The position numbers were made by a program, and so were the translations under genes. Shown piece by piece: positions 1 through 64,000 of a stretch of 64,000 nucleotides of DNA. Positions within the stretch are counted from its first letter, which is position 1, and every line of letters starts with the position of its first letter. This stretch comes from Cylindrospermum stagnale PCC 7417 (GTDB lineage: Bacteria; Cyanobacteriota; Cyanobacteriia; Cyanobacteriales; Nostocaceae), in the NCBI RefSeq assembly GCF_000317535.1, contig NC_019757.1, positions 6,898,501-6,962,500 of the forward strand, in the 5' to 3' direction. The notes under the pieces were generated by a model. The model ran no database searches, was not told the origin of the DNA, and was given only the letters and a program-made list of their open reading frames with translations.

Positions 1-588
1 AAATTTCTCTTGGGTTTTCTCAATAATCACACCAATTTTGGTGCGAGTTTCTGGTATCAGAGTAGTATGCCCCAACAAGAGATGGCAAATTAAATTTCCT
101 TCTAGGTAAAGAACATTGTCACTAGCATAATAGAGGTCAGAAGCTGTAACCGAATTGGGATTAACAACTAAATAATCACAAGCTTTGGCTAAAAGATTAA
201 CACTTGGGGTAGCATCACCAGCAAAACCTCCTATTTCCGCACGGACTCCTGTCGGGATAATACTAACAGCGACAAAAGGTTTAGCCGAAGATATTTGACG
301 AGGACGAATATTTAATAAGGAAGGCCAGACAGGTTTTCTATCTGTTTCCAAAAAACTGCTTTCAAATACTAACTTATTTTCTCTGAGTGCTGTTAATATC
401 AGCCGGATTGGTGTTCCTGGTAGTCCCAGTTCTCCAATTCGATGAGCGATTTCACTCCAAATTAGTTGCTTAGGAGAACATTCGATTTCAAAAGCTTTGG
501 TGATAACTTGTGACACAATTAAGCTTACTCGATTAACTTCAACCCTTACATATACCTTATATTGAGCAATGATTATTAAATTTTCCAT
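1..588 (-). CDS. DUF3326 family protein, C-terminus cut by window edge
   Basis: An open frame of 196 codons starts at ATG 588 and runs off the left edge without a stop. It starts MENLIIIAQYKVYVRV and contains PTGVRAEIGGFAGDATPS followed by a stretch ending NVLYLEGNLICHLLLGHTTL. The PTG...IGGxAGDAxP signature and the following DNVLYLEG block match my memory of the DUF3326 family, conserved in cyanobacteria and of unknown function. Full members are longer (about 350 residues), so the missing part should lie left of the window. No function is assigned. The frame is certain; the family name is recalled, not searched. Confidence 0.7.
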   Translation of the reverse strand, partial: MENLIIIAQYKVYVRVEVNRVSLIVSQVITKAFEIECSPKQLIWSEIAHRIGELGLPGTPIRLILTALRENKLVFESSFLETDRKPVWPSLLNIRPRQISSAKPFVAVSIIPTGVRAEIGGFAGDATPSVNLLAKACDYLVVNPNSVTASDLYYASDNVLYLEGNLICHLLLGHTTLIPETRTKIGVIIEKTQEKF

Positions 589-707
589 AAAATTTAAGTG
601 TTAGTACTTGCGTAGTAATACTTAAATTTGTAGTTTTAAACACTTTTTAAAATTTGATTCCTAATCTTGATAGGCGATCGCTACCTAGAAAACTAAATCA
701 AAAAGCG

Positions 708-736
708 TAGGCGATGCCTAGGTTGGGCATCGCCTT
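708..736 (-). terminator. Hairpin after the radical SAM gene
   Basis: The arms GGCGATGCC (710-718) and GGGCATCGCC (725-734) form a strong stem just 3' of the gene ending at 742; read on the minus strand it is followed by a short T-rich stretch. It can act as a terminator. The same kind of palindrome occurs as a dispersed small repeat in Nostocales, so it may be a repeat used as a terminator. Confidence 0.5.
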
Positions 737-741
737 TGACT

Positions 742-2328
742 CTAACTAACTACAGCCTCGGCTTTTTCTTTCACCAGCACATAAGGCTTTTCTGGCCCTT
801 GCGCTAAATATTCAGCTAGCTGACTTTCAATTTGATCGCGGACAATTTGGCGATACTCTAGAAAATGCTCGTTGTGGGCGCAAGTAGAGATATATTGCTC
901 AAGTACTTTGGGGTTACGCTTAAAAATGCTAAACAAGTGGTGCCAGAATTTCCAGCGAGTTTCCCGGATGACACCTTGTCGCCAAATCACAGTTAGCAGT
1001 GCTTTGACAACTATCCACTCTGGCTTTTTAGCTGGTGCTGTCCATTTGGGGGAACCCAACATCAAGAAACAGCGATAGGTGCGATCTAAGTATGCAATTG
1101 GATCGTATAAAGCGCAAAATGCCTCAACGTATTCTCTCGCAATGTCTTCTAGGGGACGGGTGGCGACAAAGTTCATCAACGTTGTTTGGTTGATGTTGCC
1201 GTCTTGATTTTCTCGCAATCTACCTTCTTTTGTCAGGCGATGCCACAAAGCGGTGTTGGGTAGCGCTTGCAACATGGCGAAGGTGGTAGAGGGAATTGCA
1301 GCCAGTTCTGCAAAGCGGACGATGCGATCGCCTGCACCGGCTTTTTCGCCATCAAAACCAATAATAAACCCAGCCATTGGGCGCAACCCAGTTCTAATAA
1401 TAGTTTCCACCGACTCAGTTAAAGAACTGCGGGTATTTTGAAACTTTTTCGTCAATTGCAAACTATCTTCATCTGGTGTTTCAATGCCCAAAAACACAGC
1501 TTTAAAGCCGCAATCAACCATCAACTCCATCATTTCTTGGTCTTGTGCCAAGTCAATTGAAGCTTCAGTGTCAAAATTGAAAGGATATTGATGTTCTTCC
1601 GCCCAGACTTTTAACTCTTTCAGCAACAATTTAACATTCCGCTTGTTGCCAATAAAGTTATCATCCACCATAAACACACCCCGCCGCCAACCCAATTCAT
1701 AGAGGTAATCTAACTCTGCTAACAGTTGTGCTGGGGTTTTAGTACGTGGTTTGCGTCCGTAGAGAACGATAATGTCACAGAATTCGCACTGGAAAGGACA
1801 ACCCCGCGAAAACTGCACCGACATCATGTCATAAGCATCAAACTCTAATAAATCAAAGCGGGGTATAGGTGTGCTGGTGACATCAGGTTTTTCTGTAGCC
1901 CGGAAAGTCCCAGAAGTTTCTCCCCGTTGAACAGCTGCGACAAACATGGGTAGAGTCAGTTCCCCTTCATCCAGAATCAGAAAATCTGCCCCAGCGGCTT
2001 CCACTTCATGGGGTGTAGAGGTGGGGTAGGGGCCACCCAGCGCCACTAACTTACCGCGTCTTTTCGCTTCTTTGATTTGGTCGAGTAAATCTTGTTTCTG
2101 GACAATCATGGCAGAGAAAATCACTATATCTGCCCAAGCCCATTCTGCTTCTGTTGCTGGGCGAATGTTGCGATCGACCAACTTAAATTCCCATTCTTGG
2201 GGCAAAATCGCCGCCACCGTTACTAAACCCAAGGGTGGTAACAAAACCTTGCGATCGACTAATGCCAAAATCTTTTCGTAAGACCAAAAGGTTTTCGGAA
2301 ATATCGGATACACCAGCAAGACTCGCAT
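742..2328 (-). CDS. B12-binding radical SAM protein (DUF4070 type)
   Basis: 528 residues. The N-terminal part (about 1-150) is a cobalamin-binding Rossmann domain, with the opening MRVLLVYPIFP and the PPLGL and GGPYPT motifs. The radical SAM core follows, with the cluster motif SRGCPFQCEFCDI (CxxxCxxC) near residue 175. The C-terminal third looks like the DUF4070 extension (IAREYVEAFCALYDP). Members use a 4Fe-4S cluster and SAM, often with B12, for radical methylation; the hopanoid C2-methylase HpnP belongs to this broad group and is of similar length and organisation. I cannot tell from sequence alone whether this copy is HpnP or a relative acting on another lipid. It is a single gene with a hairpin behind it and no co-directional neighbour close by. 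Confidence 0.8.
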   Translation of the reverse strand: MRVLLVYPIFPKTFWSYEKILALVDRKVLLPPLGLVTVAAILPQEWEFKLVDRNIRPATEAEWAWADIVIFSAMIVQKQDLLDQIKEAKRRGKLVALGGPYPTSTPHEVEAAGADFLILDEGELTLPMFVAAVQRGETSGTFRATEKPDVTSTPIPRFDLLEFDAYDMMSVQFSRGCPFQCEFCDIIVLYGRKPRTKTPAQLLAELDYLYELGWRRGVFMVDDNFIGNKRNVKLLLKELKVWAEEHQYPFNFDTEASIDLAQDQEMMELMVDCGFKAVFLGIETPDEDSLQLTKKFQNTRSSLTESVETIIRTGLRPMAGFIIGFDGEKAGAGDRIVRFAELAAIPSTTFAMLQALPNTALWHRLTKEGRLRENQDGNINQTTLMNFVATRPLEDIAREYVEAFCALYDPIAYLDRTYRCFLMLGSPKWTAPAKKPEWIVVKALLTVIWRQGVIRETRWKFWHHLFSIFKRNPKVLEQYISTCAHNEHFLEYRQIVRDQIESQLAEYLAQGPEKPYVLVKEKAEAVVS

Positions 2329-2440
2329 ATAGTATCACTCCTCACACTTTGATTGTTATCTAACTGTAACTAAAAATAAAGACTAATTGACTTTTTAGTA
2401 AAGTTGTTTTGTTTTAAAGCTAAAGTTTTTATTTAAAACT

Positions 2441-2537
2441 TACAGCAGATTGCAACTTGGTAAAGTACAGATTATCGTAGGGGCACAACAATGTTGTGCC
2501 CCTACCCGTGTACTTCATTTACCTGAACAATGCTGTA
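2441..2537. repeat. MITE-like palindromic element (97 bp)
   Basis: The ends are TACAGCA and TGCTGTA, and the inverted similarity continues inward with mismatches (AACTTGGTAAAGTAC against GTACTTCATTTACCTGAAC). The centre is a near-perfect hairpin, GTAGGGGCACAAC with GTTGTGCCCCTAC. A related central hairpin (GGGGCATAGC...GCTATGCCC) lies near 25917-25938. No coding capacity. The rest of 2329-2744 shows nothing I can name. Confidence 0.6.
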
Positions 2538-2745
2538 ATTAAATCACCTCAAAAATGCGCTCCAAATACCTATTAGGGATTGAGCCGAGATGCGTGGTAA
2601 TTTACAGTAAAATGCTCTAAAAAGTCTCGCCCTATCTGGGTTTGATAATTTGCTACCCAAAGCAAAAAAGCCGTTATCGGTAGCGATAAATCAAGCATGA
2701 GTGAAGGACAAACAACAGTTTTTTACCAACATCTCGGTGCAATGC

Positions 2746-2965
2746 CTAGTTGAGATTGAGACGTGCCATCTCTCTATCAAATTTTTTGGCAATAAAGTCT
2801 GCGTTGTTGTCTTGCTGTCTTGTTGGTAGTATCCGCACAATTTCGCCATTAACCAGTTCTTAGCGACCTTGTGCGGGAAAGTCGTAGTTGAGAAATTGTT
2901 CAAAGGGGAATCGCTGCTTGGCTTGGTTTGGTTTGAAGCTAGGGTCATGGCCTGCGCTGGTTTGA
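2746..2965 (-). pseudogene. Uma2-family endonuclease remnant
   Basis: One minus frame reads FPFEQFLNYDFPAQGR, then stop TAA (2862-2860), then ELVNGEIVRILPTRQQDN and a run ending MARLNLN before stop TAG (2748-2746). RYELVNGEIV is the hallmark N-terminal motif of Uma2 (DUF820) proteins, so the TAA has replaced the expected tyrosine codon. No start codon and no C-terminal Uma2 motifs are visible. The remnant lies just beyond the 3' end of the CRISPR gene run. An intact Uma2 gene is at 43726-44298. Confidence 0.6.
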
Positions 2966-3006
2966 TGCAGAGGCTATAGTTTTAGGATACGCACCGATTA
3001 GTAGTA

Positions 3007-5259
3007 TTATTCAACCCTTTTTACTCTCCTCACACTTGTACCTTGAAATTTTTCAATTTTTACTTTGACAATATCTCCTATAAAAAGGGTAACTTCTTGT
3101 TTATTCACTTCTTCTTTTGATGGACAATCAGAACCTTTAATTTCATAAGTGATAGTAGTTTTTAATTTAGTTCTTCTACCATCTTGTACCGATTGCTTTT
3201 CAATGTTGGTTACAGTCCCTTCAATAATTTGACCTTCTGTAAACTCTAGGATAGGTAGAATTTCCTGAATCACCTGTAAAGGTGTGGGTAAAACTCTTCT
3301 TGCTTTATATTCATTGTGGTCATATCCAAGACGAGGCTTTTGTTCACGCTCAATTTCCATGTATCGTGTTTGTTCCAAATAATCTTGTGATGGATCTTCT
3401 TCCCAAGTTAATAAAGCTAACAACATTTTAATTCTGGGAATTTTATTAAATTGTCCAATTTTCGTGAGTTGAGGTTGAGTAAGTATATATTTCTCAAATT
3501 CATCTTTGTACTTAGATGCTTGTTGAACTGTTTCTGCAAGATTCCAGTTATTACCACTAAATAATTGAGCGTATCTATTTGTGCGTTGATTTAAATAAAG
3601 CTCATGGGTAATTTTAATTGCACCCATACCCAAAGGTTTACCCATACCCAACGATAGCCGATATTTATTGTCTTGAGCAATATCAAGTACCCACATTAAA
3701 GCACCCAGTTCAACATCACTCAAGTTTTCAAAATGAATAGTGAACTCAAAATTTACTCCTGGTTTAATTGGCTTTATTTGAGTAAGTTGAGTAGCTGAAG
3801 CTTCATCTGGTTTTAGATGTTTAATTTCTGGTTCACTCCCCTTGTGCCAATAAAGTTTATGACCACGAATGACAGTATCTTTAGTTGGCTCACTAGCATA
3901 ATGGTTCAGATTTATCTTGACAGCATTTGTATTTTCTGATTGCACTAAGTAGTGCTGAAATGTTGTCGGTTTAGGACTAGCAAGAATTTTAGGCGTGATT
4001 GGATAATTTTCTAGCCAGATATCATTATTATCTGTTTGACATTCCGCGTTGCTGATAAAAATTCTACCAGCGCGACTTTGTTGAATTCCTTGAGTTTGTT
4101 TTTCTGATCTGACAAAACCAAAAATTGCATCTGCAATATCAATAATTGAAGATTCCCGTAAATTTGCTGGAATAAAATCAACAGCAGATGCTGTCTTTAT
4201 ATGCCCTTTTGGATAATATGGAATACGGAAATTAGGACTTTGACCAAATAATTTTATAGATTGTCCTTGTTGATGTTGACAATAAAAGATAGCACGACCC
4301 TGTTTAAGTACACCCATTTCTGGATCAAATGGTGGTTCTTGCTTCTGAAAAGGTGTTAATGATTTTTTATAATCTTGAATGGCATCGTCATCAATTGGTA
4401 TTAATTCTGCATCAGGATTTGGTTCTCTAATCAGGCAATGATTTTTACGGTTTACTTCATCTGGCAGTCTTGTTGCACCTTCCAGCATATTGCCGCTAGT
4501 TAGTAAAACACCATTGTAATCATAATCCTGACTATTAGAGCTTATCTTTTGAGCAAATTTACGACCATTTTTAGTTTGTATATCCTCAAAACTTATATTA
4601 ATAAAATACTGAGGTTTATAATCTGATATATTTTCGATAGGAATATATCCAGAAATCCTAGCATTAATAACCGATTTCTCTTTGACCCAAACAAATGGAT
4701 AATTATCAATACTTTTGGCAGGACGTACAAACCATTTGTCCCCTTTTTGTTGAAAATAACCAGCTTTTACATTTTTACCCTGATTTCCTAAATACTTTAT
4801 ATATTCATCTTTAAGCGGGTCATCTTTATCAGCAGCTACCGCACGAAAGAAAAACTTTTGGGCATCAGAAACTTTGTCAATTTTGCTAAAACTGATTATT
4901 TCTATCAGCGTCCTGAACATTCCTCGTAAACTACTACCTGCAATTTCAGGTTTATTCGTCACTGGATTATAGAAAAAATCAGGATAATCACTAACTTCTC
5001 TTTCTTGTCTAAGTTGTTCTTGTACAAAATTAAATTGTTCTGGTGTTAGTCCACAGCGAATATATAGAGGTGAAGAAGTATTTAAATTGCATTGTATTCT
5101 ACCAGTATGTCTATCCTGATAGTAACGATCATTATCACGCAGCTTACAATTTTCCTCTAGTTCAGCTTTGACTATTTGGTCTGGAAGTTCCACAAAATTA
5201 TATGGTGCAACTGCTTTCTTATCTTGCGGTACATGGTGAATATGTTTGATAGTCATCAT
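3007..5259 (-). CDS. Type III CRISPR RAMP protein, TIGR03986 family
   Basis: 750 residues, the last gene of the CRISPR run. The RAMP fold is indicated by the N-terminal helix motif PEIAGSSLRGMFRTLIEI (about residues 106-123) and a glycine-rich loop LSLGMGKPLGMGAIKI (about 545-560). The last 80 residues (GQIIEGTVTNIEKQ ... GDIVKVKIEKFQG) look like a small OB/S1-type RNA-binding domain; that part is inference. Proteins of this family occur with csx10 and csx19 in subtype III-D loci, presumably as a backbone or accessory Cas7-like subunit binding crRNA. The start ATGATGACT overlaps the csx19 stop by four bases (ATGA), so translation is probably coupled. The exact position in the complex is not known from sequence. 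Confidence 0.8.
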   Translation of the reverse strand: MMTIKHIHHVPQDKKAVAPYNFVELPDQIVKAELEENCKLRDNDRYYQDRHTGRIQCNLNTSSPLYIRCGLTPEQFNFVQEQLRQEREVSDYPDFFYNPVTNKPEIAGSSLRGMFRTLIEIISFSKIDKVSDAQKFFFRAVAADKDDPLKDEYIKYLGNQGKNVKAGYFQQKGDKWFVRPAKSIDNYPFVWVKEKSVINARISGYIPIENISDYKPQYFINISFEDIQTKNGRKFAQKISSNSQDYDYNGVLLTSGNMLEGATRLPDEVNRKNHCLIREPNPDAELIPIDDDAIQDYKKSLTPFQKQEPPFDPEMGVLKQGRAIFYCQHQQGQSIKLFGQSPNFRIPYYPKGHIKTASAVDFIPANLRESSIIDIADAIFGFVRSEKQTQGIQQSRAGRIFISNAECQTDNNDIWLENYPITPKILASPKPTTFQHYLVQSENTNAVKINLNHYASEPTKDTVIRGHKLYWHKGSEPEIKHLKPDEASATQLTQIKPIKPGVNFEFTIHFENLSDVELGALMWVLDIAQDNKYRLSLGMGKPLGMGAIKITHELYLNQRTNRYAQLFSGNNWNLAETVQQASKYKDEFEKYILTQPQLTKIGQFNKIPRIKMLLALLTWEEDPSQDYLEQTRYMEIEREQKPRLGYDHNEYKARRVLPTPLQVIQEILPILEFTEGQIIEGTVTNIEKQSVQDGRRTKLKTTITYEIKGSDCPSKEEVNKQEVTLFIGDIVKVKIEKFQGTSVRRVKRVE

Positions 5260-5894
5260 TTAACTCCTGCTTTTGCTTTTAGTGATACAAGACGACTGAG
5301 AAAAATTCTGGCAATACCTGTTTCATCGTCGTATTTAATGTAGTGATTTATTACTAAACGGACTGGACGATAAAGCTTCTTTTTATCTGTTGGACTAAAA
5401 TAACTGCTTAAACTAGTTAAAGGAACAGCGTGTTTTAGCCCTTGGGAACCATCAGAAAGTAAAGTAAATCCATGCTTTTCACCATCCTCTCCATTTTTAC
5501 CTTTCTCTATTTGAGTTCCCCAAAGAATTTGTTCTTCATGAATATATTCTATTGATGGATTATCTTTGATAAGTCGTGCTTGCCAATTTTTATGAGATTT
5601 CCAAAGTAAAATTTCTCCGTTCTCTCCAAATATTCGACACTGTTGCAATGTGAGTAATCGAAGGTTAGCAAAATCAACAGCAAAATTATTTTTATGAAAA
5701 ACTATATCAGCAGTAATTATTTTATAATTTTCGTCTTCATCAAAATGTCCCCAAATTATTCCATCCTCAGCATAAGCCAAAAGATACTTAAATTGATATT
5801 CTTTAGCTTCTTTTTGCAACCAATTTATTAGAGTGCTTTGGTCATCGTCTCTAATCTCATCGACAGAGATAGTCTGACATAATTTTTGATTCAT
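5256..5894 (-). CDS. csx19: Type III-D CRISPR protein Csx19
   Basis: 212 residues, beginning MNQKLCQTISVDEI and carrying KYLLAYAEDGIIWGHFDED and a later ILWGTQIEKG segment. This pattern (a short alpha/beta protein with two GxxWGxxx stretches) matches my memory of TIGR03984/Csx19, a subunit found only in subtype III-D loci. Its ATG overlaps the stop of the double-RAMP gene (ATGA) and its stop overlaps the next gene in the same way. No catalytic motif is visible; Csx19 is thought to be structural in the effector complex. Confidence 0.8.
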   Translation of the reverse strand: MNQKLCQTISVDEIRDDDQSTLINWLQKEAKEYQFKYLLAYAEDGIIWGHFDEDENYKIITADIVFHKNNFAVDFANLRLLTLQQCRIFGENGEILLWKSHKNWQARLIKDNPSIEYIHEEQILWGTQIEKGKNGEDGEKHGFTLLSDGSQGLKHAVPLTSLSSYFSPTDKKKLYRPVRLVINHYIKYDDETGIARIFLSRLVSLKAKAGVK

Positions 5895-7345
5895 GCTACT
5901 ACCTGATTAACTATTTTATTTAAATCACCCACAAATTTTTCTAAATTATTCACATCACTAATTTGTAACTTGTCTTCCTCTTTAATGATTTGCCAATAAT
6001 CTTCACCGTTATCTGGTGTAAATCGTCTCATTTCTGCTTTAATTCCCTGTAATCTCCCTCTTCCGATGCTGCTTTCACCACCAATTGGTAAATCACTTGT
6101 CCATAAATCTTTTAGTAAAAGTAACAGTAAGCCAATTTCAGCATTATTCGGTTGACGTAATTCTAAATCCAAAGTAACTATTGTCTCCTTTCCGCCAAAT
6201 ATCGGTTGTTCGTCAAACAATGCACCATGTAATGCGCCACCTGTAAAGCGGTCGATTGCTATTCGATTTTGTACTAAAGGGATTGCTTGTTCAATTACAG
6301 TTTCATTTACCACTAAGCGACTTGATTGAGCATCTTGAATATTTTCTTCGAAAATACCAAATATGTCATAAATAAAAGTTGTTGAAATTCCCAGCGTTTT
6401 TACTATTTTCTCTGCTCGATGCCGCAAAACTCCCGTAAAACTTGTTCCTGGTAAAATTGATGCAACCTTACCATTACGGTGTGATTTTATATGTACTACA
6501 TCTGGTACGGTTTCTGTAGAAAATTGACCAGAACGAATTAGTAAAGAACCAATTAAGTTAAAAGTAGCTTTCAGATGAAACCGATGGCGTTGGTCTGATC
6601 TTATTTTTTCTTGAAAGATATCTACAATTTTACCTTCTATAGCTAAAATATCTTGAGTGTACTTCTCTTTCCAATCATCTCTGTCAAAAGTTAACCAAGC
6701 TAACCTATGTTTGTAATCATTCAAATCAAACTGCCAAATTTGCCATTTTTCAATATGACAACGACCAAATCCTCGGCGTTTTTTCATGCCAATATTAATT
6801 TCAGACTTTTCTAGCCCTTGTAAAGCAATAACCAAAGCTTCAAGTAGTTGATTTTTATTTTTTCCTTCTTCAATTAACAACTCAAAATAAAGAGGGAATT
6901 CGGTTCCTGCTGCCAAGAGTTCCAAATCGTACTTTGCCTGATTTTTTGCTGTCCCTGTTGCAATATCAATTCTTACTCCATCCCTGAGTTCTACGCGGGG
7001 AATTTCATTACTAATCGAGTCATGGATAATGAGAGGACTTTGTTCACCATCTTTATCTTTGCGACTTCCACCAAATAGATACGTAGATAAGTTGTCATTT
7101 TGATGTTTCTCATCTTGACCATAACCATATTGATACTCGTGTAAATAGTTCCGTAATGCACCAGCGATAGACGTACCTGTGAGAAGTGCTTTAGAACTAA
7201 TGCTGTCACGCAGTAACATTAAATCTGTAGACCCATCTGCATCACCATTACCCAAACAGGTTGGGGTATCTAATATTAGAGTTCCTGTGATGATAATGCG
7301 TTCAAGGATAATACGTTGGTTACGTTTTAAGCGTTTATTGCTCAT
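5891..7345 (-). CDS. Double Cas7 (Csm3-like) RAMP subunit
   Basis: 484 residues with two RAMP domains in tandem. Domain 1 (about 20-215) has TGTLILDTPTCLGNGDADG, LLTGTSIAGALRNYL and KKRRGFGRCHIEKW; domain 2 (about 255-460) has ATFNLIGSLLIRSG, ILPGTSFTGVLRHRAE and GGESSIGRGRLQGIK. Each therefore has the helix motif G(T)SxxGxLR and the glycine-rich loop of Cas7 proteins that line crRNA in type III complexes. In III-D variants fused Cas7 units are known. The start at 7345 is preferred because AAGGAGAAGG lies just upstream; an ATG at 7366 would place that site inside the gene. It overlaps the csx10 stop. Acidic residues in the domain 1 loop (GNGDADGSTD) could cut target RNA. Confidence 0.85.
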   Translation of the reverse strand: MSNKRLKRNQRIILERIIITGTLILDTPTCLGNGDADGSTDLMLLRDSISSKALLTGTSIAGALRNYLHEYQYGYGQDEKHQNDNLSTYLFGGSRKDKDGEQSPLIIHDSISNEIPRVELRDGVRIDIATGTAKNQAKYDLELLAAGTEFPLYFELLIEEGKNKNQLLEALVIALQGLEKSEINIGMKKRRGFGRCHIEKWQIWQFDLNDYKHRLAWLTFDRDDWKEKYTQDILAIEGKIVDIFQEKIRSDQRHRFHLKATFNLIGSLLIRSGQFSTETVPDVVHIKSHRNGKVASILPGTSFTGVLRHRAEKIVKTLGISTTFIYDIFGIFEENIQDAQSSRLVVNETVIEQAIPLVQNRIAIDRFTGGALHGALFDEQPIFGGKETIVTLDLELRQPNNAEIGLLLLLLKDLWTSDLPIGGESSIGRGRLQGIKAEMRRFTPDNGEDYWQIIKEEDKLQISDVNNLEKFVGDLNKIVNQVVA

Positions 7346-8906
7346 CAGCCTTCTCCTTAGTTGCATTTTTAGCTACTGCCATAATTAGACGTAGAGTATA
7401 TTCCATAGCTAGAGAGTCACTTAAACTGCACTTTTCGTCACCAATTAGAATGTCTTGTATTTCAGTTCCCATCCATTTTCTTGGAGAATCTAACCACTGC
7501 TTAATTGTTTTTTTTAAAGATTGGTTTCCTAATTTAGTTCCTTCATATTGGCTACGGGCATTTTGAGTCAGTTGACTGAAAAGACTATCCAGGGGTTCAC
7601 GACTGTTTTTATCTAATGCTTGTCTCGCAACTATTATTAATCGCGATAACTGGCTATTAGTCATTTGATTTACTTGGAGTCTATGCAGTTCAATTTGTGT
7701 TAGGAGTAATTGTTCTAATTTTTGCCGTAAGATTCTTTCTCCGATTTCGCGTGCTAACTCACAAGATTCTGGAGTTTTAAATTGAGGTTTTGTCAAGGTT
7801 ACTTTAATTTGTGGCTTTTTAGCTGTAATTTTTTTTTCTGTACACCAGTTAACAGCTACCCTACCAAAACCTTCTTCTCTCCTTTCTCCTATACCTTCTG
7901 TTTCTAAAATATTTATTTTCTCTGGATTTATTTGAGCATTTTCATATACAAAGACGCTTCCTGCTTTAACTGCTAGTACTTGTGGTATAGGTAAACCCCA
8001 TTTGCGGTTAAAACCTCCTATAAAAATGCTATCCATGTAAGCACTTCTTGGCTTATCTAGGTATATTTCTAGTACTTCAGAAAGTAAGTTAGTTGGCGGT
8101 ATCGCAGCATATTGACCCCATTCATCGCGTAGAATTAAATCGCTGAGGAGGGTAACTTTCAGAATATTATCACTAATCCTATTTTCTGAAGGAATCCCGA
8201 CTTCATTCCAAGAATCACAGGAGTTTACTTGTGAAATTTCCACATGACCATAACCAGCACTTCTAGAACCCCCTAACCAGATATCTGAGGGAGATAGTAA
8301 GTTGCAGATAATCTCTTCATTGGCTTCGTCACACAAGATAACTCCTTGAAAAGTTTGTCCTGCATCTATAGCATCGTAGCGAAAGATTTCACCTTCTGAT
8401 TCTGTGGAACGACCTTTGGAGCGATCGCGCAAGTTGTGAATGTTAATTCTGCGAGCAACGTGATATAGTGTAGTGTATCCGCTTTCTTCAACCCAAAAAG
8501 CTTCTCCTACTGTCTTCGGTGAATCTAGTTTAGGTCTAGCTATACTAAAGTCATAAAATATCATCCTACTATCAGATTCATTGTTAAATTCCACACCTTT
8601 TTCTTTTCGCCAAGAAAGTAATGTAGGATATGTCCTTTTTCCTTCTTGACTACTGATGTATGCATTTAAGTAACGAGTTGAATCGTCAAAAAACAAATCC
8701 CTAATTTTTGGATCAATTAAGATATCAGAATTTTGCAATCCATAACTATTCAGATACCGACTAATCAATGCACCCCGAATCATGCTTCCAGGAATGTATG
8801 AATAGGAGACATCACTGTTTGGATCACCTTGAAATGAAGTCGCTAAAATAGGTTGTTTAGTTCTTAGTAAAAAGGTAATTGCTTTCATTTTTCTATCTTC
8901 TTTCAT
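7335..8906 (-). CDS. csx10: CRISPR RAMP protein Csx10 (Cas5-like, subtype III-D)
   Basis: 523 residues in the frame from ATG 8906; a second ATG at 8888 (MKAITFLLRTKQP) follows a GAAGA site and is the likelier start. Motifs: YSYIPGSMIRGALISRYL (about residue 36), the glycine loop WLGGSRSAGYGHVEIS near 210, and a second G-rich segment IGERREEGFGRVAVNW near 345. The C-terminal third is helical and may serve the Cas11-like role; that is inference. Csx10 is the Cas5-type subunit that caps the crRNA 5' handle in III-D complexes. It touches the preceding RAMP gene by one base and overlaps the following gene. Confidence 0.85.
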   Translation of the reverse strand: MKEDRKMKAITFLLRTKQPILATSFQGDPNSDVSYSYIPGSMIRGALISRYLNSYGLQNSDILIDPKIRDLFFDDSTRYLNAYISSQEGKRTYPTLLSWRKEKGVEFNNESDSRMIFYDFSIARPKLDSPKTVGEAFWVEESGYTTLYHVARRINIHNLRDRSKGRSTESEGEIFRYDAIDAGQTFQGVILCDEANEEIICNLLSPSDIWLGGSRSAGYGHVEISQVNSCDSWNEVGIPSENRISDNILKVTLLSDLILRDEWGQYAAIPPTNLLSEVLEIYLDKPRSAYMDSIFIGGFNRKWGLPIPQVLAVKAGSVFVYENAQINPEKINILETEGIGERREEGFGRVAVNWCTEKKITAKKPQIKVTLTKPQFKTPESCELAREIGERILRQKLEQLLLTQIELHRLQVNQMTNSQLSRLIIVARQALDKNSREPLDSLFSQLTQNARSQYEGTKLGNQSLKKTIKQWLDSPRKWMGTEIQDILIGDEKCSLSDSLAMEYTLRLIMAVAKNATKEKADEQ

Positions 8907-9556
8907 TAGATAAAATGCTGTATAAAATTATCTATAATCTCTTGGTTAGTATAGTCAAATAATTGGCACTGCACATGGCCACGTCCGCGATTTCTACCAC
9001 TTCCTACCCGCCTTAAAGCTAAAGTACCAACTGATAACAACGTTAAAGCATCATCATTGGGTTGAACGTCAAAACTTAGATGAGCAGTAAATTTGAGTTC
9101 GCGCAGTATTACACGCGATGATCGCAAACTTTTCCTATCTGGCGTTCCTGTTTTCATATCAATTGCAGTTTGGCAGCGAATAGTTGTTAAGGATTCTAAA
9201 ATCTCGACTTTAGTTAGGTTGTTATCTGTTTTCATCTGATACGCTATGACTTTCCTCAAATCTTCTGGTAAACAAGCATCCCCAATGTGCATATATGAAT
9301 TAGTATTGAGGATACTTCCTGGCTTACCGAATAAGTGACAAGCAACTTGTTCCCAATGTTGGCGACTATTCTCAGGTAATACAGCTATCAAGTTATCGCA
9401 TTCTTCACTCAATAAACCTTTTAAAGTACGTCCTCGCAAATAAGGAAATCCATAAGCGTCATGTTCAACTTCTTGGTCAACTAAACCTGCTACCCCATCT
9501 CCACGTCCAAAGGTAGTATCACTCAATAGTTTAATTTTCAGTTTGTAGACAATCAC
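8906..9556 (-). CDS. Cas7/Csm3-like RAMP subunit
   Basis: 216 residues starting MIVYKLKIKLLSDTTFGRGDGVAG, with GFPYLRGRTLKGLLSEE (the RAMP helix motif) and the C-terminal glycine loop RRVGSGRNRGRGHVQCQL. This is a single-domain Cas7-type backbone subunit. The start is a GTG at 9556, supported by AAGGAG about eight bases upstream; it overlaps the 3' end of cas10 by 26 bases. Acidic residues in TFGRGDGVAG and DQEVEHD are placed where the RNase aspartate of Csm3 sits, but I cannot confirm catalysis. Confidence 0.8.
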   Translation of the reverse strand: MIVYKLKIKLLSDTTFGRGDGVAGLVDQEVEHDAYGFPYLRGRTLKGLLSEECDNLIAVLPENSRQHWEQVACHLFGKPGSILNTNSYMHIGDACLPEDLRKVIAYQMKTDNNLTKVEILESLTTIRCQTAIDMKTGTPDRKSLRSSRVILRELKFTAHLSFDVQPNDDALTLLSVGTLALRRVGSGRNRGRGHVQCQLFDYTNQEIIDNFIQHFI

Positions 9557-11183
9557 CTGATTCTCCTTTATTTAAGGGAAAGTAAAATTCCATTGCTTCT
9601 ATAGCATCAAAGTAACCACATCGTAGTAGTTCATTTTCCGAATCACTATCGCTGACCCACCCACTTGTTTGAATTTCATCAGATACTTCTTTAACTGGTG
9701 GTAAAGTATCTATCCTATAGGCTTTGAGAAACTGTCGAGTTGCTTCTTGTCCGTCGCGTAGCTTTTCTCGTAATCCAATAACTTTATTACGACGGCCTTT
9801 CCATTCTTTATCTTCATTAAAATTTTTAACTAAATTTCTGAAATTAGACCATGTGCGCCATTGATTGGTTTCATTTTGCATCATGACAGGTCGCATTGTT
9901 AAATCACCTTCTGCAACTTGATATTCTCGTTGACGAATATCACCAACAGAACCAAATAAACCACTAGAGGCAATATGCCAGTCAATAGCCGAAAATTCCT
10001 TGTCTTCTTGTTTACGTAAAAATTTCTTGGCATTACTGCATAAAGCCTCACTCATTTCATAGGCTCTAGCAAAAGGATAATGGGATTTGACAATACATAC
10101 ACCAGCGCAAGCAGTTAAAACTTTGAAATCAGCAACTTTCTGTTCTTGAAATGCTTCTAGATAAATTGCTGCTAACTCTAAACCTAATCTACCATCACAT
10201 ACAAAAGTAACGTCATCGCCGCCATACACCAGAGGACGGAAAGGCAGATAATTATCTTTGATGGAAAACTTACCCATAAGTTCTCCATTTTCAATAGAGT
10301 TGGCAAGGGTTTGGACTACTGTTTGCATTGCTGATAATCCAGCTTTTTTAACAGTTTTAGAAAGATTACGCATACAATCGATATAGCCTCGATTTGGATC
10401 TTGTGGATTGCATTTCTTCCCTTCTTCACCACAAGCTTCAAATCTTTTACCCATACTATTTCCATCGGCATGAATTACAGCATAGTAACTGCTTTCATGT
10501 TGACTTCTACCTAAATGATCCATCCGATAGGGAAATTGAAGATTTTTTTCTATTAAGATATCACCAAAATATTTCTTAAGAGCTTTATTTGCTGGTTCTC
10601 CATGTTTTGAAGAAACAGCTTTTAATTTTGCTTGAGTTTGCGAAGAAATAAGATAAATATCTTCTTCATCTGCTTGGATATAATCTGCGCTTGTATTTAC
10701 AGCAACTAACTGAGTTGAGTTACAGGATGCAGTTATTCCTAATCCTAGTAATGGCACGGAAGGAACTCTGGCTCTTTTCTGTTGTTCAAGTTCATTATCC
10801 ATCAGATTTTGAACTACATCATATAGTAATTCATTCCAGTCAAATTCCTTGTGTGCGGCTACAAGATTTATTCCAGGCGCATATTCTAAAATGTGTCTGC
10901 TTAGATGACGAGTAAACCGCTTTGCATCCTCCATTGATTTAAATAACAGCATGGCATTTCCACCACCTGCATAAACCAATTCTGCGATTAAGCCACTATT
11001 GGTTATAGGTTCATTTTGCCTATGTTTGGGAACTCCTAATTCTTCTAATTTATCTTTTACCCAATTACCAGTTGCCTGCTCTACGAGATAAGAAGCGCCA
11101 ATATTTTCTCGTAAGCGATTACTGGTGAAAATATAGGACTGAATGCCAGTAGAATCTAGTATTGTTACAATATACTTACTCAT
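9531..11183 (-). CDS. cas10: Cas10 (Cmr2/Csm1-like) without HD domain
   Basis: 550 residues, clearly shorter than HD-bearing Cas10 proteins. It begins directly with the first palm-like domain (YIVTILDSTGIQSYIF, NRLRENIGASYLVE, VYAGGGNAMLLF). The second palm carries PLVYGGDDVTFVCDG near residue 325, the intact GGDD motif that makes cyclic oligoadenylate when target RNA is bound. No HD motif is present at the N-terminus and none is encoded separately nearby, so single-stranded DNA cleavage is not expected. The ATG overlaps the stop of the CARF nuclease gene (ATGA), and AAGGTAGGTGG gives a good ribosome site. In the III-D complex it is the large subunit. Confidence 0.9.
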   Translation of the reverse strand: MSKYIVTILDSTGIQSYIFTSNRLRENIGASYLVEQATGNWVKDKLEELGVPKHRQNEPITNSGLIAELVYAGGGNAMLLFKSMEDAKRFTRHLSRHILEYAPGINLVAAHKEFDWNELLYDVVQNLMDNELEQQKRARVPSVPLLGLGITASCNSTQLVAVNTSADYIQADEEDIYLISSQTQAKLKAVSSKHGEPANKALKKYFGDILIEKNLQFPYRMDHLGRSQHESSYYAVIHADGNSMGKRFEACGEEGKKCNPQDPNRGYIDCMRNLSKTVKKAGLSAMQTVVQTLANSIENGELMGKFSIKDNYLPFRPLVYGGDDVTFVCDGRLGLELAAIYLEAFQEQKVADFKVLTACAGVCIVKSHYPFARAYEMSEALCSNAKKFLRKQEDKEFSAIDWHIASSGLFGSVGDIRQREYQVAEGDLTMRPVMMQNETNQWRTWSNFRNLVKNFNEDKEWKGRRNKVIGLREKLRDGQEATRQFLKAYRIDTLPPVKEVSDEIQTSGWVSDSDSENELLRCGYFDAIEAMEFYFPLNKGESGDCLQTEN

Positions 11184-12454
11184 CCACCTACCTTCTGATT
11201 ATTGAGCTTAATCCAGGTTTCAATACCGCCAGCAAGATTAGCTAAGTCTTCTCTTCCAAATACGCGAATTTTTTTGTCACGTATAGAAAATTTTATTTCA
11301 TCTTCAATATATCCTGGTGTGTCAGAACAACAAACTAAAGCTGTTCGTGCTTCATCACCTCCTAATTGCCTAGCACGTAAATGTGCTTCAAATAGTTTTT
11401 GCTTACACAACTTATGAGATTTACTTGTTGTGCATGATATAGCAAATAGCTGATACCCTATTATGAAAGCAACATCAAACTCAAAACGCGGCTCGTCTTC
11501 CCATGTTATTTTATTTATTCTTTTATATTCAGGGTCTTTAATATAAAAAGACATACCGCTTTGTTTGATATTAAAGTCATATTCAATTTTCTTGATTTGC
11601 TGTAATACATAACTTTCTAGCCATGTGCCATCTAACCATTCACAGACTTGTGTTAGGCTGCTAAACCCCCTTTTTTGAGTTATGTCAAGGCGAAGCTCAT
11701 CGGTAGATGCATATAAATCGGTACGAAGTATGTCTCTAATTTTTGGAGGTAAATATTTAATCGTAATACCACGTGTTTGTATTTGTTTGAGGTCTTCTTC
11801 TCTTTTCCAAAACTCGCCTTTTTTTGTTAAGGAATGAAGTTCTTCTTTCAGCCATTTCTTCCATGATTCTGCTAAATTTATATTTGAATAAATTTCAACA
11901 AAATTTTCTGCTATTGTGTCTGGCAAAAATGCCTGAAAAAGAGGGGGTTTATGATCAAGCCAATAATTATTGTTATGTAGCTTGAATAGTTCTTTGAGAG
12001 AAAGTTCAAGCGGAACATCAAATTCAAGAGGTTGGTTGTTTTCTCTATCAATACATATTTTTAGGCTTCGTGGATCAAGATAGCTAAAAAAAGCATCAGG
12101 TCTTTTTTCATAAATTGCTCTATAGGCATGAACGGCCATTGCCTTTGTACCACCTGTATAGTTTAGTCCAACGCTGTCATTCTTCGGTACTTTTTTTTGA
12201 ACTCGGTCGCAAATATGATAAGCATTTGATTCATATTTAACTAAATCAATAGGAACAATATTCACTTTTATGTGATTTTGATTTTTTAATCCTTCTTCAA
12301 TACATTTTTTTTGCTCTTTTGTAGAATGTGTAAACACTAGCTAAACTGTGCCATCATTTTCTAGTAAAGTTCTGGCAGCTATATAATTAGGTAAAGGATT
12401 TTCACCAACCAGTAAAAAAAGATGCTTAACTTTGTAATCGTTTAGGTTACTCAT
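11180..12454 (-). pseudogene. Can2/Card1-like CARF nuclease split by in-frame TAG
   Basis: The frame from ATG 12454 reads MSNLNDYKVKHLFLLVGEN, then codons through DGTV, then TAG at 12343-12341, then LVFTHSTKEQ and 385 further residues to the stop at 11180. A TAC to TAG change explains it: DGTVYLVFTH would complete the second CARF strand. The CARF part keeps LNYTGGTKAMAVHAYR; the C-terminal part has FEFDVAFIIGYQLFAISCTTSK and an ARQLGGDEARTALVCC helix-strand unit of the DUF1887/PD-(D/E)XK type. Such proteins bind cyclic oligoadenylate and cut nucleic acid. Restart at GTG 12337 would lose the first CARF strand. Readthrough, suppression or a sequencing error are the alternatives. It precedes cas10 with a four-base overlap. 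Confidence 0.75.
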
Positions 12455-12518
12455 GTTTTAATTTCCAGATAACTATGTTTGTTAAAATACTCAGGTTTTA
12501 CTTTACACTCTTGGCTAT

Positions 12519-13436
12519 CTACTCCCCACACAACCCCACCAACAACCGCGCCAAAGCCTGTACCACTAAGCGTTCTGCAACATTCTCCCCTCGCTGCAAA
12601 CGGTGAACGCTTCCCTGAAGAGGGGACATTTCTGAATGTATCACGTCATGTGTTCCGTGATAATCACTAAAAATGATAGCTACTATTTGTAAATTCAACG
12701 ACTCACATAATTCTTGCCAAGGTGCTATTTCAGTTTTATTTTTCACCAAAATCACTGCGTGAGTGGCTTCAGCCATAATCAAACGGTTTTCTGGGGAAAT
12801 TTTGCCACCTACATCAAAGACAAATATTGGTGTATTAATTCCCTTGACTTCCTGCGCTTTCAGTTGCGCGAATTCAGGGGTAAATCCGGCTTTGTATTCC
12901 GCTTTTAATGTCTGCGCTAAATCTAAATCGCGGCGTGCAGTTTCCCCATACCAAGAACCATCTCCATCTGGACAACCTGAGATGATATAAGACTCTGGTG
13001 CATGGGAAATCTGCAATAACGCCTGTTTTAAACCATCCCGAAAACAAGTTTTACCTGTATTCGCAAATCCACACAGCACAACTTTGATATTTGACTGCTG
13101 CTTTGTCCGGACTACATCCAAAATATCCCCAACTTTGTACTCAGGGTTATTACTAATAGTGACTACGTACCTATCCAGTCCTTTATCGCCAATCTTGGGG
13201 TCAAAAAATGCGATCGCATCATACAACTTCGATAATTTAGCCGCTAAAACTTGACTAACTAGCACAGATGTGCGTCCGTTGATTTTAATCAGTGTACCAC
13301 CTGGTAATTCCCCGGAAGCAATCATCTCATTTAGCCTTGTGTCTGCATCACGGACAATTTGATCACCTGTGGCTAGGGTAGCGCCAAATCCTACTTTTAA
13401 GATGTCACCCTCTAAATTTATCTGGTAAGTACTCAT
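12519..13436 (-). CDS. csx3: Csx3 domain fused to P-loop ATPase
   Basis: 305 residues. Residues 1-105 are a Csx3 domain (MSTYQINLEGDILKVGFG, TLIKINGRTS, AIAFFDPKIG, NPEYKVGDILD). A P-loop NTPase follows, with Walker A CGFANTGKTCF near residue 125 and a Walker B-like FVFDVGGK near 215. Csx3 proteins degrade cyclic tetra-adenylate (Crn3 ring nuclease), and fusions to AAA-type ATPases are known in cyanobacteria. Here the histidines of the partner gene (AHxxAH and ITHNP) are replaced: AAKLSK and ISNNP, with an extra GDKGLDR. The domain is therefore probably non-catalytic, or acts as a sensor for the ATPase. It lies 64 bases upstream of the CARF nuclease frame and no strong ribosome site is visible. 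Confidence 0.85.
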   Translation of the reverse strand: MSTYQINLEGDILKVGFGATLATGDQIVRDADTRLNEMIASGELPGGTLIKINGRTSVLVSQVLAAKLSKLYDAIAFFDPKIGDKGLDRYVVTISNNPEYKVGDILDVVRTKQQSNIKVVLCGFANTGKTCFRDGLKQALLQISHAPESYIISGCPDGDGSWYGETARRDLDLAQTLKAEYKAGFTPEFAQLKAQEVKGINTPIFVFDVGGKISPENRLIMAEATHAVILVKNKTEIAPWQELCESLNLQIVAIIFSDYHGTHDVIHSEMSPLQGSVHRLQRGENVAERLVVQALARLLVGLCGE

Positions 13437-13644
13437 AAATTAAGGCGCTGGATAAAAACCAATGAGGGCAACAACCTTGCAGCTTTATTGCTTAACCGTC
13501 TTTTATTTTTTCGTCAGATGAAAATCTAAAAGTCTCTGAAATCAAGACTTTTATTTTTCTTTGAAAAAAGTAAATTAATTTTGGCGAGACAGGCAAAAGT
13601 TTTGTTTATTTTCTCTCTCCAGAGTAATAAAAGAGGTGATGAAT

Positions 13645-13950
13645 TTAATCAAGCAAGTCCCCTAATTTATACGCTGGATTATGAGTAATAGAAACCACAT
13701 ATTTACCTAATTTTGGGTCAAAAAAGGCGATCGCACCATATATATGAGCAAGCTTATGGGCCAAGACAAATGCTACGGGGATAGAAACAGGCCCATTAAT
13801 CTTCAATAGCTGGCCACCAGCCAGTTCTCCCGACTGGGCCATTTCTTCCAACCGTGCCGCCGCATCCTTCACAATTTGGTCATTCTGCGCCGGTTCGCCA
13901 AAATTAATCCGTAATATTCCGTCTTTTAACTCGATTTTGTAAGTACTCAT
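13645..13950 (-). CDS. csx3: Standalone Csx3 ring nuclease
   Basis: 101 residues from ATG 13950 (MSTYKIELKDGILRINFGEP); GGAAG lies about nine bases upstream. A longer frame to 14010 exists, but the extra 20 residues have no counterpart in the paralogue at 12519-13436. Motifs: LLKINGPVSIPV, VLAHKLAHIYG, AIAFFDPKLG, YVVSITHNPAYKLGDLLD. The histidine spacing (H-x3-H, then Asp nine residues on, then His twelve on) fits the Csx3 active site as I recall it from Archaeoglobus Csx3 (H57, H60, D69, H80). It is predicted to linearise cA4 and switch signalling off. It ends exactly where the fused paralogue continues into its ATPase, which suggests duplication. It is divergent from the WYL gene. Confidence 0.85.
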   Translation of the reverse strand: MSTYKIELKDGILRINFGEPAQNDQIVKDAAARLEEMAQSGELAGGQLLKINGPVSIPVAFVLAHKLAHIYGAIAFFDPKLGKYVVSITHNPAYKLGDLLD

Positions 13951-14185
13951 TGCTGCTATCTTCCAACCAATGGTTACATCATACACGGTGCTGGAAGAAG
14001 CTAGTTCCAATGTGTTTTATGCTGGTGTGAGACTAGATTCATACCAATTACCTCTAAGGTGGCAACAAATTTGATCCCCCCAACCCCCCTTGGAAAGGGG
14101 GGCTTTTAAATCTTTTTTACCCCCTTGGAAAGAATGGCAAAGAGAAACTATATGTATCAAGTTTTAAGAGAGATGGTGTCAGCAA

Positions 14186-15577
14186 GTGTCCGAGCAAATT
14201 TTTTTAGATGTACCCCAAGTAGAATTGCTGCAATGGTTAGCACGCGGTAGCCTTAAACAAAACCTGCTGCGGGCAATTCGTTTGTGGGTATGGTTGCGTT
14301 AGCTTTGCTCACCGAAGGTATCGCTATATGGTTCGGATGAAACCCGCTTGGTGCTTGACGATTCCTTTACTTTTGCCGATTGGAGAGATGCTTTCTTTGA
14401 TCAAAATCATCCTAGAGGAGAAGCCATCCCTGACTTGCATGATTCCAATTGCCTTTGTGCCAAAACTACCGCTGCATGGTTGTTTGATGCCAAAACGGGA
14501 TTGAATGAGTCAGAATGGAAGCGATCGCTTCTTACTCATGTTAATATCTCCCAAAAATTAGACGCACTACTACAGCAGCGGTTGTTTGGCGTAACTCGTC
14601 GTTCTTTGCAAGCAGATTTAGAAATTCTGGAAAAACTAGGTTGGCTGGAATATCGACAGCACAAATATCACCGCGTCAAAAAGTTACCATCTCGTCCCAT
14701 CTCTGCAAATCCAGCATTAACCTCTACCAATCTCAATAGTTATGAACTGAATTTTCTCAATCAAGAAGACTTAGCAAGCATTGCCCAAAATCATTCCCAG
14801 GAAATCTGCGGTGTCCGGCGGTTCTTTTTCAAACTTGATTATGTCAGCCCCCGCACCACTATAGATCAAGTAGAGGACTGGCAACACGAATTGAGAGAAA
14901 TTTGGGGACAAACTCCAGTCCCACCCATCAAACTAACTTACAACAGCGCCAGGTTAGGAAATGTTGTCGAATCTTTAGTTTACCCAGTCTGCATCTACTA
15001 TGTACAACGTGCAGTTTACCTGTGTGCTTTTGGGCAAAGTCCTGATAGAAAAACTGATTGGTATAATTATCGTCTTGACAGAATTCAACAAATTACCCCC
15101 ATCAAGTGGACAAATACTGCCATTCCCCAAATTCTACAACAGCGCTACAATCAGGCAACTTTACCGAATCCAGAAGAAATTGAAGGGCAATTATCTAAAG
15201 CTTGGGGTTTTGATTTTTACTTACAGTCTCAACTGATGCTTTTGAGATTTGACCGTCAGTATCATGACCGCTATATTCAGCATACCTTTCGCCATGAAAC
15301 TTTTGCAGCAATTTCCTATCAGCAAGCACAACGTCTGATTCGACAGCACACACCGCAACTGTCACAACAGCAGGCATTATTGAAAGTTCTTGCAGCCCGT
15401 TCTCACGAAGATGCCTACTACCGGGTGAACTATCGACATGGGGATAATAATGTAATGATGCGTTTACGGGCATGGCGTCCAAAGGCTGAAGTGCTTAGTC
15501 CTTGGGATTTGCGGCAAAGTATTACAGCTGATGTCGCTGCCGAATTTCAGCTTTATCAAGATTCAGAAAAACTATGA
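14186..15577 (+). pseudogene. TIGR03985-type WYL regulator with in-frame TAG and insertion
   Basis: From GTG 14186 the frame reads SEQIFLDVPQVELLQWLARG and continues to LWVWLR, then TAG at 14300-14302, then LCSPKVSLYGSDETRLVLDD and 400 more residues. The C-terminal half has the WYL-type region (NVVESLVYPVCIYYVQRAVYLCAFG). This matches my memory of the CRISPR-associated TIGR03985 family, found beside cyanobacterial type III arrays. In relatives the first helices should run on from WVWLR to LYGSDE, so 14300-14323 looks inserted. Expression could restart at TTG 14348, giving 409 residues without the N-terminal helices. It lies upstream of the array in the same direction and is presumably a regulator of the locus. 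Confidence 0.7.
14300..14323. repeat. Likely small dispersed element inserted in WYL gene
   Basis: The 24 bases starting TAGCTTTGC and ending AGGTATCG interrupt an otherwise continuous reading frame without shifting it. The flanks GCG...TCGC and the internal partial palindrome resemble the very small mobile repeats (21-27 bp) described from Nostoc. If the native protein has a serine before LYG, the insertion is 21 bases instead. The boundaries are inferred from protein context only. Confidence 0.5.
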
Positions 15578-15874
15578 ACACAGCAAAATTAACAAGTTCG
15601 TAGTAAGGACTTTAGTCCTTATTCCCAGCCAATTTTTTGGTAAAGTAACAAATAGGCTGTTAAACTTAGTTACATCAGCAGTTTTTTGGCAAACCGCAGC
15701 GGGGGCAAAAACCCTGGGGGGTTCGCCAAATCGCCAGAACCTTGACAATTCAATAGCTTGAAGGTTTCTATAGTTTCGGTTGGCAGTGTTTTGCACTCAA
15801 TTTTTGTTCAGTATTTTGAGGTCTGCCAAATTCCTTTCTAGAGTCTGCTTCTAGTCTCGTTTCCAGAGGGCGGA
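15578..15874 (+). promoter_or_regulatory. CRISPR leader region
   Basis: Non-coding stretch between the WYL gene and the first repeat. The repeat ends in GAAAC on the plus strand, so the leader should be here and transcription should run rightward. The first part holds a dispersed palindrome (GTTCGTAGTAAGGACTTTAGTCCTT, arms AAGGACT/AGTCCTT; a diverged copy is at 35988-36010). The last 60 bases are pyrimidine-rich, with TCTGCTTCTAGTCTCGTTTCC. No clear -10/-35 pair stands out. Confidence 0.6.
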
Positions 15875-17168
15875 CTTTCCGCTAACTAATTCCCCGCAAG
15901 GGGACTGAAACGAATGATTCTAGAAGGGAATACGTCGCCGTACTCTGCACTTTCCGCTAACTAATTCCCCGCAAGGGGACTGAAACGCCTCAATCCGCCT
16001 TCTAGCCGTTTGAGGCGATCGCGCCTTTCCGCTAACTAATTCCCCGCAAGGGGACTGAAACTTTGGAGCAATTGTAGCGATCGCGGATTTAACAGATTGC
16101 CTTTCCGCTAACTAATTCCCCGCAAGGGGACTGAAACTTATTAGTGAGGATGAAAACGACTGGGCGATCGCCTTTCCGCTAACTAATTCCCCGCAAGGGG
16201 ACTGAAACATTAATAGCGCCTACGGTGGCAGGATTTATCGTTACGCTTTCCGCTAACTAATTCCCCGCAAGGGGACTGAAACCTAAAGCAGCTTTTTTAC
16301 CTTTGGATACAGCATAACTTTCCGCTAACTAATTCCCCGCAAGGGGACTGAAACAGATTAACCCTAGTAGATTGGTCGAGGCGCAGGCGATCTTTCCGCT
16401 AACTAATTCCCCGCAAGGGGACTGAAACAATCTATAGCTACTGCGAAGGCTGAGAATATGGACTTTCCGCTAACTAATTCCCCGCAAGGGGACTGAAACA
16501 TTCTGATTCCACTTCAATAGCTAGTGCTGGCTTGGCCCTTTCCGCTAACTAATTCCCCGCAAGGGGACTGAAACAATATTGGGGAAAAAGTTAGGGACTT
16601 AGTCAACTTAGAACTTTCCGCTAACTAATTCCCCGCAAGGGGACTGAAACCAGCAGAGAGTCTCATCGGGTGCTACTGAGCTTAAAGGCTTTCCGCTAAC
16701 TAATTCCCCGCAAGGGGACTGAAACTTTAGCTATACGGTCAAGGCATATCTGATGATAGCTTTCCGCTAACTAATTCCCCGCAAGGGGACTGAAACTCCT
16801 TTTTTGGTCAGCAGTCGCCCCCTGCCCATACTCTTTCCGCTAACTAATTCCCCGCAAGGGGACTGAAACAGCCATCATCTTTCACAAGGTGAATGGGATT
16901 GCTGGTGCTTTCCGCTAACTACTTCCCCGCAAGGGGACTGAAACATTTTATATGTTGTTTAATAGCAGCATACAAAAAAGCTTTAGCTTTCCGCTAACTA
17001 CTTCCCCGCAAGGGGACTGAAACATGTAAATCTAGAGTAGGGTGCGATACCCACCCACCTTTCCGCTAACTACTTCCCCGCAAGGGGACTGAAACTAATC
17101 TGACTGCCACTCTGGGCAGACTTCATCAAGTCTTTCCGCTAACTAATTCCCCGCAAGGGGACTGAAAC
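15875..17168 (+). CRISPR. CRISPR array, 18 repeats of 37 bp, 17 spacers
   Basis: Repeats start at 15875, 15950, 16025, 16101, 16172, 16246, 16318, 16392, 16463, 16538, 16614, 16689, 16760, 16833, 16908, 16987, 17059 and 17132. Each begins CTTTCCGCTAACTA and ends GGGGACTGAAAC. The centre forms a five-base-pair hairpin TCCCC-GCAA-GGGGA with a GNRA-type loop, and the last eight bases ACTGAAAC would be the crRNA 5' handle. Spacers are 34-42 bases. The repeats at 16908, 16987 and 17059 carry C instead of A at position 15; the last repeat is canonical. Spacers 2, 3 and 4 contain GCGATCGC. The array lies between the WYL gene and cas6 and should serve the III-D complex. Confidence 0.98.
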
Positions 17169-17361
17169 AGAAATTTACCAGATTTTTGCACAAACATACT
17201 AAGGACTTAACGGACAGGAAATAGTGAATATGGCGTATGGTTTGAGTGATTAAAAATGCTAATTGGTGCGTTAGGGAACGCACCCTACGGGTAGTAAAGA
17301 GACGCATTAAAAAAGCCTGGAACGAGGGTAATATCATGTTCGGCAAATTACTTTATATTCC

Positions 17362-17387
17362 CGTTCGCGGAGCGTGCCGTAGGCAAA
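17362..17387. repeat. Small dispersed repeat, intergenic copy
   Basis: CGTTCGCGGAGCGTGCC followed by GTAGGCAAAG. The core AGCGTGCCGTAGGCA is repeated inside the helicase gene at 34835-34866. It belongs to the short HIP1-rich elements common in Nostocales. Confidence 0.55.
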
Positions 17388-17439
17388 GAAACCCACCCCG
17401 CCTTCCTTTGCGTTTTGTTTCCCCTCACTGCTTGCCTAC

Positions 17440-17602
17440 CCGTGTACACACAAGTCTCTCTATGAAATTTATGGTTGTGCGAACACGGGAAACAAAACCT
17501 CACCCTGGTTTTGCGTAGCAAAACCTGTCCCTCTCCTTCGCAAGGAGAGGGATGTCCGTTAGGACAGGGTGAGGTTTTTTCGGATAACTTGTGTGTACAC
17601 GG
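17440..17602. mobile_element. MITE-like element with 16-bp terminal inverted repeats
   Basis: CCGTGTACACACAAGT (17440-17455) is repeated perfectly inverted at 17587-17602. Inside, a large nested palindrome runs 17495-17577: outer arms AAACCTCACCCTG/CAGGGTGAGGTTT and inner arms CCCTCTCCTT/AAGGAGAGGG. No coding capacity. It lies between the array and cas6, so it may affect cas6 expression; its nested hairpin followed by TTTTTT could also terminate array transcription. No clear target duplication is visible. Confidence 0.65.
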
Positions 17603-17763
17603 TAGCTCTGCTTGCGGGGTGGGGTGTTAGGATCTGTGGGTAGATCCTAAGTATTTAAACAGACCTGATATAAGCCCTAATACAGTTATCCAATTAATTA
17701 AAAATAATCTCCAATGGGGGACGGAAATAGAGTAAAATAGGCAAAATCATATAATATCCAGCG

Positions 17764-18915
17764 ATGCCAAGAGCAGCTGCATCCACCAGTCGCAAAGCCA
17801 AGGCAAAATCAGAGTCTTTTTCCTCTATGCCCACATTGGCAGATGACACAGAGCTAGTAGGATTGGTTTTTGACCTTCAGCCAACTACTTCCAGTTCCCT
17901 TTACTCTCAATACACAATTGGACTCCATGCTTGGTTTCTTGACCAAGTGCGGCAATTTAACCCAGACCTTTCCGCCTATCTCCATGATGGGGAATCAGAA
18001 AAACCCTTTAATATTTCTTCACTAGAAGGTCAACTCCTCCCCAGTGGGAGACAATTGCAACTGCAAGCAAACCAAATTTATCGCTGGCACGTTAACGGAC
18101 TTTCTCAAAGAGTGGTGCAATTTCTCAGTCAATGGTTAAGCCAATTGCCAAAAACCCTAGACTTAAAAGATGCTCCGCTGCTGATAACAAAGGTGAGTGT
18201 TGCCCATCCAGCTACCACTTATGCTCAACTGTTGAACTCAGCTACAGCAAAACATTCTAACGTTAGTCTCAGCTTTGTTTCACCTACTAGCTTTCGTCGC
18301 AAAGGTCATCATTTCCCGCTTCCCGTTCCGGTTAATCTTTTCCACAGCTACTTGCGACGCTGGAATGATTTTTCGGGAATGGCTGTAGAACAAGAGGCAT
18401 TTCTCAACTGGATTGATGAAGGGGTGATCATCCATCAGCACCGCTTGGAATCTGTGAAAGTGGCAGCAGGTAAACGGGGTTCAGTGACTGGGTTTACAGG
18501 GACAGTTTCCTGTGGTTTGAGTAAAACGGCTTTGGCTAATACTGAATTTACTCAGTTGTTTTATGCTTTGGTAGAACTCGCTCCCTATTGTGGAACGGGA
18601 CACAAAACCACCTTTGGACTAGGGCAAACTCGCTTAGACTTGGTAAAACCGGAAGTTGCTACATCCAGTCAGTTGCTGACAAATATGCTGGGAGAACGAA
18701 TTGATCAACTGACGGCGCTATTTACAGCACAACGAAAACGGACAGGTGGCGATCGCACTGATAAAATTGCTGCAACATGGGCAACCATCCTCGCACGGCG
18801 GGATATGGGCGAATCATTGCAGGTGATAGCCGATGATTTAGAGATGCCTTACACCACAGTCAAAACTTACGCCAAATTAGCCCGTCGCGCCTTAAAGCCG
18901 GAAAATATTTCGTAG
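17764..18915 (+). CDS. cas6: CRISPR RNA endoribonuclease Cas6
   Basis: 383 residues. Cas6 is a double-ferredoxin-fold RAMP that cuts the array transcript within each repeat, leaving the eight-base ACTGAAAC handle. Seen here: TELVGLVFDLQP, a helix YTIGLHAWFLDQV with a candidate catalytic His, LSFVSPTSFRRKGHHFPLPVP, and the C-terminal glycine-rich loop CGTGHKTTFGLGQTRL near residue 280. About 80 residues follow the G-loop, ending in what looks like a helix-turn-helix (MGESLQVIADDLEMPYTTV); this is beyond the usual Cas6 end. It is plus strand, downstream of the array, and not in the effector operon. No strong ribosome site precedes the ATG. Confidence 0.85.
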   Translation: MPRAAASTSRKAKAKSESFSSMPTLADDTELVGLVFDLQPTTSSSLYSQYTIGLHAWFLDQVRQFNPDLSAYLHDGESEKPFNISSLEGQLLPSGRQLQLQANQIYRWHVNGLSQRVVQFLSQWLSQLPKTLDLKDAPLLITKVSVAHPATTYAQLLNSATAKHSNVSLSFVSPTSFRRKGHHFPLPVPVNLFHSYLRRWNDFSGMAVEQEAFLNWIDEGVIIHQHRLESVKVAAGKRGSVTGFTGTVSCGLSKTALANTEFTQLFYALVELAPYCGTGHKTTFGLGQTRLDLVKPEVATSSQLLTNMLGERIDQLTALFTAQRKRTGGDRTDKIAATWATILARRDMGESLQVIADDLEMPYTTVKTYAKLARRALKPENIS

Positions 18916-18937
18916 AATAGGCGTCCCGCCTGTTCTA
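18913..18937. terminator. Convergent hairpin between cas6 and epimerase gene
   Basis: Arms TAGAATAGGCG and CGCCTGTTCTA with a three-base loop, overlapping the cas6 stop codon. It sits between two converging genes and could end both transcripts. There is no long U run. Confidence 0.5.
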
Positions 18938-18941
18938 TATC

Positions 18942-19910
18942 TCATTTATTTTTTGGATTACCCGTTTCGACGCCGCTAATTTTCAAAACATCGGTCATGG
19001 TTGCACAGTAATTTGGCAAGCCGAAACTATCAGGATTGATAATATTGTCGTAAGTAAAATGGCGATAGTTCATACAAAACCTGTCCCATGCAGCCATTTG
19101 AATGCGAAATACTTTAATCAGCACATTAGCTAAGGCGATAGACAGGGGAATGCGAAAGTAAATCCTTTTACCCAAATAGGCGCAGACTTCTTCTACTGCT
19201 TGATTGACACTTAACTCAGATTGACCTAAAACAAATCGGCGTGGTTCGTCTTCTTTGGGTGGTTCATTAATTAAATATTCGACTACAGTGGCAATATCTC
19301 GCCCGTGGATAAAGTGAAAACTACCGTCCACCTGTAGAAAACGAATCAAGTTAATATATTTGGTAACTTCTGGAATACCAGATGTTAGATGAGAATAAGG
19401 CTTTTTGTCATCGCCGCCTAAAACTAGGGTGGGAAATACAGTGGTGATTTTCGGGGCGATCGCTAATTTATCTAACTGCTGTAAACAATGGAATTTAGTA
19501 CGGATATAATCTGTACCTATTTGCCCGGATTCTTTCAGTAGTTGGTTGTGGCGGTCCAAAACGCTAGCAGTAGAAAAATAAATTACCTGTTCGCATTTAT
19601 CTGGATTTAACAGACTCAGCAACTCTAGAGTTTTGAAGACATTCACATCAAATATACCATCGCCGCCCCAAGATGTTGCCGTTAGTACTGCCGTATCAAT
19701 GGTGGGCAATAACTCGGCAAATTGACTAATTTTTTGCATATCACCCTGCAAAACATGGATACCAGGACGTGCTTGGGTATCAACTTGCAGTTTACTGGGG
19801 TTTCTCACTAACAGATACAATTCGTGATCTGTGTTTTTAATTAAGGCTTCACTTATATAGTGACCTATACAGCCACTTGCGCCGGTTACTAAAATTCGTT
19901 TCTTGTTCAT
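18942..19910 (-). CDS. NAD-dependent epimerase/dehydratase (extended SDR)
   Basis: 322 residues. The N-terminus MNKKRILVTGASGCIGHYI carries the GxxGxxG dinucleotide motif, and an active-site pair YxxxK is visible as DYIRTKFHC near residue 140. FPTLVLGGDDKKPYSH and FHFIHGRDIATVVEYLI are typical of sugar-nucleotide epimerases and related reductases. The substrate cannot be read from sequence. A TnpB element is inserted directly upstream, ending about 30 bases before the ATG, which may have displaced the native promoter. Confidence 0.75.
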   Translation of the reverse strand: MNKKRILVTGASGCIGHYISEALIKNTDHELYLLVRNPSKLQVDTQARPGIHVLQGDMQKISQFAELLPTIDTAVLTATSWGGDGIFDVNVFKTLELLSLLNPDKCEQVIYFSTASVLDRHNQLLKESGQIGTDYIRTKFHCLQQLDKLAIAPKITTVFPTLVLGGDDKKPYSHLTSGIPEVTKYINLIRFLQVDGSFHFIHGRDIATVVEYLINEPPKEDEPRRFVLGQSELSVNQAVEEVCAYLGKRIYFRIPLSIALANVLIKVFRIQMAAWDRFCMNYRHFTYDNIINPDSFGLPNYCATMTDVLKISGVETGNPKNK

Positions 19911-19941
19911 AGAAGTTTAAAATTTTGGTTGTTAGTTGAGA

Positions 19942-20090
19942 GTGAACTACCTACACTGACCTTTCGGTACAGTGTAGGCTTCCCAATTCAACAGGGATTG
20001 CCTCGACCTTCGTAGATTTTTTACGTCCCGAAGACTTTGGTCTTACATCCCCTCCAAGGGCAGAAGAGCTAGTCCCTAACTCCAAAATTC
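19942..20090 (-). ncRNA. Predicted omega RNA at tnpB right end
   Basis: In IS605 elements the RNA that guides TnpB covers the 3' end of tnpB and the right end, with the guide starting at the element boundary. If the boundary is TTCAC (ending at 19942), the guide would begin TCTCAACTAACAACC, just upstream of the epimerase gene. Extent inferred by analogy. Confidence 0.35.
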
Positions 20091-21189
20091 GCAATCCTTC
20101 ATTTCTAATATTTATTGCAGCGTTGATGTCTCTATCATGCTGTTTCTGGCAGTGAGGGCAATCTACAAATCTTACACCCAATGAATCATAACCTTTTTGC
20201 AGCATTGGGATTGGTAGTAGAGTCTCGCTACAAAGTTGAGAAGATGGAAAGAAACGACCTATTTCAATATAGGTATGACCAAATTTCTCGGCTTTGTATT
20301 TGAGCATGGTTTGAAACATCCCCCATCCCTGGTCACTGATAGCTTTTGCTAAGTTATGGTTCTTCACCATATTTTTAACTGCTAAATCTTCTACACAAAT
20401 AACTTGGTTTTCGTATGCTATTTTGCGAGATAGCTTGTGCAGAAAATCCTCTCTAACTCTAGCTATTTTGCTAGAGACTTTTGCAACTAAGCGTTTGGCT
20501 TTACGACGTTTGTTAGAAGTTTTATCTGTCTTCTTAGCTAACTTTTTCTGCTGGCGTTTTCTATTCTTTTCTAACTTTGCTAATTGTTTTTTGGGTAGGT
20601 CATATTTTGAGCCTTCTGAAGTTATAGCAAAATTCTTTAATCCTAAGTCAACTCCAATAGCGTCTCTAATTGCCACTACTGGATTATCAGCTTGATTAAA
20701 AAGAATAGAAGCGTAGTATCTACCGTCTGCATTTTTGGATATTGTTACAGTAGTGAATTTTGCATCAGGTAGTTCTTTGTGAAACACAGTTTTCATTAAT
20801 CCCAAACTACCGGGAAACTTAACAACAGAGTCCTGTGGTATTAGTTTTACGTTTTGGGGATACTGAATTGATTGCAAACCATGTTTAGATTTAAAGTTAG
20901 GGAATTTAGCACGCCCCTCAAAGAAATTAACAAACGCGCTAGAAAGGTTGAATGTTACTCGTTGCAATACTTGACTGTACGCAAGTCCTAACCATTCATA
21001 TTCTTTTTTTAAAAGAGGAAGCAACTTATCCATAGCTGCTTTAGAAAGTCCTTTTCCTGTTTCTTTATAAGCGGTAGTCGTGGCATTAAGCATATAATTC
21101 CACAACCATCGAGTGTTACCGAAACACTGAGATAGATAAGACTCTTGCTCGTCAGTTGGATAAATTCTCACTTTAATCGCTCTATACAT
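19951..21189 (-). CDS. tnpB: TnpB, RNA-guided nuclease of IS200/IS605 type
   Basis: 412 residues. The N-terminus MYRAIKVRIYPTDEQESYL is the TnpB wedge/helix-turn-helix start. RuvC residues are visible: GVDLGLKNFAIT (first Asp), VICVEDLAVKNMV (Glu) and HDRDINAAINI (last Asp). A lysine-rich helical stretch lies between the first two. The zinc finger is unusual: CPHC is intact, but the first pair reads SSQLCSETLLP, with only one Cys where most TnpBs have CxxC. TnpB cuts DNA next to a target-adjacent motif under omega RNA guidance and helps the element persist. The C-terminus HCTERSV is encoded by the right-end hairpin. Confidence 0.9.
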   Translation of the reverse strand: MYRAIKVRIYPTDEQESYLSQCFGNTRWLWNYMLNATTTAYKETGKGLSKAAMDKLLPLLKKEYEWLGLAYSQVLQRVTFNLSSAFVNFFEGRAKFPNFKSKHGLQSIQYPQNVKLIPQDSVVKFPGSLGLMKTVFHKELPDAKFTTVTISKNADGRYYASILFNQADNPVVAIRDAIGVDLGLKNFAITSEGSKYDLPKKQLAKLEKNRKRQQKKLAKKTDKTSNKRRKAKRLVAKVSSKIARVREDFLHKLSRKIAYENQVICVEDLAVKNMVKNHNLAKAISDQGWGMFQTMLKYKAEKFGHTYIEIGRFFPSSQLCSETLLPIPMLQKGYDSLGVRFVDCPHCQKQHDRDINAAINIRNEGLRILELGTSSSALGGDVRPKSSGRKKSTKVEAIPVELGSLHCTERSV

Positions 21190-21382
21190 GGTATCGACCT
21201 TACCGTGTTTACATATTCATAGTAACAGATATTTTGATAGGTGTGTTATCCAAGACAAAATATTTTGTTCGTCTCGTCGTAGTCTTTCCGGTTTTCGCTA
21301 CGCTCAAATATGGTCAGACTACACTCCTCACCTCACGCTGCTGTTTCAGGTAAATGCAAAAACTAACAACTACAGAGAGAGA

Positions 21383-21401
21383 GGGCGGGGAAACCCCGCC
21401 C
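21383..21401 (-). terminator. Hairpin after hemE
   Basis: GGGCGGGG-AAA-CCCCGCCC, 25 bases past the hemE stop. The stem is strong but lacks a clear U run. Confidence 0.5.
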
Positions 21402-21425
21402 CTACAGAAGCGGGGAAACACTCGG

Positions 21426-22478
21426 TTATACAAGTGCATTCAGTTTTTTTGCTGTTTCAAAGAAGAAAGCGACATTTTCTTCTGGTGTTTCTGGTAGTAC
21501 ACCGTGACCGAGATTGAGGATGTGTCCCCAATTGCCGGCTTTGCGAACCGTATCCAAAATGCGATCGCGAATAAAATCTTTAGAACCAAATAACACACCT
21601 GGGTCAAGATTTCCCTGGACTTTAACATCCTTACCCAATCTCGCCCGTGCATCTGCCATATCCACTGACCAATCTACAGTGACGATATCCGCACCGGATT
21701 GTGCCATTCTCTCCAGCACACCTGCACTACCGCTAACGAGCAAAATCAAAGGCGTATCGGGATGAGTTGCTTTGACTTGCTGGAAAACCCTTTTTTGGTA
21801 AGGCAGAGCAAAGGTATCATAATCTTGAGGACTCAATTGTCCTGCCCAAGAATCGAACATTTGCACAACTTGAGCACCACAATCAATTTGATAGCGCATA
21901 TAAATGGCGATCGCATCAGCCAATTTGCTTAACAACTGATGCAACATCGTTGGCTCTGTGAATGCCATATTTTTGATGATCGAGTAAGTTTTCGATCCTT
22001 TACCCTCCACCGCATAAGCTGCCAATGTCCACGGCGCACCCACAAAGCCTAACACCGTTGATTGATTGCCCACTTCCTGACGCAATGCCTGCAAAATTGT
22101 TTTGATAAACGGCAGGGCTGCTTCTGGATCTAAGGGATGCAGGTGATCGACTTGTGCAGATGTGCGAATGGGCGAGTGAATAATCGGGCCTTTACCTTCT
22201 GCAATGTCCATGTCAATGCCTAAACCAGGCAAAGGAGTGACAATGTCAGAAAATAAGATCACTCCATCTGGCTGGAAAGCTCTCCAAGGTTGTAGGGAAA
22301 CTTCAATCGCTACTTCTGGAATTTCCGAGCGATCGCGAAATGAAGGATACTTCTCCCTTAAATCCCGGTAAGCTTTCATATATCGTCCCGCTTGTCGCAT
22401 CATCCATACCGGGGGACGATCTACAACTTCACCACGAGCAGCCCGCAGGAGATGAGGAGCCGTTAAGGAAACACCCAT
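21426..22478 (-). CDS. hemE: Uroporphyrinogen decarboxylase
   Basis: 350 residues, the normal length. It converts uroporphyrinogen III to coproporphyrinogen III by four decarboxylations, on the route to haem and chlorophyll. The signature [23 protein letters not shown] is at residues 22-44 (split here only in description), with [17 protein letters not shown] carrying the conserved Asp and the C-terminal [15 protein letters not shown]. All expected blocks are present. It is a single gene; the upstream 120 bases divide it from the divergent membrane-protein gene. Confidence 0.97.
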
Positions 22479-22595
22479 TTAACACTTCATCCTAAGTCAC
22501 TTAATTTATGCCACTGTTTAGCTTATCATTCTGAGATTACGCTTTTTCAGGAGGCTGGCTTCAAAAGCGCTAGTTGCAGCTTTACCTAACTTTAT

Positions 22596-23345
22596 ATGTC
22601 AACCGACTCCAACAGTTCCCCCACCACCGCCGATGATCAAAACATACCTCATACAGGCAAGTTTTTCATCCCCCGCTCCCAGCGCCGTCGGTTCTTGATC
22701 CAGTTTACCTTCATCACTGTCCTGGGGTGGGTCACAGGTGGAATTGCTAGTATAGCTTTAGAAACAATCATTCTCGCCAGCTTGTCACCACCAGATTCTG
22801 CCCAGTCGGCGATGTTGATTGGATATCTCAGCAACATTCTGTTTGCAGTCATTTTCGCCGCCAATCAAGCCCTAATTCTGCGGCGATATTTATCCGGTTG
22901 GCTGTGGTTGCTGGCCACTAGCATCGGTTGGCTGATTGCCAACAGTATTTCTACAGCCTGGATTAACTATATTTCGTCTATTGCCGCATCTTTAAATGAA
23001 AGTTTATCACCACAGGCAAACGTCATTTTTGGATTTTTATCAACTACCTCATATATTCTGGCGGGAATTTGGTTAGGAATTTGCCAGTGGTTAGTGCTGC
23101 GGCGTTACACAGCAAGTGCTTGGCGGTGGAATTTTTTACCATCAATTTCTTTCTGCTGCATCAGTCTTGTAATTTGGTCACTTTCTCTCGTCCAAGGTGT
23201 TATCCCTGAATCCAATCGCCCGCCGATATTGTATGGAATTGAACAAGGACTGACAGCAGTTATTCTCGGAATTATACCAGCCATTGGTTTGTGTACCTTG
23301 AAAAAAAACTCACCCCGCAAAACTGAGCTTTCCAGTTCCTCATAG
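22596..23345 (+). CDS. Multi-pass membrane protein of unknown function
   Basis: 249 residues. After a polar N-terminus (to about residue 30) there are about six hydrophobic segments: FTFITVLGWVTGGIASIA, LIGYLSNILFAVIFAANQ, WLWLLATSIGWLIANSI, FLSTTSYILAGIWLGICQW, FCCISLVIWSLSLVQGV and AVILGIIPAIGLCTL. W-L-x-L-R-R-Y repeats (ALILRRYLSGW, LVLRRYTASAW) occur twice. I do not recognise the family. It is divergent from hemE and 38 bases upstream of the peptidase gene, so it may be co-transcribed with it. Confidence 0.6.
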   Translation: MSTDSNSSPTTADDQNIPHTGKFFIPRSQRRRFLIQFTFITVLGWVTGGIASIALETIILASLSPPDSAQSAMLIGYLSNILFAVIFAANQALILRRYLSGWLWLLATSIGWLIANSISTAWINYISSIAASLNESLSPQANVIFGFLSTTSYILAGIWLGICQWLVLRRYTASAWRWNFLPSISFCCISLVIWSLSLVQGVIPESNRPPILYGIEQGLTAVILGIIPAIGLCTLKKNSPRKTELSSSS

Positions 23346-23383
23346 ATCACAACAAAACTAAGTCGCTACACATCAGCATCAAG

Positions 23384-25471
23384 GTGAAAAAAGCAAATAT
23401 GAATAAAAATAAAATTGTCCAAAATATTGTGAAAGCACCCGTCGCCGAAAAACAGCCCCAGATTTTAGAGTTGCATGGCGATCAGCGAGTAGACGACTAC
23501 TTTTGGCTGCGCGACATCGACAACCCAAAAGCGATCGCCTATCTAGAAGCCGAAAACGCTTACACCACAGTTATGATGCAGCACACAGAAGCACTGCAAA
23601 CAAAACTCTATGACGAAATGCTAGCGCGGATCAAAGAAACTGACCTGTCAGTACCATACCGCAAAGATGACTATTACTATTATTCCCGGACAGAAGCCGA
23701 AAAAGCTTACCCACTTTACTGCCGCAAACATCAAAGTTTAGATGCGCCCGAAGAAATTTTACTAGATGAAAACATCTTAGCCAATGGACATGACTTTTTT
23801 GACCTAGGTGTATTAGCAATTAGTCCCAATCATCAAATATTAGCTTATTCAGTTGATACCGAAGGTATTGAAGAATTCACACTTTTTTTCCTAAATCTAA
23901 CCACGCACCAGTTATACCCCGAAACCATCCTCAATACAGATTGTTCTTTTGCATGGGCTAACGATAACCAAACCTGTTTTTACACTAAAGTTGATGATGC
24001 TAGCCGTCCCTATCAACTATTTAGACACACCCTAGGCACACCCGATTCGGAGGATGTGCTACTTTATGAAGAACCAGACGATACTTACTCTTTATATATA
24101 GACAAAACCTCTAGCGAAGCATATATTTTAGTAGCTTTACAAAGCACTATCACCACAGAAATTCACTATTTAGATGCTAATTATCCCCATAGTAATTTGC
24201 AGTTAATCTACCCACGCACTACAGGGATAGAATACGATATTGAACATCACAGCGATTACTTTTATATCCTGACTAATGACGCAGCTACCAACTTTAAATT
24301 AGTCAAAACTCCTATCGCTGCGCCAACAAAAGACAATTGGCAAACCATAACTCCCCATCGAGATGATGTCATGCTATCAGGCATTAGTCTCTTTGCCAAT
24401 TACTTAGTAATTTATGAAATAAATCGAGGTTTGGAAACTGCCAGAGTGCAAAACCTCACAACAAGTGAAGAACATAGTATTACCTTTCCTGAGCCTACCT
24501 ATGATTTTTCTGAAGGCAATAATCCAGAATTTAATACTAATATCTTACGTTTTCATTACACCTCATTTATCACACCACAATCGGTTTTCGATTACGACAT
24601 GGAAACCAATCAGCGGGAATTGAAAAAAGAAACAGAAGTTTTGGGAGGTTACGATAAAACTCAATATCACAGTGAGTGGCTGATGGCTACAGCCCAAGAT
24701 GGAACCCAAGTTCCCATATCCATCGTTTACAAAAAGGGAATCAAAAAAGACGGTAAAAATCCCTTATTACTCACAGGTTATGGTGCTTACGGACAAGCCT
24801 ATTTTGCGTCTTTTTCATCAACTCAACTTACACTGTTAGATCGAGGAGTAATGTTTGCCATTGCTCATATTCGTGGCGGCGAAGAAATGGGGCGTAAGTG
24901 GTATGAGTCAGGTAAATTTTTGCAGAAAAAAAACACTTTCACCGATTTTATCGCTTGTGCTGAATATCTAATTACCGAAGGGTGGACAGCAAGCGAACGC
25001 CTAGTAATTACCGGCGGTAGTGCGGGCGGTTTATTGATGGGAGCAGTCATCAATATGCGTCCCGACCTGTTTAAAGCAGTAGTTGCCCATGTGCCCTTTG
25101 TAGATATAGTAACTACAATACTAGATACTTCCTTGCCTCTGTCAGTCATGGAATGGGAAGAATGGGGTAATCCTAACGACAAACTTTATTACGACTACAT
25201 CAAATCTTATTCACCCTACGATAACGTCGAAGCGAAACATTACCCAGATATGCTGATTACCGCCGGCTTAAATGATTCTCGCGTCAAATATTGGGAGCCA
25301 GCCAAGTGGACAGCCAAACTCCGGGAACTCAAAACAGATAACAATATTCTCCTGTTGAAAACCAACATGGATGCAGGACATGGTGGTGCATCTGACCGTT
25401 ATGAAAGTTTACGAGAACAAGCCTTTGAATATGCCTTTATTTTGGATAGGTTGGGTTTGGGAGATAGTTGA
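23384..25471 (+). CDS. ptrB: Oligopeptidase B, S9 prolyl oligopeptidase family
   Basis: 695 residues with an N-terminal beta-propeller (about 80-420) and a C-terminal alpha/beta-hydrolase. The catalytic triad is visible: Ser in TGGSAGGLLMGAV, Asp in LNDSRVKYWEP and His in DAGHGGASDRYE. DDYFWLRDIDNPKAIAYLEAE near the start is typical of oligopeptidase B, which cuts short peptides after Arg/Lys in the cytoplasm. The frame opens with GTG 23384; ATG 23399 is an alternative with AAGGTG upstream. It has no signal peptide. Confidence 0.9.
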   Translation: MKKANMNKNKIVQNIVKAPVAEKQPQILELHGDQRVDDYFWLRDIDNPKAIAYLEAENAYTTVMMQHTEALQTKLYDEMLARIKETDLSVPYRKDDYYYYSRTEAEKAYPLYCRKHQSLDAPEEILLDENILANGHDFFDLGVLAISPNHQILAYSVDTEGIEEFTLFFLNLTTHQLYPETILNTDCSFAWANDNQTCFYTKVDDASRPYQLFRHTLGTPDSEDVLLYEEPDDTYSLYIDKTSSEAYILVALQSTITTEIHYLDANYPHSNLQLIYPRTTGIEYDIEHHSDYFYILTNDAATNFKLVKTPIAAPTKDNWQTITPHRDDVMLSGISLFANYLVIYEINRGLETARVQNLTTSEEHSITFPEPTYDFSEGNNPEFNTNILRFHYTSFITPQSVFDYDMETNQRELKKETEVLGGYDKTQYHSEWLMATAQDGTQVPISIVYKKGIKKDGKNPLLLTGYGAYGQAYFASFSSTQLTLLDRGVMFAIAHIRGGEEMGRKWYESGKFLQKKNTFTDFIACAEYLITEGWTASERLVITGGSAGGLLMGAVINMRPDLFKAVVAHVPFVDIVTTILDTSLPLSVMEWEEWGNPNDKLYYDYIKSYSPYDNVEAKHYPDMLITAGLNDSRVKYWEPAKWTAKLRELKTDNNILLLKTNMDAGHGGASDRYESLREQAFEYAFILDRLGLGDS

Positions 25472-25481
25472 TTTTAAGTTA

Positions 25482-25809
25482 AGAGGGTGTTTGAAAAGTT
25501 GTTTGTGATAAATCAAGCACTCGTAGATCCCCCAGAATCCACGCCAGTCGCTCATGGGGAGCCACTGCGTTGGGGAGGCAGCGCGGTGGTGAGGCAGCGC
25601 GGTCTTGGGGGTTTCCCCCATGAGCGACTGCCGAAAGGGTTCCCCGGCATAAAGCGACTGCCGTCGGCTCCGCCGACTTGTTCGCGCAGCGTCTCCCCTT
25701 GGGAGAAGCATGTGGCGTGGAGACAAGACAGTTCTGCGTGCTGGCTCCCCTTAAAAAGGGGGGGGTTAGGGGGATCTCGATCAATTTTGATACTTTTCAA
25801 ACATCCTCT
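25482..25809 (+). mobile_element. MITE-like element, copy A (with internal insertion)
   Basis: The ends are AGAGGGTGTTTGAAAAG (25482-25498) and its inverse CTTTTCAAACATCCTCT (25793-25809), one mismatch. The subterminal parts match copy B at 59661-59808 in inverted orientation (AGCACTCGTAGATCCCCC and GGGGGATCTCGATCAATT). The middle is longer than in B and holds another palindrome (CAGTCGCTCATGGGG/CCCCATGAGCGACTG) and a doubled GAGGCAGCGCGGT, as if small repeats had entered it. No real gene. Confidence 0.7.
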
Positions 25810-25874
25810 AACCATCCTGCTTATTCATAAGACCAAAAATAATGAGCACTTTCCACCCTAAACATGGCAGTAAA

Positions 25875-25904
25875 AAACCGGGGGACTTATGCGCCACCCG
25901 GTTT
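25875..25904 (-). terminator. Intrinsic terminator of the aldolase gene
   Basis: On the minus strand the stem AAACCGGG/CCCGGTTT is followed by a T run (CCGGTTTTTTACTG). A second palindrome (GGGCATAGCA/TGCTATGCCC, about 25918-25939) lies between it and the gene and belongs to a dispersed hairpin family. Confidence 0.8.
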
Positions 25905-25958
25905 ATTTATTACTGTAGGGGCATAGCAATGCTATGCCCTATTTATACTAGAGAAGAA

Positions 25959-27032
25959 TTAAACTTTAGCAGCAGCCTTGACCTTGAGTTCGCCCTTAGC
26001 ATACTTAGCAGCGAAATCTTCCAAAGAAATCTGCTTAATCTTGCTAGCGTTGCCGGCAGTACCAAATTGTGCATAGCGATCAGCACAAACCTTCTGCATA
26101 TATACAATAGAAGGCTTGAGGAAGTGACGGGGGTCAAATTCCTCTGGTTTTTTAGCCAAAGCTTCACGTACAGCAGCGGTAATCGCTAGACGGTTATCGG
26201 TGTCGATGTTGACTTTACGCACACCGCTCTTGATACCCTTTTGGATTTCTTCCACGGGTACGCCGTAGGTTTCTGGTATTGCACCACCATACTGGTTAAT
26301 CAGTGCCAGCAAATCTTCAGGTACAGAAGAAGAACCGTGCATTACCAAGTGGGTGTTAGGTAGACGACGGTGAATTTCTTCAATGCGGCTGATTGCCAAA
26401 ATTTCGCCGGTTGGCTTGCGGGTAAACTTGTAAGCACCATGACTGGTACCGATAGCCACAGCCAAAGCATCTACTTGAGTTGCTTCTACGAAGTCAACAG
26501 CTTCGTCGGGGTCAGTTAGTAATTGGGAGTGGTCGAGTGTGCCTTCAAACCCGTGACCATCTTCAGCTTCACCTGCACCAGTTTCCAGAGAACCCAAACA
26601 ACCGAGTTCACCTTCAACGCTCACACCTAGAGCATGAGCTACATTCACCACTTCGCGGGTAACATTGACGTTGTACTCGAAGCTAGCGGGGGTCTTAGCA
26701 TCAGCTTCCAGCGAACCATCCATCATCACGCTGGTGAAGTTGTTCTTAATTGCTGAGTAGCAGGTAGCAGGAGCATTACCATGATCCTGGTGCATGACAA
26801 TGGGAATATGAGGATAGGTTTCTACCGCTGCCAAAATCAGGTGGCGTAAGAAGTTTTCACCAGCATAATTGCGGGCGCCACGAGAAGCTTGTAAAATTAC
26901 AGGGCTATCTGTTTCTACAGCGGCCTTCAGGATTGCCTGAATCTGCTCTAAATTGTTAACGTTAAAAGCTGGGATGCCGTAACCGTTTTCAGCCGCGTGA
27001 TCCAAAAGCAGCCGCAGTGGTACAAGCGCCAT
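25959..27032 (-). CDS. fba: Class II fructose-bisphosphate aldolase (Calvin-cycle type)
   Basis: 357 residues. It joins dihydroxyacetone phosphate and glyceraldehyde 3-phosphate (or erythrose 4-phosphate) in glycolysis/gluconeogenesis and the Calvin cycle. Zinc ligands and active-site blocks are visible: [39 protein letters not shown] and [10 protein letters not shown]. The length and the [17 protein letters not shown] region fit the CbbA/FbaA subtype of cyanobacteria. It has its own terminator and about 370 bases of upstream DNA; AGGAGG lies eight bases before the ATG. Confidence 0.95.
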
Positions 27033-27366
27033 AGATAGTCCTCCTAATGTGGTTTTTAGCTAGTTGGTGAGATAGAAGCGTAATTTTTATCTTAATGTAA
27101 TAGTTACGCTAATCTTAATACTTTTTTCAACTTCTTAGGAAATTATAACTAGCGATGGGTGTTTATGTTGATAAAGTTTGCGCTATCACTCATAAATATG
27201 ACCTATAGTTACTATATCGGGCTGTACAGTCAGCTACCCCATGGTTAGTGGCTCTAGTAGCTATAGATACTGGGCGCTTAAGGCGCGATCGCAATCTTCA
27301 CCTGAACACCCAATCAAAAAGCGAGATCGCCAACCGCACAACCGTATGCCAATCGCCTGATCAAAT
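27033..27366. other. Intergenic region upstream of aldolase gene
   Basis: AT-rich near the aldolase gene and then mixed, with HIP1-like GCGATCGC at 27285-27292. It should hold the aldolase promoter on the minus strand. I see no gene, RNA or strong palindrome here. Confidence 0.4.
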
Positions 27367-27394
27367 GTAGAGACGTTAAATGTAACGTCTCTAC
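27367..27394 (-). terminator. Hairpin after copper amine oxidase gene
   Basis: GTAGAGACGTT (27367-27377) and AACGTCTCTAC (27384-27394), a perfect 11-bp stem with a six-base loop. This hairpin type is dispersed in Nostocales. Confidence 0.6.
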
Positions 27395-27403
27395 TAAATC
27401 GGT

Positions 27404-29386
27404 TTATTCAGGTAAATTAATTGCGGGATTACGACTAAAGAAGCCTCTAGGGATCAGCTTAAACCCAACTCGGTGAGTTGGCATCACGGGCCAATCCTCT
27501 GGTCGCGGAATATGGGTGACGCCCATTGTGTACCACAGCACGACATCTTCACCTGTTAAAGACTCGTCATCAGCGATATATTGTGGTAAACCTTGTCCGG
27601 GGTTGGTTTGGTTGGGATAATCGCCACCTGCATAGAGTTCACCGGGTTTGTACTTTGTTACCCAAACATGATGAGTGGCGAATTCAGCTTTTTCACGGAT
27701 TTTCGCTTTTTCTACGGGGAAAAATGGCGAATTTCCTCCCGGCATTAGCATATATCCAGGCGCAGCACCCAAAGCATTCTTTTTATCTGCACTTATCATC
27801 CATTCTCGACTGTGTTTCATATCCAAATCACGCACAGCAGCGGTTTCTTTTGCCAATGGGGTTTTTTCTACTACAATGGCATTTCCTAGAGGATTTTGAT
27901 CATTGATGGGTAAGCCGAAAACGTTCATTTCCATCACAGAATTCGCCTGACCATCTACATCCATATCTAGGCGGTAGTTAAAAAAGTGCTGATGATGTAC
28001 CCCAAAGATATTTTTGGCGATTAACTGACCATAGGAATTAGCCTCAGACTGTTTTTCAGCCGTTGTTCCCTGTGTCAGCATAATACCCGTTAACTCGTTC
28101 TCAATTTCTAAAGTGCCATCTTGGTGAAAGATCCAATTGATGCCGTAATCATAGTTGTCAACTGTTGCCGTTATTTTGATGACTAATTCACGACTGCGAC
28201 GCAGATCATTACGCTGGGTGTTGAATTCATAATGCTTCCAGAGGATGCCGTTATCTCTCTCGTAGATGCCGATAACCTTTGGCATTGTGTAAGTTTCTCC
28301 GTGACCATTAGCAAATACGGCATCTAGTAAAACGCCGTTTTCTGGAATATCTTTACCTAATTCCATCTTGTTTCCTAACAACCCAAGGCTATATTCCCCA
28401 ACATCAAAGGCGTTGCGAAATGTCCAGTTAGGATTGGGATCGCCATAAGGTACTACCATTTCTGATAGGCTGGCGCGATATAGCACCGGTCTAACATTTT
28501 CCCCGTCGCTGTAATTTACCAGATACAACACTAAGCCATCACGGGGATGCATTAGATAGCGAAACTGCCAACCTTGCCATTTAATTTCATTGCCGTTTAT
28601 TTGGAAACTTTTGCCTTGAGGTTGGAGTATGTTTAATGCTTTCGGTGGTGAAAGTAATTTGCCTAAAGACTTAATATCATAGTCCCAGTTTTCTTTGGAA
28701 AAAGGAACTACACCGTTATCTACAAAGCTGGCGATTTTACCTTTGTTCAAATCGACGGTTGCTAAAACACCTTCAATGGGACTACCGTAAAAATTCCAGT
28801 GTTTGCCTTTGTAGTAAGATAAGGCGCGACACAGGCGATTACCTGCTGTTTCTTCCTGTTGACTCAATATTCCTGGTGCCCAACAACTGATTTGGATAGA
28901 ATCGAAATCTGTAATTCCCCGCTTTTGCATGGCTTTTTGCCATTGGGGATGAGATTTGACTACCTCTTCTGCTAACTTGTAGTCTAGAGGAAATAAGGCA
29001 GGTTGAGCATTGGGGATTTGTTTCCAAGAATGTAAGGTTTTGGTTTTTAGATCAACAATACCTTCAAAAGTTTTATTTTGCGATCGCTCATAGACTACCA
29101 AAAAAACCTGGCGTGTAAATGGTTTACCAGGTGTAAAAGCTATAACTTCGTTTTTGTCTGGTTCTTGCAAGGCAATAATCGGGAAAGCTGCGGTTTCGCT
29201 CAAGGTTTTTTCTTGTTTGAGCACCGAAACAGCCGTACTAATTTCTGCCTCTGTTAACGAAGTCAAAGGATGGGAAATAATCGGCTGTTGAGCGGACAAT
29301 ATTGCCATCAATCCGAGTGAGATAGAAATGAAAACAATGATGACAATAGCTAGCCTAAAAAACCACCTCAGCCTTTTAATCATCAC
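27404..29386 (-). CDS. Copper amine oxidase, membrane-anchored or secreted
   Basis: 660 residues. One hydrophobic segment near the N-terminus (LAIVIIVFISISLGLMAIL) is a signal anchor, so the enzyme is outside the cytoplasmic membrane. The catalytic domain has the topaquinone-forming NYD motif (VDNYDYGINWIF, near residue 410), the copper ligands HHQHFFNYRLDM (HxH) and a C-terminal H in GVTHIPRPEDWPVMP, plus DVGEYSLG upstream. Copper amine oxidases deaminate primary amines to aldehydes with release of ammonia and hydrogen peroxide; the natural amine is not evident. A periplasmic enzyme could supply nitrogen from amines. It is a single gene with a hairpin behind it. Confidence 0.88.
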   Translation of the reverse strand: MMIKRLRWFFRLAIVIIVFISISLGLMAILSAQQPIISHPLTSLTEAEISTAVSVLKQEKTLSETAAFPIIALQEPDKNEVIAFTPGKPFTRQVFLVVYERSQNKTFEGIVDLKTKTLHSWKQIPNAQPALFPLDYKLAEEVVKSHPQWQKAMQKRGITDFDSIQISCWAPGILSQQEETAGNRLCRALSYYKGKHWNFYGSPIEGVLATVDLNKGKIASFVDNGVVPFSKENWDYDIKSLGKLLSPPKALNILQPQGKSFQINGNEIKWQGWQFRYLMHPRDGLVLYLVNYSDGENVRPVLYRASLSEMVVPYGDPNPNWTFRNAFDVGEYSLGLLGNKMELGKDIPENGVLLDAVFANGHGETYTMPKVIGIYERDNGILWKHYEFNTQRNDLRRSRELVIKITATVDNYDYGINWIFHQDGTLEIENELTGIMLTQGTTAEKQSEANSYGQLIAKNIFGVHHQHFFNYRLDMDVDGQANSVMEMNVFGLPINDQNPLGNAIVVEKTPLAKETAAVRDLDMKHSREWMISADKKNALGAAPGYMLMPGGNSPFFPVEKAKIREKAEFATHHVWVTKYKPGELYAGGDYPNQTNPGQGLPQYIADDESLTGEDVVLWYTMGVTHIPRPEDWPVMPTHRVGFKLIPRGFFSRNPAINLPE

Positions 29387-29491
29387 TTTAGATGTTTACA
29401 ACAATGTGTATTTATCTATTTCCTGGCTATAGCTCAGGAACCGAATGATTAAGAGACTAATTTCTCAACAAATTGCCAACAGTATCAGCTA

Positions 29492-30013
29492 TTACCCAGT
29501 AACCAAACGACGCAAAGATTCAGCACGACGTTTTGCAGTAGTGTTATTTGGAGCTAATTTGAGTGCTTGTTCATACATTTCTAGCGCCGGAGCATTTAAT
29601 TTTTTTCGCTCGTAGGCGTGACCAAGATTATTCAGTGCTGTTACGTAGTCGGGTTTATATTTGAGGGCTTCTTTGTATTGACGAATCGCTAAATCATATT
29701 GCTCTTGGGCAAAGTAAGTATAACCCAAACCATTGTAAATAGGAGCAATTTCTTCTTCCTCTTCGACCGCTGCTTTAATAGCTTTTTGAAACAGTGGTAT
29801 CGCTTGGGCAAATACTTTTTTTTCAGAATAAATACTGGCTAACTCATAATATTCTTGAGCCGTACCTTTTTCTTTATCCAATTTTTTTCTCAAGCGTGAC
29901 AGAGCGTTTTCACGCTTGCGAGATTTAAATATCTCACGAAAAACGCTTACAGCCGCAAATGCGAGTATGCCAATGAAAACTGAGAGATAAACAACCGCTA
30001 AATTATTATCCAT
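29492..30013 (-). CDS. TPR protein with N-terminal membrane anchor (Ycf37-like)
   Basis: 173 residues. One N-terminal membrane segment (LAVVYLSVFIGILAFAAVSVF), a basic linker, then about three TPR units (EYYELASIYSEKK, IYNGLGYTYFAQEQYDLAI, ALNNLGHAYERKKLNAPAL). The length and architecture match Ycf37 (plant Pyg7), a thylakoid TPR protein helping photosystem I assembly; this is the best candidate but TPR proteins are many. It lies between the amine oxidase and the amino-acid binding protein genes, all minus strand. Confidence 0.7.
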   Translation of the reverse strand: MDNNLAVVYLSVFIGILAFAAVSVFREIFKSRKRENALSRLRKKLDKEKGTAQEYYELASIYSEKKVFAQAIPLFQKAIKAAVEEEEEIAPIYNGLGYTYFAQEQYDLAIRQYKEALKYKPDYVTALNNLGHAYERKKLNAPALEMYEQALKLAPNNTTAKRRAESLRRLVTG

Positions 30014-30073
30014 TGCCTACAAATACAAAATACAAATATAAAAGTTGCTTCTCTATCTATTATCAGATTTTTG

Positions 30074-30928
30074 TCAGTTATCCGTTGTTTCTTCTTGACT
30101 ACTGTAGGGGGCATCCCCTACTCCCCAATACTGGGTACGTTCTTTGAGCCAGCCGGATTCAATGTAACGAGCGATCGCATTATTCACCCGTCGTCTTAAC
30201 TCATCGTACTGCAATCCTTTGGGCATGACTACCGATAAGGGGAAGGTTGATAGCTTGGTTTGCAGTAGGCGATATTCGGGATATTCTTGCACCCAACCAC
30301 TCAGAATGCTTGTATCGGCGGCAAATGCATCGGCGCTGTTGCTTTCGATTAGCGATCGCGCTTCTGTGTAGGAATTCACTCCCACTAATTCAGCCGTCGG
30401 GATAAAATATCGCACCTGGGCAATAGTGCTGGAGTTGTTGAGTACAGCAATTTTTCGTTTAGCTAAATTTCTTAACTCCTGGATAGAGGCGTTGCTTGTA
30501 ACAAAACTTGTGCTATCGAAGTAGTAAGGAACGCTGAAATTCACTAAGCGGGAGCGGGACTCGGTGGCTGTGACTCTAGCGATCGCCAAATCAACTTTTT
30601 TTTCTAAAACGACTCTCAGGCGATCGCTATTGGCTACTGGTTGCATCTTGACGGCATCAGCTTTACCTAGTAAGTCAACTGCCAAGCGCTTTGCCAAGTC
30701 AATTTCTAACCCTTGTAAATTGCCGTTAGCATCTCTAAATCCCAAAGGACGTAGATTATCTTTAACTGCGATCTTTAGATAGCCCCGCCGCTGAATTTCA
30801 GGCATTTGGGCGGCAGATGCAATCCATCCTGTCCCCAAGAAGGAGAAACACAAACACAAAATCAGGGTGGCGGACAATATCAGATGTAACCGATTAATTC
30901 CTGACCATCTGTTACATCTTTTATTCAT
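30074..30928 (-). CDS. Periplasmic amino-acid-type substrate-binding protein
   Basis: 284 residues, with an N-terminal signal segment (LHLILSATLILCLCFSFLGTGWIASAA). The mature part is a SBP_bac_3 domain: RRGYLKIAVKDNLRPLGFRD, LQGLEIDLAKRLAVDLLG, ARVTATESRSRLVNFSVPYYF. Such proteins capture polar amino acids for ABC transporters; no permease or ATPase gene is adjacent, so it may serve a distant transporter. It starts 13 bases before the rplT stop region and could be read through from the ribosomal operon. Confidence 0.85.
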   Translation of the reverse strand: MNKRCNRWSGINRLHLILSATLILCLCFSFLGTGWIASAAQMPEIQRRGYLKIAVKDNLRPLGFRDANGNLQGLEIDLAKRLAVDLLGKADAVKMQPVANSDRLRVVLEKKVDLAIARVTATESRSRLVNFSVPYYFDSTSFVTSNASIQELRNLAKRKIAVLNNSSTIAQVRYFIPTAELVGVNSYTEARSLIESNSADAFAADTSILSGWVQEYPEYRLLQTKLSTFPLSVVMPKGLQYDELRRRVNNAIARYIESGWLKERTQYWGVGDAPYSSQEETTDN

Positions 30929-30940
30929 CCGTTGCCACCT

Positions 30941-31297
30941 TTATCCTTTCTGTTGACTTGCTAATTCAGCGACTTTGCCGAAGGTAGCAGGATCGAGGAC
31001 TGCCAATTGTGCCAACATCTTGCGATTTAGTTGGATCTCAGCTTTTTTCAAGTTGCCGATCAACTGGCTGTAACTCAAGCCATGCTGTCTGGAGGCTGCG
31101 TTGATGCGGGTAATCCAGAGACGACGGAAATCGCGCTTCTTCTTTTTGCGATCGCGATAGGCACTCCGTAGGGCCTTCATTACCTGTTGGTTAGCTGTTC
31201 TAAACAGAGTTGAGTGGGAACCACGAAACCCTTTAGCTAGTTTGAGAACTTTATTGCGGCGTTTACGAGCTACATTACCGCGTTTTACCCGGGTCAT
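30941..31297 (-). CDS. rplT: Ribosomal protein L20
   Basis: 118 residues, normal length. [24 protein letters not shown] and the basic N-terminal helix, then [20 protein letters not shown], are the L20 signature. L20 binds 23S rRNA early in 50S assembly. It follows rpmI by 32 bases in the usual order rpmI-rplT; infC is not next to them here. Confidence 0.98.
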
Positions 31298-31329
31298 AAC
31301 TTAATTTCCTGACTTAATTCCTGAAAAAT

Positions 31330-31527
31330 TTACAAATATGGCAGCATCAAGCGCACGTTGTCTGCGTCAGTTTCATGTACAAGGGCAGTTTGGCGTAAAC
31401 CGCGCTTTTTGTTAGAAGACTTGTGCTCTAGAAGGTGGCTTTTGAAGGCTTTGCGACGCACAATTTTACCGGTGCCGGTGGCACGGAATCGCTTCGCAGC
31501 TGCTTTACGGGTCTTGAGTTTAGGCAT
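31330..31527 (-). CDS. rpmI: Ribosomal protein L35
   Basis: 65 residues: [40 protein letters not shown]. This is the whole of L35, a 50S subunit protein. It is first of the rpmI-rplT pair; the intergenic space to the upstream gene has a short AT-rich stretch (TATATAATGATGG on the minus strand) that could be the promoter. Confidence 0.98.
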
Positions 31528-31601
31528 GGTTTGGCTTTAATTCAACACGATCCATCATTATATACTATGAGATTTCGGCAAATATGACTTGGGCCAAAGA
31601 T

Positions 31602-32303
31602 TTATTTGCTAGGAGTCGCGCTGACTTTGGGATCTAAAACGATTTGCTCCCCAGATTGATTCACGTGGTAAGTCCAAGACTGCTGCTTAACCTTAACAAT
31701 CACTAACCATCCTTCCACGGGGTCGAATATCTGGGTGCAGACTTCGCCAAAGCCGAAAAAGCAGGGATTACTGAAGGTTTTTTGGGTAGCCTGAGTGATT
31801 TTTAAAGCATTACTTGGTAATCCAGAACGCTTTGAGGCATCGCTCAAAACTGAAGAAGCGATTTCTTTTGGCAGTTTGTCAGCACTAGATACAGTGACTT
31901 TGGGATCTAAAACGATTTGCGAGCCGGATTTATTTACATGATAAGTCCAGGATTGATCCTGCACCTGAACGATTACTTCCCAGCCCTGAATCGGGTTATA
32001 TTCCTTGGTGCAAATCTCCCCAAAATTGAAAAGGCAGGGATTGCTAAAGGTCTGGGATGTAACTTGAGTGATCTTTAAAGCCGCAATTCTTACCCCAGAA
32101 CGCTTGGCGGCATCCCGTAGCACCGCCCTAGAAATAGCTTTTGGCAGTGTATTTTGGCTATTTTGGGACAATTGTAGCTGTTCTGGACTAGGAACAGCTA
32201 CAGCGTTGTTTTTGCTAGTAATGCCGATTCCACAAGCTAACAAGCTGGTTAATGCGAGGGTTAAAACAACAGTTTGGGGGAATAGCTTGATTATGCTTTT
32301 CAT
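31602..32303 (-). CDS. Lipoprotein with two copies of one domain
   Basis: 233 residues from ATG 32303 (MKSIIKLFPQTVVLTLAL, then TSLLACG, a lipobox with Cys at about 24). A longer frame to 32384 exists but would bury the signal peptide. Two copies of a roughly 80-residue unit follow: LPKAISRAVLRDAAKRSG ... TFSNPCLFNFGEIC ... SWTYHVNKSGSQIVLDPKV and LPKEIASSVLSDASKRSG ... TFSNPCFFGFGEVC ... SWTYHVNQSGEQIVLDPKV. Each has two conserved cysteines. I do not know the function; the units look like PepSY-like small folds found in cyanobacterial envelope proteins, which is a guess. Confidence 0.65.
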   Translation of the reverse strand: MKSIIKLFPQTVVLTLALTSLLACGIGITSKNNAVAVPSPEQLQLSQNSQNTLPKAISRAVLRDAAKRSGVRIAALKITQVTSQTFSNPCLFNFGEICTKEYNPIQGWEVIVQVQDQSWTYHVNKSGSQIVLDPKVTVSSADKLPKEIASSVLSDASKRSGLPSNALKITQATQKTFSNPCFFGFGEVCTQIFDPVEGWLVIVKVKQQSWTYHVNQSGEQIVLDPKVSATPSK

Positions 32304-32588
32304 ACCATTGTACCTTGAACATCTAAAATTACTGCCTGACAGTTGCTCTGCGGACGTAAAGGCGGTTGATTTATCGCACCTCATCCATTTTTTGCTAGAG
32401 CATTCCTGACCGGGTAGGTTTAAAGATGACGCTAACCCCGCTGTGGTTCCCTGCTATGGGCTATTACTTAAACAATTAAAAATTAAAATCTGCAACCTAG
32501 TTTAGGTTCTTTCGGACGTTTCGTATTTTGAACGAATTCGGTGAACGCATCTATTTTTGATGTTTTCATTGCACCCTGTCTCCTATAA

Positions 32589-32747
32589 TCAGACTAATTC
32601 TCTCGTCGTTGGTTCACAAGCTATCTGAGATTGCTGTAAATTCTTTATTTGAATCAGGCATTTTGTGAAATGGTATAATCCTTGAACATGCATTTCTAAA
32701 ATCTTGATTTTTACCTGCTGTTCTAAAGTGAGTTCTGTAGAGTTCAT
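32589..32747 (-). CDS. Small protein, 52 aa, N-terminus NblA-like
   Basis: ATG 32747 is preceded by GGAGAGAAATC, a strong ribosome site. The start MNSTELTLEQQVKIKILEMH resembles the N-terminal helix of NblA-type phycobilisome degradation proteins (ELSLEQxFxLR). The second half (FTKCLIQIKNLQQSQI) does not match NblA well, so it may be a diverged or damaged relative. Two perfect palindromes lie upstream at 32874-32916. Confidence 0.4.
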   Translation of the reverse strand: MNSTELTLEQQVKIKILEMHVQGLYHFTKCLIQIKNLQQSQIACEPTTRELV

Positions 32748-32873
32748 GATTTCTCTCCTGTTTATTTATTTTGGACTGTTTCCTTTGGGTTCGTAGTTTG
32801 CTAATTAACTACATTGCCATCTTCATTTGGATAATTTAAATTCGGATTTAGGCAATTTTATCCTGTAAATAAA

Positions 32874-32916
32874 GTCTGAAAAATCGATTTTTCAGACATT
32901 AACCAATTTGGTTAAA
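32874..32916. promoter_or_regulatory. Two adjacent perfect palindromes upstream of small gene
   Basis: 32874-32897 is a perfect 24-bp palindrome with half-site GTCTGAAAAATC; 32900-32916 is TTAACCAA-T-TTGGTTAA. They lie 127-169 bases upstream of the small gene at 32747. They could be operators or a terminator for something further right; no regulator is known to me for them. Confidence 0.4.
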
Positions 32917-33020
32917 TTCGAGAAAGAACCAAGCTTGTGTGGTTGGCTTGAGCAGGAAAAACAATATTAAAAAGCTATTTATTGGTTATTGTTATCTTTC
33001 TGCCCAATCGAAAAACTATC

Positions 33021-33161
33021 TTATATCAAGTCCGGTTAATTACTTATAATAAGTTTAGCCTTGTTGGTAATTGCTGTTTTCCTTTTTCCCAATTACCAAT
33101 TACCAATTACCCATTACCAGCCCTCACAGATATGATAAGTATTCAACCGGACATGATATTA
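33021..33161. mobile_element. MITE-like element, about 30-bp inverted ends
   Basis: Left end TTATATCAAGTCCGGTTAAT, then TACTTATAATAA; right end, inverted, is TAATATCATGTCCGGTTGAA, then TACTTATCATAT. About 26 of 31 positions agree. The centre holds heptameric repeats (CCAATTA units, about 33089-33118). The rest of 32917-33541 shows no gene I can support. Confidence 0.6.
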
Positions 33162-33541
33162 AATGAACGGTATTGATAAATATCTAACAAGTTTAGTAGT
33201 CCTATTTAATAGGATACTTTGAAATAATAATTAATGGCTTTAGTATTTTCTGCGAATTTAGTTTCTGATTGGAGAAGGAATAATTGAAGTTTTATGATTG
33301 TCTAATTTCATTAAAATACAGATGGCATCTCTCAATCATTTGTTGAAAACTCTAAAAGTGGTATAAACGATAAATATCATTCTGTTTCACCTTTTGTTTA
33401 AAACATACCTTTATTGATCAACACCAACTTCTCCACAGCGTTTTGGTAATTAGGTAATCCACATATGTTGGAGGTAGCTGAGGCAAAGCGAGGTGCAAAG
33501 CTTTTATCTGTTGTTGGAGCAAATTATTTAGACATCATTGC

Positions 33542-35917
33542 CTACGGATTAACCACACATTCGGGAAACTTGCCCTTTAATGCTGGAAACACGGGACAAG
33601 GCGCTGAGGATTGTAAATTTTCTGGTTTACTCCAAGTAAATGGCGCTTTTTGGGCAGCAGACATCCACAACAGCCGCTTTGCTCTAGTCATGGCAACGTA
33701 AAGTAAACGGTACTCTTCAGCTATTTTCAGCTGCTTTGCTTGTTCCCAAGCTTGGGTAACATTGGGGATGCTAGATACATCATGGTGAAGAGCAGCGCGA
33801 ATTTGGGCGCGGGCTACTTCTGATAAGGTAAAGTCGCCTAAAAACTGGCTTTGGGGAGGAACCCAAAGTCCCCCAGGAATCAGTCTTTCGTGGAGAAAGG
33901 GGAGAAAAACATAGTCCCAGTCCAGCCCTTTGGCTTTGTGCATGGTGATGATTGTCAGTTGACCGGTACGGGTGTAACGCGCTTCTGAATCCTCTGTGTC
34001 CACTGGTTCAAAGCGTTCGGAACTGACGATTTCACTCAAAGCCGACAGCATTGCCCCCATCGAACTATTACCAGCTATTTGTTGATTTACCCGTTCTGCG
34101 AGTTTGTCAGCTGTGGCTAATTCTGCTTGTTCGTACTTTAAGGCTAAGGCGAGAAAGAACATCATCTGATATGGGGGCAGTTCCAAGCGAGCGCGGAGTA
34201 AGCTACGACATAAATGTGCGGCTTTTTGGACTGGCTCTGGTTGGGGTGGCGCTAGGGGGCCAGGATATAAAAATTCTTCTGGTAGACTGGCGGGGGTGTT
34301 AAGGTCTTGGGTAGGAATTAATTGACGCTGTACTAATACAGATAGGGTGGCTTTGAGATAGTCGGGGGAGTGGGGGCGATCGCAAAATTGCAGTAATGTT
34401 AAAATTTCTTGGGGAATACGAGAACGGCGATCGCTTTCTTCCACATCGAAAAGTCTAATTTTATGCTCTTGACACACAGGTGCAAGATTCTGGGCTAGCC
34501 ATCGTCCTTGGCGATTTTCCCTGACTAAAACTGCTGCACAAGACTCAGGATCTTGGGTAAATAACTCCACTACTCTCTGTCCAAGTAACTCAACTGTGTG
34601 ATGGATATCGCGGGGAGTGTAAAGTTCTAGCCCTCGTCCTACTTGCTCTGGATTAGCATTTTTTTGGGGATCATCGGCGTCAACAGGGCGAATTTTTTGG
34701 TGGCGAAATGGCTTTTGTCCGTTGTTCGTTCCTGCGGATGGCAGACTATTTACCCATTCCAAAGCAAAGTTAGCCGCTTCAATGATAATTCTGGTACTAC
34801 GACCGGCTTGATCCATTGTTGCCAATAACTGTTGGCGTTCGCTTCCAGCGTGCCGTAGGCATTCGCACTTTTGGCAAAATTCCCGAAAATAAATCGGATC
34901 AGCCGGTGTAAAAGTGGAGTTAATCGCCTGGTTGGGATCACCAACGCGCACTAAATTCATGAGGGAATTATCAGCATTTTCCCCATCACTAGCCAAAATT
35001 TCTAACAACTGCGTTTGCAGTGGGCTAGAATCTTGGGCTTCGTCTTCAAAAACGGCGAAAACTTGGTTTTGTTCAATGCGGCGGGCGCTGTCGTTGTCTA
35101 GAACCCGCAGCGCGGCTACAATCATGTCGTCGTAGTCGATGAAGTCACGCGATCGCATTAAGTTTTGATATTCTGCATACAATCCCGCCGCTACCCTTAA
35201 AATTGCATATTCATCTGTGGTTTGTTGACTCCACTCCCGCAGTTTTTCTGGCGATATCCCCGAACTTTTGGCTTCATGAATCACGGTAAAAGCCAAATCT
35301 GGCAATACTTCTGTCCTTAGCACCGACTGACGACGCAGCCTTTCTGTTTCTTCGCCATCAAATTGATTACCTGCCAACAGCCGAGAATAACGCCCTGGAT
35401 GTTTAGCAATCCATTGTTCTACAGCAGTTCTGATCAAGCGGTGGCTTTGGTTAGGAGTAATTAACGTGATATTTTCTAACTGCAACTGGGATAAGTCAGG
35501 ATGGCGGCTGGCAATGTTTAATGCTAGACCATGCAGGGTATGGACAACAAAGCCTGTTTGCGGTAAAGATAATTGCTCTCGTAAGCATTCGCGGATTTTT
35601 GCTTTAATATTGGCAGCAGCAGAGCGTGTAAAGGTGACCACCACTAGCTGACGCCGGGAATTTCTCCCGGAACTTTTATACTGGCGAGCTATGGCAATTG
35701 CGGCTGCATCTGCCATGCCTTTTGATTTACCAGCACCAGGAACAGCAGAAACAGCCAATGGCCCAGATTGCCAGTCAGCCATCTGCTTTTGTCCAGGGCG
35801 CAAACCATTGCGAATGGCGTCAATCTTCTCGTTGAGCAGCGAAACCCGCGATTGCTGAGATAATTCTAAGTGGAGAGATTCTGGCGGCAGGGGAGCAGTA
35901 ATTTTTGGATCTGACAT
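33542..35917 (-). CDS. UvrD/Rep-type superfamily 1 helicase
   Basis: 791 residues. Walker A LAVSAVPGAGKSKGMADAA near residue 55, motif II FEDEAQDSSPLQ, motif III RVGDPNQAINSTF, motif V TMHKAKGLDWDYVFLPF and motif VI LLYVAMTRAKRLLW. It is an ATP-driven 3'-5' helicase for repair or recombination; PcrA/UvrD proper are more typical in sequence, so this is a cyanobacterial paralogue. Residues ECLRHAGSER, between FREFCQKC and QQLLATMDQAGRST, are coded by a small dispersed repeat (34835-34866) and look like an in-frame insertion. A dispersed palindrome lies upstream at 35988. Confidence 0.85.
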   Translation of the reverse strand: MSDPKITAPLPPESLHLELSQQSRVSLLNEKIDAIRNGLRPGQKQMADWQSGPLAVSAVPGAGKSKGMADAAAIAIARQYKSSGRNSRRQLVVVTFTRSAAANIKAKIRECLREQLSLPQTGFVVHTLHGLALNIASRHPDLSQLQLENITLITPNQSHRLIRTAVEQWIAKHPGRYSRLLAGNQFDGEETERLRRQSVLRTEVLPDLAFTVIHEAKSSGISPEKLREWSQQTTDEYAILRVAAGLYAEYQNLMRSRDFIDYDDMIVAALRVLDNDSARRIEQNQVFAVFEDEAQDSSPLQTQLLEILASDGENADNSLMNLVRVGDPNQAINSTFTPADPIYFREFCQKCECLRHAGSERQQLLATMDQAGRSTRIIIEAANFALEWVNSLPSAGTNNGQKPFRHQKIRPVDADDPQKNANPEQVGRGLELYTPRDIHHTVELLGQRVVELFTQDPESCAAVLVRENRQGRWLAQNLAPVCQEHKIRLFDVEESDRRSRIPQEILTLLQFCDRPHSPDYLKATLSVLVQRQLIPTQDLNTPASLPEEFLYPGPLAPPQPEPVQKAAHLCRSLLRARLELPPYQMMFFLALALKYEQAELATADKLAERVNQQIAGNSSMGAMLSALSEIVSSERFEPVDTEDSEARYTRTGQLTIITMHKAKGLDWDYVFLPFLHERLIPGGLWVPPQSQFLGDFTLSEVARAQIRAALHHDVSSIPNVTQAWEQAKQLKIAEEYRLLYVAMTRAKRLLWMSAAQKAPFTWSKPENLQSSAPCPVFPALKGKFPECVVNP
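34835..34866. repeat. Small dispersed repeat inside the helicase gene
   Basis: GCGTTCGCTTCCAGCGTGCC continuing GTAGGCATTCGC. The core AGCGTGCCGTAGGCA is shared with the intergenic copy at 17362-17387. It codes for about ten residues in a surface-type loop of the helicase, without breaking the frame. Confidence 0.6.
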
Positions 35918-36104
35918 AGAGATTTTTAGATTTTAAATGTAATTCCTAAACCACAGATAAGTAGAGAAATTAAATTAAAAAAAAGCTCGTAGTAAGGACT
36001 TTATTCCTGGAAGTTCTTGCCCAGAGCGATAACTCACTCACTACAAACAAAAATTTTATTTTACATTTAATTATGTATACCTATTTATGCATAATCATCA
36101 ATAG

Positions 36105-37862
36105 ATGGCTAATAATTCATTAATTACAAATCGCCGGCTTTCTCTACATTATCTGGGTTTCGTTGGGGCGATCGCACTAGGTGCAATCTTGCGCTTTTGG
36201 CATCTAGATTTAAAACCCCTGTGGATGGATGAGGTGATTACTGCCATTTTCAGCTTGGGTAAAAATTACCATGATTTGCCTTTGGATGTCGTCTTTCCCC
36301 TGAACCGCGTGCAGGAGATTTTTACTTTCCAGTCTGGGGTGAGTTGTGAGCAAATTGCCAAAAACCTTGCTAATCAGTCTACTCATCCACCGCTGTTTTT
36401 TTGTGGAATGTACAGTTGGTTGAGCTGGATGAGTCCTTTGGGGACAGAGTGGGTGGTCAAATTGCGATCGCTACCAGCTTTTTTTGGTGTATTTGCGATC
36501 GCTGGAATTTATGCTGTCAATCGAATTGCCTTTTCTCCTACATCCGGAATCATGGCAGCGTTGATCATGGCAGTTTCTCCCTTTGCTGTTTACCTTTCCC
36601 AAGAAGCACGACACTACACCCAACCTATGCTGATGATCACTTTAGCATTATTGGGGCTGATGCAAATTCAGCGGGATATCTTTGATCATTCTCGCATCAG
36701 GTTTTGGGTGTGGCTGTTATGGGCAATTATTAATAGTATCGGTCTTTATATTCACTACTTTTTTGCTCTAGCTTTCATCGCCGAAATTGCTTCACTACTT
36801 CTGCTAATGTACTGGGCTAGGGAAAAAATTCTCAAGCCACGTCAAATCTGGCTAGCGCTCTTTCTCTCTACCAGTGGCGTTGTTCTTAGCTTTGTGCCCT
36901 GGTTGCTAGTAACATTGAGTCATATTAACCGTTCAGAAACCAGTTGGTTACCATCTCCCACTCTCATTGCACCTCTATATCAAACTCTGATGAACTGGGT
37001 GCTGATGGTAATTGCTCTCCCCGTAGAAAATCAGCCTCTACCAATTGCCGTAATTTGTGGCTTATTAATGGTAATGTTTGCTCTTTGGTTGTGTAGGCAA
37101 GTATTCCTAGGTTTAAAACTGCTGTGGTTACAAAGCTCCACTCATTTAGCGACATTAACGCTTTTAAGTTTTACTATTTTCGTATTGTTGCAATTCTTGG
37201 TTATTGCCTATTTATTCGGCAAAGATATTTCTGTCGTTCCCCGCTATAACTTCGTTTACTATCCCAGCTTTTGCGCTTTACTAGCAGCCAGCCTAGATAA
37301 AAGTCAAAAGTCGTCTGGGAAAGTTGAGCGGAACCCAAACCGACACCGCCCACTTTCGTCAAAAGTCAAAAGTCAAAAATCTATATTAATTTTTTTACTG
37401 GTTGGGATGATCAGTTCTATTTTTGTGGTTTCTAACTTGGCGTTTCAAAAGCCATTTCAGCCTGAGCAAGTAGCCCAAAAGATGAATATAGAACCAGCAG
37501 TACCCCTGATGCTAATGGTGAAATATAACAGTTATCAAGATGTAGCATTAGGATTAAGTTTTGCCTTGGCATTAGAAAAGATCAGAAATTATGATCTGAA
37601 AAATCCAGTTCTGCAAAACGCCGACCATTTAGCTTTTTTACAGGCATCACCTGATTTTTATCCTGTCATCAAAAAGCTTTCTCCACAGTCTACATCAGGA
37701 ATATCTCAGTTAAATTTATGGTTTGTGGGGCCGGGAATGAGACAGCGTGACTATCCACCCCAGCTAGCATTTGCTAGTCAAACTACTTGCACCATAGACC
37801 CCACACAGCACTATCGCATCGGCATCCCCTATCAGCTTTATCGCTGCACCAATGTTCCGTAA
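36105..37862 (+). CDS. GT39/ArnT-like membrane glycosyltransferase
   Basis: 585 residues with 10 or more hydrophobic segments. Near the N-terminus RFWHLDLKPLWMDEVITAIFS has the aspartate/glutamate pair expected in the first periplasmic loop of polyprenol-phosphate sugar transferases; EARHYTQPMLMITLALLGL is a further GT39-type motif. The substrate is unknown. Residues about 400-426 (KSQKSSGKVERNPNRH, then RPLSSKVKSQKS) are encoded by repeated AAAAGTC heptamers and an intervening repeat, inserted between two membrane helices. It is a single gene, divergent from the helicase. Confidence 0.75.
   Translation: MANNSLITNRRLSLHYLGFVGAIALGAILRFWHLDLKPLWMDEVITAIFSLGKNYHDLPLDVVFPLNRVQEIFTFQSGVSCEQIAKNLANQSTHPPLFFCGMYSWLSWMSPLGTEWVVKLRSLPAFFGVFAIAGIYAVNRIAFSPTSGIMAALIMAVSPFAVYLSQEARHYTQPMLMITLALLGLMQIQRDIFDHSRIRFWVWLLWAIINSIGLYIHYFFALAFIAEIASLLLLMYWAREKILKPRQIWLALFLSTSGVVLSFVPWLLVTLSHINRSETSWLPSPTLIAPLYQTLMNWVLMVIALPVENQPLPIAVICGLLMVMFALWLCRQVFLGLKLLWLQSSTHLATLTLLSFTIFVLLQFLVIAYLFGKDISVVPRYNFVYYPSFCALLAASLDKSQKSSGKVERNPNRHRPLSSKVKSQKSILIFLLVGMISSIFVVSNLAFQKPFQPEQVAQKMNIEPAVPLMLMVKYNSYQDVALGLSFALALEKIRNYDLKNPVLQNADHLAFLQASPDFYPVIKKLSPQSTSGISQLNLWFVGPGMRQRDYPPQLAFASQTTCTIDPTQHYRIGIPYQLYRCTNVP
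37299..37380. repeat. AAAAGTC heptamer repeats inside glycosyltransferase gene
   Basis: Two AAAAGTC units (37299-37312) and about three more (37361-37380) flank a 48-base segment with its own partial palindrome (AAAGT...ACTTT). The frame stays open. The encoded segment is polar and basic, lying between two hydrophobic helices. Confidence 0.65.
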
Positions 37863-37877
37863 CTGAGATTAGGGATT

Positions 37878-38010
37878 GGGAAAAGGAAAAAGGAAAAAGG
37901 AAAAAACTATTACCCATTACCCATTACCCATTACCCATTACCCATTACCCATTACCCATTACCCATTACCCATTACCCATTACCCATTACCCATTACCCA
38001 TTACCCATTA
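37878..38010. repeat. Heptamer tandem repeats (GGAAAAA)n and (CCCATTA)n
   Basis: A run of GGAAAAA units (about 37878-37906) is followed at once by about 14.5 units of ATTACCC (37909-38010), all nearly perfect. These are STRR-type heptamers. They fill the space between two converging genes (glycosyltransferase and Raf1), ending five bases before the Raf1 stop. There are no spacers, so it is not a CRISPR. Confidence 0.9.
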
Positions 38011-38015
38011 TCTAG

Positions 38016-39104
38016 TTATTCGTCAATCTGCCAGGCATCCTTGGTGAAGTCTTCATCCAGGATTTTCTTGGGACGCACAATCACAATAATTTTCCCTAGC
38101 AGGGGGATTTCTGGCGCAGTTTCAAACCACTGAAAATCTAATTCACCAGCGGTATTTTCAATGACAAAATAGCTAGAGACATCCCATTCTCGTTGTGCCC
38201 GATCTACTACTACCAGGACTGGCATTGGCTGGTTATGTATCTGGTTCGGTAAGCGATCGTTACTGGCGATAATCACTACTGGATCTTCAGCCGCCAACAG
38301 CACTTGCCAACCAGGTAAAGGTACCCAAGCTTGTTCGCCAGTAAATTTGACAAGGCGAAATGGTTCGAGTTGTGTGACTATAGGTACAGCTTTTAGGTCT
38401 TCTGGTTTCAATGGCAACTTACCCACCACAGGCAAAATCCGGGGTAATTCTTCTTCTGACTCTAGGCGGTAAAAAGGTAAAGTTGGCACCGGACGCTTCT
38501 GAGTGACGGTAAAATCAATCAGTAGTTCTTCGATTTTTTGTCTGGCTGTTTGCGTGTGGGCAAAGCGCAAACCTTTGGCGATGAGGCGCGATCGCTCTTG
38601 CAAATCTGAGTATTGACGTGCCAGTTTCCAAGTTTGATAAGCGATCGCATCTCCTGGATGGGCAGAAAACCCTTCAGGCAAGACGGGGAAATAAGAGTAA
38701 TCTTTAATTGCTTTGGCCACATCTCGCGCCTCCTCAAGGTCGAGTTTGTGGATAAAGGCCAGTTCAGCCGTTGTGGCCCGGTCTTCATGGGTAAGCGAAC
38801 GTAGTTCATACAACACATCACTGCCGCGTGCGGTGTAGTGCGATCGCGCTGCCTCTGATGCACCAAACTTTTCTAAAGAATTATAAACTTGGGAGCCAAC
38901 AATCACCTGATTTTGTTGAATTGGCTCAAATCCAGTCGCTTCAAAAATGTCTTGGGGTTTGTAACCGGCTTTTTGCAGATAGGCGATCGCCACTCCCCAT
39001 TCCACCCAGTTACCTTGCTTTTGCCTCAACTTGACCAGCAACTCTTGGGCTACATCATTAGTAGCATTCTCAGGATTTTGGGTGTTGGGTGGTAGATCAG
39101 TCAT
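38016..39104 (-). CDS. raf1: Rubisco accumulation factor 1 (assembly chaperone)
   Basis: 362 residues from ATG 39104 (MTDLPPNTQNPENATND); the frame extends to 39170 but the longer N-terminus is unlike the family. Raf1 stabilises RbcL dimers during Rubisco assembly and is replaced by RbcS. The N-terminal helical domain (QKQGNWVEWGVAIAYLQKAGYKPQ is its helix-turn-helix-like start, here in two pieces: QKQGNWVEWGVAIAYLQ, KAGYKPQDIFEATGF) and the C-terminal beta domain (WVPLPGWQVLLAAEDPVVI) are both present at full length. It is far from rbcLXS, as is usual in cyanobacteria. Confidence 0.92.
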   Translation of the reverse strand: MTDLPPNTQNPENATNDVAQELLVKLRQKQGNWVEWGVAIAYLQKAGYKPQDIFEATGFEPIQQNQVIVGSQVYNSLEKFGASEAARSHYTARGSDVLYELRSLTHEDRATTAELAFIHKLDLEEARDVAKAIKDYSYFPVLPEGFSAHPGDAIAYQTWKLARQYSDLQERSRLIAKGLRFAHTQTARQKIEELLIDFTVTQKRPVPTLPFYRLESEEELPRILPVVGKLPLKPEDLKAVPIVTQLEPFRLVKFTGEQAWVPLPGWQVLLAAEDPVVIIASNDRLPNQIHNQPMPVLVVVDRAQREWDVSSYFVIENTAGELDFQWFETAPEIPLLGKIIVIVRPKKILDEDFTKDAWQIDE

Positions 39105-39440
39105 AAAATTTCTCGGATGTTTGGAAACCCAGTGGCTACATAGCCTAGGGAGGAAAAACGTCGTAGACAATTCTGGAGTACGAGCTTCAACTTATTTTAA
39201 TCTTAATGAGTGCTTACACTAAATTACTCATCTGCCAGATAAAATCATGAGTTATGAACAACTCTTAGCAGTCTCCATCTTCAGTAAAGTAGGGTAGGAA
39301 TATCGCACTAATTATTGATCGGGCGGTGAGAATAAAGGAACTGAGAACCCGACGCTAACCGTCAGTAGTCGTTAGTCAATCAGTTAGTCAATCAAAAGTT
39401 GTCCCTAATACTAGCTATACACAAAACTTCAGTGAGGAGG
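39105..39440. other. Intergenic region upstream of raf1
   Basis: Contains TCAGTTAGTCAATCA-type short repeats (GTTAGTCAATCA twice, about 39370-39392) and should include the raf1 promoter on the minus strand. No gene or RNA recognised. Confidence 0.35.
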
Positions 39441-39548
39441 ATGATGATTCGTTGTTTTACGCCCAGTTACCAAAGAAAGGCACGCTTGCAAGAGGCAAAA
39501 GGCAGAAAATATCTTTTTGGACTCTGCCACAGGGTAACAGCGCCCTAA
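39441..39548 (+). CDS. Possible 35-residue small protein
   Basis: ATGATGATTCG preceded immediately by GAGGAGG, which is an unusually good ribosome site for this window. The product MMIRCFTPSYQRKARLQEAK, then GRKYLFGLCHRVTAP, is basic. I do not recognise it, and a longer overlapping frame (39452-39706) looks accidental. Kept only because of the ribosome site. Confidence 0.2.
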   Translation: MMIRCFTPSYQRKARLQEAKGRKYLFGLCHRVTAP

Positions 39549-39847
39549 ATTTATTTACTCCAAGTGTAAAAGAATTTTTTAAGGGGAGGCAAAGCGCGGG
39601 AAAAAGGCGTCCTTGTTTGAAACCCCTACAATTCATTCATGGGGTTTCCCTTCTGTCTTTTGCCTTCTTACTTGGTTTTGATCACCTAAATTTTCTGGAA
39701 AAGTGAAATTTGGGTAAGTAGATTTATTTACTGTAGCGTTCAGTTTTAGATGGGTGAAATTCGCCCTATTCTTTATCTAGAAGGCTATTCTCAACTAAGC
39801 TTGGTATGGAATATAACCAAATGGTGAAAATTTAAAGCAATTCTCTT

Positions 39848-40804
39848 ATGGATAATCCCAGTCTCGAATTTAATAAAATCCCTCGTCAATTGATGACTCT
39901 CGAACGACCGAAAAAACTCAAAATCCTTGTAGTTGATGATGAGCCAGATAATCTTGATCTGCTTTATCGCACCTTTCGGCGCGACTTTCAAGTTCTAAAA
40001 GCTGATAGCGGCATCAATGCCCTAGAAGTATTGGCAGCAGAAGGGGAAGTAGCAGTGATCATCTCCGATCAGCGGATGCCAGAAATGAAAGGCACTGAAT
40101 TTCTGAGCAAGACTGTACCTCAGTTTCCCGATACAGTGAGGATAATTCTCACCGGGTTTACTGATATTGAAGACTTGGTGGAAGCAATTAACGCTGGCCA
40201 AGTCTACAAATATATCACCAAGCCTTGGGACCCCGGGGAACTGAAGGCAGTGGTGCAAAGAGCAGCCGAAACCTACGACTTGCTTAAGCAACGTACTGAG
40301 GAATTACGCCGTGCCCATGCTCAAATGGGGCTGCTGACTGTTTTGGTAGATGTCACCCAAGCAGCATCTAGTAAAGACGCGACTCTCGCACCCATTGCTC
40401 GGGCTTTTAGTGATACTTTTGCGGCGGATGGCTGTATTTTACAACTCATAGAGGGAAATACCCTGGTTGGGTCTCAAGGGAGTTACAGCGATACGGGTAA
40501 AATAGAGAACTGGCTAGCACAAGACCCTCTAGCGAAGGAAGCGATCGCCACTGGGAAAATACAAGTATCTTTAAATGTACCTAAAGATACTAAATTAAAT
40601 AGTATTAGTCATTACCTTGATCATGATGTGCAAGCACATGTAATCATCCCCATTCGCTACCGTTCGGAAATTTTGGGGGTATTGTCGCTACAGTGGAAAC
40701 AGCCCTGCACTTTGCGAGAAGATGAAATCAAGTTAATTCATTTATCAGCAGAACTAGTGGCGATCGCGCTAACGAGTAGTCACTACCATCAAACCACTGT
40801 GTAG
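39848..40804 (+). CDS. Response regulator with GAF-like output domain
   Basis: 318 residues. A receiver domain (about 25-145): ILVVDDEPDNLDLL (acidic pair), ISDQRMPEMKGTEFL (phospho-acceptor Asp), ILTGFTDIEDLVEAI and YITKPWDPGEL (Lys). A short coiled linker (LKQRTEELRRAHAQ) leads to a GAF-like domain (about 175-310; CILQLIEGN, HVIIPIRYRSEILGVLSLQW). The REC family with this TKPWD motif (RpfG-like) usually signals through HD-GYP or kinases; here the output is a small-molecule or protein sensor. No kinase is adjacent. Confidence 0.8.
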   Translation: MDNPSLEFNKIPRQLMTLERPKKLKILVVDDEPDNLDLLYRTFRRDFQVLKADSGINALEVLAAEGEVAVIISDQRMPEMKGTEFLSKTVPQFPDTVRIILTGFTDIEDLVEAINAGQVYKYITKPWDPGELKAVVQRAAETYDLLKQRTEELRRAHAQMGLLTVLVDVTQAASSKDATLAPIARAFSDTFAADGCILQLIEGNTLVGSQGSYSDTGKIENWLAQDPLAKEAIATGKIQVSLNVPKDTKLNSISHYLDHDVQAHVIIPIRYRSEILGVLSLQWKQPCTLREDEIKLIHLSAELVAIALTSSHYHQTTV

Positions 40805-40816
40805 TTAATTATCCTC

Positions 40817-40847
40817 GGTCATTTGTTTTTTTCCTGGACAAATGACC
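40817..40847 (+). terminator. Hairpin after the REC-GAF gene
   Basis: GGTCATTTGT and ACAAATGACC, perfect ten-base arms with an 11-base loop. The right arm shares AATGACC with the heptamer repeats at 40892. Confidence 0.6.
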
Positions 40848-40891
40848 AAGGTCACTTCGCGCCAATTAAAAATTCAACACGAAGCGACTGA

Positions 40892-40947
40892 CCAATGACC
40901 AATGACCAATGACCAATGACCAATGACCAATGACCAATGACCAATGA
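40892..40947 (+). repeat. Eight CCAATGA heptamers running into the menG start codon
   Basis: Units start at 40892, 40899, 40906, 40913, 40920, 40927, 40934 and 40941, all perfect. The last unit supplies the ATG (40944-40946) of menG. Every unit has an ATG; most read ATG ACC AAT GAC CAA TGA, a five-codon micro-frame. There is no canonical ribosome site between the repeats and the start. Confidence 0.9.
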
Positions 40948-41636
40948 CTAACGAAATTCGCGCTATTTTTAACCGTATTGCTCCAGTCTATGACCAATTG
41001 AACGATTGGTTGAGTCTGGGACAACACCGAATATGGAAGGAAATGGCAGTAAAATGGAGCAACGCGCAACCAGGCGATACTTGCCTAGATTTGTGTTGCG
41101 GTAGTGGAGACTTAGCCCTACGTTTGGCACGGCGTGTCGGATTAACGGGACAAGTATATGGAGTTGACTTTTCCCCAAACCTGTTAGAAACTGCCAAAGA
41201 ACGCTCACGTTGGCAATACCCCCAAAGAGCTATCACTTGGGTAGAAGCTGACGTGCTAAATTTGCCTTTCGGCGACAACCAATTTGACGCCGCCACAATG
41301 GGCTATGGTTTAAGAAACGTTAAGGACATCCCCCGCAGTCTCAAAGAGTTACATCGTGTCCTCAAACCAGGTGCCAAAGCTGCGATTTTAGACTTTCATC
41401 GACCCAGTAATCAACAATTTCGCGACTTTCAGCAGTGGTATTTGGACAATTTCGTCGTTCCACTAGCAACTAATTTAGGCGTAAAGGAAGAATATGCTTA
41501 TATCAGTCCCAGCTTAGATCGTTTTCCCATCGGCAGAGAGCAGGTAGAGTTAGCTCGTCAAGCTGGTTTTACATCTGTCACTCACTACCCCATTGCCAAC
41601 GGTATGATGGGAGTACTAGTAGTCAGTAAATTTTAA
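40944..41636 (+). CDS. menG: Phylloquinone/menaquinone C-methyltransferase
   Basis: 230 residues, UbiE/COQ5 family. It methylates demethylphylloquinone with SAM to make vitamin K1, the photosystem I cofactor, in cyanobacteria. Motifs: RAIFNRIAPVYDQLNDWLSLGQH, the SAM site DLCCGSGDLALRLA, VDFSPNLLE, and NQFDAATMGYGLRNVKD. The start MTNEIRAIFNR is set by the family; it lies in the last heptamer of the upstream repeat. The gene is often named ubiE in annotations. Confidence 0.93.
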   Translation: MTNEIRAIFNRIAPVYDQLNDWLSLGQHRIWKEMAVKWSNAQPGDTCLDLCCGSGDLALRLARRVGLTGQVYGVDFSPNLLETAKERSRWQYPQRAITWVEADVLNLPFGDNQFDAATMGYGLRNVKDIPRSLKELHRVLKPGAKAAILDFHRPSNQQFRDFQQWYLDNFVVPLATNLGVKEEYAYISPSLDRFPIGREQVELARQAGFTSVTHYPIANGMMGVLVVSKF

Positions 41637-41726
41637 ATTTTAGATTGGCTAATGGGTCATGGCTCATAGTTTTTTCCATTTTCCCAATTACCAAATCCTA
41701 ATTACTAATTCTTAATCCAAAATCCT

Positions 41727-42962
41727 GTGGATTGGTCTCATGTTTGGCTTTATGTATCAGCCCCGGTTCTCGGCGGAATAATTGGCTATTTCACAAACGA
41801 TATAGCCATAAAAATGTTATTTCGTCCCTACCGGGCAATTTATATCTTTGGACGAAGAATACCCTTTACTCCTGGATTGATTCCCCGCAACCAGGAACGT
41901 CTAGCGAAGAATATTTCCGATACGATTATGGGGTCGCTACTGACGCCAGAAGAACTGCAAAAACTGGCGCGACGACTTCTAGAAACAGAACGAGTGCAGG
42001 GCGCAATTCTCTGGTTATTGCGGCTGGCAATCGAACAAATTAAAGCTGATAAAAACCAGAAAAGCGCCAAAATTGTGGCGGGAATTTTGCGCGATTTGTT
42101 AGGGGAATCTTTGCCACGACTCCTCAAGGTTTTGGCGCGACGAGAAGATTTTCTGGAAGCGCAGATCAATCAAATTTTTGACCTGGTATTACTAGAATTT
42201 CAACTGAGTGATGAACAAGCCACGCGGCTGGCAGATTGGTCTTTAGAAGTTGTTTTACCACCGGATGTGCTACGACAGGCGGTAGTTGATTTCTTGACAG
42301 ATCGCACAATTCAAATTATTGATGAAAGCTTTCGGGAAAAAACTAGCGGTACTTACTGGGTAGTAGCCAATTTATTTGGTTTACGCAATACACTGACGCG
42401 GCTACGGACCTTTTGCTTAGATGAAAAAGAAGCGACAAACAACCGCTTGCAGGAATTGAGTCAAGATTTGCAAATGCGCGATCGCCTCAAGAAAATCCTG
42501 CAAAATTTATCTTTACAAAACCTGCCAATGGGGACAGTACGCCAACTGCGAAAAACTACCAGGGAAAGCGTCCGCCATTACTTACAAACCAGTGGCAGCG
42601 ATGTGCTACAAGGCTTAACCGACTCTGTTGACTGGGAAAATATTTCTGTATTGCTTTTGGAACGTCTGAGCAATTCACCTGTTGTCAGCGCTTCCTTAGA
42701 AGTTGTTAGTCAGGAGTTGGCGCTAATTTTAGAGCGGTATTTGGAAAGAGATTTAGAAGTGATTGTGGCCCAGGTGATTCCGATTTTGTCGATAGATCAA
42801 GTGATTGTTGATCGGGTGAAATCAACTTCACCTGCTGATTTAGAAGCGGCAATTGAGGGAATTGTCAAAAATGAATTGCAGGCAATTGTAACTTTAGGCG
42901 GTGTTTTGGGTTTTGTTGTTGGGTTGTTTCAAACAGCATTTTTACTGTTGAGCCAATTTTAA
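41727..42962 (+). CDS. DUF445 family membrane protein
   Basis: 411 residues. The N-terminal motif [21 protein letters not shown], here in two parts ([27 protein letters not shown]), with [15 protein letters not shown], is the DUF445/YheB hallmark; a C-terminal hydrophobic helix ([19 protein letters not shown]) closes the protein, with a long helical middle. The role of the family is not established; a membrane-associated function is likely. The start is GTG 41727; no good ribosome site is seen. It follows menG by 90 bases and may be co-transcribed. Confidence 0.8.
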
Positions 42963-43056
42963 TTTTGGTTCTTCAGCTTCCGCCTAAAAACAATCTTCAT
43001 TCAGGCAAAGAGTTAATAGAGATGAAGAACGTATATAATTTTTACAGCGGTTTCAA

Positions 43057-43689
43057 ATGACATTTGCACCCACAGACATTATTAAACAAGAATTAATTGA
43101 CAGTTTAATTGAAAATATTAATCCATTAGTACATAGTGTTTCACGACGAATTAATCCAATTACGCCTACTTCTACTATTTCTGAAACACTGATAGTTTTA
43201 GATGATCTTAATAAAATTTTTAATAGATTAAAAGACAGCCAAAAACAAAAAGAAGATAGAGACTACTTATCAAAGCTATGGGATTATTTAGATGCCCATT
43301 TAAATAGGGATAGTAGCTACTGGGTTAGTCGTACATTGGTCTGGGAGTATGAAGTAATATTTTTTCTCAGGCAAATCAGAAAAAATGAAATTATTCTTGA
43401 ACCTTTAAATATAAATCTAGAGACAAATAATTCATTATCAAACCCCAAAAACCGAATTTATCAAAATAAACTGAATACACAAAACAGCAGCGTTCCAACT
43501 ATAAGTAAATCTATTCCAGAATATGAAAGACGGAATTTTTATGAGAGTGAATCAGCAATTAAATGGTATGAAACAAATAGTATTGAGCCAGATGATGCCA
43601 CTAAACATTGGGGTTCTTTATCCAGAGAACATGGTAAATTTGGCTCACATCCAGTCTGCGATGATTATCATGAGGATTCTTTTCCTTGA
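43057..43689 (+). CDS. Uncharacterised protein, 210 aa
   Basis: The product starts MTFAPTDIIKQELIDSLIEN and is helical and charged in its first 130 residues (LDDLNKIFNRLKDSQKQKED, WVSRTLVWEYEVIFFLRQIR), then polar with Asn/Ser-rich linkers, ending in HGKFGSHPVCDDYHEDSFP. Base composition is more AT-rich than in its neighbours. I do not recognise it. No signal peptide and no membrane segment. It is a single gene. Confidence 0.5.
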   Translation: MTFAPTDIIKQELIDSLIENINPLVHSVSRRINPITPTSTISETLIVLDDLNKIFNRLKDSQKQKEDRDYLSKLWDYLDAHLNRDSSYWVSRTLVWEYEVIFFLRQIRKNEIILEPLNINLETNNSLSNPKNRIYQNKLNTQNSSVPTISKSIPEYERRNFYESESAIKWYETNSIEPDDATKHWGSLSREHGKFGSHPVCDDYHEDSFP

Positions 43690-43725
43690 TAAAGGTTAAC
43701 GAAGCATTGCTAAATAATAGAATGT

Positions 43726-44298
43726 TTACAAAATTTGTGCTAAATCCAGCATAAATCCAGGCAGTACGTCTTCTCCTGATAAACTAGTAGGCGATCGCAA
43801 TATCTCAACTTCTTGCTGTGGGCGATATATTTCCACTCGTTGGTTTTGAGGATCAATCAGCCAACCCAAACGCACACCATTGTCAATATACTCCTGCATT
43901 TTGCGTTGCAGTTTTTCCAAATTATCTGTAGCAGAGCGCAATTCTGCTACGAAATCGGGAGCTATTGGGAGAAATTTGGCCGGATCTGGATTGAGGGCTA
44001 CTAATCTCTCTCGTTTCACCCAAGATGCATCTGGAGAGCGATCTGCACCATTGGGTAGTTTAAAACCTGTAGAAGAGTCAAAAGCCAAGCCTGTACCATC
44101 AGCATCTGTCCAATTAAACAAGCGCTGTGTCATTCGTCCATTGCGATTTCCACTTTCCCATCCCGTTGGTGGCATAATAATTAGTTCTCCTTCGGCCGTC
44201 CGTTCTAGGCGCAAATCTCGATTTTGCTGACAGAGTTGTAGGAATTGTTCATCTGTTAACTCAATGCTGGGGTGGAGGTTGAGGATTAGAGCAGTCAT
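43726..44298 (-). CDS. Uma2-family (DUF820) putative endonuclease
   Basis: 190 residues. Uma2 proteins have the PD-(D/E)XK fold and are abundant in cyanobacteria; their DNA substrate is unknown. Visible: LTDEQFLQLCQQNRDLRLER, EGELIIMPPTGWESGNRN, RSPDASWVKRERL (conserved PD), PDFVAELRSATD (conserved E) and YIDNGVRLGWLIDPQNQRVEIYR. Complete, unlike the remnant at 2746-2965. No toxin-antitoxin partner is adjacent. Confidence 0.85.
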   Translation of the reverse strand: MTALILNLHPSIELTDEQFLQLCQQNRDLRLERTAEGELIIMPPTGWESGNRNGRMTQRLFNWTDADGTGLAFDSSTGFKLPNGADRSPDASWVKRERLVALNPDPAKFLPIAPDFVAELRSATDNLEKLQRKMQEYIDNGVRLGWLIDPQNQRVEIYRPQQEVEILRSPTSLSGEDVLPGFMLDLAQIL

Positions 44299-44344
44299 AT
44301 TAACCTCTTAATCTTCCTAAATTTAGCCTAACAGTTATAGTCAA

Positions 44345-44539
44345 TCATCTGCAAATAGGATATTTAATCGTAGCCGCTTGCATGTGCGGACAGATGTTAT
44401 CTAGTGCAAACACTTCGCCTTTGTAGTTTTGCCCAAGAACATAATCTTGACCATTGAGGGTAATTTTGTTTGGTTTATTTACTCCCAACATTGATTTGTG
44501 ACCAATCAACCAAGGCGCACCTGGTAAAATTGCTGCCAT
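44345..44539 (-). pseudogene. Truncated Rieske-type dioxygenase N-terminus
   Basis: From ATG 44539 (GAGGAACA upstream) the frame reads MAAILPGAPWLIGHKSMLGV, ITLNGQDYVLGQNYKGEVFA, LDNICPHMQAATIKYPICR and stops. CPHMQA is the first half (CxH) of the Rieske [2Fe-2S] site; the second CxxH and the catalytic domain are missing, so it cannot bind a normal cluster. A frame running to 44602 has no homologous content. Downstream sequence shows no continuing Rieske frame, so it is a deletion remnant. Confidence 0.65.
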
Positions 44540-44686
44540 TGTTCCTCTAGATTTAGTTAAAAGTCGTTCATTTAATGCTCTGTAAAAAATGTTATTATTC
44601 AAGTCTGCTACTTTATTTTTTTAAAGCATTAGTTCTCAAAATGGGCTGTTCCGTCGCCGCTAATTTTTGCAATTTTGAATTTATTA

Positions 44687-47272
44687 TTACTTACTAGCCG
44701 TTAACTTGGGATAAGCAATGCGTTTGTGATGGAATTGCTGCCAAACTTCCACGAATATTTGGGCAATTTTTGACATTTCGTCCCGTGTGATTCCTGAATC
44801 TACCAGTTGGTCATCTTGCCATCTAGCACGGAGAATGTTGTTAACCATTGTTAAGGCTTGTTCACCAGTGGCGTCTTTAAGCGATCGCAAAGCTGCCTCA
44901 CAGGAATCTGCCAACATGACAATGCCTGTTTCGCGCGACTGGGGAATTGGGCCATCGTAGCTAAAATCTGCCTTGTCTACTTTTAAACTGGGGTCTTCTT
45001 TAGCCATTTGCTGTGCTTGGTGATAAAAATAGGAGATCGCCATTGTTCCCTGATGTTCAGGAATAAAAGCTTGAATTGCCTTTGGTAAACTGTGTTTACG
45101 TGCCATCACCAACCCTTCACTGACGTGCTTTTTGATAATTGCCGCACTCTTCCAAGGGTCATTAATCTCCGTCTCATGTTTATTCGGCCCCCCCATTTGA
45201 TTTTCAATAAAGCCCAGAGGGTCGTGCATTTTACCGATATCGTGGTACAGCGTCCCAGCCCTTACCAGTTCGACATTACATCCGAGTTGTTTGGCAGCAG
45301 CTTCAGCCAAAGTAGCAACAAACAAAGTGTGTTGAAAGGTTCCCGGAGTTTCGGTAGCGAGTCGTTTTAACAAAGAACGGTTAGGGTTGGCCAATTCTGC
45401 TAACCGAATCGGCGTGACTAAATCAAATAGTTTTTCCAGATAAGGACTCAAGCCCAAAGCCACAACACTCCAAGCTAAACCAGATAAAGCAAAGAACACC
45501 GCTTCTTGGAGGACGATATACCAAGCTGAACCAAAAGCCTCACCGATGAACATCTTCAGCAGCAGATAAATACCGCCTTGAGTTAAGGCAATAGCAACAC
45601 CCAATAGTGCTAATTCCTCACGCGATCGCAGTCTTTGGGCCACACAACTGCTCAAGATTCCACCCGCTGCACCAGCCACAAGCCAAATCTTACCGATTTC
45701 CAGACTAATGGGTAACATCAGCAACAGCAGCCCCACTACCGTCAAACTTAAAGTCGGGCCATAGAAGCTACCCAACAACAAACCTAGGGCACTCCAAGTG
45801 GTGTATGGCAAACCCAGCGCTAATACCCCGGGCGTACTCAGCGTAAGCAGCAACACCAAAAGGCGATCGCGTTGTCGCAAGTGACATTTAGTTCGTCGCT
45901 CTACCCAAACAAAAATCCCAACTGTTGTAGTTACAAAGCTTGCCAACCCTACCAGCCCCTGCCAATTCACCTGCCGACGAATCAGGCGATAATGTTCGAG
46001 CACCTCAAATTTCCAGACTGTAATTGTCTCTCCCTTATTGACAATCACCTCTCCTAGGCGCACCTCCATGAACACGGCTGGCACCTCGGCAGCCGCCTGT
46101 TGCGCACGTTGTTTCGTTTGTTCTTGATCTTGCTTTAAATTCGGTTGGAGTACAGCCAACAACAGTTTGACTGCCAAAGGTTCGGCATCACTGGGTACAA
46201 GCATCTGTACTTGTAGGCTCACCGCATCATCTAAAATATTCGGTGGTAAACCGTAGGGGATACCTTGGGTAAGAATTCGCTCTGCACTCTGTTGGATTCC
46301 CGTTCTTGTTCTTCCCCAGTCCTCATCTGACAAATCCAGAAAATCAGTTGACTCGTATATTGTTTCTGGCTTGAGAGTCTCTAACTTGACAAATTTGGCG
46401 ATCGCTTGAGCGTATCCTTTCCTGGCTTGAGAGATTTGGGTAATTAGTGAAGACAAGTTTTGTTCTGAAGTTGTGATGCGGTAAGCTTCTAGTTCCGCCA
46501 CTGTTTGAGTAAAGCCATTATTCTGAGTGCTAAGTGCTGATTGGGAAGAATTCTCCTGTGATTCTCTATTCCTCAGCAATGGCCGCGAAAATCCTAATTT
46601 TTGTTTTTTTTCTATAGCTACTTGCAGCTGTTGCCATTCTGAGTTGGAACAAGCGCGAAGATAACGCTGGGTAGAGATGGACAAAACTAAAGTATCAAAA
46701 AACGGAAAAGACCCAGCAACGGCACGAATTTCATTACCATCATTCAGAAGTTGTCGCAACTTTTGCTCAATTAGTTCATTCGTTTCGGCATCAATCATCA
46801 AAACAGGGATGGAACTTTGACTGACGGCTTTGCGCTGAACTGCTGTTTGTTTTTGATCTTCAATGCGATCGGTATAAGGCGCTGTAAATGTCTGTGGCGC
46901 CAGAGTACCCACTTGTAACTGGGGTTGGTTATATAACTTATGTCCGATAACGCCTGTGAGAGATGCTACAGCTAACACTAAAATCACTGAGGAACGCTGT
47001 TCATGCATCCAGCCGAAAACAATAGCATTAATGCCACTGTTACTATTAACCGATCTGGATGCTTGTCTTGGCTTTCGCTGTCCGCCTGTGCCACTATTTG
47101 TGGATAAATACAGAACTATATTCTTGAGCACAGCCCTTGTTCGTTTCTCCCTGCGGGTTTTACTGCTGGGACTACTCCCAAACAACTTACCATTACGCCA
47201 TAGCACTTTGTACCATCGCCGCCATTGCCTCAATTGTTGGGTCAAGGACTGCAAAAATTGCTGAGTTTTCAT
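44687..47272 (-). CDS. 7TM-HD phosphohydrolase (PgpH-like, c-di-AMP)
   Basis: 861 residues from ATG 47272 (MKTQQFLQSLTQQLRQW, GAGGTA just upstream); the frame reaches 47308. An N-terminal membrane segment (VILVLAVASLTGVIGH) is followed by an extracytoplasmic 7TMR-HDED domain, seven membrane helices (about 430-640) and a cytoplasmic HD domain: GTFQHTLFVATLAEAAA, LYHDIGKMHDPLGF (HD pair), IPEHQGTMAISYFYHQA. PgpH-type enzymes hydrolyse c-di-AMP to pApA. The length agrees with the family. It is a single gene; the TnpB remnant lies immediately upstream. Confidence 0.85.
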   Translation of the reverse strand: MKTQQFLQSLTQQLRQWRRWYKVLWRNGKLFGSSPSSKTRREKRTRAVLKNIVLYLSTNSGTGGQRKPRQASRSVNSNSGINAIVFGWMHEQRSSVILVLAVASLTGVIGHKLYNQPQLQVGTLAPQTFTAPYTDRIEDQKQTAVQRKAVSQSSIPVLMIDAETNELIEQKLRQLLNDGNEIRAVAGSFPFFDTLVLSISTQRYLRACSNSEWQQLQVAIEKKQKLGFSRPLLRNRESQENSSQSALSTQNNGFTQTVAELEAYRITTSEQNLSSLITQISQARKGYAQAIAKFVKLETLKPETIYESTDFLDLSDEDWGRTRTGIQQSAERILTQGIPYGLPPNILDDAVSLQVQMLVPSDAEPLAVKLLLAVLQPNLKQDQEQTKQRAQQAAAEVPAVFMEVRLGEVIVNKGETITVWKFEVLEHYRLIRRQVNWQGLVGLASFVTTTVGIFVWVERRTKCHLRQRDRLLVLLLTLSTPGVLALGLPYTTWSALGLLLGSFYGPTLSLTVVGLLLLMLPISLEIGKIWLVAGAAGGILSSCVAQRLRSREELALLGVAIALTQGGIYLLLKMFIGEAFGSAWYIVLQEAVFFALSGLAWSVVALGLSPYLEKLFDLVTPIRLAELANPNRSLLKRLATETPGTFQHTLFVATLAEAAAKQLGCNVELVRAGTLYHDIGKMHDPLGFIENQMGGPNKHETEINDPWKSAAIIKKHVSEGLVMARKHSLPKAIQAFIPEHQGTMAISYFYHQAQQMAKEDPSLKVDKADFSYDGPIPQSRETGIVMLADSCEAALRSLKDATGEQALTMVNNILRARWQDDQLVDSGITRDEMSKIAQIFVEVWQQFHHKRIAYPKLTASK

Positions 47273-47319
47273 TACCTCTGGCTGTAGTTGCTTACCTTGA
47301 TAGGTCAAAGCGCGATGGG

Positions 47320-47501
47320 CACTGTACTAAGGATTTTTCAGATCCCACGTAAGTCGCGGAGGGTTTGTCACCAGGACGCCGGATTTTTTCGCGCTGTGCC
47401 TTTCAAGATACATCTTTTCTGCTATATAAATCCTAGACAAGTCTAGACATTTACTTCTTACTTCAACGGGAGCATGGGAGCGGTTATCCCTGAGTAAGCT
47501 T
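47320..47501 (-). repeat. Right-end remnant of IS605-type element
   Basis: Directly 3' of the TnpB fragment; contains a perfect palindrome TAGAC-TT-GTCTA (47434-47447, minus strand) and the sequence GAAGTAAGAAGTAAATGTC seen near the ends of cyanobacterial tnpB elements. It likely carried the omega RNA. The frame 47327-47539 read from this stretch is not a gene. Confidence 0.4.
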
Positions 47502-47831
47502 TTACGCCAAAGCCTGACGCGATAGGTTAATTGCTGCATTTAGATCCCTATCCATCTCAAAACCGCAGTGCTCACAGTGATAAGTTCTTTGGGACAAAGA
47601 AAGTTTTTCTTTCTGATATCCACAATGAGAACAGGTTTTACTAGATGGATACCATCTATCAGCAATGAAGATTTCACAACCAAATTTTTTAGCTTTATAT
47701 TCTAGCTGACGCTTCAACTCATAAAATCCACAATCAGCTATTACTTGGGCTAATTTATGATTTGACAACATACCTAAAATATTTAAATCTTCTACTACTA
47801 TTTTTGCGTGGTTTAGTTTTAACAGAGATCC
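47502..47831 (-). pseudogene. tnpB: TnpB C-terminal fragment
   Basis: The open frame codes LNHAKIVVEDLNILGMLSN (RuvC Glu region), then WYPSSKTCSHCGYQ, HCEHCGFEMDRDLNAAIN (complete zinc finger and last RuvC Asp) and stops. A TAG lies just before it (47834-47832), and the N-terminal half including the first RuvC Asp is absent. It therefore cannot cut DNA. It is a different TnpB lineage from the one at 19951-21189, which lacks one Cys of the finger. Confidence 0.8.
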
Positions 47832-48244
47832 CTATTTTTTCGGCAAATTCACTCTTGTTTATACATCAGATATTTGTTAGTATATGACTATGATTGTACA
47901 GGTTTGTCTAGTAAATTGTTAACTTAGGATAAACTCTTTCTCCATAAATAAAATTTAGGAGATACTACGATCGTTGAGGGTTAAAAATTAGTACTCAGTC
48001 CTCAATCCCTAATCGAACATAGGTGTTCGCGAACCTTGTAAGGCAGCGAGTGCCTTGCTGGCAATCAACACTGCTCATCTCTGGATTTTGCCGCGCCTGA
48101 TTGTCAAACCTTACCAACTCTTGAAAGAAACTTGAGAAACCGAATCTGGTTAAAAGGGTTTGCTGTTAAATAGCAGTATTAAAAATTACAAAAAATAGTA
48201 GTTGCTGCCTGGATTAATGGTATTGTTGAAATTTGAAAATAGCC
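47832..48244. other. Intergenic region between TnpB remnant and ARH-like gene
   Basis: AT-rich for the first 130 bases (possible left flank of the decayed element), then mixed. Contains GTGTTCGCGAACC (palindromic core GTTCGCGAAC, 48025-48034). No gene or RNA recognised. Confidence 0.35.
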
Positions 48245-49171
48245 TTAACGTGAGCGGATGACGCGAGGAGCTGCAAATACAGTTCGTGTCGCCGAATCAA
48301 AAGACGTGGCACATTTCTCTGCTGTTAACTCCCTTGGATGTAGGTCTAGATTATAAACCCCTGACCACACAGCCGCGAGTGCGTCCGCTAATTCTACCAT
48401 CTGGGAAAAGCTGCTCTGTTCCCAAGCTGGCGAATTTTTTGGCGAGTACAAAAAGAGCCAATTGGCGGGAATGCCCACTGTGCTGTTATATGCTCCAGAT
48501 AAAGCGCCAGTAATTGCACCTGTAGCTTGGGAATCGTCGTTGTGAGTAGCCCGTAAAACTGCCAGACGGAAATCTTCTAGGGTACTCAGAAAACAGTAAA
48601 ATGCGATCGCGATCGTGTTACTGATCTTTTCTTCCCGATTTAACTCGGCTTGCGCTTTTTCTAACCCAGCACCTTCATTTAATAATATATTGACTTTCAA
48701 TAATTGTTGTGGTAGAGAAGTTTGTGTATCTCCGAGAAAAGAAATGATTTGGGGGATTATCTGGATGGGATCAAGTTTTTCTGTGAGGGATTGAGCAACA
48801 GCATATCCAACTGCGAGTATTCCATCCCTGACCAATGGGTCATTTTCCCAGAGTTGCGCTCCTTGCAGCAATTTTTCCCGTAGTTTAATCTTATCTTCGT
48901 GAAAAAAGAGTGTTATTGGTAGGGTGGCCAAAATTATTTTTGCCGAAGAGACATCAGTTACTTGCAAATGAACAGGTGCTTGTTGGTGACGCTTTAGCCA
49001 ATCATTTAAATCTAAAGAGCCAAGTGCGATTAAACTTTCAGCACCCAGGATCACCATTGTGCCAGTACCACAGGCGCAATTGATCGGGTTTTCACCGCCC
49101 TTGGCTAAACTTTCCCCCAGGAATGCCCCAAGTATTGTGCCTCTAAACCGACTTACGAGAGAGTAGCGCAT
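48245..49171 (-). CDS. ADP-ribosylglycohydrolase-fold protein
   Basis: 308 residues. The start SRFRGTILGAFLGESLAKGG and a later HNDDSQATGAITGALSGAYN fit the ARH/DraG fold, in which the second block (normally GDSDTxA) binds magnesium. Here the N-terminal acidic residues of GxxxGDxxG are replaced (FLGESLAKGG), so the metal site may be altered and activity is uncertain. ARH enzymes remove ADP-ribose from proteins or small molecules. It lies 97 bases downstream of aroQ in the same direction. Confidence 0.7.
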   Translation of the reverse strand: MRYSLVSRFRGTILGAFLGESLAKGGENPINCACGTGTMVILGAESLIALGSLDLNDWLKRHQQAPVHLQVTDVSSAKIILATLPITLFFHEDKIKLREKLLQGAQLWENDPLVRDGILAVGYAVAQSLTEKLDPIQIIPQIISFLGDTQTSLPQQLLKVNILLNEGAGLEKAQAELNREEKISNTIAIAFYCFLSTLEDFRLAVLRATHNDDSQATGAITGALSGAYNSTVGIPANWLFLYSPKNSPAWEQSSFSQMVELADALAAVWSGVYNLDLHPRELTAEKCATSFDSATRTVFAAPRVIRSR

Positions 49172-49268
49172 ACAATTTTAGATTTTAGAAAAGCAGAATG
49201 GACCCCTAAATCTAAAATTGACTGATCACTAAAAGTCATAACCAGCCTCTATGTTAATTTATGCTTAC

Positions 49269-49778
49269 CTAGGTACTTGTTCCTTGATCATTTCTGAGAT
49301 AATGAATCAAAGCCTGTAATCCCAGCAAATAGCTTTGAACACCAAAGCCACTAATTTGCCCAATCGCTACTGGAGCGATGTAAGAATGATGACGGAAATC
49401 TTCTCGGCGGTAGATGTTACTTAAATGTACTTCAACTGTAGGCAAATTTACCCCAGCGATCGCATCTCTTAATGCCACACTTGTGTGGGTATATGCCCCT
49501 GCATTGATCAAAATTCCCTGATGTTGCCCTAATGCCCCATGAATAGTATCTACTAAAATCCCTTCATGATTTGACTGCACAGGCGCGACTTTCGCCTGTA
49601 ACTTGAGTCCTTCTGCTTCTAACAGGCAATTAATTTCTGCTAGGGTCAAGGAACCATAAATTCCTGGTTCGCGTTGTCCTAGCAAATTTAGGTTTGGCCC
49701 ATGCAGTACGAGAATACTTAAAGGTGGCAACGTCAACTCCAGTATCTTGAGGATATTAGCGACGGCGCGAGCGATCAT
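49269..49778 (-). CDS. aroQ: Type II 3-dehydroquinate dehydratase
   Basis: 169 residues; about 20 extra N-terminal residues precede the usual start [19 protein letters not shown]. It dehydrates 3-dehydroquinate to 3-dehydroshikimate in the shikimate pathway as a dodecamer. Active-site features: PNLN, the loop R-E-P-x-x-Y (REPGIYGS), [33 protein letters not shown]. Complete. Its ATG lies inside a small upstream gene (49756-49893) in another frame. Confidence 0.93.
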
Positions 49779-49893
49779 TTACAGGAATCGGAATCAGTTC
49801 CGGTTCCGGCTCAGCCTCTGGCCCCAAAAGGCTTTCAATTAGCTTGCGTGCTAATTCCTTAAGCTTTTCCAGTACCTTTTCTATATAGTCCAT
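49756..49893 (-). CDS. Small protein, 45 aa, overlapping aroQ start
   Basis: [20 protein letters not shown] forms an amphipathic helix, followed by [17 protein letters not shown] and the basic end NDRSRRR. GGAG lies 11 bases before the ATG. The stop lies 22 bases inside aroQ in a different frame, so the two may be translationally coupled. Not recognised; the helix and Pro-Glu repeats make it look like a real small protein rather than chance. Confidence 0.4.
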
Positions 49894-50159
49894 TGAACTG
49901 ACCGCTCCTGAGATACTACCTCAATTTTTGATTAACTTTCTTTGCAGAAACTGGGTATTTTCGCACCTTTGGCTTGATAAGGAGTTGACACACTGCCCTG
50001 TTGGGGGCATAAGCCACTTCTAAAATTTGGTGTTGTGTTCTCCCTTACTTATAAGAGTATCACATTAGCAACCTAGCAGACTGCATCCTCCAAGGAGTAG
50101 TATTTTCGATCAACAGTTAACAGTAAACAGTTAACTGTTAACCGTCCACTTGACTTTAA

Positions 50160-52814
50160 CTAACCTTGGGCATCTTTTTTTTTCGCGCTAGTTGTTGACG
50201 ACTTAGTAGTTGACTTGGATTTAGTAGGAGTCGTCGATTTACTCGTCTTGCGCGTAGATTTTGCGGTTGAGGCTTTCGCTTCCAGCAATGTCAGCGCTGT
50301 AGACAGGGTGACATCTTCCACCTTTTGACCTTCTGGAATGCTGACATTAGTTTTGCCATGCTTAATGTAAGGTCCATAGGGGCCATCGTAGATGTTTATT
50401 GGTGACCCCTCCTCTGGATGTGTTCCCAACTCGCGTAAGGCTGCCTTTGACTTGCTATTGGTAGAAGAGCGTCCCTTTTTCGGTTCGGACAACAACTCTA
50501 ATGCACGTTCTAAAGAAATTGTCAATACATTGTCAGCAGCTTTCAGGGAGCGGTAGTCTTTCCCTTCCTTACCCTGGTCATGAACGACATAAGGACCAAA
50601 GCGTCCTAAACTAGCTTGGATTTTGCCACTAGTTACTGGATGAACACCCAATGTCCGGGGTAGTGCTAAAAGACCGACAGCCATGTCTAGGGTGAGATTT
50701 TCTGGCGTGACACCTTTGGGTAGGGAAGATTGCTTGGGTTTGGGATTTTCGTCGGTTTTATCACCTAACTGGACATAGGGCCCATAAGTGCCGATTTTCA
50801 CATAAATCGGTTCACCAGTTTCGGGATGGCGACCAACTTGGTCAGGCCCGGTGATTTTTTGCCGCAAAAGTACTTCGACCTGTTTCGGGTCGAGGTCAGC
50901 TGGTGTCAAGTCTTTGGGAATAGAAGCGGTGACGATCCCATCTCCATTTTCGACTTCGATGTAGGGGCCATATTTACCAATACGGACTTTGGCATCTAAA
51001 TTTTCCAGTTCTACCGTTCTGGCCAGAGTTGCATCAATTTGGCCTTCCTGTTCCTTAACCAGGGTTTCTAGACCTTTCTCTCCCAAATAGAAATTCTTGA
51101 GGTAGGGTAGCCATTTAGCTTCGCCCGTGGCAATGTCATCCAGAGTTTGCTCCATCTTGGAGGTAAAGCTGGGATCAACAATATCGGGGAAATATTTTTC
51201 CAGTAGGTCAGTAACGGCGAAAGCGGTAAAAGTGGGGATGAGGGCGTTGCTCACCAACTGGGCATAACCCTTGTCGATGATTGTGCCGATAATGCTGGCG
51301 TAGGTGCTGGGACGACCAATGCCTTCACTTTCTAGGGTTTTGACGAGAGTAGCTTCGGTGTATCTGGCTGGGGGTTGAGTTTCGTGACCAACTGCTTCCA
51401 AGTCATTACACTGAGGATGATCTCCCACTTTCAGCGGTGGCAAAATTACCTCTTGGTCTTCCAGTGCTGCTTCAGGATCGTCGGAACCTTCGACGTAGGC
51501 GCGTAAGAACCCAGGAAAATCAATGCGTTTGCCAGAAGAACGAAAACCCGCGTCTTCAACTTGCAACTGCACAGTAATTTGTGTTTGCCGAGAGTCTGCC
51601 ATTTGGCTAGCGACAGTGCGCTTCCAAATCAAGTCGTATAAGGCAAGTTCCCGACCGCCTAAACCAGTTTCTTGGGGAGTGCGGAAGCTGCTACCCGCTG
51701 GACGAATGGCTTCGTGTGCCTCTTGTGCGCCTTTAGATTTAGTGGTGTATTGCCTCGGTTGGGGGCTGAGGTATGGTTTGCCATAAAGTTGTTCTACACA
51801 GTTACGGGCAGCTGCGATCGCCTGATCTGACAAATGCACCGAATCTGTACGCATATAGGTAATGTACCCTTGCTCATACAAATTCTGGGCAATTCGCATG
51901 GTGTCTCGTGCCGAGAGGCGCAGTTTCCGGTTAGATTCTTGTTGCAGCGTCGAAGTTGTAAACGGTGGCGCAGGTTTGCGCGTTACTGGGCGTTCTTCGA
52001 TGTCCGCTACATTCCAGGTTTTTCCCGTTAGACGTTCTTGAAGAGCCACAGCTTGCTCTTCTGTCAGCAGCACAACATTACGACCTGCGGTAATGTTTCC
52101 CGTTGCGGGGTCGAAATCGCTGCCGGTGGCAACTTTCGTTCCGCCCAAGTTTACCAACTGGGCGCTAAAGGGGGTTTTTTCCTGCACCAAGCCGGCTTTT
52201 AAATCCCAGAAAGTACCTTCATGGAAAGCGCGGCGTTGGCGTTCTTTGGTGACTAAAAGCCGCACGGCTACAGATTGCACCCGCCCAGCCGATAATCCCC
52301 AGGCGATTTTTTTCCATAGCAGGGGAGATAGGGTATAGCCCACCAATCGATCCAAAATCCGCCGGGTTTCTTGGGCGCGAACCAACTTTTCATCAATAGT
52401 GCGGCAGTTTTTCAAAGCTTTTTTGATGGCTTCTTGGGTAATTTCGTGAAATACCATCCGCTTAGTCGGCACTTTTGGCTTGAGCAATTGGTATAAATGC
52501 CAACTAATGCTTTCACCTTCCCGGTCTTCGTCAGTTGCCAGGATCAATTCATCGACATCTTTTAGAGCCTCTTTGAGTTGGGTGACAATTTTCTTTTTAT
52601 CCTTGGGGACTACATACACCGGTTCAAAGTCGGCGTCTATATTTACCCCGAGCTGCGCCCATGTTTCCCCTTTGACAGCAGCGGGAATTTCGCTAGCTGA
52701 CTGGGGTAGGTCTCGCACATGACCCATAGACGCTTCCACCCGATAGTCTTTTGGTAGGTAGTTGCGAATGGTACGAGCTTTGGTCGGAGATTCGACGATG
52801 ACGAGAGTTGACAT
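50160..52814 (-). CDS. topA: DNA topoisomerase I
   Basis: 884 residues. It relaxes negative supercoils by a single-strand break through a tyrosine. TOPRIM domain: [35 protein letters not shown] (DxDxE-type acids). Catalytic tyrosine in [15 protein letters not shown] near residue 320. The C-terminus has about four Toprim_Crpt-type repeats ([54 protein letters not shown]) instead of zinc fingers, and a Ser/Thr/Lys-rich tail likely to bind DNA. This is the usual cyanobacterial form. Confidence 0.97.
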
Positions 52815-53274
52815 GGAAATTTCAAAAAAAAGAATAGCTGCAAAGCTAAACAGTCAAATTGAGATAATTTCGGCGAAATGTCCAGATAAAATGTCACCCT
52901 GGGGGCGGTCATTTAATCCTCACACAAATTGCCCTAACGGGCGAAAATCCGCTCAACTCCAGGCGCAGTCCAAACCAGAGGTCTGCTTCGGGAAACGCCA
53001 GGTGTGAATTGCCAGCTATTTCAATCTTTAACTTATCTAGCGCATAATTGGCGACTACAGTTTTCAAAATACCCCTGAAGTGTCATATCGCGGTACCTTC
53101 TGTCGTTGAGGACTGGGGGATACAAGAAATTTAAATTTATAAATTATAGATTACCTCACTTTCCCTATTTGCCACTCCCCCTCTTACCTGAAGCCATAGA
53201 GGCTGTGCCAAAATTAAATTAAACTTGAGACCAAAAGCGGAGTAGTTTCTACCCATCGCTTGAGAGGCAAGACT
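52815..53274. other. Intergenic region upstream of topA
   Basis: Should hold the topA promoter on the minus strand. GC-mixed with no long palindrome. No gene or structured RNA that I can support. Confidence 0.35.
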
Positions 53275-53555
53275 ATGCAATCAATTCGCCAAGGTGATGT
53301 CATTCTACAACCTGTGCCGCAAATTGACGGGCAAAATATACCTCATTTAACTTTGGCATTTGGTGAAGTGACGGGAGATAAGCATCGCATTACGGTGGGA
53401 GATGCGGTTAGTTATGAAAAAATAGTACAGTTCATTTAAGTGTTATTTCTGGTATGGGTTTGCTATCTCACCAGGAGCATAAAGCTATTTCTGTTCCCCT
53501 GTTTGGCACGGTGAGACCTCAATCAACCGATCCAGGCGCAGAAAAGACACAGTAA
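53275..53555 (+). pseudogene. Small conserved gene with one-base frameshift
   Basis: Frame 1 from ATG 53275: MQSIRQGDVILQPVPQIDG, IPHLTLAFGEVTGDKHRITV, GDAVSYEKIVQFI, stop 53439. A second frame continues the homology: NSTVHLSVISGMGLLSHQEH, KAISVPLFG, stop 53555. The switch lies in a run of six A (about 53417-53422), so one lost A explains it. Together the parts resemble a small family I recall with QGDVxLxP, EGEVTGHKHRI and HEEHKxIxIP motifs, of unknown function and often near phage or mobile DNA. The C-terminal end differs from what I recall, so it may be damaged further. Confidence 0.55.
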
Positions 53556-53901
53556 CTTAGTGAATTAATTAATTTGTATTTAAACAGTTCAGTGACTGGA
53601 TAATCACCGGGAAATTTCAACATAATTTAATTTGATGGTAAGCATAGTCGCTCTGCTTGGTGACAAGGGGCGGCTTGGTTTGGAAACCTGTGGCACAGTT
53701 TGGCGCGTTTACGCTAGAAGACAGGTGGTAGTGTGATGCTGGTCCACACCGAAGCCGGAAAATCTGTCTTTCCCTTGCCGCGTGCTGAATGCTGAATGCC
53801 GTATTTTTAAAACATCAAGATGAATGGAACTTTAGTCAAGAACAATAGATAGAATGAACACAGTTAGCCTTAACGTCTGATCGCCAAAACCTATACATCT
53901 C
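53556..53901. other. Intergenic region upstream of ndhB
   Basis: Contains short TGCTGAA heptamer repeats (about 53783-53797) and presumably the ndhB promoter. Nothing else I can name. Confidence 0.4.
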
Positions 53902-55464
53902 ATGGATTTTGCTAATCTTGCATCCCAGTTAAATGCTGGAACGATTTTACCAGAGGGGATTGTGATTATCACCCTCTTGGGGGTTTTGATAGTTGATTTG
54001 ATTTTGGGGCGCACATCCGCACGCTGGATTGGATATCTAGCGATCGCAGGTTTACTAGCTTCGATAGTCGCCCTATATTTCCAATGGGACGCGCTAAATC
54101 CCATCTCCTTTACTGGTGCTTTTATTGGTGACGACCTCAGTATCATTTTTCGCGGGATCATCGCCCTATCCGCTGTTGCCACAATATTGATGTCAATTCG
54201 CTACATTGAGCAAAGTGGCACCGCTTTAGCTGAATTTATCGCCATTTTGCTAACAGCTACCTTAGGCGGGATGTTTCTGTCTGGGGCTAGTGAGTTAGTG
54301 ATGATTTTCATCTCCCTAGAAACCCTGAGTATTTCCTCTTATTTGTTAACAGGTTATACCAAGCGTGACCCCCGCTCTAATGAAGCGGCGCTGAAATACC
54401 TGTTGATTGGAGCTTCCAGCACCGCAGTATTTTTGTATGGTGTGTCGCTGCTGTATGGTCTATCGGGTGGACAAACAGAATTGATTGCGATCGCCAATGG
54501 TATTGCCACAGCTAAAGTTGGTCAATCATTAGGTTTGGTGATCGCCCTCGTTTTCGTAATTGCAGGTATTGGCTTCAAAATCTCCGCCGCACCTTTCCAC
54601 CAGTGGACACCAGACGTTTATGAAGGCGCTCCCACCCCAGTGATCGCCTTTTTATCTGTCGGTTCCAAAGCAGCTGGGTTTGCCCTAGCCATCCGCTTAC
54701 TGACAACAGCCTTCCCCCTCGTCGCCGAGGAATGGAAATTTGTCTTCACCGCCCTCGCCGTTCTGAGTATGGTGTTGGGTAACGTAGTTGCCCTAGCGCA
54801 AACCAGCATGAAACGGATGCTAGCTTATTCATCCATTGCCCAAGCTGGGTTTGTGATGATTGGCTTGATTGCTGGTACTAACGCTGGATATTCCAGTATG
54901 TTATTTTACCTGCTGGTCTATCTGTTCATGAACCTGTGCGGCTTTACCTGCATCATTCTGTTCACCCTGCGGACAGGAACCGACCAGATAGCCGAATACT
55001 CTGGTTTGTATCAAAAAGACCCACTTCTAACATTGGGGTTGAGTATCTCCCTACTTTCTTTGGGTGGGATTCCGCCACTAGCTGGGTTTTTCGGCAAAAT
55101 TTACTTGTTCTGGGCTGGTTGGCAAGCAGGTCTTTACTGGTTAGTTTTGCTGGGGTTAGTTACCAGCGTCGTCTCCATCTACTACTACATTCGCGTAGTC
55201 AAAATGATGGTAGTCAAAGAACCCCAAGAAATGTCCGACGTAGTCAAAAATTATCCCGAAATACGTTGGAATTTGCCAGGGTTTAGACCTTTGCAGGTAG
55301 GGTTGATAGTGACTTTAATCGCTACTACAATCGCCGGGATTTTGTCAAATCCACTGTTTACCTTAGCAAACAATTCAGTTGCCAATACTTCCATATTGCA
55401 TGCAGCAACAGTTGTGAGTACTCAGGCAAGCATAATTACCACTGAGCAACCAAAAGGTTTGTAG
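53902..55464 (+). CDS. ndhB: NAD(P)H-quinone oxidoreductase subunit 2
   Basis: 520 residues, about 14 membrane helices. NdhB is an antiporter-like proton-pumping subunit of the thylakoid NDH-1 complex used in respiration, cyclic electron flow and CO2 uptake. Visible: [60 protein letters not shown] (conserved Lys before the helix), [39 protein letters not shown]. Complete. The start [19 protein letters not shown] is the family start. It is a single gene. Confidence 0.97.
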
Positions 55465-55478
55465 GTTGGTAATGGGTA

Positions 55479-55593
55479 ATACCAATTCTCAATGAAGCTG
55501 CACGTTATTTTACCCCTCCCAACTCCCCCTTAGTTAGGGGAGGTTGGGAGGGCTGTGGGGTTATCTCTATGCGTCTTCATATAAAAATGGTAT
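55479..55593. mobile_element. MITE-like element, 115 bp
   Basis: Left end ATACCAATTCTCAATGAAG, right end inverted ATACCATTTTTATATGAAG, similarity about three quarters over 24 bases. The centre is a hairpin TCCCAACTCCCC/GGGGAGGTTGGGA. No coding capacity. ATACCAATT also occurs at 14041. Confidence 0.55.
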
Positions 55594-55629
55594 AATGGGG
55601 AAAGCACTTCTCTAATGCCCCATGCCCAA

Positions 55630-57012
55630 TTACCCATTTCTATTCTTTAAGGGAAGAGTAATAATAAATTCTGTACCTTGTCCTAGGGTAGAATGACAGT
55701 GCAATTGTCCCTCGTGCTTTTCTACTATAATTTGGTAACTAATAGATAAACCCAAACCTGTACCTTTACCCACAGGTTTAGTTGTAAAAAATGGATTATA
55801 CAAATTGCTGGTAACCTCTTCAGTCATTCCTAGACCATTATCGGCAATAGAAATAACTACCCATTTTTCATCGACCACATCAGTGCGAATCTGAATCTGG
55901 GGATTTTGGATAGGTGAATTTCCCATTATTGCCTGCTTCTGGGCACTTGATAAGCTCCTCTTATCTTCCAGTGCATCGATAGCATTGGCGAGAATATTCA
56001 TGAACACCTGGTTAAGTTGACCTGGGTAGCATTTAACTAAAGGCAATTGTCTATATTCTTTGATAACTTGGATTGCTGTATGCCCATTTTTACCTTGCAA
56101 GTGGTGTTGCAAAATCATTAAAGTGCTGTCAATTCCCTCATGAATATTCACTTTCTTTAGTTCTGCTTCATCCAGTCTCGAAAAATTTCTCAGTCCCAAA
56201 ACAATTTCGCGGATACGTTCTGTCCCTATCTTCATAGAATTGAGAAGTTTAGCGATGTCTTGTTGGAGAAAATCGAATTCAACATTTTCAATTTCTTCTT
56301 GGATTTCTAAAGGAGGATTTGGGTAATGCTGTTGATAAAGTTGCACTAGTCTGAGTAAATCTCGGGTATACTTCTCAGTGTGTGGGAGATTCCCATAGAT
56401 AAAGTTGATCGGGTTATTAATTTCGTGGGCGACACCAGCAACCATCTGACCCAAGCCAGACATTTTCTCAGCTTGAATGAGGTGTCCTTGGGTACGTTGT
56501 AATTCTTTTAATGTTTCTGTTAAGGCAGTTGTCCGTTCCTCAACTCTGAGTTCTAGCTCTTGATTGGCTTTTAAGAGTGCTTCTTCTGCCTGTTTACGTC
56601 TCTGGATTTCTTTTGCTAACTGATTTATTTTCTGATTAAGCAGGATGAAATTGCTGCTAGCTATCTCCCTCTTTTCTAAGCGGAGGAGAATTAGAGATGA
56701 AGATTCAGGAGATGCAGGTTGAATGACTGCACCTTGGCTACGACAGATTAACTGTTGCCCATCATTTTTGCGTAAAGTCAAAGAACCAAGAACCATTGCT
56801 CGGCTACTAGAACAAGCTTGCAGGTATTTGGCGACTTTGTTGGGAGGTTCAGTTACGAGATCAAATATCATTCTCTCTTGCAGTTCCTGACGGCGTAACC
56901 CCAACAGATCTACAGCCGGTTGATTTGTAGCTAGGATTTGACCCTCACCACTTATCAGGAATAAAGGTTCTGGCAAAACTCTGGCAAGTTCAATAAATTG
57001 TTCAGGAGTCAT
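55630..57012 (-). CDS. PAS sensor histidine kinase
   Basis: 460 residues from ATG 57012 (MTPEQFIELARVLPEPLFLI); the frame extends to 57048. PAS domain (about 10-115), a coiled coil (INQLAKEIQRRKQAEEALLK), HisKA with GMVAGVAHEINNPINFIYGN (phospho-acceptor His), then HATPase with FMNILANAIDALED (N box), SIADNGLGMTE (G1) and GKGTGLGLSISYQI (G2). No membrane segment; cytoplasmic. It is the third gene of a minus-strand group with a MetOD1 protein and a REC-kinase, with closely related kinase modules, which suggests one pathway. Confidence 0.88.
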   Translation of the reverse strand: MTPEQFIELARVLPEPLFLISGEGQILATNQPAVDLLGLRRQELQERMIFDLVTEPPNKVAKYLQACSSSRAMVLGSLTLRKNDGQQLICRSQGAVIQPASPESSSLILLRLEKREIASSNFILLNQKINQLAKEIQRRKQAEEALLKANQELELRVEERTTALTETLKELQRTQGHLIQAEKMSGLGQMVAGVAHEINNPINFIYGNLPHTEKYTRDLLRLVQLYQQHYPNPPLEIQEEIENVEFDFLQQDIAKLLNSMKIGTERIREIVLGLRNFSRLDEAELKKVNIHEGIDSTLMILQHHLQGKNGHTAIQVIKEYRQLPLVKCYPGQLNQVFMNILANAIDALEDKRSLSSAQKQAIMGNSPIQNPQIQIRTDVVDEKWVVISIADNGLGMTEEVTSNLYNPFFTTKPVGKGTGLGLSISYQIIVEKHEGQLHCHSTLGQGTEFIITLPLKNRNG

Positions 57013-57234
57013 GCATTTTCTAATTTGAGAGTTTGAGCATCTTTGCAATAAAGCACTAAGCTCATACTCTAGAGTCAGCTTAGTGCTGAAGAATTAACAG
57101 AAAATGAAGCTGAGAGCAAGTGATTTTTAATCAGGGGATAAAAGCTGGGCAGCGATTTTATTCACCTTATAATGTGGAAAATTAGTGATAGTAAATAGGC
57201 TAATTAACCACTTAAAAACCCAGTATTAAGTAGC

Positions 57235-57768
57235 TTATATTCCTCTAAAGTATTCTCGACCTGCTGCATCTTCCGACTCTGTTGTCTGTTTTAAGTAAAC
57301 CACAACTCTGCATCCATCTGCACCCGCTGCTATGGTTTCTTGCAGTTCTACCTTGGCATACCCCAGATTGTCAGCCGCTATATTCCCAAAAACGTTGGAA
57401 GTCATCATACACATGGATGGCCTCTCTAGGACTTTTTCCCCAAATGGGCAGCGGCGGTTGCCAAAGATAATCTTTTCATCACTCTGCTCAATGACATAAA
57501 AATCGCCCTGGATTCGTTTTTTCAAATCAACTATGACATCAGCAACTTGCTCAAGGGAAAGATTGGATACTTCTAAGGCAGACTTATAATCTTGATTTAT
57601 CTGCCTACCCATACTTTCACCAACTACGCTAATAAATCCAGAGGCTTCTTCTAAGCCAACTACGTCCTGCAAAGTGCCGGATAACTCCCGAATCAATGTA
57701 CGTAAAAAAATATCTCTCTCTAAAGGAATAGTTATATTCTCTGCTGCCTTGTTAAGAAACTTGTTCAT
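57235..57768 (-). CDS. MetOD1-type (methanogen output domain) protein
   Basis: 177 residues from ATG 57768 ([27 protein letters not shown] upstream). The C-terminal half has [46 protein letters not shown] and CRVVVYLKQ, a pattern with four conserved cysteines that I recall as methanogen output domain 1. Its function is unknown, but it is found as an output domain of sensor proteins. Here it is alone, between a REC-kinase gene and a PAS-kinase gene, so it may be their partner. An iron-sulfur or metal site through the cysteines is possible. Confidence 0.65.
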
Positions 57769-57865
57769 CAATTTTGGAACTCCAGGTTTCAAACTACAGC
57801 TCTATGGTTCCCCAAAATCACTCCCAAGTAACTATTTTTCTCTAAAAAATTTGATGCTGGCTACC

Positions 57866-59164
57866 CTAATGTATAGGAATAGTAATCAGAAACTCCGAAC
57901 CTTGTGCAAGAATTGAATTTACCTCCAGAGTTCCCCCATGTTTTTCGACAATGATTTGCCGGGCAATTGATAATCCTAAACCTGTACCTTGGCCGACAGG
58001 CTTGGTGGTAAATAAATGGTCAAAGATTCTTTCTTTAATTTCAGGTGACATTCCCACCCCATTATCTTGAATCCGAATCATGACATCATTTTTATCTTCA
58101 GTGAGGGTGGTCTGAATCTTAATTTGATGAGGATTCTCCTTAATTTCGTCGAAACTACGCCCAAAATTAGATTCTTCTAAAGCATCAATAGCATTAGCTA
58201 ACAAGTTCATAAATACCTGATTTAGTTGTCCACTAAAGCATTCTATTAGGGGCAAATTGCCGTAATTTCTGACTACTTGAATATCCGGACGGGCTGATGT
58301 TGCCTTTAAGCGGTGTTTGAGAATCATGAGAGTGCTGTTGATGCCATCATGAATATTGCAGGAAGTTTTGCGATCGCTATCTGCTCTAGAAAAGGTTCTT
58401 AGACTAGTGCTGATGTTGCGAATACGCTGAACTCCTTCTTTCATTGAGGAAATCAATTTAGGTAGATCAGAACGCACATAATCTAGGTCTATGGCGGCGA
58501 TTTCTTGGTGAATTTCTGGAACTTCTTGGGGATAGTATTTTTGATAGAGGTCAATAATGCGAAACAGATCCTGGATATAGTTCATAGCAGGTTGCAAATT
58601 ACCCGAAATGAATCCAACAGGATTGTTGATTTCGTGCGCTACTCCAGCAACAAGGTTACCCAATGCAGACATTTTTTCCCTTTGTACCAGTTGGAGTTGA
58701 GATTCTTGTAAATCTTTTAATGCTTGAGAAAGTGCTGCTGTTCTTTCTGCTACTCGTGTTTCTAAAGTTTTGGTTAAATTTCGCAATTGCAGATGGGTTT
58801 TGATCCGAGCTACTACTTCTTCCTGCTGAAAAGGTTTGATGATGTAATCAACTGCACCTAGGCTTAGAGCCTTTACCTTACTTTCTGTATCAACAATGGC
58901 AGTCATAAAAATCACTGGAATATCGCTGGTTTCCTGATTTTGTTTCAACCTTTTACAGGTTTCAAATCCATCTATTCCTGGCATCATTAAATCTAACAAG
59001 ATTAAATTAGGTTGTTTATCTTGAACCAAATCTAGTGCCTTTTGTCCATCAATTGCTGTTGTAACTTCAAACCCGGCATTTGTTAATATAATTGAGATTA
59101 TTTCTAGGTTAGTAATAGTATCATCAACAACTAAAATTAAGTTATTTTCTTGTATATTAGTCAT
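57866..59164 (-). CDS. Response regulator-histidine kinase hybrid
   Basis: 432 residues. A receiver comes first (about 8-125): LILVVDDTITNLEIISIIL, LILLDLMMPGIDGFETC (phospho-Asp), IKPFQQEEVVARI. Then a coiled coil, HisKA (LGNLVAGVAHEINNPVGFIS), and HATPase (FMNLLANAIDALEES, IQDNGVGMSPE, GQGTGLGLSIARQI). This REC-first order is typical of cyanobacterial phosphorelays. Its kinase module is closely similar to that at 55630. It is the first gene of the group. Confidence 0.88.
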   Translation of the reverse strand: MTNIQENNLILVVDDTITNLEIISIILTNAGFEVTTAIDGQKALDLVQDKQPNLILLDLMMPGIDGFETCKRLKQNQETSDIPVIFMTAIVDTESKVKALSLGAVDYIIKPFQQEEVVARIKTHLQLRNLTKTLETRVAERTAALSQALKDLQESQLQLVQREKMSALGNLVAGVAHEINNPVGFISGNLQPAMNYIQDLFRIIDLYQKYYPQEVPEIHQEIAAIDLDYVRSDLPKLISSMKEGVQRIRNISTSLRTFSRADSDRKTSCNIHDGINSTLMILKHRLKATSARPDIQVVRNYGNLPLIECFSGQLNQVFMNLLANAIDALEESNFGRSFDEIKENPHQIKIQTTLTEDKNDVMIRIQDNGVGMSPEIKERIFDHLFTTKPVGQGTGLGLSIARQIIVEKHGGTLEVNSILAQGSEFLITIPIH

Positions 59165-59660
59165 ATTAGTTCCTGAAAATTTATATAATTTATAATTAAA
59201 ATATCCATTTTTCTAGTGTTTTTTGAAGTTACTGTACTAGGCATTTTTCAGCAATATCGTTAATCTTTCTGGTCTTGGAGCTATAATTTCCAAGCTATTA
59301 ACATCAGTATTCGCTAGCGAAGGAAGCTACTAATTCCTCATCGATTGTTTATATTGGCTTTTTTTGCTCCTATTTCCAGGTGTTGCCATCTTATAGTTCC
59401 CAAAAACCCCATAATAGAACAGCTTCAGGCGAAAATTTCTCAAATACTGGCGCGTCAATTGACCTCTTGCATGAATATCTAGCTAGTTTAATAAATAGAC
59501 TACGCGCAGACCGCTCTCCTACAAGTGTAAAGACGTTGTCTGCTATGTCTTTACATACTGCGATCGCGACAAAGCCTATCCATCATTGATTAAACAGCGA
59601 TCTTTGACGATATATGTCAATAATATGGGCTTTTGGGGCGGTAAATCTTAATTCATCCTT
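59165..59660. other. Intergenic region upstream of the hybrid kinase
   Basis: AT-rich near the kinase gene. Has GTAAAGACGTTGTC...TGTCTTTAC (about 59528-59553), a weak hairpin of the GTAGAGACGTT family, and GCGATCGCG. No gene recognised. Confidence 0.4.
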
Positions 59661-59808
59661 AGAGGATGTCTGATTCGTATCAGAATTGATCGAGATTCCC
59701 CCAGGACTTGGGTGGCTAGGGGGGAATTGGAATCAAAGTCCCCCTTGTCCAGAAGGATTTAGGGGGATCTACGAGTGTTTATCACCAACAACTTTTAAAA
59801 CATCCTCT
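59661..59808 (-). mobile_element. MITE-like element, copy B
   Basis: Starts AGAGGATGTCTGATTCG and ends inverted with TTTTAAAACATCCTCT. It is the reverse orientation of copy A (25482-25809): GAATTGATCGAGATTCCCCC and GGGGGATCTACGAGTGTT both match A. Only 148 bp, without A's internal insertion, so it is closer to the original form. Confidence 0.7.
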
Positions 59809-59825
59809 CAGAGTTTGTTTTTGGT

Positions 59826-60719
59826 CTACTCAAGAATTCCCGTCTCTTGAGAGCAGGGAGTGTCAAGTTTTGCCGTCAATTGCCTATATGTGTCGAAGAA
59901 GCCATTTGCAATATCCGGTAAATCTGGACATAAAGCTTTCTGAGCTTCTGGAAGCTTGTACCAGGGGATTGTGGGATAAAGATGATGGACATAATGATAT
60001 CCACGGTTGTGAGCTAAGAGGTTGGTCAGAAAACTCATGTTTGATCTGGTTCCTGACTGAGTATTAAAATGATCTGTCAATTCTGACCAATAGATAAAAC
60101 AAGCAAAAGGCCATAGTAGAGGAATGAGCCAGTACAGAATTAGTAGATGAATATTTCCTGAGAAAAAGAAAGTGAGAATAATCAGCAGCCAAAAAATAGA
60201 TAATTTAAATCCGCTCTGGAATGGATGATAGTCCAAACTCTTTAGCTCATAATACATCCCGGTATGGACACCAAGAAAAAGATAGAAGGTGGAGAATCCG
60301 ATTAAGGGCTGAATAACCCAGATAAAAAATAGATTTGCCTTGGGTTTATATATCCCTAATTGCTCATAAAATACAGTTGCATGATCTTGTTGTTTTCCTA
60401 AATATTTATGATGAGGTAGATGATGTTTGCGATAATAGGAGATGGTACTGATAACGGGAAAAGCGTAGAGAGGCTCTAAATTTTTGTTCCACTGTCTCTG
60501 CTTAAATAAGTTGTAATGTGATGCTTCATGGGTCAGGACTTCTCCGAGAGCAAATTGAAAGAAGCCGATAACCCAGATGGAGAGGAAATAAACAAAGATA
60601 TTATTTGCCCAAATGCTGAAAGCAGCTACAAGGAAAATTGCGCTCCAATCCCTGAACAAAGCTAAGAATGCTTTGAGATCGTTTTGTTCCACAAAGTCAT
60701 TTGGCTTGAGTTGTTTCAT
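59826..60719 (-). CDS. Membrane fatty acid desaturase/hydroxylase
   Basis: 297 residues with about four hydrophobic segments and three histidine boxes: HEASHYNLF, RKHHLPHHKYLG and NRGYHYVHHLYP (HxxHH), which bind a di-iron centre. The substrate (fatty acid, carotenoid or other lipid) is not clear; it is not the usual DesA/B/C/D pattern to my eye. It precedes the phosphotransferase gene, 56 bases away in the same direction, but a functional link is not obvious. Confidence 0.82.
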   Translation of the reverse strand: MKQLKPNDFVEQNDLKAFLALFRDWSAIFLVAAFSIWANNIFVYFLSIWVIGFFQFALGEVLTHEASHYNLFKQRQWNKNLEPLYAFPVISTISYYRKHHLPHHKYLGKQQDHATVFYEQLGIYKPKANLFFIWVIQPLIGFSTFYLFLGVHTGMYYELKSLDYHPFQSGFKLSIFWLLIILTFFFSGNIHLLILYWLIPLLWPFACFIYWSELTDHFNTQSGTRSNMSFLTNLLAHNRGYHYVHHLYPTIPWYKLPEAQKALCPDLPDIANGFFDTYRQLTAKLDTPCSQETGILE

Positions 60720-60774
60720 AAAAATATCGAATCCCGCGCGATGGCGAAGGCCTGGTGCTGGGAGTAAGTCAAAT

Positions 60775-63300
60775 TTAATAAATCTTGTTTGAGACTAGTT
60801 CTCTTACCTGAGCGGCGGAATCTTGTTGCAATGCTGATGCTGCGATCGCAGTTGCTCGAGTTAAAGTCAACTGAGCGATCGCTTGTTTGAGTATAGGTAT
60901 TGTTTGGGGATTCACACTCAATTCATCCAGCCCCAAACCTAGTAAAATCGGGGCGGCTGAGGGATCTGCGGCGATCTCGCCACATAATCCCACTTCAATC
61001 CCAGCTGTATGGGCAGCTCGGACGGTTCGCTGTACCATTCGCAATACTGCTGGATGTAGGGCATCAACCAAAGCTGCTACTCTTGGGTTGGTGCGATCGC
61101 CTGCCATGACATACTGGCTGAGGTCATTAGTCCCAATACTAAAGAAATCCACTTCAGCGGCTAGCTGATCGGCGATCGCTACTGCTGAGGGTACCTCTAT
61201 CATCACGCCCACTTCCATAGTTTGATCGAAAGGAATACCAGCTTGGCAAAGTTCCGCCTGCACTTCACCTAGAATGGCTTTAGCTGCCCTTACCTCTGTC
61301 ACCGTGGCAATCATTGGCCACATCACCTTAATTTTGTGTCCCATACTGGCCCGCAAAATTGCCCGTAACTGAGTCTTGAACAGATCCAGATGATCCAGAC
61401 AGAACCGGATACCCCTCCAGCCTAAGAAAGGATTGGCTTCGAGAACCCCTATCTTCAGGTAGGGAAGTGGTTTGTCTCCGCCTACGTCCAAGGTGCGAAT
61501 GATCAACGGACGGGTGTCCAGCACTTGGGCGATCGCCTGATAAATTGCCAGTTGTTCTTCTTCTCCAGGTGGACTTGTGCGGTTTAAATACAAAAACTCT
61601 GTGCGGAGTAGTCCCACACCTTCTGCACCTGCGGCTACAGCCACTTTGGCGTCGGCTATGCTGCCAATGTTAGCAAAGACCCTAATTTGCTGACCATCAC
61701 TGGTAATTGCTGGCTGATCCGCCTGAATTCGGGCTGCATGTTGGGCAGTTTGCCACGCCTGTCGTTTAGCTAACAGTACATTGAGGGTATCTGCTTCTGG
61801 CTCTACCCAAGCTTTACCAGTTTCTCCATCCACGGCCATCAGAGTCCCCGAAGCCAAACCTAAGACTTGATCATCTACACCCAAGACTGTAGGAATACCT
61901 AAAGTGCGGGCGATGATGGCGCTGTGGGAAGTAGCACTACCATTGGTCAAACAAATGCCTAGCACCTTTGTGGGATCTAGTCTGGCAGTATCTGAGGGTG
62001 TTAAGTCTGCGGCTACTACAATTGCTGGTGTTGAGAGTTGCAAATTAGTCGGGGCATTTCCCATTAATAATCGCAGCACTCTTTGCCCAACATCAACAAC
62101 GTCATCAACGCGCTCTTGTAAGTAAGAATCCTCAAGTATGCGGTAAAAATTAGCTACTTCATCAACTACGGCTTGCCAAGCGGCTTCTGCATTCTGGTGT
62201 TGTTCAACAATCCGCACTTGTACTGCTTCTAGCAATACGGGGTCTTCTAAAAACAGCAGATGGGCGTCAAAAATGGCGGCTTCGGCGTCACCAATTTGAA
62301 TAGATGCTTCAAAGAGTAATGTCTGAATTTCGTGTTGGGCTGTTTGAATTGCTGTTCGTAAACGTTGCCACTCTAACTCTACGTTTTCTATGTGGTATTG
62401 CGGTATGACAATGGGAGTGGATTGATAATGGACAACGGTCGCGATCGCAATTCCTGGGGAAGCAGCAATTCCTGCAAGTTCGCCTGGTGTCGGGGGTGTA
62501 ACTGGCTGTGGTACTGCTAATGGTGACTCCAAAGCGCGATCGTCTACGGTGGGGCGTAGATGATCGCCTTCACCAAAGTTGTTGATAAATAATGCTTGCA
62601 ATGCCGCCAGCGCTGTCTCTGCATCAACACCGATGGCAGTAATCACCAATTCATGCCCTTGACGCACCCCTAAAGTTGTGACGGAGTTAATACTGTCACC
62701 CCGGACAGTCAATGACTTCAGAGTTAAATTCTGCACCAGGATTTGGGATTGAAATCGGGCACCGGTGGCGACAAACTGAGCAGCAGGCCGGGCGTGTAAA
62801 CCTAGGCGATTGTTGACAGTGAGGCGAATTTCTCCCTTTGGCGATTCTGGGTTGGTTGAGAGTTCGTTGACGACGGGTTGGGGAACCACGCCTATACCCA
62901 ATTGCGTTGCTTTGGCTACTAATGCCCCTCGTGCTTCCGCCATGACTTGCTGGATATTCATCCCCGCAGCAGCAGCAACGACAGCGGCTAAAGCACCTTC
63001 TACCAGCGGTGCTTCGCACAGATATACTTTTTCTCGCTGTTCTGGGGGTAGAAACTCCAGGGCCATTTCTGCACTCATCAAAGCACTACCCAAATCCATC
63101 AACACCAAAACACCATCATCTGAAAAAATTGATGCGATCGCCTCATAAACCTGCATTGGATCTGTACCCAATGGGTTTTCGGGATCTTCAATACCAGCTG
63201 CAACCGCCATCGGAACTTGGCCTTGAACCATCTGTGCCGCCAGTTCCCGCACACCCAGAGCTAGTTGTTTGCTGTGAGAAACAATCACAATTCCGACCAC
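60775..63300 (-). CDS. DhaM-HPr-EI fused phosphotransferase
   Basis: 841 residues, three PTS modules. 1-130: DhaM/EIIA-Man type, GIVIVSHSKQLALGV with phospho-His at residue 9. About 155-245: HPr, NNRLGLHARPAAQFV with His169. About 265-830: enzyme I, NGSATSHSAIIARTLGIPTV (active His about 459), LLRTEFLYLNR, DVGGDKPLPYL, GLCGEIAADP. DhaM passes phosphate from PEP to ADP on the DhaL subunit of PEP-dependent dihydroxyacetone kinase. All phosphorylation residues are intact. No dhaK or dhaL gene is in view; they may lie elsewhere. PTS sugar transport is absent in most cyanobacteria, so a metabolic or regulatory role is likelier. Confidence 0.92.
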   Translation of the reverse strand: MVGIVIVSHSKQLALGVRELAAQMVQGQVPMAVAAGIEDPENPLGTDPMQVYEAIASIFSDDGVLVLMDLGSALMSAEMALEFLPPEQREKVYLCEAPLVEGALAAVVAAAAGMNIQQVMAEARGALVAKATQLGIGVVPQPVVNELSTNPESPKGEIRLTVNNRLGLHARPAAQFVATGARFQSQILVQNLTLKSLTVRGDSINSVTTLGVRQGHELVITAIGVDAETALAALQALFINNFGEGDHLRPTVDDRALESPLAVPQPVTPPTPGELAGIAASPGIAIATVVHYQSTPIVIPQYHIENVELEWQRLRTAIQTAQHEIQTLLFEASIQIGDAEAAIFDAHLLFLEDPVLLEAVQVRIVEQHQNAEAAWQAVVDEVANFYRILEDSYLQERVDDVVDVGQRVLRLLMGNAPTNLQLSTPAIVVAADLTPSDTARLDPTKVLGICLTNGSATSHSAIIARTLGIPTVLGVDDQVLGLASGTLMAVDGETGKAWVEPEADTLNVLLAKRQAWQTAQHAARIQADQPAITSDGQQIRVFANIGSIADAKVAVAAGAEGVGLLRTEFLYLNRTSPPGEEEQLAIYQAIAQVLDTRPLIIRTLDVGGDKPLPYLKIGVLEANPFLGWRGIRFCLDHLDLFKTQLRAILRASMGHKIKVMWPMIATVTEVRAAKAILGEVQAELCQAGIPFDQTMEVGVMIEVPSAVAIADQLAAEVDFFSIGTNDLSQYVMAGDRTNPRVAALVDALHPAVLRMVQRTVRAAHTAGIEVGLCGEIAADPSAAPILLGLGLDELSVNPQTIPILKQAIAQLTLTRATAIAASALQQDSAAQVRELVSNKIY

Positions 63301-63865
63301 TGCAACACCGTTAACCTTCTTGAGAGGTTTGTGTTTAGCTTGTTACCGCTGCCATCGGCTCTACCTCACCTAATTATGCCAGATATGTCAAGATATTATC
63401 GAAATTTTTTGCTATGGGTGCGATCGCTTTTTGTCTTCGCTTTATCAGGTGCGTAGGCGTAGCTCGTTGTACATATCGCTTTATGAACCTGGATAGTATT
63501 TGTACCATCTCTCACAGTATTAATGTTAATCTTTTAGGCAATAAAATGATATTGCCAGAAAATAATAGTTAAGTTCATCTTTGGCAATTCACTTGAAAAA
63601 TTGTTTAGATAATATCAATATATCCTTAGTCTAAAATTAAATCATTAAACTCGACCATTCTATCCAAACAGAAAAAATTTAGTTTAGATATATTCCCATT
63701 TTTATCAGCCATATTTATCGCATTCATTAGCAATAAAAATCAATTTTCAAAAATAGTAATTTCTGATAGTCTATTGCGGATCGCTATTTTATGGTATCCA
63801 GCGAACTGAATCTTATAAACACCATCTTGCTGGAAGCCACAGACTAAAACTTTTCCATCGCAAAT
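63301..63865. other. Intergenic region upstream of the phosphotransferase gene
   Basis: Includes GCGATCGC (63420-63427) and a GCGTAGGCGTAGC repeat near 63451-63463. Mostly AT-rich. A 42-codon open minus frame directly behind the AAA-like gene has no recognisable content. Confidence 0.35.
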
Positions 63866-64000
63866 TTAGTTACGAGAATTGGGTAAATACTCCTCTCTTA
63901 AGTTGTACGCTGTAAAATACTGCCGATATAATTCGCACAAAATAGTACATTCATTACCCTCTAGCTTCACTAACCCCATACTCTCTAACTTGTAAGCTAG
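63866..64000 (-). CDS. AAA-like ATPase (PF14516 type), C-terminus only
   Basis: The last 44 codons before stop TAA (63868-63866): LAYKLESMGLVKLEGNECTI, LCELYRQYFTAYNLREEY, LPNSRN. LESMGLVKLEGxxxxxxCELYRxYF is the C-terminal signature I associate with the AAA-like domain family (AAA_35), large in Nostocales and often fused to WD40 or CHAT modules. The gene runs off the right edge and its N-terminal domains are not visible. Confidence 0.7.
   Translation of the reverse strand, partial: LAYKLESMGLVKLEGNECTILCELYRQYFTAYNLREEYLPNSRN

Follow-up and report, generated by a model that had tools for sequence, protein, structure and literature searches.

Why should a CRISPR locus encode two copies of one ring-nuclease domain side by side, one with its catalytic histidines and the other, fused to an NTPase, with none of them? 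The question is raised by a locus of Cylindrospermum stagnale PCC 7417, which lies within the 64,000-nucleotide stretch of contig NC_019757.1 that we analysed (hereafter the window). Csx3-NTPase fusions themselves have already been published. In the parts of the papers available to us, Csx3'/Crn3 fusions have the same architecture as the window fusion and are called common in cyanobacteria. Their C-terminal domain is labelled 'kinase/transferase' (PMC7371418), 'AAA-ATPase' (PMC12409355) or, for Slr7080, 'AAA+ ATPase' (PMC9676260), and in those same parts its function was called unknown in 2020 and 2025 (PMC7371418, PMC12409355). The literature searched, seen in part, contained no account of a tandem active/dead pair, of a complementary double-Csx3 protein, of NTPases that lack Csx3 but adjoin csx3, or of the partner rule described below, and an earlier description elsewhere is possible.

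A type III-D locus with two different Csx3 copies

By its NCBIfam and Pfam matches (TIGR03986, csx19, csx7-like, csx10, cas10 and a Card1-like CARF nuclease), the window locus is a type III-D CRISPR system. Its features, in window coordinates, are:

3007-9556, minus strand: type III-D effector genes TIGR03986, csx19, csx7-like, csx10 and RAMP (NCBIfam, some matches below the curated cut-off)
9531-11183, minus strand: cas10, with GGDD in the translation (Pfam Cas10-Cmr2_palm2)
11180-12337, minus strand: Card1-like CARF nuclease, frame interrupted near the N terminus (Pfam CARF_Card1, Card1_endonuc)
12519-13436, minus strand: csx3-NTPase fusion, 305 aa, catalytic His lost (open reading frame and column signature)
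12522-13100, minus strand: C-terminal P-loop NTPase of the fusion, modelled as SIMIBI-type, residues 113-305, motifs GFANTGKT, PDGDGSW and DVGGK
13110-13436, minus strand: N-terminal degenerate Csx3 domain of the fusion, residues 1-109 (identity to the standalone copy and AF2 model)
13227-13241, minus strand: AKLSK of the fusion, the matching place where the His pair is lost (sequence and alignment)
13645-13950, minus strand: standalone csx3, 101 aa, catalytic set intact, HHDKH (Pfam PF09620)
13744-13758, minus strand: HKLAH of standalone csx3, putative metal-site His pair equivalent to H57 and H60 (sequence and profile alignment)
14348-15577, plus strand: TIGR03985 CRISPR-associated protein, divergent to the csx3 pair (NCBIfam, E 1.8e-98)
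15875-17168, no strand: CRISPR array, 18 repeats of 37 nt
17764-18915, plus strand: cas6 (Pfam PF10040, 74.8 bits)

The likely source of the cyclic messenger is cas10. The frame of the Card1-like nuclease starts with an ATG at 12452-12454 and meets an in-frame TAG at 12341-12343 (minus strand) after 37 codons, and a relative in another locus of our set (L117) is uninterrupted at this place. The Card1-like protein, the sole CARF effector recognised at the window locus, may be truncated. Past the cas6 side lies an IS605-type OrfB/TnpB gene (19951-21189, minus strand; Pfam OrfB_IS605, Cas12f1-like_TNB). The annotation of Nostoc sp. ATCC 53789 shares the gene order TIGR03985, csx3, csx3-fusion, CARF protein and cas genes, and the closest fusions to the window fusion are from Cylindrospermum.

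The original prediction placed tandem csx3 genes at 12519-13950 and read AHKLAH, FFDPK and ITHNP in the standalone copy against AAKLSK, FFDPK and ISNNP in the fusion; both open reading frames are present as located and the motifs are as quoted. The fusion sits 208 bases downstream of the standalone gene on the minus strand, and an alternative TTG start would extend the latter to 14010 (the 101 aa count from the ATG). In Archaeoglobus fulgidus (Af) Csx3, as far as the source was available, H57, H60, D69, R71 and H80 matter, and the face bearing D69 and R71 makes most of the contacts to cA4 (PMC7371418). At these five columns the window standalone has H, H, D, K and H and the fusion A, K, D, K and N, with all three catalytic His gone, the ligand-face Asp (D79 of the fused copy) kept, and Lys at the place of R71 in both. 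The two domains are ~57-59% identical to each other.

Similarity to characterised Csx3 is low at the level of sequence. The standalone protein reaches 23.6 bits against Pfam PF09620 (cut-off 21) and only 23.4 against TIGR02579 (cut-off 55.4), and its best PDB matches, which are Af Csx3, are weak (E 0.063); the fused Csx3 copy by itself matches neither a Pfam nor an NCBIfam model. The standalone protein nevertheless belongs to the same domain family as Csx3/Crn3 of A. fulgidus (PDB 3wzi, 6yud), keeping the equivalents of H57, H60, D69 and H80. The spacing of its residues, said to fit Archaeoglobus Csx3, fits inexactly: H57 and H60 are three apart in the Af motif AHKYHH (HxxH), whereas the window's clade has HxxxH, four apart. 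What holds is the place of the second His, which a profile comparison aligns on H60, and since both lie 9 residues before the Asp, it is likely the H60 equivalent.

A survey of Csx3-linked NTPases

To place the window pair we compiled Csx3-linked NTPases from three overlapping genome samples. At the level of the phylum 386 genomes were searched, 50 had a match and 60 stretches of matches were read; for the order the figures were 388 genomes, 128 with a match and 48 stretches; for the class, searched with a second profile, 388 genomes, 93 with a match, and 30 loci plus 32 stretches. A search of genome contigs contributed the best 80 of 124 confirmed loci. With identical NTPase domains collapsed and seven rows set aside as broken or truncated, the resulting table, which covers the matches listed and read, holds 197 distinct NTPases: 110 of 113 rows from the window's clade (W) and 87 of 91 from the canonical crn3 clade (E). 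Dropped from W were L163 (contig edge), L133 (broken frame) and L157 (two tandem fusions; L226 is the same contig), and from E L299 (contig edge), L242 (two pieces) and L298 (broken). A standalone csx3 was counted as a partner when on the same strand and, in E, within 1000 bases; upstream position was no criterion. Gaps were measured between stop-to-stop reading frames, not start codons. The word intact refers to the three His only, and two E rows counted as intact carry Glu at D69.

Fused Csx3 domains beside a second Csx3 have usually lost catalytic histidines

The original prediction called for fusions to be aligned and His loss compared with the presence of a neighbouring standalone csx3. 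With W and E pooled, at least one catalytic His is lost in 66 of 71 single fusions that adjoin a standalone csx3, as opposed to 10 of 89 without one, where absence refers to the stretch read (2.4-11.5 kb upstream of single fusions in W, 0.5-9.4 kb in E). The comparison holds within each clade: 46/51 with a partner against 6/25 without in W (Fisher 1.1e-8, kinship ignored), and 20/20 against 4/64 in E (Fisher 9.9e-16, kinship ignored). All three His are present in 79 of the 89 unpartnered fusions, and His plus Asp in 77. The partners themselves have all three His in 82 of 85 cases (W 63/64, E 19/21), the W exception being C-terminally truncated and the two E exceptions having Tyr or Arg at the H60 column. 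All 85 lie upstream of their fusion. Within E loci the difference is visible by eye, with IDRLAA, VNLCRA or IERLSS in the fused copy where the partner has VHECHP. Five partnered fusions, all W, are fully intact (L110, L129, L130, L139, L158). Some genomes scored as having no partner (G157, G172) carry csx3-length matches on other contigs.

The partner rule is more general than the window and recurs in two deep clades. The table rules out that the window fusion is a lone decayed copy in a family that otherwise keeps its histidines. It is also ruled out that the pair is a recent local duplicate: 63 of 67 csx3-only reading frames of the set form one clade apart from the fused domains (SH-aLRT 97), in a tree of 110 columns in which many forks are without resolution.

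The statistics are limited because independent origins are few. A joint tree of the NTPases implies ~5 changes in partner presence and ~12 in His loss. Independent pairs differing in His loss gave a mean of 2.0 in the expected direction, 0.0 in the opposite one and 5.0 with no difference; those differing in partner gave 1.7, 0.1 and 2.2, and with this tree the test cannot reach 0.05 in either direction. A Pagel-type test, run from one starting point and sensitive to singular events, favours dependence (LR 21.4, p 2.6e-4), and its fit leaves the order of partner gain and His loss undecided. CRISPR subtype is a possible confounder; in our first set of 87 rows, a csx10-like gene (III-D) is found near 24/45 degenerate partnered W fusions and a cmr4-like gene (III-B) near 12/19 intact unpartnered ones. 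Because the rule spans the family, if with few independent origins, the His loss in the window looks unlike chance. It gives the Csx3-fused domain a testable logic, in which a second Csx3 next door goes with a fused one that is usually His-less, and it predicts that even fusions reaching the ring-nuclease model can be dead (L068, exactly at the TIGR02579 cut-off).

The degenerate domain is conserved, and its ligand face is kept in W

The degenerate fused Csx3 domain is under purifying selection, with a summed dN/dS of 0.18 (18 close pairs), the same as for its NTPase (0.18, 17 pairs) and twice that of the standalone copies (0.09). In all 45 degenerate partnered W copies profiled, the Asp, Pro and Lys of the DPK motif never vary, nor do several Gly, Ile and Tyr positions, while most of the His have gone. 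Asp69 and Lys/Arg71 are kept in 46/46 degenerate partnered W fusions (with Lys at 71), and in 19 of these 46 the His pair has given way to an acidic/basic pair four residues apart. The W single fusions show 21 different degenerate signatures at the His columns, and His-less copies are spread over many genera. Retention of the ligand face is a feature of W and not general, since among degenerate partnered E copies D69 is kept in only 5/20 (K/R71 in 9/20).

The fused NTPase models as a SIMIBI-class protein

The second half of the fusion models as a SIMIBI-class, MinD/ParA-like NTPase, which differs from the published labels of kinase/transferase or AAA in the parts of those papers available. The top Foldseek rows are mostly SRP, GPN, MeaB, Get3, MinD and NifH, with APS kinase and PFKFB also among them; in the VIA-align comparison 48 of 50 rows are SIMIBI-class by name, the P-loop Rossmann-like fold being nearest to MinD/ParA/NifH/SRP. 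Among the proteins scanned, no Pfam or NCBIfam model exceeds its cut-off for the NTPase domain. As for the AAA+ label, the window protein has no such Pfam match, and AAA models match at two other loci of the set (L068, L066) only below cut-off. Walker A is present in all 197 NTPases; the window protein lacks the deviant KGGxGK form of MinD/ParA/NifH.

Doubles, Csx3-less NTPases and loci lacking a complete histidine set

Two further arrangements link an NTPase to Csx3. In 23 proteins (21 W, 2 E) two Csx3 domains stand in one chain, and in 17 of the 21 W doubles the losses are complementary: domain 1 lacks H80 but has H57/H60, and domain 2 lacks H57 but has H60/H80. Of the four other W doubles, two read HHYQT+HHDKH and one AHDKH+HHDKH, and L083 has none of its His left. 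L083 and the two E doubles (L069, L307) have lost the catalytic His in both domains and keep their NTPase motifs. The natural doubles offer single-chain versions for structural work; an AF2 model of one had a pTM of 0.53, with low confidence on domain packing. At 13 W loci and 1 E locus, an NTPase without any Csx3 domain stands beside an intact csx3, separated by -7 to 60 bases from stop to stop.

Taken over the table, a complete His set is present within a single Csx3 domain, either in cis or in the neighbouring gene, for 164 of the 197 NTPases, only across two domains of one chain for 17, and neither in cis nor next door for 16. The latter comprise six unpartnered W singles (five from Synechocystis-type genomes, and L156), four unpartnered E singles with one or two His lost, the three doubles named above, and three pairs with a damaged partner (L084, L249, L257). 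In L249 and L257 the standalone partner has lost H60 (to Tyr and Arg) and adjoins a fully degenerate fusion; these are possible candidates for wholly non-cutting pairs.

Several loci fall outside these classes. Fifteen further csx3-only reading frames of the tree set belong to loci without a complete fusion. In Cyanosarcina radialis (L157) two csx3-NTPase fusions stand in tandem, the first with HHDKH in a broken frame, the second complete with YADKE. At L043:9742-10293 an intact standalone csx3 is followed by a short NTPase remnant, and the genome of L033/L070 has a truncated fused csx3 and, on another contig, an NTPase fragment.

What the paired arrangement may do

The split of roles foreseen in the original prediction holds in its first half: one ring nuclease and one non-cutting copy, a division of catalytic roles between standalone and fused Csx3 that is well supported by comparison. 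The second half, a non-cutting ligand sensor that drives the ATPase, sits poorly with the 79 of 89 unpartnered fusions that keep their His, with D69 in 5/20 degenerate E copies, and with the 14 NTPases without a Csx3 domain. The reading that we favour, though we consider it no better than evenly balanced, is that the two subunits form a module that clears the signal in type III CRISPR, with an active Csx3 held on a nucleotide-dependent switch by a pseudo-ring-nuclease. Binding and cutting of cA4 would fall to the standalone Csx3 as the ring nuclease. The fused copy would be folded and no longer catalytic alone, and would pair or stack with the active Csx3, thereby tethering it to the MinD/ParA-like NTPase. 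The NTPase, dimerising in response to nucleotide, and the Csx3 dimers, stacking in response to cA4, might then control each other, a coupling suggested by fold class only: ATP might license cleavage, or cA4 might switch the NTPase for as long as the active subunit leaves the signal undestroyed. The partner rule points to ring nucleases that are heteromeric and, in CRISPR signalling, to a switch of the MinD/ParA type.

The structure of Af Csx3, as described in the available part of the source, bears on how such a pair might work: one face of the dimer bears D69 and the other H60, two dimers hold cA4 between them, with an active site that spans both, and mixing the inactive H60A and D69A variants restores cleavage (PMC7371418). 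Split half-sites are mechanistically possible because that mixture regains activity. It is possible, and fits equally well in W, that a composite site with the Asp face from the fusion and the His face from the partner would still cut cA4. Such a half-site cannot be general because the dead E copies have mostly lost the Asp face too, and for E a tether is the likelier role of the dead copy.

The fused Csx3 might instead be a stand-alone, non-cutting cA4 sensor that turns on the NTPase, a new kind of cOA output, with the standalone copy merely clearing cA4, as originally proposed. All 46 degenerate partnered W fusions keep Asp69 and Lys71, which lie on the face responsible for most contacts to cA4 in the available account of the Af protein (PMC7371418), and cA4-driven stacking activates fused effectors in other systems, according to the part of the source available (PMC13148439). 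The Synechocystis lineage, including slr7080, has lost two or three His, has no adjoining partner and keeps Walker A, so that the NTPase seems useful without cutting; such His-less lineages suggest a use beyond cA4 cleavage and keep the sensor reading alive. We consider it unlikely all the same, given that unpartnered fusions so often retain three His (79/89), that degenerate E copies keep D69 in 5/20 and K/R71 in 9/20, and that Csx3-less NTPases adjoin intact csx3. Drift is still less probable: under relaxed constraint after duplication, redundant fused catalysis would be lost and a structural N-terminal domain remain, with no new role. The 21 signatures among W singles, the loss of residues from both faces in most degenerate E copies and the complete absence of the domain from 14 NTPases are what drift would leave. 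Against it, the dead domain and its NTPase have the same dN/dS (if twice the standalone value), DPK stays invariant in 45/45 W copies along with several Gly, Ile and Tyr though most of the His have gone, 19/46 carry an acidic-basic pair, four residues apart, in place of the His pair, and His-less copies persist over many genera.

A dead fused copy that acts as a cA4 sponge or buffer, loaded or unloaded by the NTPase as with some Csx15, is in our judgement very improbable. Non-enzymatic, filament-forming members of Csx15 that sequester cA4 do exist (PMC13148439, seen in part), and H60A Csx3 turned colloidal with cA4, which its authors read as fibres (PMC7371418, seen in part). Loss of the His face should, however, hinder stacking of fused copies on each other, an active nuclease is apparently encoded next door, and degenerate E copies have mostly lost the Asp face. 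Csx15 resembles Csx3 in having enzymatic and non-enzymatic members and in holding cA4 between stacked dimers; it differs in its CARF fold, and the part of its description available mentions no NTPase or active/dead pair (PMC13148439).

In a broader and tentative proposal, which we think doubtful if somewhat less so than the sensor reading, the Csx3-NTPases would be an undescribed cOA-responsive switch, with cA4-nucleated stacking toggling a MinD/ParA-like nucleotide-sandwich NTPase. The dead arm would serve as sensor or tether, an active Csx3 next door or an intact domain in cis would be the built-in timer, and an NTPase output of the slr7080 type would persist with no ring nuclease adjoining.

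Fusions of the Synechocystis type

The gene slr7080 itself (L172:9001-9933) is carried by pSYSA of Synechocystis PCC 6803. It reads QPDKR at the five columns, with the equivalents of H57, H60 and H80 lost, and has no adjoining partner. In the part of the source available, Slr7080 is described as a putative Csx3/Crn3 ring-nuclease domain protein, and deletion of its gene is stated, citing Shah et al. 2019, to be without effect on plasmid defence (PMC9676260). The logic of the partner rule leads us to predict that Slr7080 does not cut cA4. Another genome of the set (G585) carries two His-less fusions of the Synechocystis type (L221, L222), on separate contigs.
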